Shown here: piece by piece, positions 1 through 36,555 of the stretch | How positions within the stretch are numbered: the first letter of the stretch is position 1 | Layout of the letters: the number at the start of each line of letters is the position of its first letter | Assembly (NCBI GenBank): GCA_028707005.1 | Contig: JAQTVB010000011.1 | Span: 1 to 36,555 of the forward strand | DNA from: Patescibacteria group bacterium | Lineage (GTDB): Bacteria; Patescibacteriota; Patescibacteriia; Patescibacteriales; GWC2-42-12 | Length of the DNA: 36,555 nucleotides | Direction of reading: 5' to 3' | The notes under the pieces: model-generated | Database searches by the model: none | The model's input: only the letters and a program-made list of their open reading frames with translations | What the model was told of the DNA's origin: nothing | Translations under genes and position numbers: made by a program

Positions 1-88
1 AGCCGTGGCGGAATTCGTCGTGGAGCGTACGAAAAACTTTCACATCACCACGCGCTCCGCGCGTGCGCTTGTCTTTCATTCAGCGATT

Positions 89-116
89 TTGGAAAAAGGT
101 TCGAGTATGGTAAAAT
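89..116 (+). promoter_or_regulatory. Candidate promoter for tRNA-Val
   Basis: A -35-like TTGGAA (89-94) and a -10 TAAAAT (111-116) are separated by 16 bases and lie 17 bases before the tRNA. The stretch before it (1-88) is GC-rich and holds nothing I recognise. Confidence 0.5.
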
Positions 117-132
117 AAACGCACCAGGCTTG

Positions 133-204
133 GGACAGTTAGCTCAATGGTAGAGCACTGCGTTTACATCGCAGGGGTTGCAGGTTCGAGTCCTGCACTG
201 TTCA
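133..204 (+). tRNA. tRNA-Val (anticodon TAC)
   Basis: A complete cloverleaf is visible. The acceptor arms GGACAGT (133-139) and ACTGTTC (197-203) pair, with discriminator A204. The anticodon stem CTGCG/CGCAG encloses loop TTTACAT, giving anticodon TAC (valine). The T arm is GCAGG-TTCGAGT-CCTGC. The 3' CCA is not encoded and must be added after transcription. Confidence 0.95.
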
Positions 205-281
205 CTTAATACACCCTTTGGTGAAGGCGACCCCATTCTCTTATCCAGCGCCGAGGCCGGCACCGAGGAGCCACTGTCCAC

Positions 282-701
282 ATGCGATTTCTCTCAACTT
301 CCGAACAACAAACTTTCAGCTTCGCGAAAAAAATTTCAAAAAAATTAAACGGCGGCGAGATTATCGGCTTGGTTGGCGATTTGGGCGCGGGCAAAACCGT
401 TTTTACCAAAGGCCTGGCGCGCGGCTTAGGCGTAAAAAAAACGGTGATCAGCCCGACATTCGTTTTGATGCGCGTTTACTCCCTGAAGCGCGCTAATATC
501 AGATGGCTGCTGCACATAGACGCTTATCGGCTAAAATCGCCTAAAGACCTGCTCGCCATCGGCGCTGACGAATATTTTAACCGACCGGACGCCGTCACTG
601 TCATTGAATGGGCGGATAAAATAAAAAAAATCCTGCCCCGAAGAACAAGGTTAATCACCATCACGCACCGCAAAAACAAATCACGAATAATAAAAACGTA
701 A
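282..701 (+). CDS. tsaE: tRNA threonylcarbamoyladenosine biosynthesis ATPase TsaE
   Basis: TsaE is the ATPase that supports the TsaB-TsaD complex in making t6A37 on ANN-decoding tRNAs. The 139-residue protein has the family's normal size and motifs: Walker A GDLGAGKT (32-39), SPTF (57-60), HIDAYRL (78-84) and EWAD (109-112). The start MRFLSTSEQQ fits the usual N-terminus (a short strand, then the 'T..A..la..l..G' region). It follows tRNA-Val on the same strand. The stop codon (699-701) lies inside the stem of the downstream bidirectional terminator. Identification is firm. Confidence 0.95.
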   Translation: MRFLSTSEQQTFSFAKKISKKLNGGEIIGLVGDLGAGKTVFTKGLARGLGVKKTVISPTFVLMRVYSLKRANIRWLLHIDAYRLKSPKDLLAIGADEYFNRPDAVTVIEWADKIKKILPRRTRLITITHRKNKSRIIKT

Positions 702-737
702 AAACGCCCCGTCAATGCTGGGCGTTTTTACGTTTTT
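692..737. terminator. Bidirectional terminator shared by tsaE and lspA
   Basis: An 18-bp perfect stem (692-709 with 720-737) with a 10-base loop and A/T tracts at both ends, so it can terminate both convergent genes. The tsaE stop lies in the left arm. The lspA stop (714-712, minus strand) lies in the loop. Confidence 0.9.
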
Positions 738-1173
738 TATACGAAAATATTATTAAAAATATTACGCCCGCCACGATCATCGCGTCCGCCAAATTGAAAA
801 CGGTGAAATATTTTAAATCCAAATAATCAACCACAAAACCGAATTTCAGCCTGTCGTAAAGATTACTGCTGGCGCCCAGAACGATCAAGGCCAGCGGCGC
901 CAGCTTGGATGCTTCTTGCTTTCTTAAACAATCAAGACCCGCGGCCATGACTGAAAGAATTATCAGAAAAATCACAACTTCCAACAAACGGCCGCCGAGC
1001 GGCAAAGAAAAAGCGATATGATAATTCGGCTGATAACTGAATTTAAAAATTTCTCCGATCAGATTATGCCGCCGCCAAGCGTGGCTAACCGCCAAAATCT
1101 TTAAAAAACGGTCCAGACAGACAAAAAAAATGATAGCCAAAATCGCCATCATTTTTTTTATGCTTGTAAACAT
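712..1173 (-). CDS. lspA: Prolipoprotein signal peptidase (signal peptidase II)
   Basis: LspA is the aspartic membrane protease that removes signal peptides from lipid-modified prolipoproteins. It has 153 residues and four hydrophobic segments. The family blocks are present: NYHIAFSL (50-57, the NxGxAF-type box), GASSNLYDRL (100-109) and FVVDYLD, with the two expected catalytic aspartates at about D116 (VVDYLD) and D130 (FNLADAMI). The asparagine-rich GN of the third block is replaced by SSN, a mild divergence. It starts 8 bases after the stop of the zinc-finger gene, so the two are probably co-transcribed. Confidence 0.93.
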   Translation of the reverse strand: MFTSIKKMMAILAIIFFVCLDRFLKILAVSHAWRRHNLIGEIFKFSYQPNYHIAFSLPLGGRLLEVVIFLIILSVMAAGLDCLRKQEASKLAPLALIVLGASSNLYDRLKFGFVVDYLDLKYFTVFNLADAMIVAGVIFLIIFSYKKRKNAQH

Positions 1174-1181
1174 AGCTTGTT

Positions 1182-1553
1182 TTAAATCATTTTTTGCACT
1201 TTGGTTTTGCAGGAGATGCAGGTATTGGCCATCGGCCGGGCCAAAAGCCGCTTTTCGCCGATTTCTTTTTTACAATATTTACAAATGCCGTAAGCGCCTT
1301 GCTTAATCCTGCTTAAAGCGTTATCTATGTCGCGCAAAAGCTTCTCCAAAACTTTTTCGGTCGCCAAATTGGTGGTATACTCATCAATTTCTTGGACGTT
1401 TTCATCGTTCTTGTCCCCGTAATTGGGAAATTCGGTACGATGTTCGTCTTTCTCGTGCGTATCTTTTTTTGTAAAACTTTTTAAATCCGATTCCACTTGC
1501 CTTTTTCTGGCCAGCAGATCTTGCTTGATTTTTTCTATGATTTTCTTGTCCAT
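1182..1553 (-). CDS. DksA/TraR-family C4 zinc-finger protein
   Basis: This family binds the RNA polymerase secondary channel, and DksA works with ppGpp. The 123-residue protein has an N-terminal charged coiled-coil-like half (1-85) and a C-terminal zinc finger with Cys91, Cys94, Cys112 and Cys115 (CKYC...CISC). I chose the ATG at 1553 (MDKKIIEKIK). An upstream in-frame start would add 17 residues unlike the family. The DksA tip aspartates (DxxDxA) are not evident, so the functional subtype is uncertain. A structured, terminator-ended RNA lies 145 bases upstream on the same strand and might control this gene. Confidence 0.82.
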   Translation of the reverse strand: MDKKIIEKIKQDLLARKRQVESDLKSFTKKDTHEKDEHRTEFPNYGDKNDENVQEIDEYTTNLATEKVLEKLLRDIDNALSRIKQGAYGICKYCKKEIGEKRLLARPMANTCISCKTKVQKMI

Positions 1554-1698
1554 AATTATGTAAAATAACGAATCCAATATTTCGCCCGGATCAAACAACG
1601 CCAATCATGACAAAATGCTGAATTAATTTTGTTAGTTGATTAATATATAGTAAATATACAGCAAAAACGCTCATTTGGCAAGTCAGAAACGCTAGAAC

Positions 1699-1721
1699 AA
1701 AAAAGCGGCCCAGAACGGGCC
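1699..1721 (-). terminator. Terminator of the minus-strand RNA
   Basis: On the minus strand GGCCC-GTTCT-GGGCC is followed by a T run (plus-strand A run at 1699-1704). The 16-base string CCCAGAACGGGCCCCT covering it recurs exactly at 26891-26906. Confidence 0.75.
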
Positions 1722-1975
1722 CCTAATATAAAATTAATTTATAGGCCGAACTGAGCCGCATCCCCAAAGATTTATTTCTTCTCCATCCGGTGGATAGATA
1801 AGAAAATCCCTAGTCTTCGAGGTTGGAGCTTTTATTGTTCACTTGAAAAAAGCGATCTTCTACTGGCTATTGGTAAATCTCCATTGAGTGATCCATGAAG
1901 ATCTACCTATATTTTGTTTTTGTTTTCTCATTGCCATGTGAACTCTGGCAGATAAGCTAGTAGAAAATTAAAAAT
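1699..1975 (-). ncRNA. Structured minus-strand RNA, novel sRNA or leader
   Basis: No protein gene fits here, but the minus strand folds well. A 9-position outer helix (1955-1963 with 1860-1868, one mismatch) encloses a hairpin at 1932-1950 and a 13-bp hairpin (1895-1907 with 1872-1884). A further long hairpin is at 1774-1807 and a terminator follows at 1699-1721. The helices contain G-U pairs that would be A-C mismatches if read from the plus strand, which fixes the strand. The 5' end is not defined. It does not match the tmRNA, RNase P, SRP or T-box signatures I know. Alternatives are a stand-alone sRNA or an attenuator ahead of the DksA-like gene. Confidence 0.6.
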
Positions 1976-2019
1976 ATCCCCCAAAATCATGTTTCGGAAA
2001 TATTTTCACAGATGTGTTG

Positions 2020-2200
2020 TAAATGACCTAATTTAAATATACCACTAAAAAATAAAAAAGTCAATAATTAGCTCTATTTATAAAAAATCGCTAATATTTA
2101 ATAATTTAAAAGAAAAATAATTAAAATATAAAACTTAAGTCTAGATATATGTGGACTTAAGTCAATATCTTATCCACATAATCCACTAGTTATCCACAGT
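2020..2200. other. AT-rich segment with two perfect DnaA boxes
   Basis: About 110 bases of nearly pure A/T (2030-2140) are followed by two exact TTATCCACA boxes at 2170-2178 and 2190-2198, spaced 20 bases (two helical turns). A weaker relative lies between them. The layout resembles an unwinding element plus DnaA sites, but dnaA itself is 13 kb away, so this may be a secondary DnaA-binding or titration site. Confidence 0.5.
2133..2162. repeat. GGACTTAAGT palindrome, copy a
   Basis: Arms 2133-2143 and 2152-2162 pair over 11 positions (one T-G pair on the plus strand). It belongs to the family also found at 2205, 19815, 21377 and 21427. Confidence 0.7.
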
Positions 2201-2204
2201 TTTC

Positions 2205-2242
2205 AATAACTTAAGTCCACATGAACGTGGACTTAAGTTATT
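2205..2242. repeat. GTCCAC/GTGGAC palindrome, copy b
   Basis: A perfect 16-bp inverted repeat (2205-2220 with 2227-2242) with a 6-base loop, followed by a short T run. The two DnaA boxes sit between copies a and b. A half-site AAAGTCCACA follows at 2277-2286. Confidence 0.8.
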
Positions 2243-2308
2243 TTTGAACTTTCACCGGTTATTATCTGTAAAAAGTAAAGTCCACATTATCCTAGACAGA
2301 AAGTCTTG

Positions 2309-2380
2309 AGGCCAGGATGGGAATTGAACCCATGTATAAGAGTTTTGCAGACTCTCGCCTTACCGCTTGGCTACCTGGCC
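2309..2380 (-). tRNA. tRNA-Cys (anticodon GCA)
   Basis: On the minus strand the acceptor arms GGCCAGG and CCTGGCC pair. The anticodon stem AGAGT/ACTCT encloses loop CTGCAAA, giving anticodon GCA (cysteine). The T arm is ATGGG-TTCAATT-CCCAT. The discriminator is U as expected for tRNA-Cys. CCA is not encoded. Confidence 0.96.
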
Positions 2381-2395
2381 TGGTTGTATTTATTC

Positions 2396-2424
2396 AATAT
2401 ATCAAAATACACTCTTTAAAACAA
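2396..2424 (-). promoter_or_regulatory. Promoter of tRNA-Cys
   Basis: The minus strand reads TTGTTT, 17 bases, TATATT. The -10 ends 16 bases before the tRNA. Confidence 0.6.
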
Positions 2425-2442
2425 GCAAAAACCCATAATAAA

Positions 2443-2460
2443 ACACCCTTTTCGGGGTGT
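2443..2460 (-). terminator. Terminator of the 3D-domain gene
   Basis: A 6-bp hairpin (ACACCC...GGGTGT) followed on the minus strand by TTTTATT, 36 bases downstream of the stop at 2496. Confidence 0.7.
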
Positions 2461-2495
2461 ATTTCATAGATAACCTATGAACTTCTAATTTTGAT

Positions 2496-3047
2496 TTACT
2501 CTAACACCTCTATCTTAGCCAATTTCACTCCAAAATTTACCGCGTCAGGCCTTTCTATCATCCAAACGTCAACCCTATAAGAAAATCTTCTGTTCATCCT
2601 GTCTCGCACGGTAAAAACTCTATCGCCGAATAACTCCGGAATCTTGACTTTTGAGCCAAAAGGCAAAAAATTAGCCGCGATCGTGTCTTCAACCCCGTAG
2701 TCGCAGACATTAAAATTATTAGCCGTAATACAGGGAGAATTATCGGTTTGCCCAACATCTGAATTATAGGCGGTAACCACAGTATACTTTGACCATTTTA
2801 TGTCCACATCATCGTTTTTTGGCAATTTCCCGTTAAACTCCATGGTTTGCTGATCAATCTCGCCCGCTGAAACCGTGATATCCGCTTGATTTTGGCTAAG
2901 ATAAAAAGTTTTCATGGTTTGGTCGGCTAAAGCCGGCGCCGGAAACAGAAAAAAATCAAAAAATAAAATCGCTACCAAAATCATTACTATTTTTTTGGCT
3001 TGTTTTAGAGAAATGAGTTTTTTATGGTTTTTTCTCAGCGCTTCCAT
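2496..3047 (-). CDS. Secreted 3D-domain (RlpA/MltA-type barrel) protein
   Basis: A 183-residue exported protein. The N-terminus is basic and then hydrophobic (about 20-41), ending in ALA, a likely signal peptide cleavage site or a membrane anchor. The C-terminal half (about 88-183) carries the double-psi beta-barrel '3D' pattern with TAYNS near its start, FLPFGSKVKIPE, the motif FTVRDRMN and RVDVWM, where three conserved aspartates give the domain its name. Such domains occur in peptidoglycan-cleaving enzymes (MltA, YocH, Rpf relatives), so a wall-remodelling role is likely but not proven. Two cysteines (PCITANNFNVCDY) could form a disulfide. It is a single-gene unit with its own terminator. 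Confidence 0.82.
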   Translation of the reverse strand: MEALRKNHKKLISLKQAKKIVMILVAILFFDFFLFPAPALADQTMKTFYLSQNQADITVSAGEIDQQTMEFNGKLPKNDDVDIKWSKYTVVTAYNSDVGQTDNSPCITANNFNVCDYGVEDTIAANFLPFGSKVKIPELFGDRVFTVRDRMNRRFSYRVDVWMIERPDAVNFGVKLAKIEVLE

Positions 3048-3074
3048 GGTATTTAATGAATAATTTCTTATATA

Positions 3075-3116
3075 AAAATCCCTATCCTTCCTTGTAAGGT
3101 TATAGATAGGGATTTT
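3075..3116. terminator. Hairpin in the leader of the 3D-domain gene
   Basis: Twelve-base arms (3075-3086 with 3105-3116) with T runs on both sides. On the minus strand it lies only 28 bases before the 3D gene start, with an upstream TTGACT (3161-3156). It may be an attenuator, or a terminator for plus-strand transcription. Confidence 0.5.
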
Positions 3117-3175
3117 CTTGTCTTATAATATCAGCTTATCATAGTTTATTTCTAAAGTCAACACAGTAATACAAT

Positions 3176-3208
3176 AAAGGCGGAGGTCCCAAGCGACTCT
3201 CCGCCTTT
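3176..3208 (-). terminator. Terminator of the pilin-like operon
   Basis: A perfect 10-bp stem (AAAGGCGGAG/CTCCGCCTTT) with a 13-base loop, 22 bases after the stop of the last pilin-like gene. T-rich sequence follows on the minus strand. Confidence 0.8.
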
Positions 3209-3229
3209 AAATATGGAAGGTTTTATTAA

Positions 3230-3655
3230 TTATGGATTACCGTCAACTACGCCGCTCTCTCCTCCCGGCAAACTGCTAAACACAAAATAAGTGATTGAAT
3301 AAGCCGCCACGATTATTATCAAGCCAATCACCGCTCTGGTTAAAGTATTTTTCGCCAAAGACACTTTTTCTTCATCGCCTCCGGCGGTCATCAAGCTGAA
3401 GCCGGCATAGATGATTAAAACGATAAAAATTATCCCCAATAAACCTAAAAAAGCGCTCACCGCGTATCTGATTATGTCGGGCAAACCGGTTGAGCCGGCG
3501 GTCGGAACTTCGCCCCAGGCTTTATTGCCCGCCGAGTCCATTTGATTATACAAGTCGTTTTTAGTGCCGGCTTGGCCAGGCGATAAAAAAAATAAAAAAC
3601 TAAAAACAATGATTAATAAACCGCTTACCGTGAATTTAAAATATTTTGTAAACAT
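3230..3655 (-). CDS. T4SS pilin-like small membrane protein, copy 1
   Basis: Member of the CPR family resembling VirB2/TrbC pilins (T4SS_pilin). The members of this array share a signal peptide, a variable exported stretch, a first membrane helix, a short loop with G(D/N)E(E/D)KV..AK and a second membrane helix. Here there are 141 residues, a signal peptide ending near residue 29 (GQA), helices at about 66-86 and 106-126, and the loop AGGDEEKV at 91-98. It lacks the Trp of the usual (N/K)WM before the loop (FSLM instead), which sets it apart. It is last in the array and ends in a Gly-rich tail. VirB2-type pilins polymerise into conjugative pili. Here the role is inferred only. Confidence 0.75.
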   Translation of the reverse strand: MFTKYFKFTVSGLLIIVFSFLFFLSPGQAGTKNDLYNQMDSAGNKAWGEVPTAGSTGLPDIIRYAVSAFLGLLGIIFIVLIIYAGFSLMTAGGDEEKVSLAKNTLTRAVIGLIIIVAAYSITYFVFSSLPGGESGVVDGNP

Positions 3656-3689
3656 ATTTAAAGCTCCCCTGATTCAATGATTAAAATTT

Positions 3690-4097
3690 TTATTTCATGA
3701 TATTTGTTCCCGCGAGCAAACTGCCAAACACCCAATAGCTTATGGCGTAAGCGCCGATCGTCACGATCAAACCGATGACCGCGCGCTGAATCGTATCTTT
3801 GGCTTTAGTTACCTTTTCCTCATCGCCCTGGGCGACCATCCAGTTATAGCCGGCGTAAATTATATAAACTAAAAATAATACTCCCAAAAGTCCCAGGAAA
3901 GCCTGAATGATAATGCCTACAATACCGGCTAGATCGTTTGAACCGGTAGTGATATTCTGATAAGGCGCGTTAGACAAGCCGGCGCCGACCTTGTTTAAAC
4001 TGTCGCTGGCCGAACTGGCAGCTAAAACCAGAGATGGCAGAACCAACAGCGCCATCAAACAGACAAAAACTAAGACATGTTTTAATATTTTTTTCAT
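3690..4097 (-). CDS. T4SS pilin-like small membrane protein, copy 2
   Basis: A 135-residue paralogue from the ATG at 4097, which has GCAGGA just upstream. An in-frame GTG at 4115 is less likely. The signal peptide ends at VLAA (about 26). The first helix is followed by YAGYNWMVAQGDEEKV, then KAKDTIQRAVIGL and the second helix. It is closest to copies 3 and 4, sharing the YNWM.AQG loop. Its start overlaps no neighbour, and 34 bases separate it from copy 1. Confidence 0.75.
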   Translation of the reverse strand: MKKILKHVLVFVCLMALLVLPSLVLAASSASDSLNKVGAGLSNAPYQNITTGSNDLAGIVGIIIQAFLGLLGVLFLVYIIYAGYNWMVAQGDEEKVTKAKDTIQRAVIGLIVTIGAYAISYWVFGSLLAGTNIMK

Positions 4098-4124
4098 ACA
4101 TCCTGCGTTCTGCACTGTTTAATA

Positions 4125-4583
4125 TTAAGATTGATATACGTTCAGCTGCCCGCTGTCGCTCACGCTTTTCAAGGTTCCCGCTTCTATCCTGGACATAACA
4201 AAAACGCTGATCGCGTAAGCGGCAACTATAATGATCACGCCTACTATGGCCCGCTTAATCGTGTCTTTGGCTTTTTGCACCTTCTCCTCTTCCCCCTCGG
4301 CCGTAAGCCAATTATAACCGGCAAACAATATATAGGCTAGAAGCAAAACCCCGATCACGCTTAAGAATATATTAATCACGGTCTGAACCAAGGTGAGAGC
4401 GCTGTCGGCCGTGCTTGTTTCATAACCGGCGGTATTAGCCAAACCCTGCGTGCCGTTATTCATATTGGTTGTCGTGTTGCTGTTTAAAAACTTGCCAGCG
4501 CTTGCCGGACCGGCCATAAGCGCCATGGCCAGTAAAAAAGTCGCGGTGAAAAATTGAACGCCAATAAACAATCTCCTCGTCAT
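4125..4583 (-). CDS. T4SS pilin-like small membrane protein, copy 3
   Basis: A 152-residue paralogue. The signal peptide ends with PASAG (about 30), followed by an Asn/Thr-rich exported stretch (NSNTTTNMNNGTQ) longer than in its neighbours. Helices flank FAGYNWLTAEGEEEKV, with KAKDTIKRAIVGV following. The C-terminus extends by about 20 polar residues past the second helix. It begins 4 bases after copy 4's stop, which implies one transcript. Confidence 0.75.
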   Translation of the reverse strand: MTRRLFIGVQFFTATFLLAMALMAGPASAGKFLNSNTTTNMNNGTQGLANTAGYETSTADSALTLVQTVINIFLSVIGVLLLAYILFAGYNWLTAEGEEEKVQKAKDTIKRAIVGVIIIVAAYAISVFVMSRIEAGTLKSVSDSGQLNVYQS

Positions 4584-4587
4584 AATT

Positions 4588-4968
4588 TTATTTTAATAAC
4601 TTTTCAAAAAGAAACGCCCAAGAGGCATAAGCCCCGACTATAATAATTATGCCGATAATGGTTTGGATGATAATACTCTTGGCTTTGCCTACTTTTTCCT
4701 CATCGCCTTGCGCCGTCATCCAGTTATAGCCGGCAAAAAGCATCAGCCCCAAAAAAACTATGCCGATCAAACCCAGGGCGATGCCGACCACATTGCCAAC
4801 AATGCTTACCAGCGTGTCATTATTGGCCTGCGCGTAGGGTCCGGTGCTGGCCGCCACATTATCTAATACATTAAGCGGCGGATTATTGCCGGCCAAAACC
4901 AATTGCGGCAACAATAATAAAACGACTAAACAGACAGATAACATTATTTTTTTGCTAGTTTCTAACAT
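4588..4968 (-). CDS. T4SS pilin-like small membrane protein, copy 4
   Basis: At 126 residues this is the shortest paralogue. The signal peptide ends at VLAG (about 27). The loop is FAGYNWMTAQGDEEKV, then GKAKSIIIQTIIGI and a second helix ending almost at the C-terminus (FEKLLK). The variable exported part is correspondingly short. Confidence 0.75.
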   Translation of the reverse strand: MLETSKKIMLSVCLVVLLLLPQLVLAGNNPPLNVLDNVAASTGPYAQANNDTLVSIVGNVVGIALGLIGIVFLGLMLFAGYNWMTAQGDEEKVGKAKSIIIQTIIGIIIIVGAYASWAFLFEKLLK

Positions 4969-4994
4969 TTTATTGCATTTTTTGAATTAGCCGA

Positions 4995-5498
4995 TTATTT
5001 AAAAACTAGGCCGCCAATGGCTGCCACGACAAACCGAACAATCGCGTAAGCGGCTAAAACAACAACTATCCCGATAATAGCATTAATAAGAGTTTTTTTG
5101 GCTTTTTCCACCGTCTCTTCATTGCCCCCGGCCATCATCCAGCTATAACCGCCGTAAATCGCCAAAATCAAGAAAATCACGCCCATTAACTCAAGCACCA
5201 TGGTAATGACCTTGCTGATGATAGTGGGGAAAGAAGCCGAGGTATTATAGCCGGATCCCTGGACGGCCACGGCGTTAAGCGGCATATTGGCTCCGGTATC
5301 AAAGGCGTTGCCTATGCCAGTGGCTGATTGATTTGTCGCGCTACTACCGGCGGAAGTCCCTGCCGCGGCCGCGTCAGGATTAGGATAAGTATACGTGTCA
5401 TAAGCCAAAGCCGGAGTCATGAAAAACACCAGTAAAACAGGTAGAAAAAATAAAGAAAAAATCGGCTTAAATCCCTTTATTTTGCAACAAATTCCCAT
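4995..5498 (-). CDS. T4SS pilin-like small membrane protein, copy 5
   Basis: A 167-residue paralogue, the longest. The signal peptide ends near ALA (about 32), then comes a 60-residue Ala/Gly/Ser/Thr-rich exported segment. The helices flank YGGYSWMMAGGNEETV, then EKAKKTLINAIIGI. Its ATG lies inside the 3' end of copy 6 (22-base overlap in another frame), which suggests translational coupling. Confidence 0.75.
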   Translation of the reverse strand: MGICCKIKGFKPIFSLFFLPVLLVFFMTPALAYDTYTYPNPDAAAAGTSAGSSATNQSATGIGNAFDTGANMPLNAVAVQGSGYNTSASFPTIISKVITMVLELMGVIFLILAIYGGYSWMMAGGNEETVEKAKKTLINAIIGIVVVLAAYAIVRFVVAAIGGLVFK

Positions 5499-5860
5499 AA
5501 AGGTATGATTAATTTTGAAATCGCAAAAGCGGAAAACACAACTACAATAGCAATTAAAGTATTAATAATAATAGTCTTGGCTTTCTCTACCTGCTCCTCA
5601 TTGCCCCGCGCCATCATCCAGGTAAACCCGCCGTAAAGAATGATAATGGTCGCAATCACGCCCATCATCATGGGAGTTAAAAAACTGCCTAGTAATTTCA
5701 CTAAAAAATTCCCCGGATTAGTAACCGCCGCATAGCCCATGCCGGTCTCGCCGGCATTCTTTAAACCGTTGTCAAAACTAGAGCTGGCCAAAACCGATCC
5801 AGCTTGAATAACCAAGACTGAAAGAACTAGCAGTATGAAAAATATATATAAAATTCTCAT
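5477..5860 (-). CDS. T4SS pilin-like small membrane protein, copy 6
   Basis: A 127-residue paralogue. The signal peptide ends at VLAS (about 25). The loop is YGGFTWMMARGNEEQV, then EKAKTIIINTLIAI. It overlaps copy 5 at its 3' end. Confidence 0.75.
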   Translation of the reverse strand: MRILYIFFILLVLSVLVIQAGSVLASSSFDNGLKNAGETGMGYAAVTNPGNFLVKLLGSFLTPMMMGVIATIIILYGGFTWMMARGNEEQVEKAKTIIINTLIAIVVVFSAFAISKLIIPLWEFVAK

Positions 5861-5916
5861 AAACAGCGCTGTTATTCGCTCGCCCTTCCAGGAGTCTTCC
5901 CTGTTTATTAAATAAC

Positions 5917-6318
5917 CTACTTAGTCGCGTTAGTTATAATTTCAGCTATCACCTTGGTAATCGCGTAAGCGCCTAAAATTACTATCAAACCCAAAACCGC
6001 GCCGAAGATTGTTTCCTTGGCTGTTTTAATTTCTTCTTCATTGCCCTTGGCCAGCATCCAGCCGAAGCCGGCCCATAAAATCAAACAGAAAAAAACCACG
6101 CCCACAAAAGCTAAAATCGCGCCCACGACCTTGCCGATAATCATGGGCAGATCGGTTTGCGTGGATTTCACCCCGCCGGCGTTGGCCGTGGTATTTAAGT
6201 TGGTAAGCGCATTATTAATCCCGGTCGTATCAGCCAAAGCCGCCGGCGCCACCATGAAAAACGAAAAGGCCATTGCCAAGCAGGCAAATATTATGATGGA
6301 TTTTGAGGATAAAGGCAT
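5917..6318 (-). CDS. T4SS pilin-like small membrane protein, copy 7
   Basis: A 133-residue paralogue counted from the ATG at 6318 (MPLSSKSIII), which gives a proper signal peptide ending at ALAD (about 30). An upstream GTG at 6363 would put 15 charged residues ahead of it. The helices flank WAGFGWMLAKGNEEEI and KTAKETIFGAVLGL. Position 6 of the loop motif is Ile instead of Val. Confidence 0.75.
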   Translation of the reverse strand: MPLSSKSIIIFACLAMAFSFFMVAPAALADTTGINNALTNLNTTANAGGVKSTQTDLPMIIGKVVGAILAFVGVVFFCLILWAGFGWMLAKGNEEEIKTAKETIFGAVLGLIVILGAYAITKVIAEIITNATK

Positions 6319-6417
6319 AAATAAATTTTCAATAAAAAATTCTCTATCCGCTACTCTGCCCACGAACCCTTGCTCCTGCGCAGAGTGGCGGCTCCCAAAA
6401 TAATTGAGAGCGCGCTT

Positions 6418-6439
6418 TTTTTAATACCGGTATTAAAAA
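6418..6439. repeat. TTAATACCGGTATTAA palindrome, copy 1
   Basis: A perfect self-complementary 22-bp palindrome with no loop, just after the stop of pilin copy 8. The same core recurs at 7063-7078 after copy 9, so it was duplicated together with the gene. It could be a protein-binding site or a weak terminator. Confidence 0.7.
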
Positions 6440-6441
6440 TA

Positions 6442-6864
6442 CTAGGTAGTAGGAGGAATGCCCGTAGCAGTAAGCAGATTGTCTATAACAAACGTCGCGA
6501 TGCCCCAGGAGGCTAATATAATCACCAAACCGACGACTCCGGCAATAATGAGCTTCTTGGCTTCACCAACCTTGTCTTCGTTTCCTCCGCCAGTCATCCA
6601 TTTAAAGCCGCCCAATAAAATGATTACCACCGCGATGATGCCCAAAAAGCCCAAAATCACGTTAATAACCGAAGCGGCGATGGCGCGCGGATCTCTATTG
6701 CCCAAACCAATCGTATTTCCTATGCTGTTTACGTCCGCATTATTCGCGGCCTCTCCCCAGCCCGTGGTTACCGCCTGAACCGGCAAAGCCACTGCAAAAA
6801 CCGGCGTAAGCATAAACAAAGCCATGGCCAAGACCACGATTTTCTTCAACAATTTTTCTTTCAT
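6442..6864 (-). CDS. T4SS pilin-like small membrane protein, copy 8
   Basis: A 140-residue paralogue with an excellent ribosome-binding site (AGGAGGTG, 4 bases before ATG), rare in this window and a sign of strong expression. The signal peptide is followed by a short exported segment. From DPRAIAAS to the end it is almost identical to copy 9, and the DNA match extends into the upstream region and the downstream palindrome. The loop is GGFKWMTGGGNEDKV. The first two genes of the array are therefore a recent tandem duplication. Confidence 0.78.
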   Translation of the reverse strand: MKEKLLKKIVVLAMALFMLTPVFAVALPVQAVTTGWGEAANNADVNSIGNTIGLGNRDPRAIAASVINVILGFLGIIAVVIILLGGFKWMTGGGNEDKVGEAKKLIIAGVVGLVIILASWGIATFVIDNLLTATGIPPTT

Positions 6865-7027
6865 TTTTCACCTCCTGTCTGTACAAACACTAATCCGAAC
6901 GAATGGAAATTCATATAATTAATCCGGTTCATTATTAGTGTTATTAAATAATAAAGCATTAATGTCAAATTATAAAATTTCTCCGCTGCTCTGCGCGCAA
7001 ATCTAAATTTATATTCAGGGCAGCGGT

Positions 7028-7050
7028 CCCCCACCGCATTGCGGTGGGGG
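7028..7050. terminator. GC-rich hairpin downstream of pilin copy 9
   Basis: A perfect 10-bp stem CCCCCACCGC/GCGGTGGGGG with a 3-base loop. On the minus strand it lies just past the stop of copy 9 but lacks a following T run there, while on the plus strand CTTTTTC follows. It may pause transcription or stabilise the 3' end, so that copy 9 is expressed more than the distal genes. Confidence 0.5.
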
Positions 7051-7062
7051 ACAAGCTTTTTC

Positions 7063-7078
7063 TTAATACCGGTATTAA
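7063..7078. repeat. TTAATACCGGTATTAA palindrome, copy 2
   Basis: Exact second copy of the 16-base palindrome at 6421-6436, again a few bases after a pilin stop codon. Confidence 0.7.
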
Positions 7079-7084
7079 AAAATA

Positions 7085-7510
7085 TTAGGTAGCGGGGGTG
7101 CCCGTGGCAGTAAGCAGTCCGTTTATAACAAACGTCGCGATACCCCAGGAGGCTAATATAATCACTAAGCCGATAACTCCGGCGGTGATTAATTTCTTGG
7201 CTTCGCCAACCTTGTCTTCGTTTCCTCCGCCAGTCATCCATTTAAAGCCGCCCAATAAAATGATTACCACCGCGATGATGCCTAAAAAGCCCAAAATCAC
7301 GTTAATAACCGAAGCGGCGATGGCGCGCGGATCAGTACTGCCCAAACCAACGGCAGCCCCTACGGCATCATGGTTTCCTCCCGATGCGTCATCTCCCCAG
7401 CCAGTTACATCAGCCGCCAAAACTGGCAGCGTTGAAAAAACCAAGGCTGGCGTTAATACTAATAAAGCCATGGCCAATGCCACAATCTTTTTCATTAATT
7501 TTCCTTTCAT
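7085..7510 (-). CDS. T4SS pilin-like small membrane protein, copy 9 (first transcribed)
   Basis: A 141-residue paralogue with signal peptide about 1-33, exported stretch 34-60, first helix 66-86, loop GGFKWMTGGGNEDKV (87-101) and second helix 108-128. It has a strong ribosome-binding site (GGGAGGTG, 4 bases before ATG). Position and duplication with copy 8 suggest these two are the major subunits. No VirB4, VirB6 or other T4SS gene is in the window, so whether the array makes a pilus, a secretion channel or another surface structure is open. Confidence 0.78.
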   Translation of the reverse strand: MKGKLMKKIVALAMALLVLTPALVFSTLPVLAADVTGWGDDASGGNHDAVGAAVGLGSTDPRAIAASVINVILGFLGIIAVVIILLGGFKWMTGGGNEDKVGEAKKLITAGVIGLVIILASWGIATFVINGLLTATGTPAT

Positions 7511-7749
7511 TTTTCACCTCCCCTCTGAATAAACACCAATACGCACGAACAGAAAACGAATTGCACGAATTCAATTCATGATATAAGTGTTATTTAAATA
7601 ATTAGACTTATTAACATTAATTATATTTTACCATAAAATCAAAAAATCGCCAATAAATCATCCTTGATCGTTCAATTTATGCCATATTCTCTGATATCGC
7701 CGCAACAACCGGCTGATTCGTTTTACTTGATCCCGCTGAAGCTGGAAAG

Positions 7750-8532
7750 CTATCTGGCTACTTGCGCTCCCCAATTCCAAGAAGTCAATCTGTCGCCAAC
7801 GCAGGCGGTGTAGGTCGTGTTTGCGGCGGTTTTGCCGGTTTCAAGGTTAGCCAACGCGGCCACTCTGGCGGTATAAAAAGCCGTATAAGTCGCGTTGACG
7901 CATTGATCTTTAACGTTCTTTAATCTTTCCAGGGCGATATATTTTACGGCCGCTTTATCATAAGCGGTGGAGTTGGCCAAAGCCTTGACGCTCTGGCTGT
8001 AATCAGCTTTGCACAACTCTTCTCCCGTCGCCACCACTGCCGCCGTGGTCGCTGTCGCCGCTTTCGCCCTTACCCCTTTCCTGGCCTTCTCCGCGTCAAC
8101 CAGCGCCTTTTTATATGTAGCGGTTAAAGTCTTGATCGTGGCATTCCAGGGGGCAATGCAAAGATCCGAATATCTTGCATTCATGGCCTGCCTGATGCCA
8201 TCTTTATTTGTTTGGCTTAAGGCGCCGTCGGTGTTTAGTAGTAGCCTGGCTTTAAACCAATCTAATTTCGCCGGAGTATCCATGGCGTTAACTACCGCGG
8301 CTTCGTATGTCGTCATGGTGATATGGCTATGCGTAATAATGTAATTATAAACACCGGTAGCGCCGGTTTTTTTATTGTAATTTAAATTGGCAAAGCGGTC
8401 GGCCATGGCCGTTTTAAATATGGCTAAAACTTCTGTCTGGGATTTTTTTGTCGTCTGGTCAGACGCCCAAACGTTGGTTGCCAGGCTGAAAGCAAAGACA
8501 GCTAGCAAGCAGTAAAATAATGTTTTTTTCAT
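7750..8532 (-). CDS. Secreted Ala-rich protein of unknown function
   Basis: I do not recognise this 260-residue protein. It has a clear signal peptide (MKKTLFYCLLAVFAFSLATNVWA, cut after about residue 23) and no other membrane segment, so it should be exported. The mature part is rich in Ala, Lys and Thr and probably helical. It has four cysteines (DLCIAP, ELCKAD, DQCVNA, TACVGD) that could form two disulfides. It lies upstream of the pilin array on the same strand but is separated by 240 bases with no shared ribosome-binding signal. A surface or pilus-associated role is only a guess from position. Confidence 0.7.
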   Translation of the reverse strand: MKKTLFYCLLAVFAFSLATNVWASDQTTKKSQTEVLAIFKTAMADRFANLNYNKKTGATGVYNYIITHSHITMTTYEAAVVNAMDTPAKLDWFKARLLLNTDGALSQTNKDGIRQAMNARYSDLCIAPWNATIKTLTATYKKALVDAEKARKGVRAKAATATTAAVVATGEELCKADYSQSVKALANSTAYDKAAVKYIALERLKNVKDQCVNATYTAFYTARVAALANLETGKTAANTTYTACVGDRLTSWNWGAQVAR

Positions 8533-8718
8533 AATTTTTTCCGTAAGACTCCGATTTAATCCTTATCGGGGCCTTAAATTAATGAAGCAGAAATTAATTG
8601 GATTATATAATAAATTAATAATCCGGGCATGGGCGGAAGCTCGGAGACTGAAGTAATTATACACTTTTTAAATAGGATAGTAAATGCGGTTTCTTAAAAT
8701 AATTATCACCAACAGCGG

Positions 8719-10284
8719 CTATTTTATTTCATAGACCAGCAAGTCTTTGTTTTCAAAAACCAGGCTTGCCTGATCTTTAAGATTATTAAGGGTTTTGATC
8801 AAATTGCTGCCTTGGTAATTTGACGCTACCACGAACTTTGATCGAAAAACGGTTTTTATGGCCAAGGGCACCGATTTTATCTGCTCGGCCGGACTGATAT
8901 TTAAACATAAATCCGGCTGGTCGCAATACAGGCCCTGGGAGGAAATGTTGCGCCACAGCCAATAAGTCCGCGCGTCGTATTCATATGTAAACGTCGGGTC
9001 CATGCCAATTACATAATGGTTATAATCATTATAAAAAAACATCATCGGCCACATGCCCCAATTATCATAAAACACAACCGAATCTTTTTTGGTATTGGCT
9101 TTTAACCAATTATTGGCTTGCCGGAAATTTTCGCCTTGTTCGCTTGTCTTGCTGTAGTATAAAGAACAAAAAACGTTGCTTAAATTATAAAAAATAATTA
9201 AGAATAACGCGCTGAATATAAAAAAACCGGCTATTCTAAAATTTATTTTATCGGCCAACCAATTTTTAATTTGCGCGAATTCTTCTTCGGCTGAAAAATC
9301 GCTGAATATGACCGCCGAAAAAATAAAAGTCGCGGGCAGCCAATATTCCACGCCGCGCGGAAACAATAAAGTTATTAAGAGCCAAAAACTGGAGCATAAG
9401 AATAAAAAATCACTAACCACCGAATTTTTTTTAAATTTCTTTAAAGATAAAAACAAGCCCATGGAAAAAATATAAAGCAATAAAACTAAAAAATTACAAT
9501 TTAAAAAATCGGAAAAACTCGTAAGTTGCACCTCGCTGCCGATATTCAAATCAACGCCGGTAAGCTTCAAAAATAAAATCCGTCCGAAAGTTATAAACAT
9601 CACGTAAAAATAATTCATACCGGCCGGATGAAGTATTGTGCCAACCAAAATGCCGCCGGCCGCAGCGATGAGCGGCTTTAAATTTATCCGTTTATTAGCA
9701 TAAATATCTACGATAAAATAGGCCAAAGCCAATAATATTATCAGGGGCGCCAGTTGATAACATAGAACATAAGATAAAGATAAGATAAACAGCCAAAAAT
9801 TTTTGCCCTTAACTAAAAATAAAAAAGCCAGCGGTAAAACTATCATGGATAAAAGATGCGGCCTTTCCAGAAACAATCTATAGCTGAAAGTGGTGGAAGA
9901 AAAAAACAACAAAAAAGTCCAAACCAACGGGTGTTTTGCTCTCAATCCATTTAAAACCAGATAGAAGACTGAAAAAACCAAGGCCGCCAACAAACTGGCG
10001 AAAATTTTAACGCCCGAAGAAAGACCGAAACAATGAATAAATAAAGCCAAGCCCAAATGAAAGCCCCACCAAGGATCAACCGGCGCGTAATTAAAAAAAT
10101 GAAATTCCAACCACGGCTCAACCAGATCGAGCCGGCCGCTTTGTTCCATTAAAAAAGCGTGCTTAGCGTGATAATACGGATCATCGGCCGAAACAAACCC
10201 GCTGATAAAAAAGTGGGCGGCAAAAAACAGGGAAAAAAATACAATGAAAACCAAGAATGATTTTAATAAAAAAATTTTTTTCAT
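8719..10284 (-). CDS. Polytopic membrane protein, GT-C glycosyltransferase-like
   Basis: A 521-residue protein with about ten hydrophobic segments and a C-terminal soluble domain of about 150 residues. The first extracytoplasmic loop carries ADDPYYHAKHA (33-43). An acidic pair followed by PYYH at this place is typical of STT3/AglB oligosaccharyltransferases and related GT-C enzymes, where the aspartate binds the metal or lipid-linked sugar. The C-terminal part has DNWGMWP and a tyrosine-rich stretch near MDPTFTYEYDARTYW. I could not find the STT3 WWDYG motif, so calling it an oligosaccharyltransferase would go too far. Glycosylation of surface proteins such as the nearby pilins is a possible but unproven role. 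Confidence 0.6.
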   Translation of the reverse strand: MKKIFLLKSFLVFIVFFSLFFAAHFFISGFVSADDPYYHAKHAFLMEQSGRLDLVEPWLEFHFFNYAPVDPWWGFHLGLALFIHCFGLSSGVKIFASLLAALVFSVFYLVLNGLRAKHPLVWTFLLFFSSTTFSYRLFLERPHLLSMIVLPLAFLFLVKGKNFWLFILSLSYVLCYQLAPLIILLALAYFIVDIYANKRINLKPLIAAAGGILVGTILHPAGMNYFYVMFITFGRILFLKLTGVDLNIGSEVQLTSFSDFLNCNFLVLLLYIFSMGLFLSLKKFKKNSVVSDFLFLCSSFWLLITLLFPRGVEYWLPATFIFSAVIFSDFSAEEEFAQIKNWLADKINFRIAGFFIFSALFLIIFYNLSNVFCSLYYSKTSEQGENFRQANNWLKANTKKDSVVFYDNWGMWPMMFFYNDYNHYVIGMDPTFTYEYDARTYWLWRNISSQGLYCDQPDLCLNISPAEQIKSVPLAIKTVFRSKFVVASNYQGSNLIKTLNNLKDQASLVFENKDLLVYEIK

Positions 10285-10467
10285 CGCTTAATCAATGGAT
10301 TTATATTTGCTTAATGTCCGAATAAACCGGAATAATAACTGCCAATTTCATGAAAGAATGTTATAAATTGCCTCTGCGGCAAAAACCGCGAAACAAAACT
10401 TTTATTAATTTTATCATTAAATAATTTTTTTTACTACTTATTCCCCGGTGTGTCCGGCGGCAAAAAA

Positions 10468-10496
10468 TTGATTTTTCTCTAAATTACTGTTATAAT
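10468..10496 (+). promoter_or_regulatory. Strong sigma70-type promoter of the PBP gene
   Basis: TTGATT (10468-10473), a 17-base spacer and a perfect TATAAT (10491-10496). The predicted start of transcription is near 10503, only about 13 bases before the ATG. There is no Shine-Dalgarno sequence, so the mRNA is nearly leaderless. Confidence 0.8.
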
Positions 10497-10515
10497 TTTT
10501 TATATTTCATCCTTT

Positions 10516-13467
10516 ATGATGACCACTTCTTATTATTCCCGCAACATCAAATCTCCTCAAAGCTGGCGCAGCCCCAGGAAAAAATATTTCTTAAAAAAGG
10601 GCAGAAGAACCGCGGCGGCTTACGGCAACAACGGCAAGCTAAAGGAGTATTCAAACAAAAAGGGCAAGCCATTCAATCGGGCCAAGCTCGCCAAAACGTT
10701 ATTTTATGGCTTGCTGGTCTTTTTGCTTTTTTGTTTTGGCGCTTATCTGCAGCTGACCCGCGGCCTGCCGGACCCCAACCGCCTGATTGACCGCCAAGTG
10801 GCGCAAAGCACAAAAATTTATGACCGCACCGGAGAGACCATCCTTTATGAAATCCACGGCGACGAAAAGCGCACCATGGTAAGCCTAAAAGACATTCCGG
10901 ACAACTTAAAAAACGCCACTATCGCCATTGAAGACAAAGATTTTTATAAGCACAGCGGCTTCAGCCTTTGGGCAATCTTCCGCACGCTGGTAACCGACGT
11001 TTTGTTCGGTAAAAAAGCCGGCGCCTCCACGCTTACCCAGCAGTTCATCAAGAACGCGGTCTTAACCAACGAAAAAACTTTCACCAGAAAAATCAAAGAG
11101 ATAATCTTGGCTTACCGGCTGGAAAAAAAATTCTCCAAAGACGAAATTCTGCAGATGTACTTTAACGAGATTCCCTACGGCTCAACCGCTTACGGCGTGG
11201 AAGCGGCCAGCCAGCTTTATTTCGGCAAAAGCGCGCGCGACTTGGATCTGGCCGAGTCGGCCGTCTTGGCCGCCATCCCGCAAGCGCCCAGCCGCTACTC
11301 GCCTTACGGCCCCAACAAAGACCTGCTGCTCGCCAGACAAAAATATATCTTGGATCTGATGGCTAAATACGGCTACATCGCCAAAGACCAGGCCGAGGCA
11401 GCGAAAAAAGCCGCCGTAATTTTTAAAAAACCGTCCGACAATATGCTAGCGCCGCACTTTGTCATGTACATCAAAGAACTCTTGGCGGATCAATACGGCG
11501 AAAAAACCATTGAGCAGGGCGGTTTAAAAATTTATACCACCCTGGATCTTTATAAGCAAAAAATCGCGGAAGAAGTCATTAAAGAAAAAGCCGAGGCCAA
11601 TGCAAAAAAATACCAGGCTTCAAACGCCGCTCTGGTTTCAATTGATCCCAAGACCGGGCAAATTCTGGCCATGGTGGGATCAAAAGATTATTTCAACGAT
11701 GAAATCGACGGGCAGGTAAACGTGGCGCTGCAGCCCAGACAGCCGGGCTCGTCGTTTAAGCCCATTGTTTACGCCGCCGCGTTTATTAAGGGCTATACGC
11801 CGGAAACCGTGCTTTATGACGTGGTAACGAATTTTTCCACCGATCCGGCCAAACCCTATCAACCGCATAACTATGATTCAAAAGAACACGGCCCGGTGAC
11901 AATCCGGCAAGCTTTGGCCGGCTCCTTGAACATCCCGGCGGTGAAAGCGATTTATTTAACCGGCATTGACAACGTTTTAAGCCTGGCGCAAAACCTGGGC
12001 TATTCCACGCTTAACGACAGGAGCCGCTTCGGCCTGTCTTTGGTCTTGGGCGGCGGCGAAGTGAAATTGTTGGAACATGCCAATGCTTTCAGCGCCTTTG
12101 CCCGCGAAGGTTTAAAACACCCGCTCGCTTTTATATTAAAAGTGGAAGATAAGGACGGCAAAGTGCTGGAAGAATTTAAGAACCAGGATGAAAAAATTTT
12201 AAACGACGAAGTCGCGCGCCAAATCAACAGCATCCTATCGGACAATTCCGCTCGCGCCTACATCTTCGGCGAAAATAACTTTCTTACCCTGGGTTCCAGG
12301 CCGGTGGCGGCGAAAACCGGCACCACCAACGATTACCGCGACGCCTGGACCATCGGCTACACTCCGTCAATCGTTACCGGCGTCTGGGTGGGCAACAACG
12401 ATAATAAAGAGATGAAGCGCGGCGCCGATGGTTCGGTGGTAGCCGCGCCGATCTGGCATGACTACATGAACAGAGTTTTGGGCGATACGCCGATTGAATA
12501 TTTCAAGGCGCCGGAAGCGGCGCCCACGGGCAAGCCGATTTTAGACGGCGCGGCCAACCCAGGCGCGACCGTAAAAATTGATAAATTTTCCGGCTATTTA
12601 GCCAACGAATACACGCCGCCAAGCGCGGTTATAGAAAAACAATTCGGCCAGGCGCATTCCATTCTTTTTTACGTGGACAAAGACAACCCGGCCGGTCCGG
12701 CGCCGGCTAACCCGGCAAGCGACCCGCAATTCACTTTATGGGAAAGCGCGATTTCTGATTGGGCGAAAAAACAAGGTATTGTTAACGCCGCCCCGCCCAC
12801 CGAATTTGACAATGTGCACCGTCCCGCGTATCAGCCGGTGTTCACGATTGACTACCCGGTCAATAACCAAACCGTAAGCAACCAATATTTAGACGCGAGA
12901 ATTACCGCCAGCGCGACCAATGGCGTTAACCGCGCCGAATATTATATTGACGGTTATTTAACCGACACCGTAACCGCCGCCCCGTTTAACTTTAACAAGT
13001 ACATCGCCTTTTTAGATAACGGTTCTCATGATTTAATGGTGCGCGTCTGCGATGCGATTGACAATTGCAGCGAAAAAAAGATTGGATTCAATGTGGCGCA
13101 AAATCCTAAACAGGAAAAGGCGAATCTTAATATCGCTTTAACCCTGCCCGCGCCCAACACTGATTTTCTGAAAAAAGATTTTCCCCTGCCTTTGAAGGCC
13201 GAGGTCAACAACCCGGAACAAACGGCCGGCGTCACTTTTATTTGTAAAAACTCCGCCGGCGATGTTGAGCAAACCGCGCCGGGCCAAATTAAGGGCAAAA
13301 CCGCGCAAGGTTCGCTTACGACCATTTTACGGTCCGGTTCATATAAATTATACGCCGAAGCCCGCGGCTGGCGGGGCCAAACGGCCAAGAGCGATGAAAT
13401 CAATATCAACATTAAAGATCTAACGCCGGTGGTCGCTTCCACCACGCCCGCGGCGGTTACTCAATAA
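10516..13467 (+). CDS. Bifunctional class A penicillin-binding protein (PBP1A-like)
   Basis: This enzyme polymerises and crosslinks peptidoglycan. The 983 residues comprise a basic cytoplasmic tail (1-58), a membrane helix (about 60-82), a GT51 transglycosylase domain with EDKDFYKHSG (catalytic Glu139) and STLTQQFIKN (171-180), and a transpeptidase domain with SSFK (Ser412 nucleophile), SLN (470-472) and KTGTTNDY (600-607). A long C-terminal extension (about 780-970) has an Ig-like segment (HDLMVRVCDAIDNCSEK). ATG occurs twice in a row at the start and the first is used here. The Ig-like extension, found in many CPR PBPs, may contact the wall or partners. All catalytic residues are present. 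Confidence 0.95.
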   Translation: MMTTSYYSRNIKSPQSWRSPRKKYFLKKGRRTAAAYGNNGKLKEYSNKKGKPFNRAKLAKTLFYGLLVFLLFCFGAYLQLTRGLPDPNRLIDRQVAQSTKIYDRTGETILYEIHGDEKRTMVSLKDIPDNLKNATIAIEDKDFYKHSGFSLWAIFRTLVTDVLFGKKAGASTLTQQFIKNAVLTNEKTFTRKIKEIILAYRLEKKFSKDEILQMYFNEIPYGSTAYGVEAASQLYFGKSARDLDLAESAVLAAIPQAPSRYSPYGPNKDLLLARQKYILDLMAKYGYIAKDQAEAAKKAAVIFKKPSDNMLAPHFVMYIKELLADQYGEKTIEQGGLKIYTTLDLYKQKIAEEVIKEKAEANAKKYQASNAALVSIDPKTGQILAMVGSKDYFNDEIDGQVNVALQPRQPGSSFKPIVYAAAFIKGYTPETVLYDVVTNFSTDPAKPYQPHNYDSKEHGPVTIRQALAGSLNIPAVKAIYLTGIDNVLSLAQNLGYSTLNDRSRFGLSLVLGGGEVKLLEHANAFSAFAREGLKHPLAFILKVEDKDGKVLEEFKNQDEKILNDEVARQINSILSDNSARAYIFGENNFLTLGSRPVAAKTGTTNDYRDAWTIGYTPSIVTGVWVGNNDNKEMKRGADGSVVAAPIWHDYMNRVLGDTPIEYFKAPEAAPTGKPILDGAANPGATVKIDKFSGYLANEYTPPSAVIEKQFGQAHSILFYVDKDNPAGPAPANPASDPQFTLWESAISDWAKKQGIVNAAPPTEFDNVHRPAYQPVFTIDYPVNNQTVSNQYLDARITASATNGVNRAEYYIDGYLTDTVTAAPFNFNKYIAFLDNGSHDLMVRVCDAIDNCSEKKIGFNVAQNPKQEKANLNIALTLPAPNTDFLKKDFPLPLKAEVNNPEQTAGVTFICKNSAGDVEQTAPGQIKGKTAQGSLTTILRSGSYKLYAEARGWRGQTAKSDEININIKDLTPVVASTTPAAVTQ

Positions 13468-13478
13468 TTATCTTGTCC

Positions 13479-13515
13479 AATTAAAAACGCGAAACAAATG
13501 TCCGCGTTTTTAATT
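13479..13515. terminator. Bidirectional terminator between the PBP gene and dnaN
   Basis: A perfect 13-bp stem (AATTAAAAACGCG/CGCGTTTTTAATT) with an 11-base loop and T runs both ways, just after the PBP stop. Confidence 0.85.
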
Positions 13516-13543
13516 TATACAAATTTTTTAATTTGGGATTATC

Positions 13544-13590
13544 GCCAAAGTTCGCTAAAATTTTATTTTGAGGATTTGGCGAACTTTGGC
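13544..13590. repeat. GCCAAAGTTCGC inverted repeat
   Basis: Twelve-base perfect arms (13544-13555 and 13579-13590) with a 23-base AT-rich loop, 30 bases past the dnaN stop. It is probably the dnaN-side terminator or 3' end structure. Confidence 0.6.
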
Positions 13591-13620
13591 CTTAATTGGC
13601 AACACCTCCAATTCGCGTTT

Positions 13621-14769
13621 TTACTGTTTTATGGGCATGATAATATACAAATAGCTTTCATCTTTTTCCGGCCTGATAAGGCAGGGGGTGTTGCCATCCA
13701 CTATTTCCATGTCAACCATTTCGTTTTCAATATTGCTTAGGCCCTCGAGCAAATAACGATGATTAACCACCATGCTGTTTTCATCGCCGGTTACTTTAGC
13801 TTCCAGGTTGGTTATATTTTCTCCGGTTTGGCCAGAAACCGACGAGATAACCACCTTGTTTTTACCGGCCGGAAAATCCAAATTGACATCGTTGATGCCG
13901 GTTTTGGAAAATAACGAGGCCATCTTCACGGCGCGGATTAATTCTTGCCGCTCTATCGCGATTTTAGTCTTGCCGTTTTTAGGAATAATCTGCTGGTAAT
14001 CGGGGTATTGTCCTTCAATTAAGCGGGAAACCAATTCGGTTGAACCGTAAGTGAATAATATTTGATTATCGGAAATATAAAACTTTATTTCTTTATTGCC
14101 CTCATCAACGTCGTCTAAATTCACCGACAAAATTCTTAATAATTCCTGCAGAGTTTTTGCCGGAATAATAATTTTTTTTTCTTCTTGGCTGAAAGATTTA
14201 ATCTGAATTTTTTTCTCGGCCAAGCGGTAGCTGTCGGTCGCGGCCAAAGTTAAGGAATCGCCCGAAAAAATGAATAATACGCCGGACAATTCCAGTCTGG
14301 CTTCGCTTTGCTGGGTGGCGAAAATAACCTGGGAAACGGCGTTTTTTACCGCCTCCGCGTTGGCACTAAAATAATTTTTTCTGTCAACCTCCGGTATTAA
14401 GGGAAATTCATCTGCGGATTGCCCCTTAACCCTTGACTGATAGTTTTCGCAATCCACCAAAAGGTCGCTTTCTTTTTGCCTTAAGCCAATCTTTTTGTTG
14501 GGTAGCAAGTTGATACAGTCGGAAATTATTTTGGCGTTAACCGTAAACGCGCCCTCGGCCTCAATTTTTCCCCTAATCGCGCTAATTACGCCAATTTCAA
14601 GATTGGTGGCCGCGAGCCTGATATTTCCACCGCTCGCCTTAATCAAAACATTATTTAATATCGGCAGATTGACGTTTTTACCCGCAACATGGCTTACCAA
14701 CGCCAAACCCTGTTTTAAATTTTCCTGTAAGCTGAATATTTTAACTTCGTTGAGTTTTTCGTTGTTCAT
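13621..14769 (-). CDS. dnaN: DNA polymerase III beta subunit (sliding clamp)
   Basis: The ring-shaped clamp tethers the replicative polymerase to DNA. The 382 residues match the family's length and three-fold domain plan. The N-terminal block has FTVNAKIISDCINLLP, the middle has the typical LAATDSYRLAEK, and the C-terminal domain has EGQYPDYQQIIP and ends in the clamp's usual YLYIIMPIK. The hydrophobic cleft residues that bind partner peptides lie in these last segments. It is downstream of dnaA on the same strand, the standard arrangement, with a 250-base origin-like space between. ATG 14769 (MNNEKLNEVK) is the natural start. Confidence 0.96.
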   Translation of the reverse strand: MNNEKLNEVKIFSLQENLKQGLALVSHVAGKNVNLPILNNVLIKASGGNIRLAATNLEIGVISAIRGKIEAEGAFTVNAKIISDCINLLPNKKIGLRQKESDLLVDCENYQSRVKGQSADEFPLIPEVDRKNYFSANAEAVKNAVSQVIFATQQSEARLELSGVLFIFSGDSLTLAATDSYRLAEKKIQIKSFSQEEKKIIIPAKTLQELLRILSVNLDDVDEGNKEIKFYISDNQILFTYGSTELVSRLIEGQYPDYQQIIPKNGKTKIAIERQELIRAVKMASLFSKTGINDVNLDFPAGKNKVVISSVSGQTGENITNLEAKVTGDENSMVVNHRYLLEGLSNIENEMVDMEIVDGNTPCLIRPEKDESYLYIIMPIKQ

Positions 14770-15025
14770 ATTTTTGCGTTTATGTTTTGATGATTATTAT
14801 TTGTATATTTAATATAATAAATAATAACAATAATAAGGGGGTTGATAAGTGCGCGTTTTTTAAGATTGTTGTTTAAAAATCGTTCAATTGACAGTTTTTT
14901 TGTGTGTATTTTTTGTTGATGAAAAGAATTTTGGCGATGGTTTGGTTGTGTATAAATTATGCGCTTAAAATTTAAATAACGAATTATCAACCGACCGGCC
15001 ACAGCTATCCAGCAAATTATCAACC
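14770..15025. other. Probable chromosomal origin (oriC) between dnaA and dnaN
   Basis: This is a gene-free, very AT-rich space. It holds three exact TTATCAACC boxes: 14840-14848 (minus), 14984-14992 (plus) and 15017-15025 (plus, overlapping the dnaA stop). It also holds TTATACACA (14947-14955, minus), which fits the TTATNCACA DnaA-box consensus. An A/T-only run at 14795-14835 could be the unwinding element. Position next to dnaA, dnaN, rpmH, rnpA and yidC supports the call. Confidence 0.65.
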
Positions 15026-16366
15026 GCTGTATATTAGTTGTTTTATGGAATTGATATTTTGTTTCATGCGTTCATCCGACTCATACTCTTTGGTGACTTT
15101 ATTGAAGGCGTGCATGGCGGTGGTGTGGTCGCGTCCCCCCAGTTCCTGGCCGATGGAAGGATAGGATGAGCTGATTTCTCTGCGCATTAAGAACATGGCG
15201 ATCTGTCTCGGCACCACCAGTTCTTTTTTGCGGCTTTGTCCGATAATGTCTTTGGTGTTAATGTCAAAAAACTTGGCCACGGCCTCAATAATGGTTTTGG
15301 CTGTGGTGGATTTTGCCTGAAAATTGGAAATAATGCCGGTTAAAATGTTTTTGGCCGATTCAATTGAGGGTAAAGAGTTGTTAAATTCATAATAAGCGAT
15401 CAGGCGGTTTAAGGCTCCTTCCAGTTCGCGGATATTGCTGGTTATATTATTTGCGATGTAAGCCAAAACATCTTTATCAAGCTTATAATTTTTTTCCCGG
15501 CACTTGGTTTCCAAAATCGCGATTCTGGTCTCAACGTCCGGGGCGCCGATGTCGGCGATCATGCCCCATTCAAAGCGCGACAGCAGCCTTTTTTCCAGCG
15601 CCGGTATGGCTTTGGGCGGCCGATCGGAGGAAATCACGATTTGTCGATTGGTTTGGTGCAGGTCATTGAAAGTGTGAAAAAATTCTTCTTGCGTGCCGTC
15701 TTTGCCGCCCATAAAATGAATATCGTCCACCAAGAGCAGGTCAACGTTGCGGTAATGGTCTTTAAAATCTTTGGCCTGGCCGTTTCTTACGGCCTGGATA
15801 TAGTCGTTAGTGAATTTTTCACAAGAAACATATAATATTTTTTCGGTTTTTTTTGATAATTCATGGCCGATCGCCTGGAGCAAGTGAGTTTTTCCCAAGC
15901 CCACGCCGCCATAGATAAAAAGAGGATTGTATGCGTGTCCCGGGTTGGCCGCTACGGCCTGGCAGGCCGCGTGCGCCAATTCGTTGTTTTTGCCCACAAT
16001 AAAATTTTCAAAAATATAGCGGCTGTTTAAGCCAAATCTATTAACCGATTTTGGCTTATTTTCAATAATATTTTCCGTTTTTGCCCGGCTCATTAAATCG
16101 TCCGGCGCCGGCTCTTTTCTGGTTTCAACTTTATATAATATTTCTTTAACTTCCAAAGAGCCCAGATTTTTAAAAGCCCCGGAAATTTCTTTATGATATT
16201 TTTTTTCCAGCCAGGCTTTAGTGAAGGTGTTGGGTACGCAAATAATAACCCGGCCATTTTCCAGAGAGGAAATAAAAGTACTTTTAAACCAGGTGGTGAA
16301 ATTTGCTTTTGATAAGCTCAATTCAATTTCACCCAAAACCGCTTGCCAGAGTTGATCGTTGTTCAT
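15020..16366 (-). CDS. dnaA: Chromosomal replication initiator DnaA
   Basis: DnaA binds origin boxes, forms an ATP-dependent filament and opens the duplex. The 448 residues include domain I (1-75), a short linker, and AAA+ domain III with Walker A GGVGLGKT (153-160), Walker B LLLVDDIH (210-217) and the arginine-containing LLSRFEWG box. Domain IV carries the DNA-binding signature GGRDHTTAMHAFNKV (410-424). It ends with TGA, so UGA is a stop here. A candidate promoter (TTGACT at 16458-16453 and TATAAT/TAATAT near 16437) has a short spacer and is only tentative. Confidence 0.97.
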   Translation of the reverse strand: MNNDQLWQAVLGEIELSLSKANFTTWFKSTFISSLENGRVIICVPNTFTKAWLEKKYHKEISGAFKNLGSLEVKEILYKVETRKEPAPDDLMSRAKTENIIENKPKSVNRFGLNSRYIFENFIVGKNNELAHAACQAVAANPGHAYNPLFIYGGVGLGKTHLLQAIGHELSKKTEKILYVSCEKFTNDYIQAVRNGQAKDFKDHYRNVDLLLVDDIHFMGGKDGTQEEFFHTFNDLHQTNRQIVISSDRPPKAIPALEKRLLSRFEWGMIADIGAPDVETRIAILETKCREKNYKLDKDVLAYIANNITSNIRELEGALNRLIAYYEFNNSLPSIESAKNILTGIISNFQAKSTTAKTIIEAVAKFFDINTKDIIGQSRKKELVVPRQIAMFLMRREISSSYPSIGQELGGRDHTTAMHAFNKVTKEYESDERMKQNINSIKQLIYSG

Positions 16367-16683
16367 AGCTTGGGGAAGTTATGATTAAAATATAAAAAAG
16401 AAACGTTTTGCTATGCGGCGACAGTCCTAGTATATTATAAATTTTTTCTTAAAGTCAAATTCCAATTTTTATCTAAGGCAATTATAACAATAAAAAAATA
16501 AATATCAAATAGGCGTAAAAGTTTACAAGCTGTGAATAAAGGGTGGAAAAGATTTTTCATTGACTTAAAGCGGTTTAGATGTTATGTTTCAGTTAGCTAT
16601 AAAGTTTATAAAGTTAAGGGTCCTATAATCGGGAGTTTTGCTTGATAAACTTTATGATTTTTAATTTTATAACTGTTTAGTTT
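16367..16683. other. Divergent dnaA-rpmH regulatory space
   Basis: A gene-free AT-rich stretch of 317 bases carrying the promoters of dnaA (leftward) and rpmH (rightward). It includes one DnaA box, TGTGAATAA at 16531-16539 (TTATTCACA on the minus strand), and TATAAT at 16624-16629 upstream of rpmH. This single box would suit DnaA autoregulation. I see no RNA gene here. Confidence 0.5.
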
Positions 16684-16821
16684 ATGCCAAAAAGAACTTA
16701 TCAACCGAATAAAAAAAGAGCCAAGAGAAAGCATGGTTTCAGAAGGCGCATGCTTTCTAAAAACGGACGCGCTGTTTTAAAGAGAAGAATGGCCAAAGGC
16801 AGGAAGAGATTGAGCAAGTAG
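16684..16821 (+). CDS. rpmH: Large-subunit ribosomal protein bL34
   Basis: A 45-residue protein, missed by length cut-offs but unmistakable. It starts [20 protein letters not shown] and continues with [20 protein letters not shown], the canonical bL34 sequence. bL34 sits at the solvent side of the 50S subunit near the exit-tunnel base. It is first in the rpmH-rnpA-yidD-yidC cluster, in its universal place next to dnaA on the opposite strand. Confidence 0.97.
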
Positions 16822-16826
16822 AATCA

Positions 16827-16854
16827 GTAGGGGCGGGTCGCGACCTGTCCATAC
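16827..16854. repeat. 28-bp GTAG...CTAC palindrome, copy 1 (degenerate)
   Basis: The element is centred on GGTCGCGACC, with a few mismatches in the right arm. It fills the space between rpmH and the rnpA start codon. The family has better copies at 17475 and 28166. Confidence 0.75.
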
Positions 16855-16855
16855 G

Positions 16856-17209
16856 ATGAATAATTTTATGTTAGCCAGACCGCAGCGTCTAGTCAAACAA
16901 AAAGGTTTTGAAAAAATTTTTAAGCAAGGCAGAGCTTGCTACACTCAACTTTTGGGCGTAAGGGTTTTGGCCAGCCAAGTTGATTTTAACCGTTTTGGTA
17001 TTGTTGTTAGTACTAAGATTAGCAAAAAAGCCGTTGAGAGGAATAAGTTAAAAAGGCGGATAAGACGGGCGCTTCAGGAGTTAAATAAAAATCTGGTCGT
17101 GGGTTTTGATGCGATAATAATCGCCTTGCCCGGCCTTTTAAACGAGAATTATAGGACCGTGGCCGATGAGCTGAAAAAAATTTTCGTTAAATTTAGACTT
17201 TTGAAATAG
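16856..17209 (+). CDS. rnpA: Ribonuclease P protein component
   Basis: RnpA assists the RNase P RNA in maturing tRNA 5' ends. The 117-residue protein has the family's basic core: RLVKQKGFEKIFKQGR near the N-terminus (the F..I...G element) and the RNA-binding signature ERNKLKRRIRRALQEL in the middle. The ATG at 16856 directly follows a palindromic repeat and has no ribosome-binding site. The ATG at 16868 (MLARPQRL) is an equally possible start. The RNase P RNA gene itself was not found in this window. Confidence 0.93.
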   Translation: MNNFMLARPQRLVKQKGFEKIFKQGRACYTQLLGVRVLASQVDFNRFGIVVSTKISKKAVERNKLKRRIRRALQELNKNLVVGFDAIIIALPGLLNENYRTVADELKKIFVKFRLLK

Positions 17210-17218
17210 AAGTTTGGC

Positions 17219-17467
17219 ATGCTTAAATTCTATCCGCGCTATATCGCGGTAAAAATAATAAAAATTTATCAGAAAACGCTTTCTTTTGATCATGGCGTTT
17301 TTAAATTTTTATATCCCCATGGTTTCTGCCGTTTTTCTCCCAGCTGTTCGGAGTATGCGATTCAAGCGATAGAAAAGTACGGTTTTTTCGGGGGCGGTAT
17401 CAGGGCGGTTTGGCGGGTGTTACGCTGCAACCCCTTTAATGCCGGAGGCCATGACCCGGTGAAATAA
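17219..17467 (+). CDS. yidD: Membrane protein insertion efficiency factor YidD
   Basis: A small (82-residue) membrane-associated factor that helps YidC insert proteins. The hallmark cysteine-rich blocks are present: [12 protein letters not shown] and the C-terminal [13 protein letters not shown]. It lies 9 bases after rnpA and before yidC in the usual order. Confidence 0.95.
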
Positions 17468-17474
17468 CAGATAA

Positions 17475-17502
17475 GTAGAGGCGGGTCGCGATCCGCCTCT
17501 AC
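17475..17502. repeat. 28-bp GTAG...CTAC palindrome, copy 2
   Basis: Near-perfect self-complementary 28-mer centred on GTCGCGAT, 7 bases after the yidD stop and upstream of yidC. Confidence 0.85.
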
Positions 17503-17516
17503 AAAATAATCATAAT

Positions 17517-18224
17517 ATGTCTCAAATCTTTCACGTGGTTTTTTATCAGCCAATTTTGAATTTGTTGGTTTTTTTATATAACATTATTCCGGGGCATGAT
17601 ATCGGCCTGGCGATTATAGTGATGACCATAGTTATTAAGGCGATTTTGTTGCCTCTGTCAAAGCAATCCATTAAATCGCAGAAGTCGCTTTCAAGCTTAC
17701 AGCCTAAAATTGACGAGATAAAGAAACAATACGCCAACAACAAAGAGGAGCAGGGCCGGGCCATGATGCGATTATATAAAGAAGAAAAAATCAATCCCTT
17801 TTCTTCTTGCTTGCCGCTTTTAATCCAGTTGCCCTTTCTTTGGGCGGTTTTTATCGTTTTTAGAGACGGTCTGAGCAACCAGGCATTGAACAATATCTAT
17901 TCTTTTATTTATAACCCCGGGACAATCAACGCGATTTCTTTGGGGTTTATCGATTTAGCCAAGCCCAATATTGTGCTGGCAATTTTGGCCGGCGCGGCCC
18001 AATTTTGGCAGGCGAAAATGATGACCACCAAACGGCCGGAAGTTAAGGGCGCGGGCGCCAAAGACGAGGACATGATGGCCATAATGAACAAGCAGATGCT
18101 TTATGTGATGCCGATTTTGACCGTGGTCATCGGTATGACCTTCCCCGGCGGCTTGGCTCTTTATTGGCTGGTTACCACTGTTTTGACTGCTCTGCAGCAG
18201 TTGTATTTGTTCAAGCAGAAATAA
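17517..18224 (+). CDS. yidC: Membrane protein insertase YidC/Oxa1 (short form)
   Basis: This insertase places membrane proteins with or without Sec. At 235 residues it is the short form lacking the large periplasmic P1 domain of proteobacterial YidC. The conserved core is present: VMTIVIKAILLPLSKQS, with the groove base Lys41, then a charged cytoplasmic hairpin (KIDEIKKQY...RLYKEEKINPFSSCLP) and further helices ending GGLALYWLVTTVLT. It is the last gene of the rpmH operon-like cluster and is followed by a strong terminator. Confidence 0.95.
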   Translation: MSQIFHVVFYQPILNLLVFLYNIIPGHDIGLAIIVMTIVIKAILLPLSKQSIKSQKSLSSLQPKIDEIKKQYANNKEEQGRAMMRLYKEEKINPFSSCLPLLIQLPFLWAVFIVFRDGLSNQALNNIYSFIYNPGTINAISLGFIDLAKPNIVLAILAGAAQFWQAKMMTTKRPEVKGAGAKDEDMMAIMNKQMLYVMPILTVVIGMTFPGGLALYWLVTTVLTALQQLYLFKQK

Positions 18225-18265
18225 ACACGAACAAAACGAATAAAAAACACGAATTCAACGAATTT

Positions 18266-18300
18266 AAAAAAGACGTTTTACCGCAAGGGAACGTCTTTTT
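18266..18300. terminator. Bidirectional terminator after yidC
   Basis: AAAAAAGACGTT pairs with AACGTCTTTTT around a 12-base loop. An outer ACACGAATTC/GAATTCGTGT pair extends the stem. It serves yidC and the convergent lipid-kinase-like gene. Confidence 0.85.
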
Positions 18301-18342
18301 GAATTCGTGTCGTTCGTTCTATATTTGTCTCTTTCGTGTTTT

Positions 18343-19092
18343 TTAGAAGTTTCTGTTTTTTCCCACGATGACATTTAGGCTTTGCTTCAGCACCGAAATT
18401 TCTGCGGGCAAAGCGATTGGCACGGTTCCGTCCAGCATTAATTGAGCTTTGGCGTTGTCGATGGCGACTTTTTTAATTTTAAAAATTGATTGGTCGTCTT
18501 TCTTTGAAAAAATATTTTGATTGCGCTGGGAGCTGATGGCTAATTCTAAAATTCCGTCTTCGGGCGTGACTCTTACTTTAGGCGGCAACTTGATATGCAC
18601 AGCGGTAAGATTAAAAATATGGATCAGGCCTTTCGTCTCGGCTTCAATCGTATAGTCATTACTCATATTAATGACAGTGCCCTGATTTACTATTGAAGCA
18701 TTGCCTAAAAAGCAGGCGTGGTTAGCCATGCCCACATCAAGCCGCGCCAGTAGCCGGGCCGACAGAATATCGCAGGCGTTATCAGCCGATTCAATCCCCA
18801 GGCTTTTCGCGATGTCGTTGTTTTTTTCTCCGACGGGGATGACGCCCAGGGGTACCGCGGTGCCATAAAGCGAGTTGGCGACCTGATTTACGGTTTTATT
18901 GTTGCCGACAGCGATAATCGTCGTGGCGCCTCGCTTTAATTCGTTTTTAACCGTGTCGCCGGTGTTTCTTGTCAAACTAAGCCGGGTGATTTTTCCATTT
19001 AACCCCAAGTCGGTAAGGCGGGTTTCCAGCCGCGCGAGCAAACGGTCGTATTTTTTATGATTCAAAAAAGAATCATAGATAAAAATATTCAT
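18343..19092 (-). CDS. Diacylglycerol-kinase-fold protein with degenerate active site
   Basis: A 249-residue protein with the DAGK/YegS/NAD-kinase fold. AVGNNKTVNQVANSL (61-75) stands where the nucleotide-binding GGDGTxxEV loop is expected, and PLGVIPVGEKNNDIAKSLGI (81-100) matches the lgiiPxGTxNDfArxLgi block. The key GGDG is changed to VGNN and the later GT to GE, so catalysis as a normal lipid kinase is doubtful. A divergent kinase or a regulatory relative are both possible. It follows the bactofilin gene by 18 bases on the same strand and is probably co-transcribed. Confidence 0.72.
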   Translation of the reverse strand: MNIFIYDSFLNHKKYDRLLARLETRLTDLGLNGKITRLSLTRNTGDTVKNELKRGATTIIAVGNNKTVNQVANSLYGTAVPLGVIPVGEKNNDIAKSLGIESADNACDILSARLLARLDVGMANHACFLGNASIVNQGTVINMSNDYTIEAETKGLIHIFNLTAVHIKLPPKVRVTPEDGILELAISSQRNQNIFSKKDDQSIFKIKKVAIDNAKAQLMLDGTVPIALPAEISVLKQSLNVIVGKNRNF

Positions 19093-19110
19093 TTTTTTCC
19101 TTGAAGCGCT

Positions 19111-19503
19111 TTAGGCCTCTTTTTCTTTGGCGATCTTTTTTATGTCTTCAATTTCGGTAGGCATGGCGCATTTGCCGACAAGAGTAGCGCCGCGCTCAAT
19201 TGATAGACTGGCGGCCTCGATATCGCCAAAGATTTTAGCAGTGCTCGTAATTTCCAAAAAGCCTTTAATTTTCACGTTGCCTTTAACCAGGCCGCCTATT
19301 TTCGCCTCTCTGGCCTCTACGTTGGCGGTTACTTTGGCTTTTTCCCCTACCTCTAAATTACCCGCCGTTTTAATTCCTCCCTCCATAATGTCCTCAACTA
19401 TAATATTGCCCTGGGCGTTAAAATCCCCCTTTACTTTGACTGACTGGCCGATCACGGTTTCAAATTCATTGGCAGCTCCTCCTTGGCTTTGCTTGTTGAA
19501 CAT
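19111..19503 (-). CDS. Bactofilin (polymer-forming cytoskeletal protein)
   Basis: Bactofilins form nucleotide-free filaments at the membrane that organise cell shape or wall enzymes. The 130 residues have a short flexible N-terminus, then the right-handed beta-helix repeats: VIGQSVKVKGDF, NIIVEDIMEGGI, NLEVGEKAKV, EAKIGGLVKGNV, IFGDIEAASLSIERGA. Each repeat shows the alternating Val/Ile/Gly pattern of the family. It is first in a two-gene unit with a good promoter upstream. Confidence 0.9.
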   Translation of the reverse strand: MFNKQSQGGAANEFETVIGQSVKVKGDFNAQGNIIVEDIMEGGIKTAGNLEVGEKAKVTANVEAREAKIGGLVKGNVKIKGFLEITSTAKIFGDIEAASLSIERGATLVGKCAMPTEIEDIKKIAKEKEA

Positions 19504-19552
19504 AGGATTATGATTAAATGTTAAGAATCACGCTTGAGTCGCTATTTCTTTA

Positions 19553-19581
19553 ATTTTAAGCAAAATTTTTAGGTTTGTCAA
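19553..19581 (-). promoter_or_regulatory. Promoter of the bactofilin unit
   Basis: The minus strand reads TTGACA (19581-19576), a 17-base spacer and TAAAAT (19558-19553). Transcription would begin about 43 bases before the ATG. Confidence 0.75.
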
Positions 19582-19685
19582 AATAAAATAATTGGGCTAT
19601 GATATAAATTCACGTTGCCTAACGTTTATTTTTTTCGCTGTAGCGTGTTCTGAATTTGCTACTTTGCGCATCTTTTTATATAATA

Positions 19686-19716
19686 TTGACACGGCTAGGG
19701 AACAGTATATTATAAT
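19686..19716 (+). promoter_or_regulatory. Strong promoter upstream of tRNA-Arg
   Basis: A perfect TTGACA (19686-19691) is followed by overlapping -10 options TATTAT (19708-19713, 16-base spacer) and TATAAT (19711-19716, 19-base spacer). No convincing protein gene follows. Confidence 0.7.
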
Positions 19717-19721
19717 AGCAA

Positions 19722-19880
19722 TTTTGTTTGACCGGGCAAAGGGTGCGCGGCCGGGTGGCGCTATCATCGTGGTTATAGTACAGTCGGTGATGAAATGGTG
19801 GTTTTGAGAGAGTAAAGTCTACAAGAATGTAGACTTAAGTCATTTTAAAGTTAAAGGTCAGCTTCCGTAGTTTCTTAAAT
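19722..19880 (+). ncRNA. Possible small RNA or tRNA-Arg leader
   Basis: The space between the bactofilin gene and tRNA-Arg (about 400 bases) has no supported protein. A transcript from the promoter at 19686 would contain a 7-bp hairpin (ATCATCG...CGGTGAT near 19763-19791, with a T-G pair) and then the palindrome at 19815-19836. Either an sRNA of about 115 nt ends at that palindrome, or this is simply the long leader of the tRNA transcript. Confidence 0.35.
19815..19836. repeat. AAGTCTACA palindrome, copy d
   Basis: A perfect 9-bp inverted repeat with a 4-base loop, followed by TAAGTCATTTT, the same tail as copy e at 21377. Confidence 0.75.
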
Positions 19881-19990
19881 ATCCGCCCGACTCGCCTGAC
19901 GTCCCCATAGTTCAGTGGATAGAACAAGGGACTCCTAAGCCCTAGACCCAAGTTCGATTCTTGGTGGGGACACAGACGAGTCGAGCGGAT
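19881..19990. repeat. 18-base inverted repeat embracing tRNA-Arg
   Basis: ATCCGCCCGACTCGCCTG (19881-19898) pairs with CAGACGAGTCGAGCGGAT (19973-19990) at 16 of 18 positions. The tRNA lies exactly between the arms (2-base gap on the 5' side, none after the discriminator), so the precursor would have a hugely lengthened acceptor stem. Confidence 0.8.
19901..19972 (+). tRNA. tRNA-Arg (anticodon CCT)
   Basis: The acceptor arms GTCCCCA and TGGGGAC pair, with discriminator A19972. The anticodon loop CTCCTAA gives anticodon CCT, as in other bacterial tRNA-Arg(CCU). The anticodon stem has an A-G mismatch next to the loop. The T arm is CCAAG-TTCGATT-CTTGG. CCA is not encoded. Confidence 0.94.
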
Positions 19991-20161
19991 AGGGGTTACT
20001 CGCAGGGGCGCTAAGGAATATTTTAAATTGTATATTTAGGAAAAAATTAAAATTTTAGCTAATATTAAAGTAAATATTGATATTTTGGCTAATATTAAAT
20101 AAATAATATTAATTTGTATTTTGTTTTATCATATATAAAATAAAAAAATCGATTAATTTTT

Positions 20162-20232
20162 GGGCCTATAGTAAAGCGGTATTACACGTCCATGGCATGG
20201 ATGAGGTCGGGGTTCGACTCCCCGTAGGTCCA
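20162..20232 (+). tRNA. tRNA-Ala (anticodon GGC)
   Basis: The acceptor arms GGGCCTA and TAGGTCC pair, with one G-T. The anticodon stem CGTCC/GGATG encloses loop ATGGCAT, giving anticodon GGC (alanine). The T arm is CGGGG-TTCGACT-CCCCG. The discriminator is A and CCA is not encoded. It has the classic alanine features but a slightly short 71 bases. The space before it (19991-20161) is nearly pure A/T with a repeated GCTAATATTAAA. Confidence 0.93.
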
Positions 20233-20273
20233 CGGTTTAGTATTTGTAGATCCAAGATCGGTAATCTTAGATT

Positions 20274-20807
20274 ATGTCTACGAAAATAGTTGTTGCCTCT
20301 AAAAATCCGGTTAAAATTAAAGCGGTAATTAGCGCGTTTAAAGCTATGTTCCCGGAGATGATATGGGAAACAGAGGGTATCTCTGTGAATTCCGGAGTAA
20401 GCGAACAGCCGCAGAATGATCAGGAGACGCTTAAAGGCGCTTATAATCGGGCAGAAAACGCGTCCAAGAAGATAAAAGCCGATTATTGGGTTGGTATTGA
20501 AGGAGGAGTTGAAGAGAAAGACTGTGGTATGGAAGTATTTGCCTGGGTGGTGGTTAAGTCCAAGCATGGCAAATTCGGCAGAGGCAGAACAGGCTCTTTC
20601 TTCCTGCCCAGCAAGGTGGCAGAATTAATTAAACAGGGCAAAGAATTGGGAGAAGCAGATGATATTGTGTTTGGCAAAACAAATTCAAAGCAAGAAAATG
20701 GCGCAGTCGGTATTCTTACGGATAATATTATTGATAGGAAGGAACTTTATAAAAATGCGGTAATATTGGCTCTTATTCCATTTAAAAATAAAGATTTATA
20801 TAATTAA
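20274..20807 (+). CDS. yjjX: Inosine/xanthosine triphosphatase (YjjX/DUF84 family)
   Basis: This house-cleaning NTPase hydrolyses ITP and XTP to keep deaminated purines out of nucleic acids. The 177 residues carry the family pattern: an N-terminal IVVASKNPVKIKAV strand-loop, SGVSEQPQNDQETLKGAYNR (the conserved 'GV..QP...ET..GA..RA' element) and WVGIEGGVE with its acidic metal-binding residues. The C-terminal half has GRGRTGSFFLP and EADDIVF. The ATG 20274 start gives the normal N-terminus. It is a lone gene 41 bases after tRNA-Ala. Confidence 0.85.
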   Translation: MSTKIVVASKNPVKIKAVISAFKAMFPEMIWETEGISVNSGVSEQPQNDQETLKGAYNRAENASKKIKADYWVGIEGGVEEKDCGMEVFAWVVVKSKHGKFGRGRTGSFFLPSKVAELIKQGKELGEADDIVFGKTNSKQENGAVGILTDNIIDRKELYKNAVILALIPFKNKDLYN

Positions 20808-20841
20808 TGTTTTGTGTGGAACATTTTTATTATTAGGATTT

Positions 20842-21008
20842 ACGCGTTTGGTTTTAAGGAGGCGATAATCGTAGCTGACTGAAGGCGGTAAGGCTAATTT
20901 TTCGCTTAAGATGAAATATGGGCGATTTTTCGCCAAAAATTCTGGCGAAAAATCACTACGATTTCATATGCGCTCAAAACTAGCCTTACCGCCTTCAGCC
21001 AAACGCGT
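20842..21008. repeat. Long imperfect inverted repeat, copy 1
   Basis: Outer arms ACGCGTTTGG/CCAAACGCGT (20842-20851 and 20999-21008) are followed by perfect 18-base arms (20879-20896 and 20981-20998) and a looser inner stem. The right inner arm contains ACTACGATTTCATATGCG (starting 20955), which recurs in the element at 29010. It fills the yjjX-trxA space, ending 27 bases before trxA. Confidence 0.8.
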
Positions 21009-21035
21009 CAGTTATCATTATGATAAATTTGTTCC

Positions 21036-21365
21036 ATGGTAAACAAAAATATGATATTGAACCAAGATAACTTTAAACAGGAGGTTGAAAATAATAACGG
21101 ACTAGTTTTAGTTGATTTTTTTGCGACATGGTGCGGACCGTGCCAAATCATGTCGCCCATCGTGGAAGAAATGATAAAAGAAAACAAAGATGAAAAAGTT
21201 AAAATCGGCAAGCTCAACATAGATGAAGCTCAAGAAATTTCCTCAAAATATAATGTCATGAGCATACCTACCTTTTTGGTTTTTAAAAAAGGAAAAGTCG
21301 TGGATCGTAAGGTAGGTTATTGCGACAAAGATGAATTGATAAAATTGATTGAAAAAAATAAATAA
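21036..21365 (+). CDS. trxA: Thioredoxin
   Basis: A small disulfide reductase kept reduced by thioredoxin reductase. The 109 residues have the active-site TWCGPC with Cys33 and Cys36, the preceding VDFFA strand, the cis-proline loop MSIPTFLVFKKG and the final helix. No ribosome-binding site is seen for ATG 21036 or for the internal ATG at 21051 (MILNQDN), so the exact start is open. trxB follows 180 bases later on the same strand, so they form a functional pair with separate expression signals between them. Confidence 0.95.
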   Translation: MVNKNMILNQDNFKQEVENNNGLVLVDFFATWCGPCQIMSPIVEEMIKENKDEKVKIGKLNIDEAQEISSKYNVMSIPTFLVFKKGKVVDRKVGYCDKDELIKLIEKNK

Positions 21366-21376
21366 AGGCTACATGG

Positions 21377-21406
21377 ACTTAAGTCTACAAAAATGTGGAC
21401 TAAAGT
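21377..21406. repeat. ACTTAAGTCTACA palindrome, copy e
   Basis: Thirteen-base arms with one mismatch and one T-G pair and a 4-base loop, 12 bases after the trxA stop. It is followed by CATTTTTAC, so it could also end trxA transcripts. Confidence 0.75.
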
Positions 21407-21426
21407 CATTTTTACAATAAGTGGAT

Positions 21427-21448
21427 AAGTCCACATTCTTGTGGACTT
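21427..21448. repeat. AAGTCCACA palindrome, copy f
   Basis: A perfect 9-bp inverted repeat with a 4-base loop (TTCT), between trxA and trxB, only 20 bases after copy e. Confidence 0.8.
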
Positions 21449-21546
21449 TACTTTTGCTATTTGTCTAATATTAGCCAAAATCTTTTTTGGGGGTAAGATG
21501 GGGATAAATTAGGACAATTTTAAATTAAAAAATTTAAAATCAATGT

Positions 21547-22452
21547 ATGTTTGACACAATAATTATAGGTGCCGGGCCAACCGGCTTAACAGCGGCCATT
21601 TATGCCACTCGGCGCATGATGAAAACCCTGCTAATTTCTAAAAATGTGGGCGGCCAGATCATTTGGACGTCTGACATTGAGAATTATCCGGGGATTAAAT
21701 TGATTAGAGGACCGCAATTGGCTGTAAGCATGCAGGAACAAGCCAAGAGTTTTGGCGTGGAAATGCGCACTGCTGAAGTCACTAAAATTGAAAAACAAGC
21801 GGACGGAAATTTTATGATTCATGCCGGCCAAGAAAAGTTTCTAAGCAAAACCGTGATTATTGCCATGGGACTATCTTCGCGGCCGCTCGATTTGCCCGGA
21901 GAGAAGGAGTTGGTCGGCAGGGGCATTAGTTATTGCGCTAATTGCGATGGCCAATTTTTTAGAGGCAAGGTGGTAGCTGTTGTCGGCGGCGGCAACGCGG
22001 CTCTGGATGCGGCTGAAGTGATGTCTAAAATCGCCAGTAAGGTTTATTTGATTTATCGGGGTTCGCAGTTTAAGGCTTTTGAGATCCTAATTGCCAGGGT
22101 CAAGGAGAGAAAAAATATTGACATCATGATGAACAGCAATATCACCGAGTTAACGGGCAAGGAGAAATTGACGGCCATCAAGGCAACTTCCGGCCAAGAG
22201 GTTAAGGAATTGGCGGTTGATGGCTTGTTCGTGGAGATCGGCCATCAAACCCAAACCGACTTGGTGGCCGGTCTGGTTGAACGAGACGCCAAAGGGCAGA
22301 TTACTATTGATTTGAGCGGCAAGACCAGTTTAGCCGGCATGTTTGCGGCCGGCGATGTTACACAAACCGAGTTTAAACAAATTGTGATTGGTTGCGGCCA
22401 AGGGGCGGTCGCGGCTTTGTCGGCGTATAAGTATTTGCAGGGAAAGAAATAG
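21547..22452 (+). CDS. trxB: Thioredoxin reductase-like FAD flavoprotein
   Basis: It reduces thioredoxin through FAD and a redox dithiol. The 301 residues show the FAD-binding GAGPTGLTAA (8-17), the redox pair Cys130-A-N-Cys133 (usually CATC), the second nucleotide fold GGGNAALDAAE (147-157) and the C-terminal FAAGDV. The HRRxxxR motif that binds the NADPH 2'-phosphate is replaced by YRGSQFK (170-176), so the electron donor may be NADH or another donor rather than NADPH. It is slightly shorter than typical (about 310-320). Confidence 0.9.
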   Translation: MFDTIIIGAGPTGLTAAIYATRRMMKTLLISKNVGGQIIWTSDIENYPGIKLIRGPQLAVSMQEQAKSFGVEMRTAEVTKIEKQADGNFMIHAGQEKFLSKTVIIAMGLSSRPLDLPGEKELVGRGISYCANCDGQFFRGKVVAVVGGGNAALDAAEVMSKIASKVYLIYRGSQFKAFEILIARVKERKNIDIMMNSNITELTGKEKLTAIKATSGQEVKELAVDGLFVEIGHQTQTDLVAGLVERDAKGQITIDLSGKTSLAGMFAAGDVTQTEFKQIVIGCGQGAVAALSAYKYLQGKK

Positions 22453-22505
22453 TCCGAGTGATTTGTTTAATTTTTTATATGAACCATGCTAGTCAACGGT
22501 AAGCT

Positions 22506-22529
22506 CTTAATTAAATAAATTTAATTAAG
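22506..22529. terminator. A/T palindrome between trxB and the exporter gene
   Basis: Perfect 11-base arms CTTAATTAAAT/ATTTAATTAAG with a 2-base loop. It is a possible weak terminator or protein site. It resembles the arms of the element at 27091. Confidence 0.45.
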
Positions 22530-22574
22530 ATTAAACAAGCTGATTAGTACAAATCATGTTATACATACATATAT

Positions 22575-23201
22575 ATGGAACATTTAGCGCTTATCGGAAC
22601 CGTTGCGGGCATTCATTTGTTAGCCGCCATTAGTCCGGGACCGGATTTTATTATGTGCGTCAGAAATTCTTTGGCCTATTCACGTAAAATCGGCATATGG
22701 ACAGCCGTTGGTTTCGGCGCCGGCATTACCGTTCACATATTTTATTGCTTGGCAGGGCTGGCCTTGATAATTTCCCAATCTGTTTTGATATTTAATTTTA
22801 TAAAATTCGTGGGCGCTGGTTACTTAATCTATATCGGCCTGAAATCTTTTTTCTCTAAATCTTCAAAAATTGAACTTGGCGAACAACAGAAAAAAGAGGA
22901 TATTACCAGTTGGTCGGCGATAAAAATTGGTTTTTTAACCAACGTGCTAAACCCCAAAGCCACTCTCTTTTTTCTTTCTTTGTTTACACTCGTCATCTCT
23001 CCGAGCACGCCAGCCATGGTCTTGGGCATCATGAGCGCAATAATGATCGTCAATACAGTTATTTGGTTTTCATTGGTGGCCATTTTCATGACACAAAATA
23101 AAATCCGTTCAATTTTTGAAAAATTTCAGAATGTTTTTAATAAAACCCTGGGTGGTCTGCTGGTTATTTTAGGAGTAAAGGTTGCTTTAATAGAAAAATA
23201 G
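22575..23201 (+). CDS. LysE/RhtB-family amino-acid exporter
   Basis: A 208-residue inner-membrane protein with six hydrophobic segments. The family signature is at the N-terminus (AAISPGPDFIMCVRNSL, the PGP...N..G region), followed by GIWTAVGFGAGITVH and, in the middle, FLTNVLNPKATLFFLSLF, the conserved NPK box. The family exports amino acids such as lysine, homoserine or threonine. The substrate cannot be told from sequence. rnhB begins 3 bases after its stop, implying co-transcription. Confidence 0.88.
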   Translation: MEHLALIGTVAGIHLLAAISPGPDFIMCVRNSLAYSRKIGIWTAVGFGAGITVHIFYCLAGLALIISQSVLIFNFIKFVGAGYLIYIGLKSFFSKSSKIELGEQQKKEDITSWSAIKIGFLTNVLNPKATLFFLSLFTLVISPSTPAMVLGIMSAIMIVNTVIWFSLVAIFMTQNKIRSIFEKFQNVFNKTLGGLLVILGVKVALIEK

Positions 23202-23204
23202 AAT

Positions 23205-23816
23205 ATGCTTGGCCTAGCCGAAGAGCAAAAAATATTTGACCAGGGCCATGAAATCATCGGCGCTTTGGACGAAGCCGGGCGCGGCCCGTTGGCTGGGCCG
23301 GTCGTTGCGGCTTGCGTGATTATTAAGGCTAATTTTAGCATTAATAATGAGCTGGAAGAAATTAATGACTCTAAAAAGTTAAGCGCTAAAAAACGTGAAT
23401 TGCTGTTTGATTTAATTAAGAAAAATTTTATTGAAGTCGGTGTGGGAATTTGCGATCACCAGACCATTGATCGAATAAATATTTTACAGGCCACATTTTT
23501 AGCCATGAAGAAAGCGTTGAGTTCTATAAAAAATAAGCCGGGCTTTATTTTAGTGGATGGATCATTGGCCATACCCAATTGTTCCATCGCCCAGCGAGCG
23601 ATTGTTAAGGGAGATGAAAAAGTTTTTTCCCTGGCCGCGGCTTCAATCATCGCCAAAGTAACCAGGGATCGGATGATGCTGGAAATGGATAAATTATATC
23701 CTGATTACGGATTTTTAAAGCACAAGGGTTATGGCACTAAAGAGCATTTGGAAAAATTAAAACAATTTGGGCCGTGTCCGATTCATCGATTAAGTTTCAA
23801 TCGGGTGAAAAATTAA
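23205..23816 (+). CDS. rnhB: Ribonuclease HII
   Basis: It cleaves RNA in RNA-DNA hybrids, notably single ribonucleotides in DNA. The 203-residue protein has the family blocks: IIGALDEAGRGPLAGPVV with the catalytic Asp22-Glu23, NDSKKLSAKKRE, a third acidic residue in FILVDGS and AAASIIAKVTRDRMM, and the C-terminal HKGYGTKEH with PIHRLSF. It is complete, 3 bases after the exporter gene. Confidence 0.95.
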   Translation: MLGLAEEQKIFDQGHEIIGALDEAGRGPLAGPVVAACVIIKANFSINNELEEINDSKKLSAKKRELLFDLIKKNFIEVGVGICDHQTIDRINILQATFLAMKKALSSIKNKPGFILVDGSLAIPNCSIAQRAIVKGDEKVFSLAAASIIAKVTRDRMMLEMDKLYPDYGFLKHKGYGTKEHLEKLKQFGPCPIHRLSFNRVKN

Positions 23817-23823
23817 GATAGAG

Positions 23824-23849
23824 AAGACGGATAAGCGCTTGTCCGTCTT
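23824..23849 (+). terminator. Terminator of the exporter-rnhB unit
   Basis: AAGACGGA/TCCGTCTT hairpin followed by T bases, 8 bases after the rnhB stop. The upstream in-frame start of the methyltransferase would lie inside it, which argues for the later start. Confidence 0.8.
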
Positions 23850-23865
23850 TCATGCTTCGCCAGCC

Positions 23866-23894
23866 TTGTTTAAAAGGAAAAAATATTTTATAAT
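23866..23894 (+). promoter_or_regulatory. Promoter of the methyltransferase gene
   Basis: TTGTTT (23866-23871), a 17-base spacer and a perfect TATAAT (23889-23894). Confidence 0.75.
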
Positions 23895-23922
23895 AAGGTT
23901 ATACCATTTAATTCTCACAATT

Positions 23923-24474
23923 ATGCAAGGACTAATCGGAGGCAGTTCATTGGTAGATGCCAATTTGATTTTCAGCAAGGCGCAAATAGCTGAAAAATCA
24001 AAGGTTGCTGATTTGGGCTGCGGCTCATCGGGTCATTTTGTTTTTCCGGCTGCCAAATTGGTGGGGAAAAAAGGCGTAGTTTACGCGGTGGACATTTTAC
24101 GCACGGCGCTGGAAACAATAAACAAAAGAATAAGGGTTGAAAACTTTACCAATATTAAAACAGTTTGGAGCAATTTAGAAATTTTTGGCGCGACCAAAAT
24201 AGAGGCCGGGAGCCTGGATGTCGCCATGTTAATTAATACTTTGTATCAATCGCATAAACGCGCGGAAATTTTGCGGGAATCCATCAGATTGTTGAAAAAG
24301 AACGGCAGGCTGGTGGTGGTGGAATGGAAGAACGTGGCCACGCCTTTTGGTCCGCCGCCCGAAGAAAGAGTCAAGAAGGAGTTGGTTGACGCGGGCGTGA
24401 AAAAATTGGGCCTAAGCCCCGAAGCTGAATTTGAGGCCGGCGAGTATCATTACGGTTTGATCTATGTTAAGTAG
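23923..24474 (+). CDS. Class I SAM-dependent methyltransferase
   Basis: A 183-residue protein with the Rossmann methyltransferase core: motif I VADLGCGSSG, an acidic loop after strand 2 (VVYAVDIL), LDVAMLINTLYQS in the place of motif IV, and a strand-5 region LLKKNGRLVVVEWK typical of UbiE/COQ5-like enzymes. The start at 23923 is chosen because it follows a clean promoter, whereas an earlier in-frame start overlaps the rnhB terminator. The substrate is unknown. Similar CPR proteins are often annotated only as methyltransferase. Confidence 0.82.
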   Translation: MQGLIGGSSLVDANLIFSKAQIAEKSKVADLGCGSSGHFVFPAAKLVGKKGVVYAVDILRTALETINKRIRVENFTNIKTVWSNLEIFGATKIEAGSLDVAMLINTLYQSHKRAEILRESIRLLKKNGRLVVVEWKNVATPFGPPPEERVKKELVDAGVKKLGLSPEAEFEAGEYHYGLIYVK

Positions 24475-24548
24475 CGAAAAACATCATAATATAACGCGAA
24501 ATCATAAACACGCGAAGGCGCTAAAATATTTTTTCGCATTAAATCCAT

Positions 24549-24938
24549 ATGGGCAATGTTTTAACATTGAATTTTTGGTTTAATTTAAGACCGGGCGTTC
24601 TTTTGGGCGCTTCTTTTAAAATTCTTTTGGGCTTTATTGTTTTGCTGGCCGCTGTCGCGGTTATCGCCGCCATCGGCAAAAAAAGATGGGGCCAGGGCCT
24701 GTATTCGTCTTTTTGGAAAAGCTTATACGGTTTTTCTCTGACCAACGCCGCCATCGGCCTGATGCTGGCCTGGTTCAATTACGAGATGGTGCCTTTTTTG
24801 TCGGCTCGTTTTTGGTTTTTGCTTTGGGCCATTGGCATTTTAACTTGGACTTTTTTTCTTCTAAGAACCGTAAGCCGGATACCGCAGAAAAAGGCTCGAT
24901 TGGAAAAAGAGAGAGAATTCAAAAAGTATCTTCCGTAG
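24549..24938 (+). CDS. Small integral membrane protein of unknown function
   Basis: A 129-residue protein with three hydrophobic segments (about 17-40, 55-77 and 85-104) and a basic, charged C-terminal tail (RIPQKKARLEKEREFKKYLP). I do not recognise the family. It lies upstream of yraN on the same strand with a terminator between them. Confidence 0.7.
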   Translation: MGNVLTLNFWFNLRPGVLLGASFKILLGFIVLLAAVAVIAAIGKKRWGQGLYSSFWKSLYGFSLTNAAIGLMLAWFNYEMVPFLSARFWFLLWAIGILTWTFFLLRTVSRIPQKKARLEKEREFKKYLP

Positions 24939-24982
24939 GTTGCGAGCCCAGACCGAGATTAACAACCAAGGTAATTCATCTA

Positions 24983-25014
24983 AACAAAATGGGTCGTCAA
25001 CCCATTTGTTTTTT
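24983..25014 (+). terminator. Terminator abutting the yraN start codon
   Basis: AACAAAATGGGT pairs with ACCCATTTGTT around a 5-base loop, followed by a run of six T. The next base begins the yraN ATG. Confidence 0.75.
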
Positions 25015-25374
25015 ATGAGCCATAATCAAGAAATCGGTAAATTTGGCGAGAACTTGGCTAAAAATTATTTGATCAGGCATGGCTACGAAGTCGTTGATTT
25101 GAATGTTAAGCTTAGCTATCAGGAGCTCGATATCGTGGCGCGCCGACGCGGTTTAATTGTTTTCGTGGAAGTAAAAACCAGGATCAGCCAGATTTACGGC
25201 CCGGCGGTTGACGCCTTCGCCCAGGTAAAGTCCGCGCGCTTTAAAAAGGCGATTGAAATGTATTTAATAGCCAAAAAAATATTCGCGGATAATATCAGGG
25301 CCGATTTAATCGCTGTGGATATCAATAGAGTTAAAAAAACAGCGAAAATAAAGCATTATAAAGATATTATTTAA
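25015..25374 (+). CDS. yraN: YraN/UPF0102 family predicted endonuclease
   Basis: A 119-residue protein with the restriction-endonuclease-like fold of UPF0102: GENLAKNYLIRHGYEV, QELDIVARRRGLIVFVEVKT (catalytic D and ExK) and FKKAIEMYL. I use the ATG at 25015 (MSHNQEIGKF). An upstream in-frame start at 24940 would translate the terminator. Family members sit near recombination and repair genes, but the exact role is unknown. The ATG directly follows the terminator's T run, so expression may depend on readthrough or a promoter not recognised here. Confidence 0.88.
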   Translation: MSHNQEIGKFGENLAKNYLIRHGYEVVDLNVKLSYQELDIVARRRGLIVFVEVKTRISQIYGPAVDAFAQVKSARFKKAIEMYLIAKKIFADNIRADLIAVDINRVKKTAKIKHYKDII

Positions 25375-25683
25375 TGATTTTTCACGCCTTTTGCACAGTT
25401 TTTGCGCGGGATAATCACGGATAATAACACTTTATTAACTCATTGTACTCTTGACGGTCATTAAAATTAACGGCTAAACTGAACTCACTACATTGATTGT
25501 AGTATTTTTAAATTTTCTTATAGGGCTTGAGGGAAAAATTGGCGCGGCTGATTTAATCCCCCGAGCCCTACTAAAGAAAATCTGATTAACAAAAATCAAG
25601 AATAATGTAGATTATACCAGTCATGGACCAGAGTTATCGACCGGTATAATTAATTATCTGTCTGGAGGCGGCAAACCCGTAAC
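25375..25683 (+). other. Structured leader before the Ig-like surface protein
   Basis: This 309-base space has no supported gene. It holds a hairpin ACTACA/TGTAGT (25487-25503) and a 12-bp hairpin AGGGCTTGAGGG/CCCCCGAGCCCT (25522-25533 with 25558-25569, one mismatch, one T-G pair). The larger hairpin is extended outside by TTTTCTT/AAGAAAA (25513-25519 and 25574-25580). A TTGACG near 25451 may be a -35 element. It may be a regulatory leader or an RNA of its own. Confidence 0.45.
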
Positions 25684-26859
25684 ATGATTAAAAAGTTAAA
25701 AGCTTTATTAATTATCGGTTCGGTTTTATTTTTTATCGTCTTTTTTTCGGCCGAAGCGCGAGCGGCCGCGGTTGCGCCGACTTTAATCGCGCCTAATGAA
25801 AAAACCATTACCGCGGCTTTGCGGCCGTTAATAACCGGTTTAACCAAGAGCGACACCGCGGTTAAAATTTTTATAGACGGCATTTTTGACGGTCAAACCG
25901 GCATATTAGAGGATGACAGCGGTACGGCGAATTTCGCCTATCGGCCGGTCAAGGAATTAACCCGGGGTTTTCATAAAATTCAGGCCAGAGCCGAAGATGA
26001 AGCCGGTCTGATCAGCGCGGAATCAAACATTTTGAATTTTAATATTGAATTGCCATTTCCCGCGCCCACAATGTTAACGCCAGTAGTTAACGCCAGCACT
26101 TCTTTTAACCGCCCCTATATAGTGGGTTTGGCCAAAAACGACAGTAAAATAAAGATTTTTATAGATAAAAAATACCAGGGCGAATTTACGGTTGAAAATC
26201 ATCAAAGCGGCACGGCGAATTTCGCTTTCAAGCCGAAGCTGGCGTTGGCCAGAGGCCAGCACGCGGTTTATGCCATGGCCATAGACCGGCGCGGCAAAGA
26301 AAGCATTCAGTCCAATATGGTAATTTTTTTCACCAAGAATTCCGCCATCGCCCGCTCGGCCCAGGAAGAAAGAAAAGAGGCCGTGGCCAGCATCAAAGAG
26401 CCGAAAGAATCGGTTAAAAGCAGCGCCGAAGCAGCGGTTATTTCCGGCGTTTCCGGCGAGGTGGTAGAAAGCGCGGCGGCGCCAGCAGAGCGAGCAGCAA
26501 AGTCAGCGCCGGATAACCCGGAGGTTGAGCCGGCTGATTTGAATAAAGATGAACGGCAAGGCGAGGTTAAAGATTCTGATGGTAAGCAGAGCGGGATTTT
26601 GGGAAAGCCCCAAGGTTTAATCGGCGCGGGCGCGGCGGAAAAGAATGGCGCTGGCGGCATGATTAATGAGAGTAAGCAAAATCAGGGCAGATTAAAATTA
26701 AGCATGATCATCTTTATTTTGTTTTTGGTTGGCGTGGTCGGCTGGCTGTTATGGGTCAACCGCGAGTTAGTTAAAGAACAACGGGCGCGAGATGAAGCCA
26801 AAGCCAAGGAAAATAAGGATAATCCGCCAGGCCAAGCACAAGCCAATAAACTTTTTTAA
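25684..26859 (+). CDS. Surface protein with two Ig-like domains and a C-terminal membrane anchor
   Basis: A 391-residue exported protein with signal peptide about 1-28 and two homologous beta-sandwich repeats (about 31-120 and 126-216). Both repeats contain the pattern P.I.GL.K.D..(V/I)KIFID, then SGTANFA(Y/F).P and an RG(F/Q)H....A.A.D..G end, as in bacterial Ig-like domains. A low-complexity Ala/Glu/Lys linker (217-335) and a membrane helix (about 340-358) follow, then a charged cytoplasmic tail. It is probably a cell-surface adhesion or wall-binding protein anchored by its C-terminus. The actual ligand is unknown. Confidence 0.75.
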   Translation: MIKKLKALLIIGSVLFFIVFFSAEARAAAVAPTLIAPNEKTITAALRPLITGLTKSDTAVKIFIDGIFDGQTGILEDDSGTANFAYRPVKELTRGFHKIQARAEDEAGLISAESNILNFNIELPFPAPTMLTPVVNASTSFNRPYIVGLAKNDSKIKIFIDKKYQGEFTVENHQSGTANFAFKPKLALARGQHAVYAMAIDRRGKESIQSNMVIFFTKNSAIARSAQEERKEAVASIKEPKESVKSSAEAAVISGVSGEVVESAAAPAERAAKSAPDNPEVEPADLNKDERQGEVKDSDGKQSGILGKPQGLIGAGAAEKNGAGGMINESKQNQGRLKLSMIIFILFLVGVVGWLLWVNRELVKEQRARDEAKAKENKDNPPGQAQANKLF

Positions 26860-26890
26860 TCCGTTACAATTTTATATAGACGAAACAGTT

Positions 26891-26939
26891 CCCAGAACGG
26901 GCCCCTTCGCCCCCCCACCAAATTTTTGGTGGGGGGGCG
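26891..26939 (+). terminator. Terminator after the Ig-like gene
   Basis: Perfect 15-base arms (26908-26922 and 26925-26939) with a 2-base loop, then CCTTTTATT. The 16 bases just before it (26891-26906) are identical to those over the terminator at 1709-1724. The remainder up to 26997 holds a short GCTTCGCGA palindrome but no gene. Confidence 0.8.
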
Positions 26940-26997
26940 CCTTTTATTAGCGCTTGTACTTTCTGGCTTCGCGAGTTTCGCGAAGCCTTTTTATGGC

Positions 26998-27042
26998 TTG
27001 ACAAAAAATACAGGCATGATATAATTTAGATAGTTGTCTAAA
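26998..27042 (+). promoter_or_regulatory. Promoter and likely SdpR operator
   Basis: TTGACA (26998-27003), a 16-base spacer and TATAAT (27020-27025). Overlapping the -10 and start site is the inverted repeat TTTAGA-TAGTTG-TCTAAA (27025-27042), the size and place expected for an ArsR-type autorepressor operator. Confidence 0.8.
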
Positions 27043-27090
27043 TATCTAATTATGCAAATTATGTTACGGGACAATGGCTAATAGCAAGGC

Positions 27091-27155
27091 CTTAGTTAAA
27101 TTTATTTAATTTTTTCGCTGCGGAACTCGCTCAAAATTAAATAAATTCAACTAAG
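27091..27155 (+). repeat. Long inverted repeat in the sdpR leader
   Basis: Twenty-three-base arms (27091-27113 and 27133-27155, one mismatch) form a long A/T-rich stem. The loop region TTCGCTGCGGAACTCGCTC resembles the inner part of the elements at 20842 and 29010 (TTCGCT...GCGCTCAAAA). It lies in the 5' UTR, 36 bases before the ATG. Confidence 0.75.
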
Positions 27156-27190
27156 ATAGGCTTATTAACGTAATTTATTGAATTTATCAT

Positions 27191-27451
27191 ATGACTTTGA
27201 ATATAACTTTACAGGCTCTATCTGATCCAACCAGGCGTAAAATCTTGGAGCTTTTAAAGAAAAAAGATTTGGCGGCCGGGGAAATCGCCAAGAATTTTGC
27301 CATAACTTTGCCTTCGCTGTCGCATCATTTGAATGTTTTAAAACAGGCCGACCTGGTCACCAGCCAGCGGCAGGGCCAGGAAATAATTTATTCGCTTAAT
27401 TTAAGCGTGTTTGAAGAGATCGCCGAAAAATTGATTAAATTTTTTAAATAA
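27191..27451 (+). CDS. sdpR: ArsR-family transcriptional repressor (SdpR-like)
   Basis: An 86-residue winged-helix protein. LSDPTRRKILELL is the ArsR/SdpR N-terminal signature, LPSLSHHLNVLKQADLV the recognition helix-turn, and RQGQEIIYSLN the wing. It has no metal-binding CxC. The gene directly after it encodes an SdpI-like protein, as in the Bacillus sdpRI operon, where SdpR represses its own operon until SdpI sequesters it. The palindrome over the promoter fits autorepression. Confidence 0.85.
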   Translation: MTLNITLQALSDPTRRKILELLKKKDLAAGEIAKNFAITLPSLSHHLNVLKQADLVTSQRQGQEIIYSLNLSVFEEIAEKLIKFFK

Positions 27452-27468
27452 TTCGTATACTTAAATTT

Positions 27469-28143
27469 ATGACCAACCCCATCAAACCGACTATTAAAAG
27501 TGAATTCATCGCTTTGGCGCTCATTATTTCGACTTTGGCCGCTGCGGTATTTTTCTATAATACTTTGCCGGAGCGGATCGCCACCCATTGGAATTTTGCG
27601 GGCGTGGCCGATCATTATGGTTCGGGCAAAGTCCAAGCGGTTGTTTTTCCGTCACTGATTATCGGCATGTATCTTTTATTTTTGCTTATTCCCTATCTGG
27701 ATCCAAAAAAGGAACGATATGAGCAGTTTAATAAAGTTTATCATATTTTCAAAAGCATAATTGTCGCTTTGCTCGTGACGATTTTTATGGTTGTCGGCTT
27801 AAACGGTTTGGGGTATAATTTGCCAGTGGGCGTGATTACGCCAGCGCTGATTGGTGTATTGTTTATCGTTATCGGCAATTATCTGGGAAAAATAAAAATG
27901 AATTGGTTTGTGGGCATCAAAACCCCTTGGACTTTATCCAGTGAAAATGTTTGGAATAAAACCCATCGTTTTGGCGGCAAGATGTTCATTTTGGCCGGGC
28001 TATTGATGATCGCGGAAGCGGTCTTGCCGGTCAGCTGGAAATTGCCGATTTTCATCATCACGATAATAGTGCTATTATTGGGTACGATAGGTTATTCTTA
28101 TATAGTTTTTTTGCAAGAGAAGAAAAAAACAATTATAAATTAA
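27469..28143 (+). CDS. sdpI: SdpI-family membrane protein (immunity/signal transducer)
   Basis: A 224-residue polytopic membrane protein. The N-terminal DUF1648 domain has LPERIATHWNFAG, and the C-terminal SdpI domain has NWFVGIKTPWTLSSENVWNK then TH..GGK, the signature of the family. In Bacillus subtilis SdpI protects against the SdpC toxin and, when bound to it, captures SdpR at the membrane. It starts 17 bases after sdpR, so they form one operon. No SdpC-like toxin is in the window, so here the pair may sense envelope stress or a foreign peptide. Confidence 0.9.
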   Translation: MTNPIKPTIKSEFIALALIISTLAAAVFFYNTLPERIATHWNFAGVADHYGSGKVQAVVFPSLIIGMYLLFLLIPYLDPKKERYEQFNKVYHIFKSIIVALLVTIFMVVGLNGLGYNLPVGVITPALIGVLFIVIGNYLGKIKMNWFVGIKTPWTLSSENVWNKTHRFGGKMFILAGLLMIAEAVLPVSWKLPIFIITIIVLLLGTIGYSYIVFLQEKKKTIIN

Positions 28144-28165
28144 ACGTTATCAGCGAAAGACATAA

Positions 28166-28193
28166 GTAGGGGCGTGTCGCGACACGCCCCTAC
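28166..28193. repeat. 28-bp GTAG...CTAC palindrome, copy 3 (perfect)
   Basis: Fully self-complementary 28-mer centred on GTGTCGCGACAC, between sdpI and the methyltransferase gene. Confidence 0.9.
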
Positions 28194-28212
28194 AATAATA
28201 ACACAATTCCAT

Positions 28213-28992
28213 ATGCAAAAAATTGACAGTCCGCAAAATCCGAAAATTAAAAACATTATAAAATTGCGCGAATCAAGCCGTGAGCGCAAAGAGCAGGGCT
28301 TGTTTTTAATTGAAGGACACAGGGAAATAAGTTTGGCGCTGAAGGCGAGCGTGGAAATTGAAAATTTAATTTATTGTCCGGAATATATCAAGCGGGAATT
28401 GGCCATAGACGAGGAAAAAATTATAGAAGTTTCCAAAAAAGTTTTTGATAAGATTTCTTATCGGGAAAATCCGGACGGTTTTCTGGCCGTGGCTAAGATC
28501 AAAGAGTATCAGCTGGAAAATTTGCAATTGAGCGGCAAGCCTTTGATCGTTATTTTGGAAGCGGTGGAGAAGCCGGGGAACTTGGGCGCGATTTTAAGGA
28601 CAGCCGACGCGGCGGGTGCGGATGCGGTGATTATCAATGACCTTAAAGCTGATTTGTATAACCCCAACGTGATTCGCGCCAGCCAGGGCGCGGTTTTCAC
28701 GGTGCCGGCGGCGGTAAGTTCCAGCGCCCAGACTATAAAATTCTGTCAAAAAAATCAGATAAAAATTTTTGCCAGCACGCCGGCGGCGGTCAAAGAATAT
28801 ACAAAAGTTGATTATCAATCGGCCTGCGCCATTGTTATGGGCGCGGAAGATCAAGGCTTAAGCGAGGCTTGGCTTAAGGCGGCTGACGAAAAGATTAAAA
28901 TTAAGATGAGAGGTAAAGCTGACTCATTAAACGTCTCGGTAAGCGCAGCCGTGATTTTGTTTGAGGCGGTTAGGCAGAGAGACATTAAGTAA
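28213..28992 (+). CDS. TrmH/SpoU-family RNA 2'-O-methyltransferase
   Basis: A 259-residue enzyme with an N-terminal substrate-binding domain (1-95, RESSRERKEQGLFLIEGHRE) and a C-terminal SPOUT knot. The SPOUT motifs are motif 1 EAVEKPGNLGAILRTADAAG, motif 2 CAIVMGAEDQGLS and motif 3 MRGKADSLNVSVSAAVILFE. It methylates ribose in rRNA or tRNA, with RlmB/TrmH-like relatives, and the exact target is not clear. ATG 28213 is chosen. An earlier in-frame GTG lies within the palindromic repeat and would add 13 unrelated residues. Confidence 0.9.
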   Translation: MQKIDSPQNPKIKNIIKLRESSRERKEQGLFLIEGHREISLALKASVEIENLIYCPEYIKRELAIDEEKIIEVSKKVFDKISYRENPDGFLAVAKIKEYQLENLQLSGKPLIVILEAVEKPGNLGAILRTADAAGADAVIINDLKADLYNPNVIRASQGAVFTVPAAVSSSAQTIKFCQKNQIKIFASTPAAVKEYTKVDYQSACAIVMGAEDQGLSEAWLKAADEKIKIKMRGKADSLNVSVSAAVILFEAVRQRDIK

Positions 28993-29009
28993 AAAAAATT
29001 TACGTGGTT

Positions 29010-29150
29010 GGCCGGACAAAGATTTTGATTTTTCACTTAGATGAAATTTGTGTGTTTTTTCTTAAAATTGTAATTAATTGGGACTGGATAATTTTAAGAA
29101 AAAATTACTACAATTTCATATGCGCTCAAAATTAAAATCTTTGTCCGGCC
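29010..29150. repeat. Long imperfect inverted repeat, copy 2
   Basis: Perfect 17-base arms GGCCGGACAAAGATTTT/AAAATCTTTGTCCGGCC (29010-29026 and 29134-29150) and a long inner stem. The right inner arm (29107-29131) matches 24 of 25 bases of 20955-20979, while the outer arms are unrelated to those of copy 1. The rest of the space before tRNA-Asp is AT-rich and without a gene. Confidence 0.8.
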
Positions 29151-29299
29151 CCCTCGCTTTGTAAGTGTTTTTTAAAAGCCCAAATATTGTAGGAGGTTGA
29201 CTATTGGAGGTTATTTTGTTAGTATGTTTTTATTCTCTCCAAGAGATTTTTATTATATTTTTAATTCGTAATTTGAAATTAGTAATTCGTAATTCTCTT

Positions 29300-29373
29300 G
29301 GGGTGGTAGCTCAATTGGTTAGAGCGCTGCCCTGTCACGGCAGAGGTCGCGGGTTCGAGTCCCGTCCATCCCG
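29300..29373 (+). tRNA. tRNA-Asp (anticodon GTC)
   Basis: The acceptor arms GGGGTGG and CCATCCC pair, with a G-T, and the discriminator is G as expected for Asp. The stem TGCC/GGCA encloses a loop with anticodon GTC. The T arm is CGCGGG-TTCGAGT-CCCG. CCA is not encoded. Confidence 0.96.
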
Positions 29374-29378
29374 CATAT

Positions 29379-29412
29379 AAAAAAGAAAGCTCCCTGCGGA
29401 GCTTTCTTTTTT
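29379..29412 (+). terminator. Terminator of tRNA-Asp
   Basis: AAAAAAGAAAGCTCC pairs with GGAGCTTTCTTTTTT around a 4-base loop, 5 bases after the tRNA. Confidence 0.9.
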
Positions 29413-29596
29413 ATTTTGTTGGAAGACGGGACGAGAACGCCGGAGCGATGCGCGACGAGCGATATGGCGAGGAGCGCCGCGAGGCGGTGGCTAGGCCGAG
29501 GAGGCGGCAGCCGACGAGAGCCAGTGAAGCCATATCAGAATTAGTATCAGCCTAACCATAGAAGAGCCGGGGACATTATTGTTCTCGGCTTTTTTT
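29413..29596 (+). ncRNA. GC-rich candidate non-coding RNA
   Basis: The 29418-29536 stretch is far richer in G+C than its surroundings and has no supported reading frame. A perfect closing stem GATATGGC/GCCATATC (29461-29468 with 29529-29536) encloses a CGCC-GCGA-GGCG hairpin and repeated GGCGAGGAGCG-like purine blocks. A plus-strand terminator follows (29565-29596). It may be read through from tRNA-Asp or start from its own promoter, which I did not see. Confidence 0.45.
29565..29596 (+). terminator. Plus-strand terminator
   Basis: AGCCGGGGAC pairs with GTTCTCGGCT (two G-T pairs valid only as plus-strand RNA), followed by TTTTTT. Confidence 0.85.
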
Positions 29597-29717
29597 GGTT
29601 TGTTTTAATCAAAATTAGTCAGTCCACGATGGGCTGGACAAAGATAATAGCATGCTTTAAGATAATAAGTTAAAAAAGGCATATTAAGGTAAGGACAAGA
29701 TAAAAGGGAAAATATGC

Positions 29718-29916
29718 TTGACAAGAATAATAAAGTATGCTATGATGTTATATCGAAGTTTGAATATTAAGGCAAGTCAAGAAAACAAAGGGGAAAATGC
29801 TATTGACAGAAAAGACAAAGTATGCTATTATGATAGTATCACGATAAAGATAGAAATAGGTCAAGGCAGTAATTAAGTAAATTACCCTTGACAAATAAAC
29901 GAAAGTATGCTATTAT
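29718..29916 (+). promoter_or_regulatory. Three tandem promoters with exact 85-base period
   Basis: TTGACA boxes at 29718, 29803 and 29888, each with a 17-base spacer ending in GTATGC and a -10 of TATGAT or TATTAT (29741, 29826 and 29911), so all three also have an extended -10 TG. All read rightward into non-coding sequence. A mirror-image GCATGCTATTAT on the minus strand (29644-29655) may be a fourth, divergent promoter. Confidence 0.85.
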
Positions 29917-29922
29917 ATAGAT

Positions 29923-30680
29923 ATCATTAACAGTTAGCTCTTTACACCAATACATTAAGACAATCTTTAGAGGAGAGAGTCTTCAATGCCCGAGAAGTTA
30001 TAAACGGGCCAATCGGTTCTATCCCACGTAAGGCGGGATAAGGATTCAAGCGGAGGTCTGCTTGAATGCCGCACGAACGATTGCTACTAATTGCTTTTAA
30101 GGCGATTGGGAGATCTCTTCTAAAGACGAACAGATATATGTCATCATATAGCTGGTCGGATAATTTAGAGGAGAACTCTTAGTCGCCTTTTTCGTTGGTG
30201 GAACGACGGAGAGGAGAAGGTGAAGCAAAATTTTAAATATATAATCATTTGCTTCAACTAATCCATGCTTGTCTCCGTCATTCTCTCAATGAGGAGAGAG
30301 CTCCCGCAAAGTGGGAGGCAAACGCTCTTTCAACTTTAAAAATATAAATTAAGGACGCGGAACTCGCTAAACGAGATTTTCAACAAATGGAAATCAACCG
30401 TTTAATAAGTTGCTCCTTAAGTCGCATAAGCCAGAAGAGGCTAAAGAATAGTTATGGCGACATGATTATTCCTAAGCCGCGCTAAGAGATTGCTCGGCGG
30501 CATCGCGGAATACATGCTTAGTTCGCGAAGCCGTCCTTCACTTAGCCTTCTAGCTAACCGTTCTTCATTCATAAGGAGATCGGCTGGGTCGCAAGATCTA
30601 ACCAATCTTAGATCCAGGAATTTCCTTATGACCCGCGGTCCGAAAAGCAAAAGGGAAACCAAGGGAGAAAACGATAAGGA
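29923..30680 (+). ncRNA. Candidate giant structured RNA (about 760 nt)
   Basis: No convincing gene exists here, yet consecutive local helices are dense. A 12-bp closing stem joins 29965-29976 with 30114-30125 (one G-T). Hairpins inside it are GCCCG/CGGGC (29988-30009), TATCCC/GGGATA (30020-30040) and ATTCAAGC/GCTTGAAT (30044-30067). Further helices lie at 30131-30154, GACGGAG/CTCCGTC with TGAAGCAAA/TTTGCTTCA inside (30205-30279), CTCCC/GGGAG (30301-30317), TTAAGGA/TCCTTAA (30349-30420), GTCGC/GCGAC (30421-30461), and TCATAAGGA/TCCTTATGA enclosing GATCTAA/TTAGATC (30569-30631). Three strong promoters feed it. In size and ornament it recalls GOLLD and ROOL RNAs, but I cannot assign it to either. 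The ends are approximate. Confidence 0.65.
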
Positions 30681-30686
30681 AGAACA

Positions 30687-30715
30687 TTGACAATTAAATA
30701 GATGAAAGGGATAAG
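30687..30715 (+). promoter_or_regulatory. Possible promoter of the Csx3-fusion gene
   Basis: TTGACA (30687-30692), a 17-base spacer and GATAAG (30710-30715). It would leave a 175-base leader containing the hairpin GTCATGC...GCATGAC near 30764-30803. Confidence 0.5.
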
Positions 30716-30896
30716 GCGGAACAAATTTCGCGAAAGCGATAACCGCAATGTTATTCCTCTTCGTCATGCTGAATTAACAGTTTTAAACTTAAGGTTTGGC
30801 ATGACAAGAGGGGTCGTATTAAATCTTGATCGGATGATCAAGGTGCGATTCCAGGCAATTCGCCGGCCGATGGCGAGAGACAAAGAAAGGATTCCA

Positions 30897-32096
30897 ATGA
30901 GAATCGTCTTTGGTGGACCAAAGCATTCCGGCAAGTCGGTACTGCTATGGTATCTTAAGAAACTCGTAGCGGCCGTAGGCGACTATATGCCGCTCCGATG
31001 CGCCCCTGACGGTGAGGGGGACTGGACTCAAGAACTCTATCTGACACAGCCCGATCTGGCGCTTGAAATCCGCCAGAAAGGACAGTTCTCGGAGGAGTTT
31101 GTGAGCTGGGCCGAAGGCGCGGTCAAAAACTGCGACTCTCGATTCGGGCTCATTGATGTCGGCGGAATCCCTTCTGCCGAAAACAAACGAATCTGCAAGC
31201 ATGCGGATGCTTTGGTCATCGTGATCTCCGACCAGTACGGTCAGGAGACGCACGAACTTTGGGTTCAATTTGCCAAGGAATTGGGATTGAAAGTCCTTGG
31301 TACGGTACACTCCACCCTTAACTCTGTTGAGGAGTGGAGTAAGACAAATTCTGACAGCAAGTTTGAAGGCCTTGCTGTTGGGTTGGACAGAAAAACCTTC
31401 AAGGGTTCCATAACAGTGGAAACTCTCGCAAAATTCCTGACAGAAAAAACAAAAACAGAAAAGAAAGAAAAACAGATGAACACAATCACAATCGCGCAAA
31501 TCGCCAGTATGATCGGAAAACAGCCGGGGCCAATTAGCTTGCCTGGTGGCAAGACGATTACCGGTCTGGATTGGAAGCCGGAAGAGCTTCCCATGGTCGA
31601 AGCGGCTCTCAAGCCGTTCTCGGCAATGGGGACTCCCTGGTTCGTGGATGGTGCAGGCCCGCAGTGGCTCATCGCGTGCATCACGCACGCTTTGCATCCC
31701 TGCTCGGTGGCGCTCGCCGACTCCAAGGTGGAGGGCGGGCAGGTGCAAATCGGCGAGCGAAAGCTCCCCGAAGGCACTGGTAAGGGTGACCTAACCTTCT
31801 CCGTTGAGGAGAAGGAGGCGGGGGCGATAGTCCGGTACCAATCGGCGAACCCGATTGATTTTCGGAAGCTCTCGGAGCTCGTCCCACCGGCGACTACGCA
31901 GGGCAAGTCAGTTTTTCTGAACGGACGAACGGCGACCTGGGGTGTGGTAGAGATTGCCGCGTGCTACCAGCATGTGGTGCCTGCGGTCTTCGTTGGCCAG
32001 CCCATGGGAGCGGCGGGTTACTGCTATGTCTGCGCCATTACCCACTCGCCCGACATCAAAGTTGGGTCCGTGGTGAAAGAGGCAGACCTGAAGTAG
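30897..32096 (+). CDS. csx3: P-loop ATPase fused to two Csx3-like domains
   Basis: A 399-residue protein from the ATG at 30897, which has AAAGGA 5 bases upstream (an earlier in-frame start would add 65 atypical residues). N-terminal domain (1-180): P-loop GGPKHSGKS (6-14), RCAPDGEGDW and a Walker-B-like LIDVGG, as in the ATPase fused to Csx3 in some cyanobacteria. After a Lys/Glu linker come two Csx3-type domains. The first (about 210-285) keeps DGAGPQW, ITHALHP and ALAD. The second (about 298-395) has GKSVFLNGRTATW and AITHSPDIKVGSVV but lacks the acidic DPR-type segment. Csx3/Crn3 degrades cyclic tetra-adenylate made by type III CRISPR systems. No cas gene or array is visible here, so the ligand is unknown. 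Confidence 0.8.
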   Translation: MRIVFGGPKHSGKSVLLWYLKKLVAAVGDYMPLRCAPDGEGDWTQELYLTQPDLALEIRQKGQFSEEFVSWAEGAVKNCDSRFGLIDVGGIPSAENKRICKHADALVIVISDQYGQETHELWVQFAKELGLKVLGTVHSTLNSVEEWSKTNSDSKFEGLAVGLDRKTFKGSITVETLAKFLTEKTKTEKKEKQMNTITIAQIASMIGKQPGPISLPGGKTITGLDWKPEELPMVEAALKPFSAMGTPWFVDGAGPQWLIACITHALHPCSVALADSKVEGGQVQIGERKLPEGTGKGDLTFSVEEKEAGAIVRYQSANPIDFRKLSELVPPATTQGKSVFLNGRTATWGVVEIAACYQHVVPAVFVGQPMGAAGYCYVCAITHSPDIKVGSVVKEADLK

Positions 32097-32514
32097 TCTC
32101 CCGGCCGAAAAACACCAGACGAAAGTTTGGTTGGGAGAAAATCCGCTCCTGTCAAAAAAGGTAAAATGGCTTTTTGTGTTAAGCCAGCTTGCAAGAGCTT
32201 AATTTGAACACTCCTTGATTGGTGGAGGTTAATCAGTCGGGTTAGCAGGAATGGTTTCCTGCCGTTGCTAAAGCGAAAGCCGAAGCAAAAGGAGAATACG
32301 TCAATTTCTCCTACTTCTTGAGCTTGTGATTTTATAATCATCGGCTCATTGGTAGTCTTGGCCATAGCGGTTTGTTTCTGATAATCCGGGAGCGGACTGC
32401 TATGACTAAGATAATTAAAAGTTTTGTAAGGCGTTTTTTAAACGCCTTGTCGGAATACTATAATAGCATCCCGACACTTGAGGATCTCTGGTTGGATTGG
32501 GGTCCTTAGAATTT
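32097..32514 (+). ncRNA. Structured non-coding space after the Csx3 fusion
   Basis: The 418 bases hold a series of hairpins and no supported gene: CTCCC/GGGAG (about 32099-32142) around CCAGAC-GAAA-GTTTGG (GNRA-type loop, one G-T), TGGCTT/AAGCCA near 32167-32186, and GCAGGAA/TTTCCTGC near 32243. Beyond two-hairpin motif A lie a 12-bp stem CATAGCGGTTTG/CGGACTGCTATG near 32363-32404 with three G-T pairs, and AAGGCGTTT/AAACGCCTT near 32428-32448. The wobble pairs favour plus-strand RNA. TATAAT at about 32459 may start the next gene's transcript. Confidence 0.55.
32291..32348 (+). repeat. Two-hairpin RNA motif, copy A
   Basis: Hairpin I is GGAGAA/TTCTCC (32291-32311), the linker is TACTTC, and hairpin II begins TTGAGCTTGTGATT and closes with AATCATCGGCTCA (32318-32348). 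See copies B, C and D. Confidence 0.8.
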
Positions 32515-32994
32515 ATGAGTACAAAAACGCTAGGCCGGCTGAAGTCCGGCGAACAAGTGGTTGATCGCGAGATCAGCCACATTCACGCAAGCGCAAAGGC
32601 AGGTCTTGCCGAAGCGTTAGCGCGCATTGATTCGCTCGGACATGAGCGGATCAAGGAAACGATTGATCTCGGCCGAGTAATCGGCCGGTCAAATTGCGTT
32701 TCCACAGGCGACGGCGACGAGATCGTCTTCGCTCAAAGGGTGAATCGGCCAGGTCTTTCAAGGTTCGCAAAGAATCGAGAACCGGAGCCGACCTCAAAAC
32801 TCACAATTAAGCTGCATCGTCTCGCTGATGGTAAGTACGAAGTTCGTACTGCTTATATTGGGGAAGCCGGTGTGGCCGAGCCGTGGGATGAGGAAAAAAA
32901 ATCGACTTCAATCCCTTTTTGGAACGCGCACGCGTTCTGCTGGGGATATGAGCCGGTTGTGGTTGGCTCGGAGACTGAAAAGTGTCCGTGGTAA
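32515..32994 (+). CDS. Unknown protein, possibly an RNase-fold (BECR-like) domain
   Basis: A 159-residue soluble protein from ATG 32515 (a TTG 18 bases upstream is less likely). I cannot name it firmly. A helical N-terminus (HIHASAKAGLAEALARIDSL) is followed by DEIVFAQRVNRPGLSRFAKN, then strands TIKLHRLADGKYEVRTAYIG, EPWDEE and FWNAHAFCWG. The order 'DEIv.A.R...L.RF', a strand ending TAYIG and PWD...FW..HA recalls uncharacterised proteins and domains compared with barnase-EndoU-colicin-RelE nucleases. That link is weak. If true it would be the effector of the module. Two-hairpin motif B starts 6 bases after its stop. Confidence 0.6.
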   Translation: MSTKTLGRLKSGEQVVDREISHIHASAKAGLAEALARIDSLGHERIKETIDLGRVIGRSNCVSTGDGDEIVFAQRVNRPGLSRFAKNREPEPTSKLTIKLHRLADGKYEVRTAYIGEAGVAEPWDEEKKSTSIPFWNAHAFCWGYEPVVVGSETEKCPW

Positions 32995-32999
32995 TCAAA

Positions 33000-33076
33000 G
33001 GAGGAACAGGTGTGCGGTAACGCCTATCTGCTCCTCCCCATTTTTGAGTTCGTAAGATTTATTCTTGCGGATTCAA
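33000..33076 (+). repeat. Two-hairpin RNA motif, copy B
   Basis: Hairpin I is GGAGGA/TCCTCC with an inner GCG-GTAA-CGC stem (33000-33037), the linker is CCATTT, and hairpin II begins TTGAGTTCGTAAGA and closes with TCTTGCGGATTCAA (33044-33076), fully paired with three G-T or T-G pairs. Confidence 0.85.
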
Positions 33077-33084
33077 AGAGTGGG

Positions 33085-33138
33085 GTGTTCATGCAATTTG
33101 TTGCTAACTATAAGGTTGGCAATAGGTTGCATGAACAC
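33085..33138 (+). promoter_or_regulatory. Hairpin hiding the start codon of the next gene
   Basis: GTGTTCATGCAA (33085-33096) pairs perfectly with TTGCATGAACAC (33127-33138), which contains the ATG at 33131. The inner stem TTGCTAACT/AGGTTGGCAA (33101-33122) lengthens it. In this fold translation would be blocked. Confidence 0.7.
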
Positions 33139-34456
33139 TACTACAAAATTGACCTTTGGGTCCGGTCGCTTCGGTTCGACCGTTACTAATAATCGAAACG
33201 AGATTGTAGTTGGACGATTCAATCGTCCAACGAAGCTCGTTGACTCCCGGAAGGATGTATTATTGTGCCTGCCGGAGTCGAACAACGCGTGGGATAAGGG
33301 TTATCCTACGCACCAAGAGAGCTGGTTGGCTCTTGCGTTCGTAATCGCTTGCCATAGCAAGCATCACGATCAGAACGGTTTGGCAATCCGGAAAGTGGCT
33401 TACCATTTCCGTATTCCGGATGTGCAGTGGCCGGTGTTGGCTGCGAAAGCGGTCGAGTTTGCCAGCGAGTTCCGCCAGAGATTGGCAGAACCCGGACTTT
33501 CGAGCCGCAAGGCTTTCAAGTCTGCCACTCGCGCTTTGCAGGATTGTTTGCTCTACGCGGTCACACGGGAGTTCCCGGCTGACCAGGATGTATTTCTGGC
33601 CGCTTCTCCGATAAATCCGCTCATCGAGAGGGCAAATCGGGGACGAGCCGGAGAGCTTTCGCACGCCGAAGGGCTGGAGCTTGCGAACGAGATCGACCAC
33701 GAGGTCGAGAAACTCGTTGTGAGTTTCGGCGGGATTGAAAAGTGCCGTAAGGCACTAGACTGTCTCAAAGAGTATTACCGACCGGATGGTCGGGTGATAC
33801 TTCTTCCCGAAAGTATTACCCTCGAACAGGGTGCCGAACTGGTGTCATTTGACATCATCCTCGGTACACCAGACGCTCATGACATGGATGTTGTGAGTGT
33901 GGCAGAGGGAACTAAAGAACCCCGATTGGTTCAACTCAGGGACGAAATTTCCGGTCAGCGTATGGATATCATCCAAGTTTCACCGGAACTCGGTCCAAAG
34001 GATGAACTTATTGGTGGTCATCGGCCGTTTCAGTCAGTAGCAGAGATGCTGCTGGCTAATGGCCGCGCAATTTCGACCGAAGGTAAGGTGCTTTTCGCCC
34101 GTCTTCAGGGGCAGGTTAATCCTGCCGAGTTGGCCAAAAAATACCGGAAGGTAGCGAAGGAGTTTTTCTCCAACGCTTCTGATCGGAAAAGCTGGGTCAG
34201 TCGGCGAGCGGCCGGTACTTCGGTGCCGCAGGTCAAAAAGGTGCTCCCGTTATATAGGATCGCCTGCGACCTGCTACCCCGTGCTTCTTTCATGGAGCAA
34301 AGGGGAGAGTTCACTGGAGGTATTTCACCCGAGAAGTTGGCTGATGAAGCCAGTCTTGGTGATACCTTTCGAAAAATCCGTAATGTTCTTGATCGCCAGG
34401 ACGCAACGGAACAAGAGTTGGAGACGATCGCCGCGGAAATCGAGTGCAAACTCTAG
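33131..34456 (+). CDS. Large protein of unknown function in the accessory module
   Basis: A 441-residue, apparently soluble protein that I do not recognise. I chose ATG 33131 (MNTTTKLTFGSGRF), since the preceding in-frame codons run through hairpins. Its beginning is beta-rich (VTNNRNEIVVGRFNRPTKLV), the middle (about 60-200) is helical with ALAFVIACHSKHHDQNG, and a segment KEYYRPDGRVILLPESITLE precedes another mixed region. The C-terminal third is strongly charged and helical. There is no Walker, nuclease or membrane signature. Its conserved place between the candidate effector and the AAA+ ATPase suggests a structural or adaptor role. The start codon is embedded in a 12-bp hairpin, and only a weak AGG precedes it. 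Confidence 0.7.
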   Translation: MNTTTKLTFGSGRFGSTVTNNRNEIVVGRFNRPTKLVDSRKDVLLCLPESNNAWDKGYPTHQESWLALAFVIACHSKHHDQNGLAIRKVAYHFRIPDVQWPVLAAKAVEFASEFRQRLAEPGLSSRKAFKSATRALQDCLLYAVTREFPADQDVFLAASPINPLIERANRGRAGELSHAEGLELANEIDHEVEKLVVSFGGIEKCRKALDCLKEYYRPDGRVILLPESITLEQGAELVSFDIILGTPDAHDMDVVSVAEGTKEPRLVQLRDEISGQRMDIIQVSPELGPKDELIGGHRPFQSVAEMLLANGRAISTEGKVLFARLQGQVNPAELAKKYRKVAKEFFSNASDRKSWVSRRAAGTSVPQVKKVLPLYRIACDLLPRASFMEQRGEFTGGISPEKLADEASLGDTFRKIRNVLDRQDATEQELETIAAEIECKL

Positions 34457-34503
34457 TTTGCGGCAATGGTTGTGTGTTCCTAAAAAAAACACTCATGAGT
34501 TTT

Positions 34504-34570
34504 GGAGATGTACTTATGGTTTTAAACATCTCCGCTTTCTTCAGTTCGTAACATTAATTTGCGGATTGAA
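34504..34570 (+). repeat. Two-hairpin RNA motif, copy C
   Basis: Hairpin I is GGAGATGT/ACATCTCC (34504-34533), the linker is GCTTTC, and hairpin II begins TTCAGTTCGTAA and closes with TTTGCGGATTGAA (34540-34570). The third pair of stem II is C-G here instead of G-C in copy B, a compensatory change. Confidence 0.85.
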
Positions 34571-34587
34571 TAGAGAAAGGATTTTGA

Positions 34588-34839
34588 ATGGATAGATCTT
34601 TTAAAGAACTTCGGCTCCGAGCGGTATTTGTTCTTCGGCTTTCCGACGAAGTCCGCAAGGAGTTCATCGGAATCGCCAGGGAAAAATCGCCGTCGGCAGG
34701 TTTTAATCTCGCTCTGATTGCCGCGCAAGTGCACGGCATAGTAGGCATGGAGGCGATCGCCGTGGCCAAAGCCACGAGGTGGCTGGCTATGATTCGTCGT
34801 GATCATGGCGTGCAGGTATTTGAACAAGTAGTCGCGTAA
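34588..34839 (+). CDS. Small helical protein of unknown function
   Basis: 83 residues, not recognised. It starts at an ATG preceded by AAAGGA 6 bases upstream. The sequence (FVLRLSDEVRKEFIGIAREK, then AGFNLALIAAQVHGIVGMEA) is mostly helical with a hydrophobic middle but no clear membrane span. It lies just after motif C and before another small gene, with both followed by motif D and the AAA+ gene. Confidence 0.6.
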   Translation: MDRSFKELRLRAVFVLRLSDEVRKEFIGIAREKSPSAGFNLALIAAQVHGIVGMEAIAVAKATRWLAMIRRDHGVQVFEQVVA

Positions 34840-34864
34840 CGGCGACAACAACAAGAAAGAACAT

Positions 34865-35062
34865 ATGAAAAAGGAATTGACTGTCGGTGATTTGTTTAAC
34901 GACAAACGCCCGCCGCTCACTGTTATTCGAGAGGATAATGGGGAGCGGATTATGGTTCATCCGATGTTGGTGGAGTTCGTCTCCGCTGATCGGGTGAAAA
35001 TTCTCGTACCAGGCAAGGAGGGGTTTGGGTTAGTGGTACCGGAAGATCCGCGGGCAAATTGA
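34865..35062 (+). CDS. Small beta-rich protein of unknown function
   Basis: 65 residues, not recognised. MKKELTVGDLFNDKRPPLTV, then ERIMVHPMLVEFVSADRVKI and a final LVVPEDP suggest a small beta-barrel. ATG 34865 is preceded by AAGAAAGAA as a weak ribosome-binding site, 25 bases after the preceding gene. Codon and base use match the neighbours, which supports a real gene. Confidence 0.6.
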   Translation: MKKELTVGDLFNDKRPPLTVIREDNGERIMVHPMLVEFVSADRVKILVPGKEGFGLVVPEDPRAN

Positions 35063-35080
35063 TCTTTACAACATGGCTCC

Positions 35081-35151
35081 GGGGAATGCCAAGAAATTCT
35101 CCACTTTATTGAGTTCGCGATTATCCGCTTTGCGGAATAATCATTGGCTCA
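35081..35151 (+). repeat. Two-hairpin RNA motif, copy D
   Basis: Hairpin I is GGGGAAT/ATTCTCC (35081-35102), the linker is ACTTTA, and hairpin II begins TTGAGTTCGCGATTATCCGC and closes with GCGGAATAATC...CTCA (35109-35151). Its outer part (TGAG, a T-G/T-G/C-T/G-T internal run, GATT/AATC) mirrors copy A. Confidence 0.85.
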
Positions 35152-35224
35152 TAGAGTATCTCACTCTATTAAAAGCGAGGCGGCATTAAATAGGTGGCCG
35201 GAAAATACCAGTGGAGGAATCGTC

Positions 35225-36436
35225 ATGGCAAATGACATCCTTGATTTAGGTGTGCAGATCGCGCCGAAAGCGTCGGCTTTGATGGCGGACGTGGCGGTGC
35301 GGAACATTGGTCGCGAGACGATCGTGCGGGCAACCATGCTCGCGCTTATCTCCGGCCGACCGGCTTTTTTCCTGGGTTCGCCCGGGATCAACAAGACCGG
35401 GACGGTGCAAGACATCGCCAAGCGGATTGACGGGGCTTTGTTTTACGATGCCCTGATGCCTACCATTGTTTCGGTTGAACAACTTATCGTGGAGAGTACC
35501 TCCATTGAAGAGCAGTCATCCGAAAATGGTGGCAAGTCGATTCGCACCAGCGATACACTTGGCCGAGCTGCCAAAGCACACATTCTGTTTGCCGATGAGA
35601 TTTGGAAAGCGGAGCCTCGAGTTCTGCAAACCGTTCTCGACTTGGCAAAAGGCGATGGTGTGCGGCACGAGGGGCGGATGGTGAAAACCCCGTTGCTCGC
35701 GTTTGTGGCGGCTTCAAATGAGCTTCCGGATTCGGAAGGAAACCTCCAAGCGATGTGGTCTCGAATGACCATTCGCGCCGAGGTGAAATCCTTGGACCGC
35801 GCGGGAAAGAAAAATCTCGTGGCGGCCAGGCTCAATCGGGCGCAAGCCGGTAAATCGGCAGCGCCAACCGCAACCCTGACGCTCGCTGAAGTGGAAACGC
35901 TTCGCGAAGTTCGTCCGTTCGTGGAAGTTAGCGATGAGATCGTCGAGATTACGCTCGACCTCTATCAGCAACTTCTCGATGGAGACAATGCGGGGTTTGC
36001 GTGGTTGTGGGCCGATGATCGCAGGTTCGGACGAGTCTTTGATGTTTTGCAGGCCAACGCTCTTCTTGACGGGAGAGTGAGGGTTAGCAAGCAGGACCTT
36101 CGAACGCTGGAGTATTTGCTTTGGGATACGCCCGAGCAGATCGCTACAGTGAAGGCGAAAATCGCGCCGCTCTGCCGGACGCCTTTGTCGGATGCGCAGG
36201 AAGTGTTTGACACTCTGTTTGCGCCGGCGGGTGTGGTGGCGGAAGTGTTGGCTGGTGACCGCAACAAAATCGTGGCGGCTATCACCCAATTCGAAGAGAC
36301 CGAGAAAGAACTCGGTCGTCTCGCTAGCGAGGCGAGTCAAGACGAAAAAACCAAGATTGCCGACCTGCTCGCTAAGGTTGGTGAAGAGAAACAGAACGCC
36401 GTTGCCAAGATTCTTGGCGCCAAGCGTTCAAAGTAG
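35225..36436 (+). CDS. RavA/MoxR-family AAA+ ATPase
   Basis: A 403-residue ATPase. ATG 35225 is preceded by GGAGG at a good distance (an earlier in-frame start is inside motif D). Motifs: Walker A GSPGINKT (as in RavA GPPGIAKS, third Gly absent), Walker B HILFADEIWKA, sensor 1 LAFVAASNELP and QAMWSRMTIRAEVKSL, matching the RavA pattern closely. The C-terminal third is helical and charged (TEKELGRLASEASQDEKTK). MoxR ATPases act with VWA-domain partners to load or remodel protein complexes. The next gene, cut by the window end, is a candidate partner. Confidence 0.85.
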   Translation: MANDILDLGVQIAPKASALMADVAVRNIGRETIVRATMLALISGRPAFFLGSPGINKTGTVQDIAKRIDGALFYDALMPTIVSVEQLIVESTSIEEQSSENGGKSIRTSDTLGRAAKAHILFADEIWKAEPRVLQTVLDLAKGDGVRHEGRMVKTPLLAFVAASNELPDSEGNLQAMWSRMTIRAEVKSLDRAGKKNLVAARLNRAQAGKSAAPTATLTLAEVETLREVRPFVEVSDEIVEITLDLYQQLLDGDNAGFAWLWADDRRFGRVFDVLQANALLDGRVRVSKQDLRTLEYLLWDTPEQIATVKAKIAPLCRTPLSDAQEVFDTLFAPAGVVAEVLAGDRNKIVAAITQFEETEKELGRLASEASQDEKTKIADLLAKVGEEKQNAVAKILGAKRSK

Positions 36437-36447
36437 AAAGGAACGGA

Positions 36448-36555
36448 ATGAATACGAAAGTAAGCCCGCTAACGCGGCAAGAGCTTCAAAAACTCTTGGT
36501 CACGGACGCGGATGCTTTCACAGCGCTCCGCTTCCTTCGTCACCGCGAGCGCACC
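36448..36555 (+). CDS. Start of the next gene (partial), possible VWA partner
   Basis: An open frame from ATG 36448 to the window end (36 codons), beginning MNTKVSPLTRQELQKLLVTD. A good AAAGGAA lies 5 bases before the start, and the gene begins 11 bases after the ATPase stop, so it belongs to the same operon. The visible residues do not reveal a domain. A VWA protein is expected here from the usual MoxR-VWA pairing, but that is not shown by this fragment. Confidence 0.6.
   Translation, partial: MNTKVSPLTRQELQKLLVTDADAFTALRFLRHRERT

Follow-up and report, generated by a model that had tools for sequence, protein, structure and literature searches.

The stretch at 29923-30680 of the window (the whole contig, 36555 nt, from the 1.08-Mb genome of a tiny uncultured bacterium) is most of an approximately 970-nt 5' leader of a Patescibacteria AAA-Csx3/MoxR operon, and its 5' domain D1 (29983-30193, + strand), the best-conserved module, is a new, undescribed RNA family. 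The best explanation, to which we give a probability of about two in three, is that D1 serves this leader as a riboswitch-like transcription attenuator. The analysis shows structure, covariation, an alternative pairing, a place at the head of the transcript and recurrence before HD_4 genes; for this reading we infer transcription, termination, switching, the polarity of the switch and a ligand.

The operon and its leader

The genes 3' of the leader encode, in order, an AAA-Csx3 fusion, a protein of 159-165 aa, a protein of 440-463 aa, two small proteins and a MoxR-type AAA ATPase (35225-36436, + strand). The product of the fusion gene (30897-32096, + strand) matches Csx3 in Pfam (E = 1.7e-7) and AAA-Csx3 in PADLOC (E = 8.5e-37). 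The true start of this gene is 30897 and not 30702: homologous proteins begin at an ATG matching 30897, and the frame from 30702 is too long. A SpoU methylase gene is situated upstream of the leader. Csx3 (Crn3) is described as a ring nuclease that degrades cyclic tetra-adenylate (cA4) (PMC7371418), and AAA-Csx3 or Csx3-kinase fusions and MoxR-vWA conflict systems have been described with the protein content seen in the window operon (PMC7371418, PMC7159879). No mention of a structured RNA leader such as that of the window operon was found in the searched passages of these two papers. An alignment of the window P-loop domain with those of three relatives, used as a search query, retrieved homologues at 80 loci in genomes with named records, many of them Patescibacteria. 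An AAA-Csx3 relative (L105) is encoded on a 167-kb IMG/VR contig classed as viral. Elsewhere in the window, on the minus strand at 3230-7510, there is a tandem array of about eight related membrane proteins of 126-167 aa, which resemble pilin subunits and share the motif GDEEKV..KA..TI...AI.

An earlier note on this DNA had described about 760 nt with many helices and no credible reading frame, and both descriptions are borne out. Each + frame of 29923-30896 contains 13-24 stops, the longest open stretch is 74 codons, and the best homologues are separated by indels that would break a codon frame (171 nt at 29956-30126 against 157 nt in the L078 counterpart), their lengths not being divisible by three. 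A protein-coding reading of the leader is rejected by these stops and indels. The minimum free energy of the + strand of 29923-30680 (758 nt) is -274.9 kcal/mol, against -196 +/- 7 for shuffled sequences (z = -11); for the minus strand, z = -9. The corresponding values for 29923-30896 are -11.7 (+) and -6.8 (-). When 18 leaders (the window included), with limits set by eye, were folded, the sense z was the stronger in 17, and it was below -5 in all except L040 and L051. The boundary at 30680 drawn in the earlier note is to be moved, as the structured region continues up to the csx3 start codon at 30897.

Similar leaders are carried by related Patescibacteria operons. The nucleotide match of the window is 70-77% at 29947-30126 (to L078, L062 and L046), 80-82% at 30685-30819 (to L062, L078 and L089) and 90% at 30808-30877 (to L040). 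L062 keeps D1 and the 3' domain D3 with little between them, most of the domain D2 being missing. Because the pieces are conserved separately, and are absent or differently combined between loci, the leader is modular and not one fixed RNA. No terminator was found between the leader end and csx3.

These results bear on the proposal that the leader as a whole forms a single autonomous ornate RNA like GOLLD or ROOL, which might multimerise. GOLLD and ROOL are encoded by phages or prophages, where tRNA islands are often close by, and the RNAs assemble into cages (PMC12286853). Like them, the leader is hundreds of nucleotides long and rich in helices, encodes no protein and has strong promoters; a tRNA-Asp, which the earlier note had placed about 600 bases upstream, is found at 29300-29374, about 550 bases away. 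However, a search of 4227 Rfam families, in gathering and permissive modes, gave no meaningful match for 29923-30680 to any family, GOLLD and ROOL included; the matches to miRNA, snoRNA and ylbH families were far below the cut-off and chance-like, and a known Rfam family is rejected for the leader. The window gene annotation contains no recognised phage gene around the leader, and the context is a bacterial contig with a single tRNA-Asp and not a tRNA array. The shuffling and loss of modules across loci (as in L062) and the missing terminator before csx3 also argue against an autonomous RNA. A 12-bp long-range stem supposed to close the RNA can pair in the window sequence, but neither L078 nor L062 conserves the pairing partners, which leaves this closing stem unsupported. 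What stands of the idea of a giant ornate RNA is therefore a large, conserved, covarying RNA without protein; a GOLLD/ROOL relative is very improbable, given the lack of an Rfam match and the position as an operon leader.

Ahead of the leader lie three tandem promoters, as the same note had reported, and their spacing is exactly 85 bp: TTGACA-17-TATGAT at 29718-29746, TTGACA-17-TATTAT at 29803-29831 and a third, nearest to the RNA, at 29888-29916. All are on the + strand, have an extended -10 with TG and match the consensus at 11 of 12 positions. The -10 block of the third promoter, AAAGTATGCTATTAT, also heads unrelated genes in relatives. The matches in G091 and G027, which share only the promoter and the bases after it, were rejected as RNA homologues, as was that in G070, which sits in an unrelated gene. 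The head of the leader contains a hairpin, AAGAC..GTCTT (29957-29983, + strand), that is nearly identical in L078 and L062. Two stretches on the + strand are tentatively boxA-like, AGCTCTTTACACCAATACA (29936-29954) by sequence and the conserved block AACATTGACAATTAAATAG (30683-30701) by leader comparison. By eye a boxA antitermination site is attractive, and it may tentatively be proposed; the comparison extended to the rRNA leaders of relatives, that of the window genome being lost at a contig end. The boxA consensus score against shuffles was not convincing, with p < 0.05 in only two of 14 upstream stretches and p = 0.96 for the copy at 29936-29954. In the window's own genome (L111, C24), an apparent LAGLIDADG-type homing-endonuclease frame interrupts the rRNA region, and the 16S gene is cut by the contig end.

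Covariation and distribution of D1

D1 comprises a P1 hairpin, P2-P5, a loop-to-arm pseudoknot and a terminator-like stem with a run of U. An alignment of four sequences had compensatory changes at 15 of its 48 pairs. A covariance model (R1) detected three further places, one of them weak, in 380 genomes of the phylum, and a second model (R2), built with two places found by the first, revealed further members in a whole-genome scan, with scores of 59 to 115 bits and in two classes. By covariance model D1 is present at 13 loci, all with E below 1e-12; R1 and R2 score their own seeds by construction, and the independent R2 hits, outside the model, are L123, L124 and L127-L131. Matches below 40 bits (L132-L139, L122, L061) were left out of the membership.

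In the alignment of the 13 members, which is fitted to the model and so favours the structure, 92.4% of 606 cells pair and 26 of 48 pairs are doubly changed; these are the helix-preserving substitutions in homologues that the earlier note had predicted for an RNA. None of 500 shuffles reached any of the observed measures, and pairing fell to 40-50% when the partners were slid by 1-3 columns. The P1 hairpin lies outside the model: with its strands placed by hand, 59 of 60 cells are paired in 12 members, with several pair types (L131 is without a clear P1). Coding frames or a lack of covariation had been set beforehand as grounds for refutation; the RNA is instead non-coding, conserved and covarying.

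Among the AAA-Csx3 leaders the D1 models recovered D1 in the window, L078, L062 and L046 and gave only weak matches elsewhere, in L061/L113. Most of the leaders examined are thus without a recognisable D1, which counts against the attenuator reading. No Rfam match, and no riboswitch family, was detected at D1 in ten D1 loci. A full-text search found no paper on this RNA in the literature collection covered.

D1 as a putative attenuator

At its 3' end D1 has a terminator-like stem, GGCGATTGGGAGATCTCTTC ... GAGGAGAACTCTTAGTCGCC (30098-30192, + strand), with TTTTT behind it, and by sequence a stem and a run of U close the domain in all 13 members. The loop GAGGTCT (30053-30059, + strand) of an internal D1 hairpin can pair with AGATCTC (30111-30117) in the 5' arm of this stem. 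The complementarity between loop and arm is kept in 13 of 13 members, in nine of them as GAAATCT/AGATTTC. There are only two sequence types of the pseudoknot, in which one pair switches from G-C to A-U on both sides, and this single double change was probably inherited in two clades. The covariation support for the putative pseudoknot is thus modest, and its perfect conservation among the sequences is the stronger statement.

When the loop pairs with the arm the full terminator stem cannot form, and vice versa, and on this the reading of D1 as an attenuator is based. Of the features of a riboswitch-type attenuator, D1 has a core that is conserved and covaries within a 5' leader, an intrinsic terminator before a gene (predicted by sequence) and, with modest support, a mutually exclusive alternative structure. 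Transcription-attenuation riboswitches share with D1 the 5' leader position, the compact covarying core with conserved loops, the terminator-like stem with its U-run, the alternative pairing to the terminator arm and the recurrence before one enzyme type. They differ from it in that D1 matches nothing in Rfam 15, by sequence or by structure, and in the window is embedded in a larger leader at a long distance from the gene. The roughly 700 nt of further leader between D1 and csx3 in the window are more than simple attenuation would need and count against it.

In the proposed mechanism, the tandem promoters would transcribe the leader (29923-30896), and D1 would form a compact core of several helices, with an apical loop able to capture the terminator-like stem by its 5' arm. 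If the core were stabilised by a ligand or factor, the loop would hold the arm and polymerase would read on; if not, the terminator would form and the operon would be off. The same switch would serve HD_4 hydrolase genes elsewhere.

In eight of ten cases, a stand-alone D1 is situated just upstream of an HD_4-type hydrolase gene, typically within about 100 nt of its start codon. A Pfam HD_4 gene directly follows D1 in L120 (G431), L121 (G498), L123, L127, L129 and L131; in L124 it is the next gene but one, with one small frame between, and in L125 the protein after D1 is HD-like by eye. No HD_4 gene was seen in the sequence available around D1 in L128 and L130. D1 thereby links two gene types, HD_4 and AAA-Csx3, which also keep company without it: HD_4 genes are found within or near the Patescibacteria AAA-Csx3 loci L031, L051, L068, L080 and L089, and in cyanobacterial AAA-Csx3 loci (L056, L065, L075, L077, L095, L099, L100, L102) an HD_4-type gene lies on the opposite strand at a distance of about 2-4 kb. 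Because D1 stands alone before HD_4 genes, it is better understood as regulating transcription in cis than as part of an autonomous ornate RNA.

Judged by eye, a -10-like element precedes most D1 members by no more than about 60 nt. With a promoter ahead and a U-run behind, D1 resembles a complete small-RNA gene, and its core sequence is very conserved; it could accordingly be a trans-acting RNA, about 200-250 nt long and equipped with a promoter and a terminator, from which transcription would reach the following genes only by read-through. Such an RNA would need neither the recurrence before one gene type (8/10) nor the closeness to the start codon, and the conserved pairing of the loop to the terminator also speaks against it, so that we regard this explanation as unlikely.

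Returning to attenuation, the presence of the same putative switch before HD_4 genes suggests that D1 probably senses something on which nucleotide-handling enzymes act. HD_4 proteins have a SpoT-type HD fold and resemble SpoT-type hydrolases. Since Csx3/Crn3 degrades cA4, and in view of this resemblance, a nucleotide signal may be guessed as the ligand. The HD fold is also a possible functional link, and the only resemblance, to the ppGpp/PRPP (ykkC-type) riboswitches; no Rfam riboswitch family matches at D1. A more specific version, in which D1 is a riboswitch for a nucleotide second messenger such as an alarmone or cyclic oligoadenylate and co-regulates the signal-destroying HD_4 and AAA-Csx3 enzymes in Patescibacteria, the operon mRNA being also cut by self-cleaving ribozymes, is doubtful.

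Structured RNA in the rest of the operon

Behind D1 a single-sequence fold of the window predicts linker hairpins (30200-30325, + strand). The second structured domain, D2 (30343-30660, + strand), is weakly conserved overall and contains a conserved hairpin, UAAGGA-GAUCGG-CUGG..(UAACC loop)..CCAG-GAAUU-UCCUUA (30571-30629, + strand), that is also present in L017 and twice in L046. D3 (30702-30896, + strand) makes up the 3' part of the leader, up to the csx3 start, and is both structured and conserved; pieces of it are 80-90% identical in L078, L062, L089 and L040. The L046 record is named Smithella sp. SCADC, yet its operon is of the Patescibacteria type and contains the D2 hairpin and the hammerhead twice each; this contig is probably mis-binned.

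The intergenic regions of the window are highly structured as well (z = -11.1 for 32251-32500 and -8.8 for 33001-33250). One structured motif is present in four copies on the + strand, at 32290-32360, 33000-33098 (33000-33147 with a long hairpin), 34500-34590 and 35080-35165. It consists of GGAG..CTCC followed by a hairpin, TTGAGTTCG...CGGATTCAA, whose outer bases vary yet pair, and is also found in L078 and L046; it is possibly a processing site or a ribozyme of an unknown kind. The second copy includes a long, near-perfect hairpin (33079-33147), which is situated right before the start codon at 33134. The stretch 32211-32409 matches one upstream of the P-loop gene of L078.

Type III hammerheads (RF00008) were matched in the sister loci L017 (8381-8435, E = 2.8e-6), L046 (2616-2670, E = 3.3e-5) and L070 (12559-12613, E = 1.5e-4), all in sense orientation and below the Rfam gathering score, with intact cores. 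Further sense-strand cores are present at L040:8580, L045:11160, L046:532, L061:5683 and L078:19446. A strict core search of the AAA-Csx3 loci gave eight sense cores and no genuine antisense one, the lone minus-strand match (L113) being the L061 contig duplicated in the opposite orientation. Most of the hammerheads have a UGUGUA-like stem-I loop. A hammerhead-like stretch in L122 was dropped, as its stem II looked wrong. As in RAGATH-like gene contexts, the hammerheads are intergenic and on the sense strand, which suggests that the long mRNA may be cut in the sister operons that carry them. In the window, neither Rfam nor the core search detected a hammerhead (CUGAUGA...GAAA core, three helices) or another known ribozyme.

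The sense-strand hammerheads of the sister operons and the structured intergenic regions of the window would fit a role of the leader and intergenic structures mainly in processing or protecting the polycistronic mRNA, or as substrates or decoys for the RNA enzymes of the operon, D1 being one such element; two relatives also have a gene whose product looks like a DEAH-type helicase. This role is quite improbable as the main one, as the searches detected no known ribozyme in the window itself and D1 is also present on its own before HD_4 genes where the operon is missing.

How Patescibacteria regulate their genes has hardly been explored. The structured leaders and intergenic regions, together with the hammerheads of sister loci, depict an unusual protein operon, with shaped RNA making up much of the transcript between its genes. 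D1 would tie an undescribed RNA family to nucleotide hydrolases and to a Csx3-type, defence-like operon, and it would give a direct handle on the signal that the HD_4 and Csx3 enzymes answer.

Follow-up and report, generated by a model that had tools for sequence, protein, structure and literature searches.

A tandem Csx3 protein with a P-loop NTPase domain in a CRISPR-less MoxR-vWA operon of a Patescibacteria group bacterium

The stretch of DNA analyzed here, referred to as the window, consists of 36,555 nucleotides from a Patescibacteria group bacterium (contig JAQTVB010000011.1 of assembly GCA_028707005.1). Toward its end, a forward-strand open frame that runs from the ATG at 30897 to the stop codon at 32094-32096 encodes a protein of 399 residues (30897-32096, +). 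The mechanical open reading frame begins at 30702; the ATG at 30897 has an AAAGGA-like ribosome site and agrees with the start point of the relatives. Pfam, profile searches, an AlphaFold model, and PADLOC identify the product as an NTPase-Csx3-Csx3 protein of the PADLOC C3a67 AAA-Csx3 family. The P-loop NTPase domain (30897-31475, +; residues 1-193) carries the motifs GGPKHSGKS and CAPDGEGDW and has a SIMIBI-like predicted fold. It is followed by Csx3 unit 1 (31479-31781, +; residues ~195-295) and Csx3 unit 2 (31782-32093, +; residues 296-399), and an in-frame ATG at 31476 is a possible start of a free tandem-Csx3 protein. Far upstream, positions 3230-7510 of the window encode approximately nine small proteins (126-167 aa) of a single repeated type, secreted or membrane-located, which resemble pilin- or VirB2-like tandem paralogues.

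Assignment of the two Csx3 units relies on sequence profiles and predicted structure. The Pfam family Cas_csx3 (PF09620) matches the C-terminal part of the protein in two stretches (E 1.5e-8; 34.8 bits, above the cut-off of 21), and the NCBIfam equivalog Crn3/Csx3 (TIGR02579) scores 25.8 bits, below its cut-off of 55.4 bits. With a 43-row profile of relatives, unit 2 matches the solved Csx3 structure 6vjg at E 7e-19. In the AlphaFold model of the 399-residue protein (mean pLDDT 89.7, pTM 0.73), the best structural match of residues 299-399 in the PDB is Csx3 with bound cA4 (6yud; Z 14.8, rmsd 1.6 over 93 residues). For unit 1, a profile of the corresponding rows matches the Archaeoglobus fulgidus Csx3 at 33 bits, the profiles of the two units align with each other in hhalign (95.7%, E 1e-8, 38 columns), and the AlphaFold model places the secondary structure elements in the same b-b-a-b-a-b-b order as in unit 2. 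Unit 2 thus resembles Csx3 in both sequence and structure, and unit 1, more weakly, in sequence and in the predicted order of its strands and helices. The pair of Csx3 units that the preliminary description placed in a single chain withstands a profile search of both repeats, with the weaker match in unit 1. A further match of the tandem profile is the C-terminal part of Cat1 (9mud), a TIR filament protein of CRISPR systems (E 1.2e-4).

The N-terminal domain, first described as a P-loop ATPase, is confirmed as a P-loop NTPase, and the ATPase of the cyanobacterial Csx3 fusions belongs to its family. Its predicted fold resembles MinD, ParA, and HypB of the SIMIBI class (Z about 12.5-14.5) rather than AAA+ proteins. 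A tree of the NTPase domain was set aside as evidence of descent; no descent is claimed, since the window protein sits on a very long branch with no starred clade.

The protein belongs to a family that is already known. The PADLOC model C3a67, which we take to originate from Shah et al. 2019, describes a family named AAA-Csx3 that is catalogued among the accessories of type III CRISPR, and residues 3-393 align with positions 7-377 of its 382 (E 8.5e-37). The same model matches a Chloroflexus copy (E 1e-181), as well as each of the further NTPase-tandem relatives that were compared with it. The apparent novelty lies in the placement of the gene within a CRISPR-less MoxR-vWA operon. The preliminary description is partly supported as a whole; it missed both the family and the operon within the window. 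Searches of open-licence literature turned up no tandem Csx3 protein and no comparable Csx3-MoxR operon, which does not imply their absence from print.

The linkage of the family to CRISPR varies with lineage. Among the Chloroflexota, an iterated local profile detects Cas10 at 19 of 31 tandem loci and at all 14 loci with at least 5 kb of upstream sequence, at a distance of 1.0-3.8 kb. Outside the Chloroflexota, Cas10 is present at none of 13 loci, eight of which have 5 kb upstream; one further row with Cas10 was kept apart from the 13. The window has no cas gene near the open reading frame. No Cas10 match exceeds the cut-off in any of the 11 genomes searched first, including this one (one sub-threshold match, in G013), and Cas1 is absent from this assembly and present in 3 of 15 carriers (G019, G412, and G440). 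The absence of CRISPR noted from the window thus extends across the assembled genome in the Cas10 and Cas1 searches, which show no sign of a type III locus nearby or elsewhere in the assembly. The protein could nevertheless be a normal accessory of a type III CRISPR locus that the assembly failed to capture, given that C3a67 is a CRISPR-derived model, that the Chloroflexota copies lie beside Cas10, and that the genome is a draft. Since this draft is 95.75% complete in 43 contigs, such a loss is possible but unlikely. With the eight Cas10-free loci, the 11 genomes lacking Cas10 above the cut-off, and the embedding of the gene in a different operon also against it, this explanation is very improbable.

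Broader searches place these counts in context. In a set of 50 genomes selected for tandem-like proteins, Cas10 is matched in 32 (above the cut-off in 29), including the Omnitrophica carrier, in which Cas10 is on contigs other than that of the operon, and the proteobacterial carrier L028; among 31 other genomes or records of that set, Cas10 is present in 14. Csx3-like or tandem proteins occur in 7 of 379 genomes sampled from the phylum and the vWA protein in 4, of which G101 has the vWA without a Csx3 match. The two lists have G000, G110, and G412 in common, an overlap that is no independent test because both models were built from such loci.

The Csx3 gene is followed on the forward strand by five further genes. 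The first encodes a 165-aa protein of the phage family phrog_23674 (32497-32994, +; E 1.8e-19) with an uncertain start (TTG, or ATG at 32515). It is followed by a 463-aa protein with no assigned function and a homologue in Uhrbacteria (33065-34456, +; true start probably downstream of 33065), and by a small conserved protein of 83 aa (34588-34839, +) that has a homologue in G412. The fourth encodes a MoxR AAA+ ATPase (35144-36436, +; bpMoxR PF20030, Pfam E 6.6e-19), also with an uncertain start (TTG, or ATG at 35225). Adjacent to it are the first codons of the vWA partner gene (36448-36555, +), which runs off the end of the contig; the whole gene is found on contig C42 from this genome (E 4e-221), and the ends of the two contigs overlap by 188 bases with two mismatches. 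On C42, the vWA gene precedes a gene for a 219-aa protein with a homologue behind the vWA of Adlerbacteria (E 1e-37), a nucleotidyltransferase-HEPN pair that matches the PADLOC candidate PDC-M05 (L127:5898-6909), and then housekeeping genes. The Csx3 gene lies 1.5 kb past a tRNA-Asp gene, and at the Csx3 gene the GC content rises from 0.42 to 0.52; a search for insertion-marking direct repeats yielded no 16-mer in common between the tRNA-Asp side and C42. Pfam has no match in 32497-34456 or in the 219-aa gene and reveals no VMAP, iSTAND, FtsH, or beta-propeller domain. VMAPs are fast-evolving proteins.

A CRISPR-less operon that combines the Csx3 gene with MoxR, vWA, and the phrog_23674 domain is present here and in four further genomes, from an Uhrbacterium, an Omnitrophica, and two Patescibacteria. 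The order of Csx3 protein, phrog_23674 domain, 463-aa protein, MoxR, and vWA is also found in the Uhrbacteria locus L031, and MoxR and vWA genes lie behind the Csx3 protein in G110, the Adlerbacteria locus L093, and the Omnitrophica locus L069. The window MoxR is 61% identical to that of G110 and 67% identical to that of L093; the 463-aa protein shares 61% identity with the C-terminal portion of an L031 protein that begins with the phrog_23674 domain. In G110 and L093, the same domain forms the C-terminal end of the Csx3 protein, and in L069 it is fused behind the 83-aa protein. These fusions to the Csx3, 463-aa, and 83-aa proteins in relatives argue for a joint function. The 463-aa protein has no match in phages. 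TrmB/GNAT pairs recur near several Patescibacteria Csx3 loci and were rejected as operon members, as they look like common genes.

Several other copies occur in different surroundings. In G412, a single complete-looking Csx3 (L020:1483-1911) beside a separate NTPase gene (L110:6756-7412) is likely an unfused form. Tandem Csx3 proteins without the NTPase and with an extra C-terminal domain are encoded among ordinary genes at L010:9609-10481 and L011:9606-10478. The Clostridia tandem copies (L029, L030, L032, L046, and L058) have lysine at the H57 and H60 positions of unit 1 in the three rows checked; they adjoin a LysR regulator, with no Cas10 in the genomes searched. These loci were dismissed as instances of the same operon, as the neighbors they share are the LysR regulator and a 160-172 aa protein of no assigned function.

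The phrog_23674 protein is a candidate effector, based on the predicted structure of its domain. The model of the 32497-32994 product has a pLDDT of 91.1 and no significant match in Foldseek. VIA-align returns two apicomplexan proteins without known function (Z 6.2 and 6.0) and the RNase A-like CdiA-CT toxin of Yersinia kristensenii (5e3e) at Z 6.0, a value below the comfort limit of the tool, with an rmsd of 2.3 over 76 residues; the next match has Z 3.6. There is no sequence match to the toxin. The CdiA-CT active-site residues are H175, T276, Y278, and R186 (PMC9086364). In the partner family, H30 and T118 are invariant and residue 120 is tyrosine or phenylalanine; provided that the alignment has no gap toward its end, T118 and Y120 coincide with the toxin residues T276 and Y278, and the domain has no clear counterpart of R186. 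An RNase A-like identity of the partner domain is thus a lead suggested by the fold match.

The distribution of this RNase A-like domain is wider than that of the operon. It occurs in 17 of the 379 phylum genomes, only two of which belong to the Csx3 set, and in G119 its gene stands before a bpMoxR gene, with no Csx3 gene within the 3.4 kb covered. In a scan of viral contigs, a single RNase A-like protein as query detected none and an alignment as query detected seven large-phage contigs. A link to jumbo-phage MoxR was discarded: the AAA gene beside an RNase A-like gene in Pectobacterium phage CBB does not encode the same MoxR, and the gene preceding it is not the vWA. The domain is also present, unannotated, in Persicobacter plasmids.

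The two Csx3 units retain different residues, in a regular pattern. In Crn3, as the active site is portrayed in PMC7371418, cA4 sits between a 'D69 face' (S44, G45, R46, D69, and R71) and an 'H60 face' (H57, H60, and H80). By alignment, H264, H267, D275, and K277 of window unit 1 are equivalent to H57, H60, D69, and R71; the R46 position holds alanine and H80 is lost. In unit 2, R344, Q368, and H383 occupy the positions of R46, D69, and H80, with N44 and G45 also present; glutamine thus replaces D69, H57 is lost, and the H60 column holds glutamine with a histidine beside it. The canonical Crn3 set of H57, H60, H80, D69, and R71 is complete in neither unit and is divided between them. The complementary degeneracy suggested earlier was read correctly, with the amendments that unit 1 also lacks R46 and H80 and that unit 2 also lacks H57.

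Counts over the family rest on a species-genome scan of 244 relatives, 80 of which were kept, and on a 46-row alignment reduced to 45 tandem rows by removal of L084. D69 is present in unit 1 of 41/45 rows and in unit 2 of 0/45, and H57 is present in unit 2 of 0/45, so the asymmetry holds family-wide. Unit 1 of the Chloroflexota retains D69 and R/K71 in 31/31 rows and R46 in 28/31, with H57 in 0/31 and H60 in 3/31. Outside the Chloroflexota, six of 13 rows retain both histidines (the window, L025, L026, L027, L028, and the viral L105). Three of the MoxR-vWA relatives (L018/G110, L031, and L093) have lost H57 and H60 from both Csx3 units, and catalysis therefore cannot be general among the MoxR-vWA relatives.

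One alternative is that the protein is a functional ring nuclease with a single active side. Helped by the NTPase, it would destroy cyclic oligoadenylate or a related messenger in the manner of Crn3 and so serve as an off-switch or an anti-defence enzyme. The window, G057 (L025), and viral L105 proteins keep H57, H60, and D69 in unit 1, with R or K at position 71, and H80 in unit 2. The viral copy keeps this possibility alive because its residues suit an active enzyme, and a phage copy would suit an anti-defence role. Nonetheless, each pseudo-dimer holds half of the canonical residues, the window unit 2 has glutamine aligned at H60, and Crn3 activity is abolished by H60A or D69A alone (PMC7371418). 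The genome also has no Cas10 or SMODS source of a messenger, and we regard a working nuclease as unlikely.

The viral copy itself (L105:10001-11164) is a full NTPase-Csx3-Csx3 protein with the best-kept residues, on a 167-kb contig of a probable large phage; a DNA ligase and nucleotide kinases on this contig were named by eye. It is possibly an anti-defence ring nuclease. At the G057 locus, DHH-motif proteins on either side of the Csx3 gene (L025:7121-7897 and 11629-12852) are possible phosphodiesterases belonging to a nucleotide system.

At the other extreme, the STAS-like Csx3 fold may be a dead scaffold that provides protein contacts in the MoxR-vWA assembly without a nucleotide ligand. The loss of the catalytic histidines in L018/G110, L031, and L093 is consistent with a scaffold. 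So are the statements of Kaur et al. 2020 (PMC7159879) that MoxR-vWA systems take up modules that are typically inactive, one of the combinations including Csx3. In contrast, a scaffold should have lost these residues altogether, and the window protein keeps H264, H267, D275, R344, and H383. A purely structural role is accordingly rather doubtful for the window copy.

The reading we prefer, with a probability that we judge about even, is that the protein regulates a MoxR-vWA conflict (defence-like) operon in response to a nucleotide. In its favor are the match to cA4-bound Csx3, the family-wide asymmetry, the gene order and fusions shared with relatives, the RNase A-like gene beside a bpMoxR gene in G119, the placement of T118 and Y120 in the fold match, and the neighboring PDC-M05 pair. 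We infer a ligand, packing, coupling, toxicity, and defence role for the module as follows. The two Csx3 units would pack as a pseudo-dimer, in which one face places the D69/R71-type half-site of unit 1 opposite R46/G45 of unit 2 and the other face combines H57/H60 of unit 1 with H80 of unit 2. Such a module may bind an asymmetric or oligo-adenylate-type nucleotide and would cleave it at most at one place. The NTPase could transmit binding or cleavage to the RNase A-like effector, which would be held or remodelled by the MoxR-vWA pair. This part of the operon may have arisen from a type III CRISPR accessory or have a common ancestor with one. Against a regulator stand the histidine losses in the three MoxR-vWA relatives, the weak RNase A-like match, the small overlap of the RNase A-like domain with the Csx3 set (two of 17 genomes), the presence of Cas10 elsewhere in the Omnitrophica genome, and the fact that no messenger or cyclase was found.

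The suggestion in the preliminary description that the protein serves another nucleotide-signaling system stands in so far as the gene context points to a different system. It falls short with regard to SMODS cyclases, which are absent from 15/15 genomes searched, this one included; with no other cyclase found, the proposed alternative messenger has no identified source. A more elaborate form of the regulator is a CRISPR-free defence of Patescibacteria in which the composite half-site senses or trims the messenger, the NTPase and MoxR-vWA release the RNase A-like effector, and the phage copy is a counter-weapon. This scheme is tentative, and we hold it possible rather than probable.

Csx3 is usually regarded as a part of CRISPR systems. 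The Cas10-adjacent C3a67 copies lack the metal-side histidines, and several CRISPR-free Patescibacteria and phage copies keep them in one unit. This distribution raises the questions of whether an asymmetric Csx3 binds or cuts something other than cA4 and whether MoxR-vWA conflict systems recruit CRISPR messenger receptors. Since the Csx3 protein lies outside CRISPR in an apparent separate defence operon, the locus may show the reuse of a CRISPR signaling part. It also provides a candidate signaling defence for a bacterium with a minimal genome, where our searches detected no type III CRISPR.

Comparison with known systems highlights both shared and divergent features. The window protein has the same domain order as C3a67 AAA-Csx3 and matches it over the full length. 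The Chloroflexota members of that family lie beside Cas10 and lack H57, and almost always also H60, in unit 1, whereas the window copy has both and no Cas10. Crn3/Csx3 (A. fulgidus AF1864) has the same fold as unit 2, and its conserved residues are spread over two units here; Crn3 stacks as a homodimer with two full sites, while the window protein is one chain of unequal units with half of the residues. The cyanobacterial Csx3-AAA proteins of the Slr7080 type share the NTPase family (E 4e-13 for Synechocystis pSYSA and 5e-15 for a Nostoc plasmid). Their NTPase is located behind Csx3 within type III CRISPR loci; in the window, it precedes two Csx3 units. The CdiA-CT toxin of Y. kristensenii is a weak fold match at the Z of 6.0, and the window partner is not a secreted CDI domain. 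Consistent with the MoxR-vWA ternary systems in the account of Kaur et al. 2020 (PMC7159879), the operon combines bpMoxR and vWA with variable third parts. It differs from these systems in that Pfam finds none of the VMAP, iSTAND, FtsH, or beta-propeller components and in that its Csx3 has an NTPase of its own and an RNase A-like protein.
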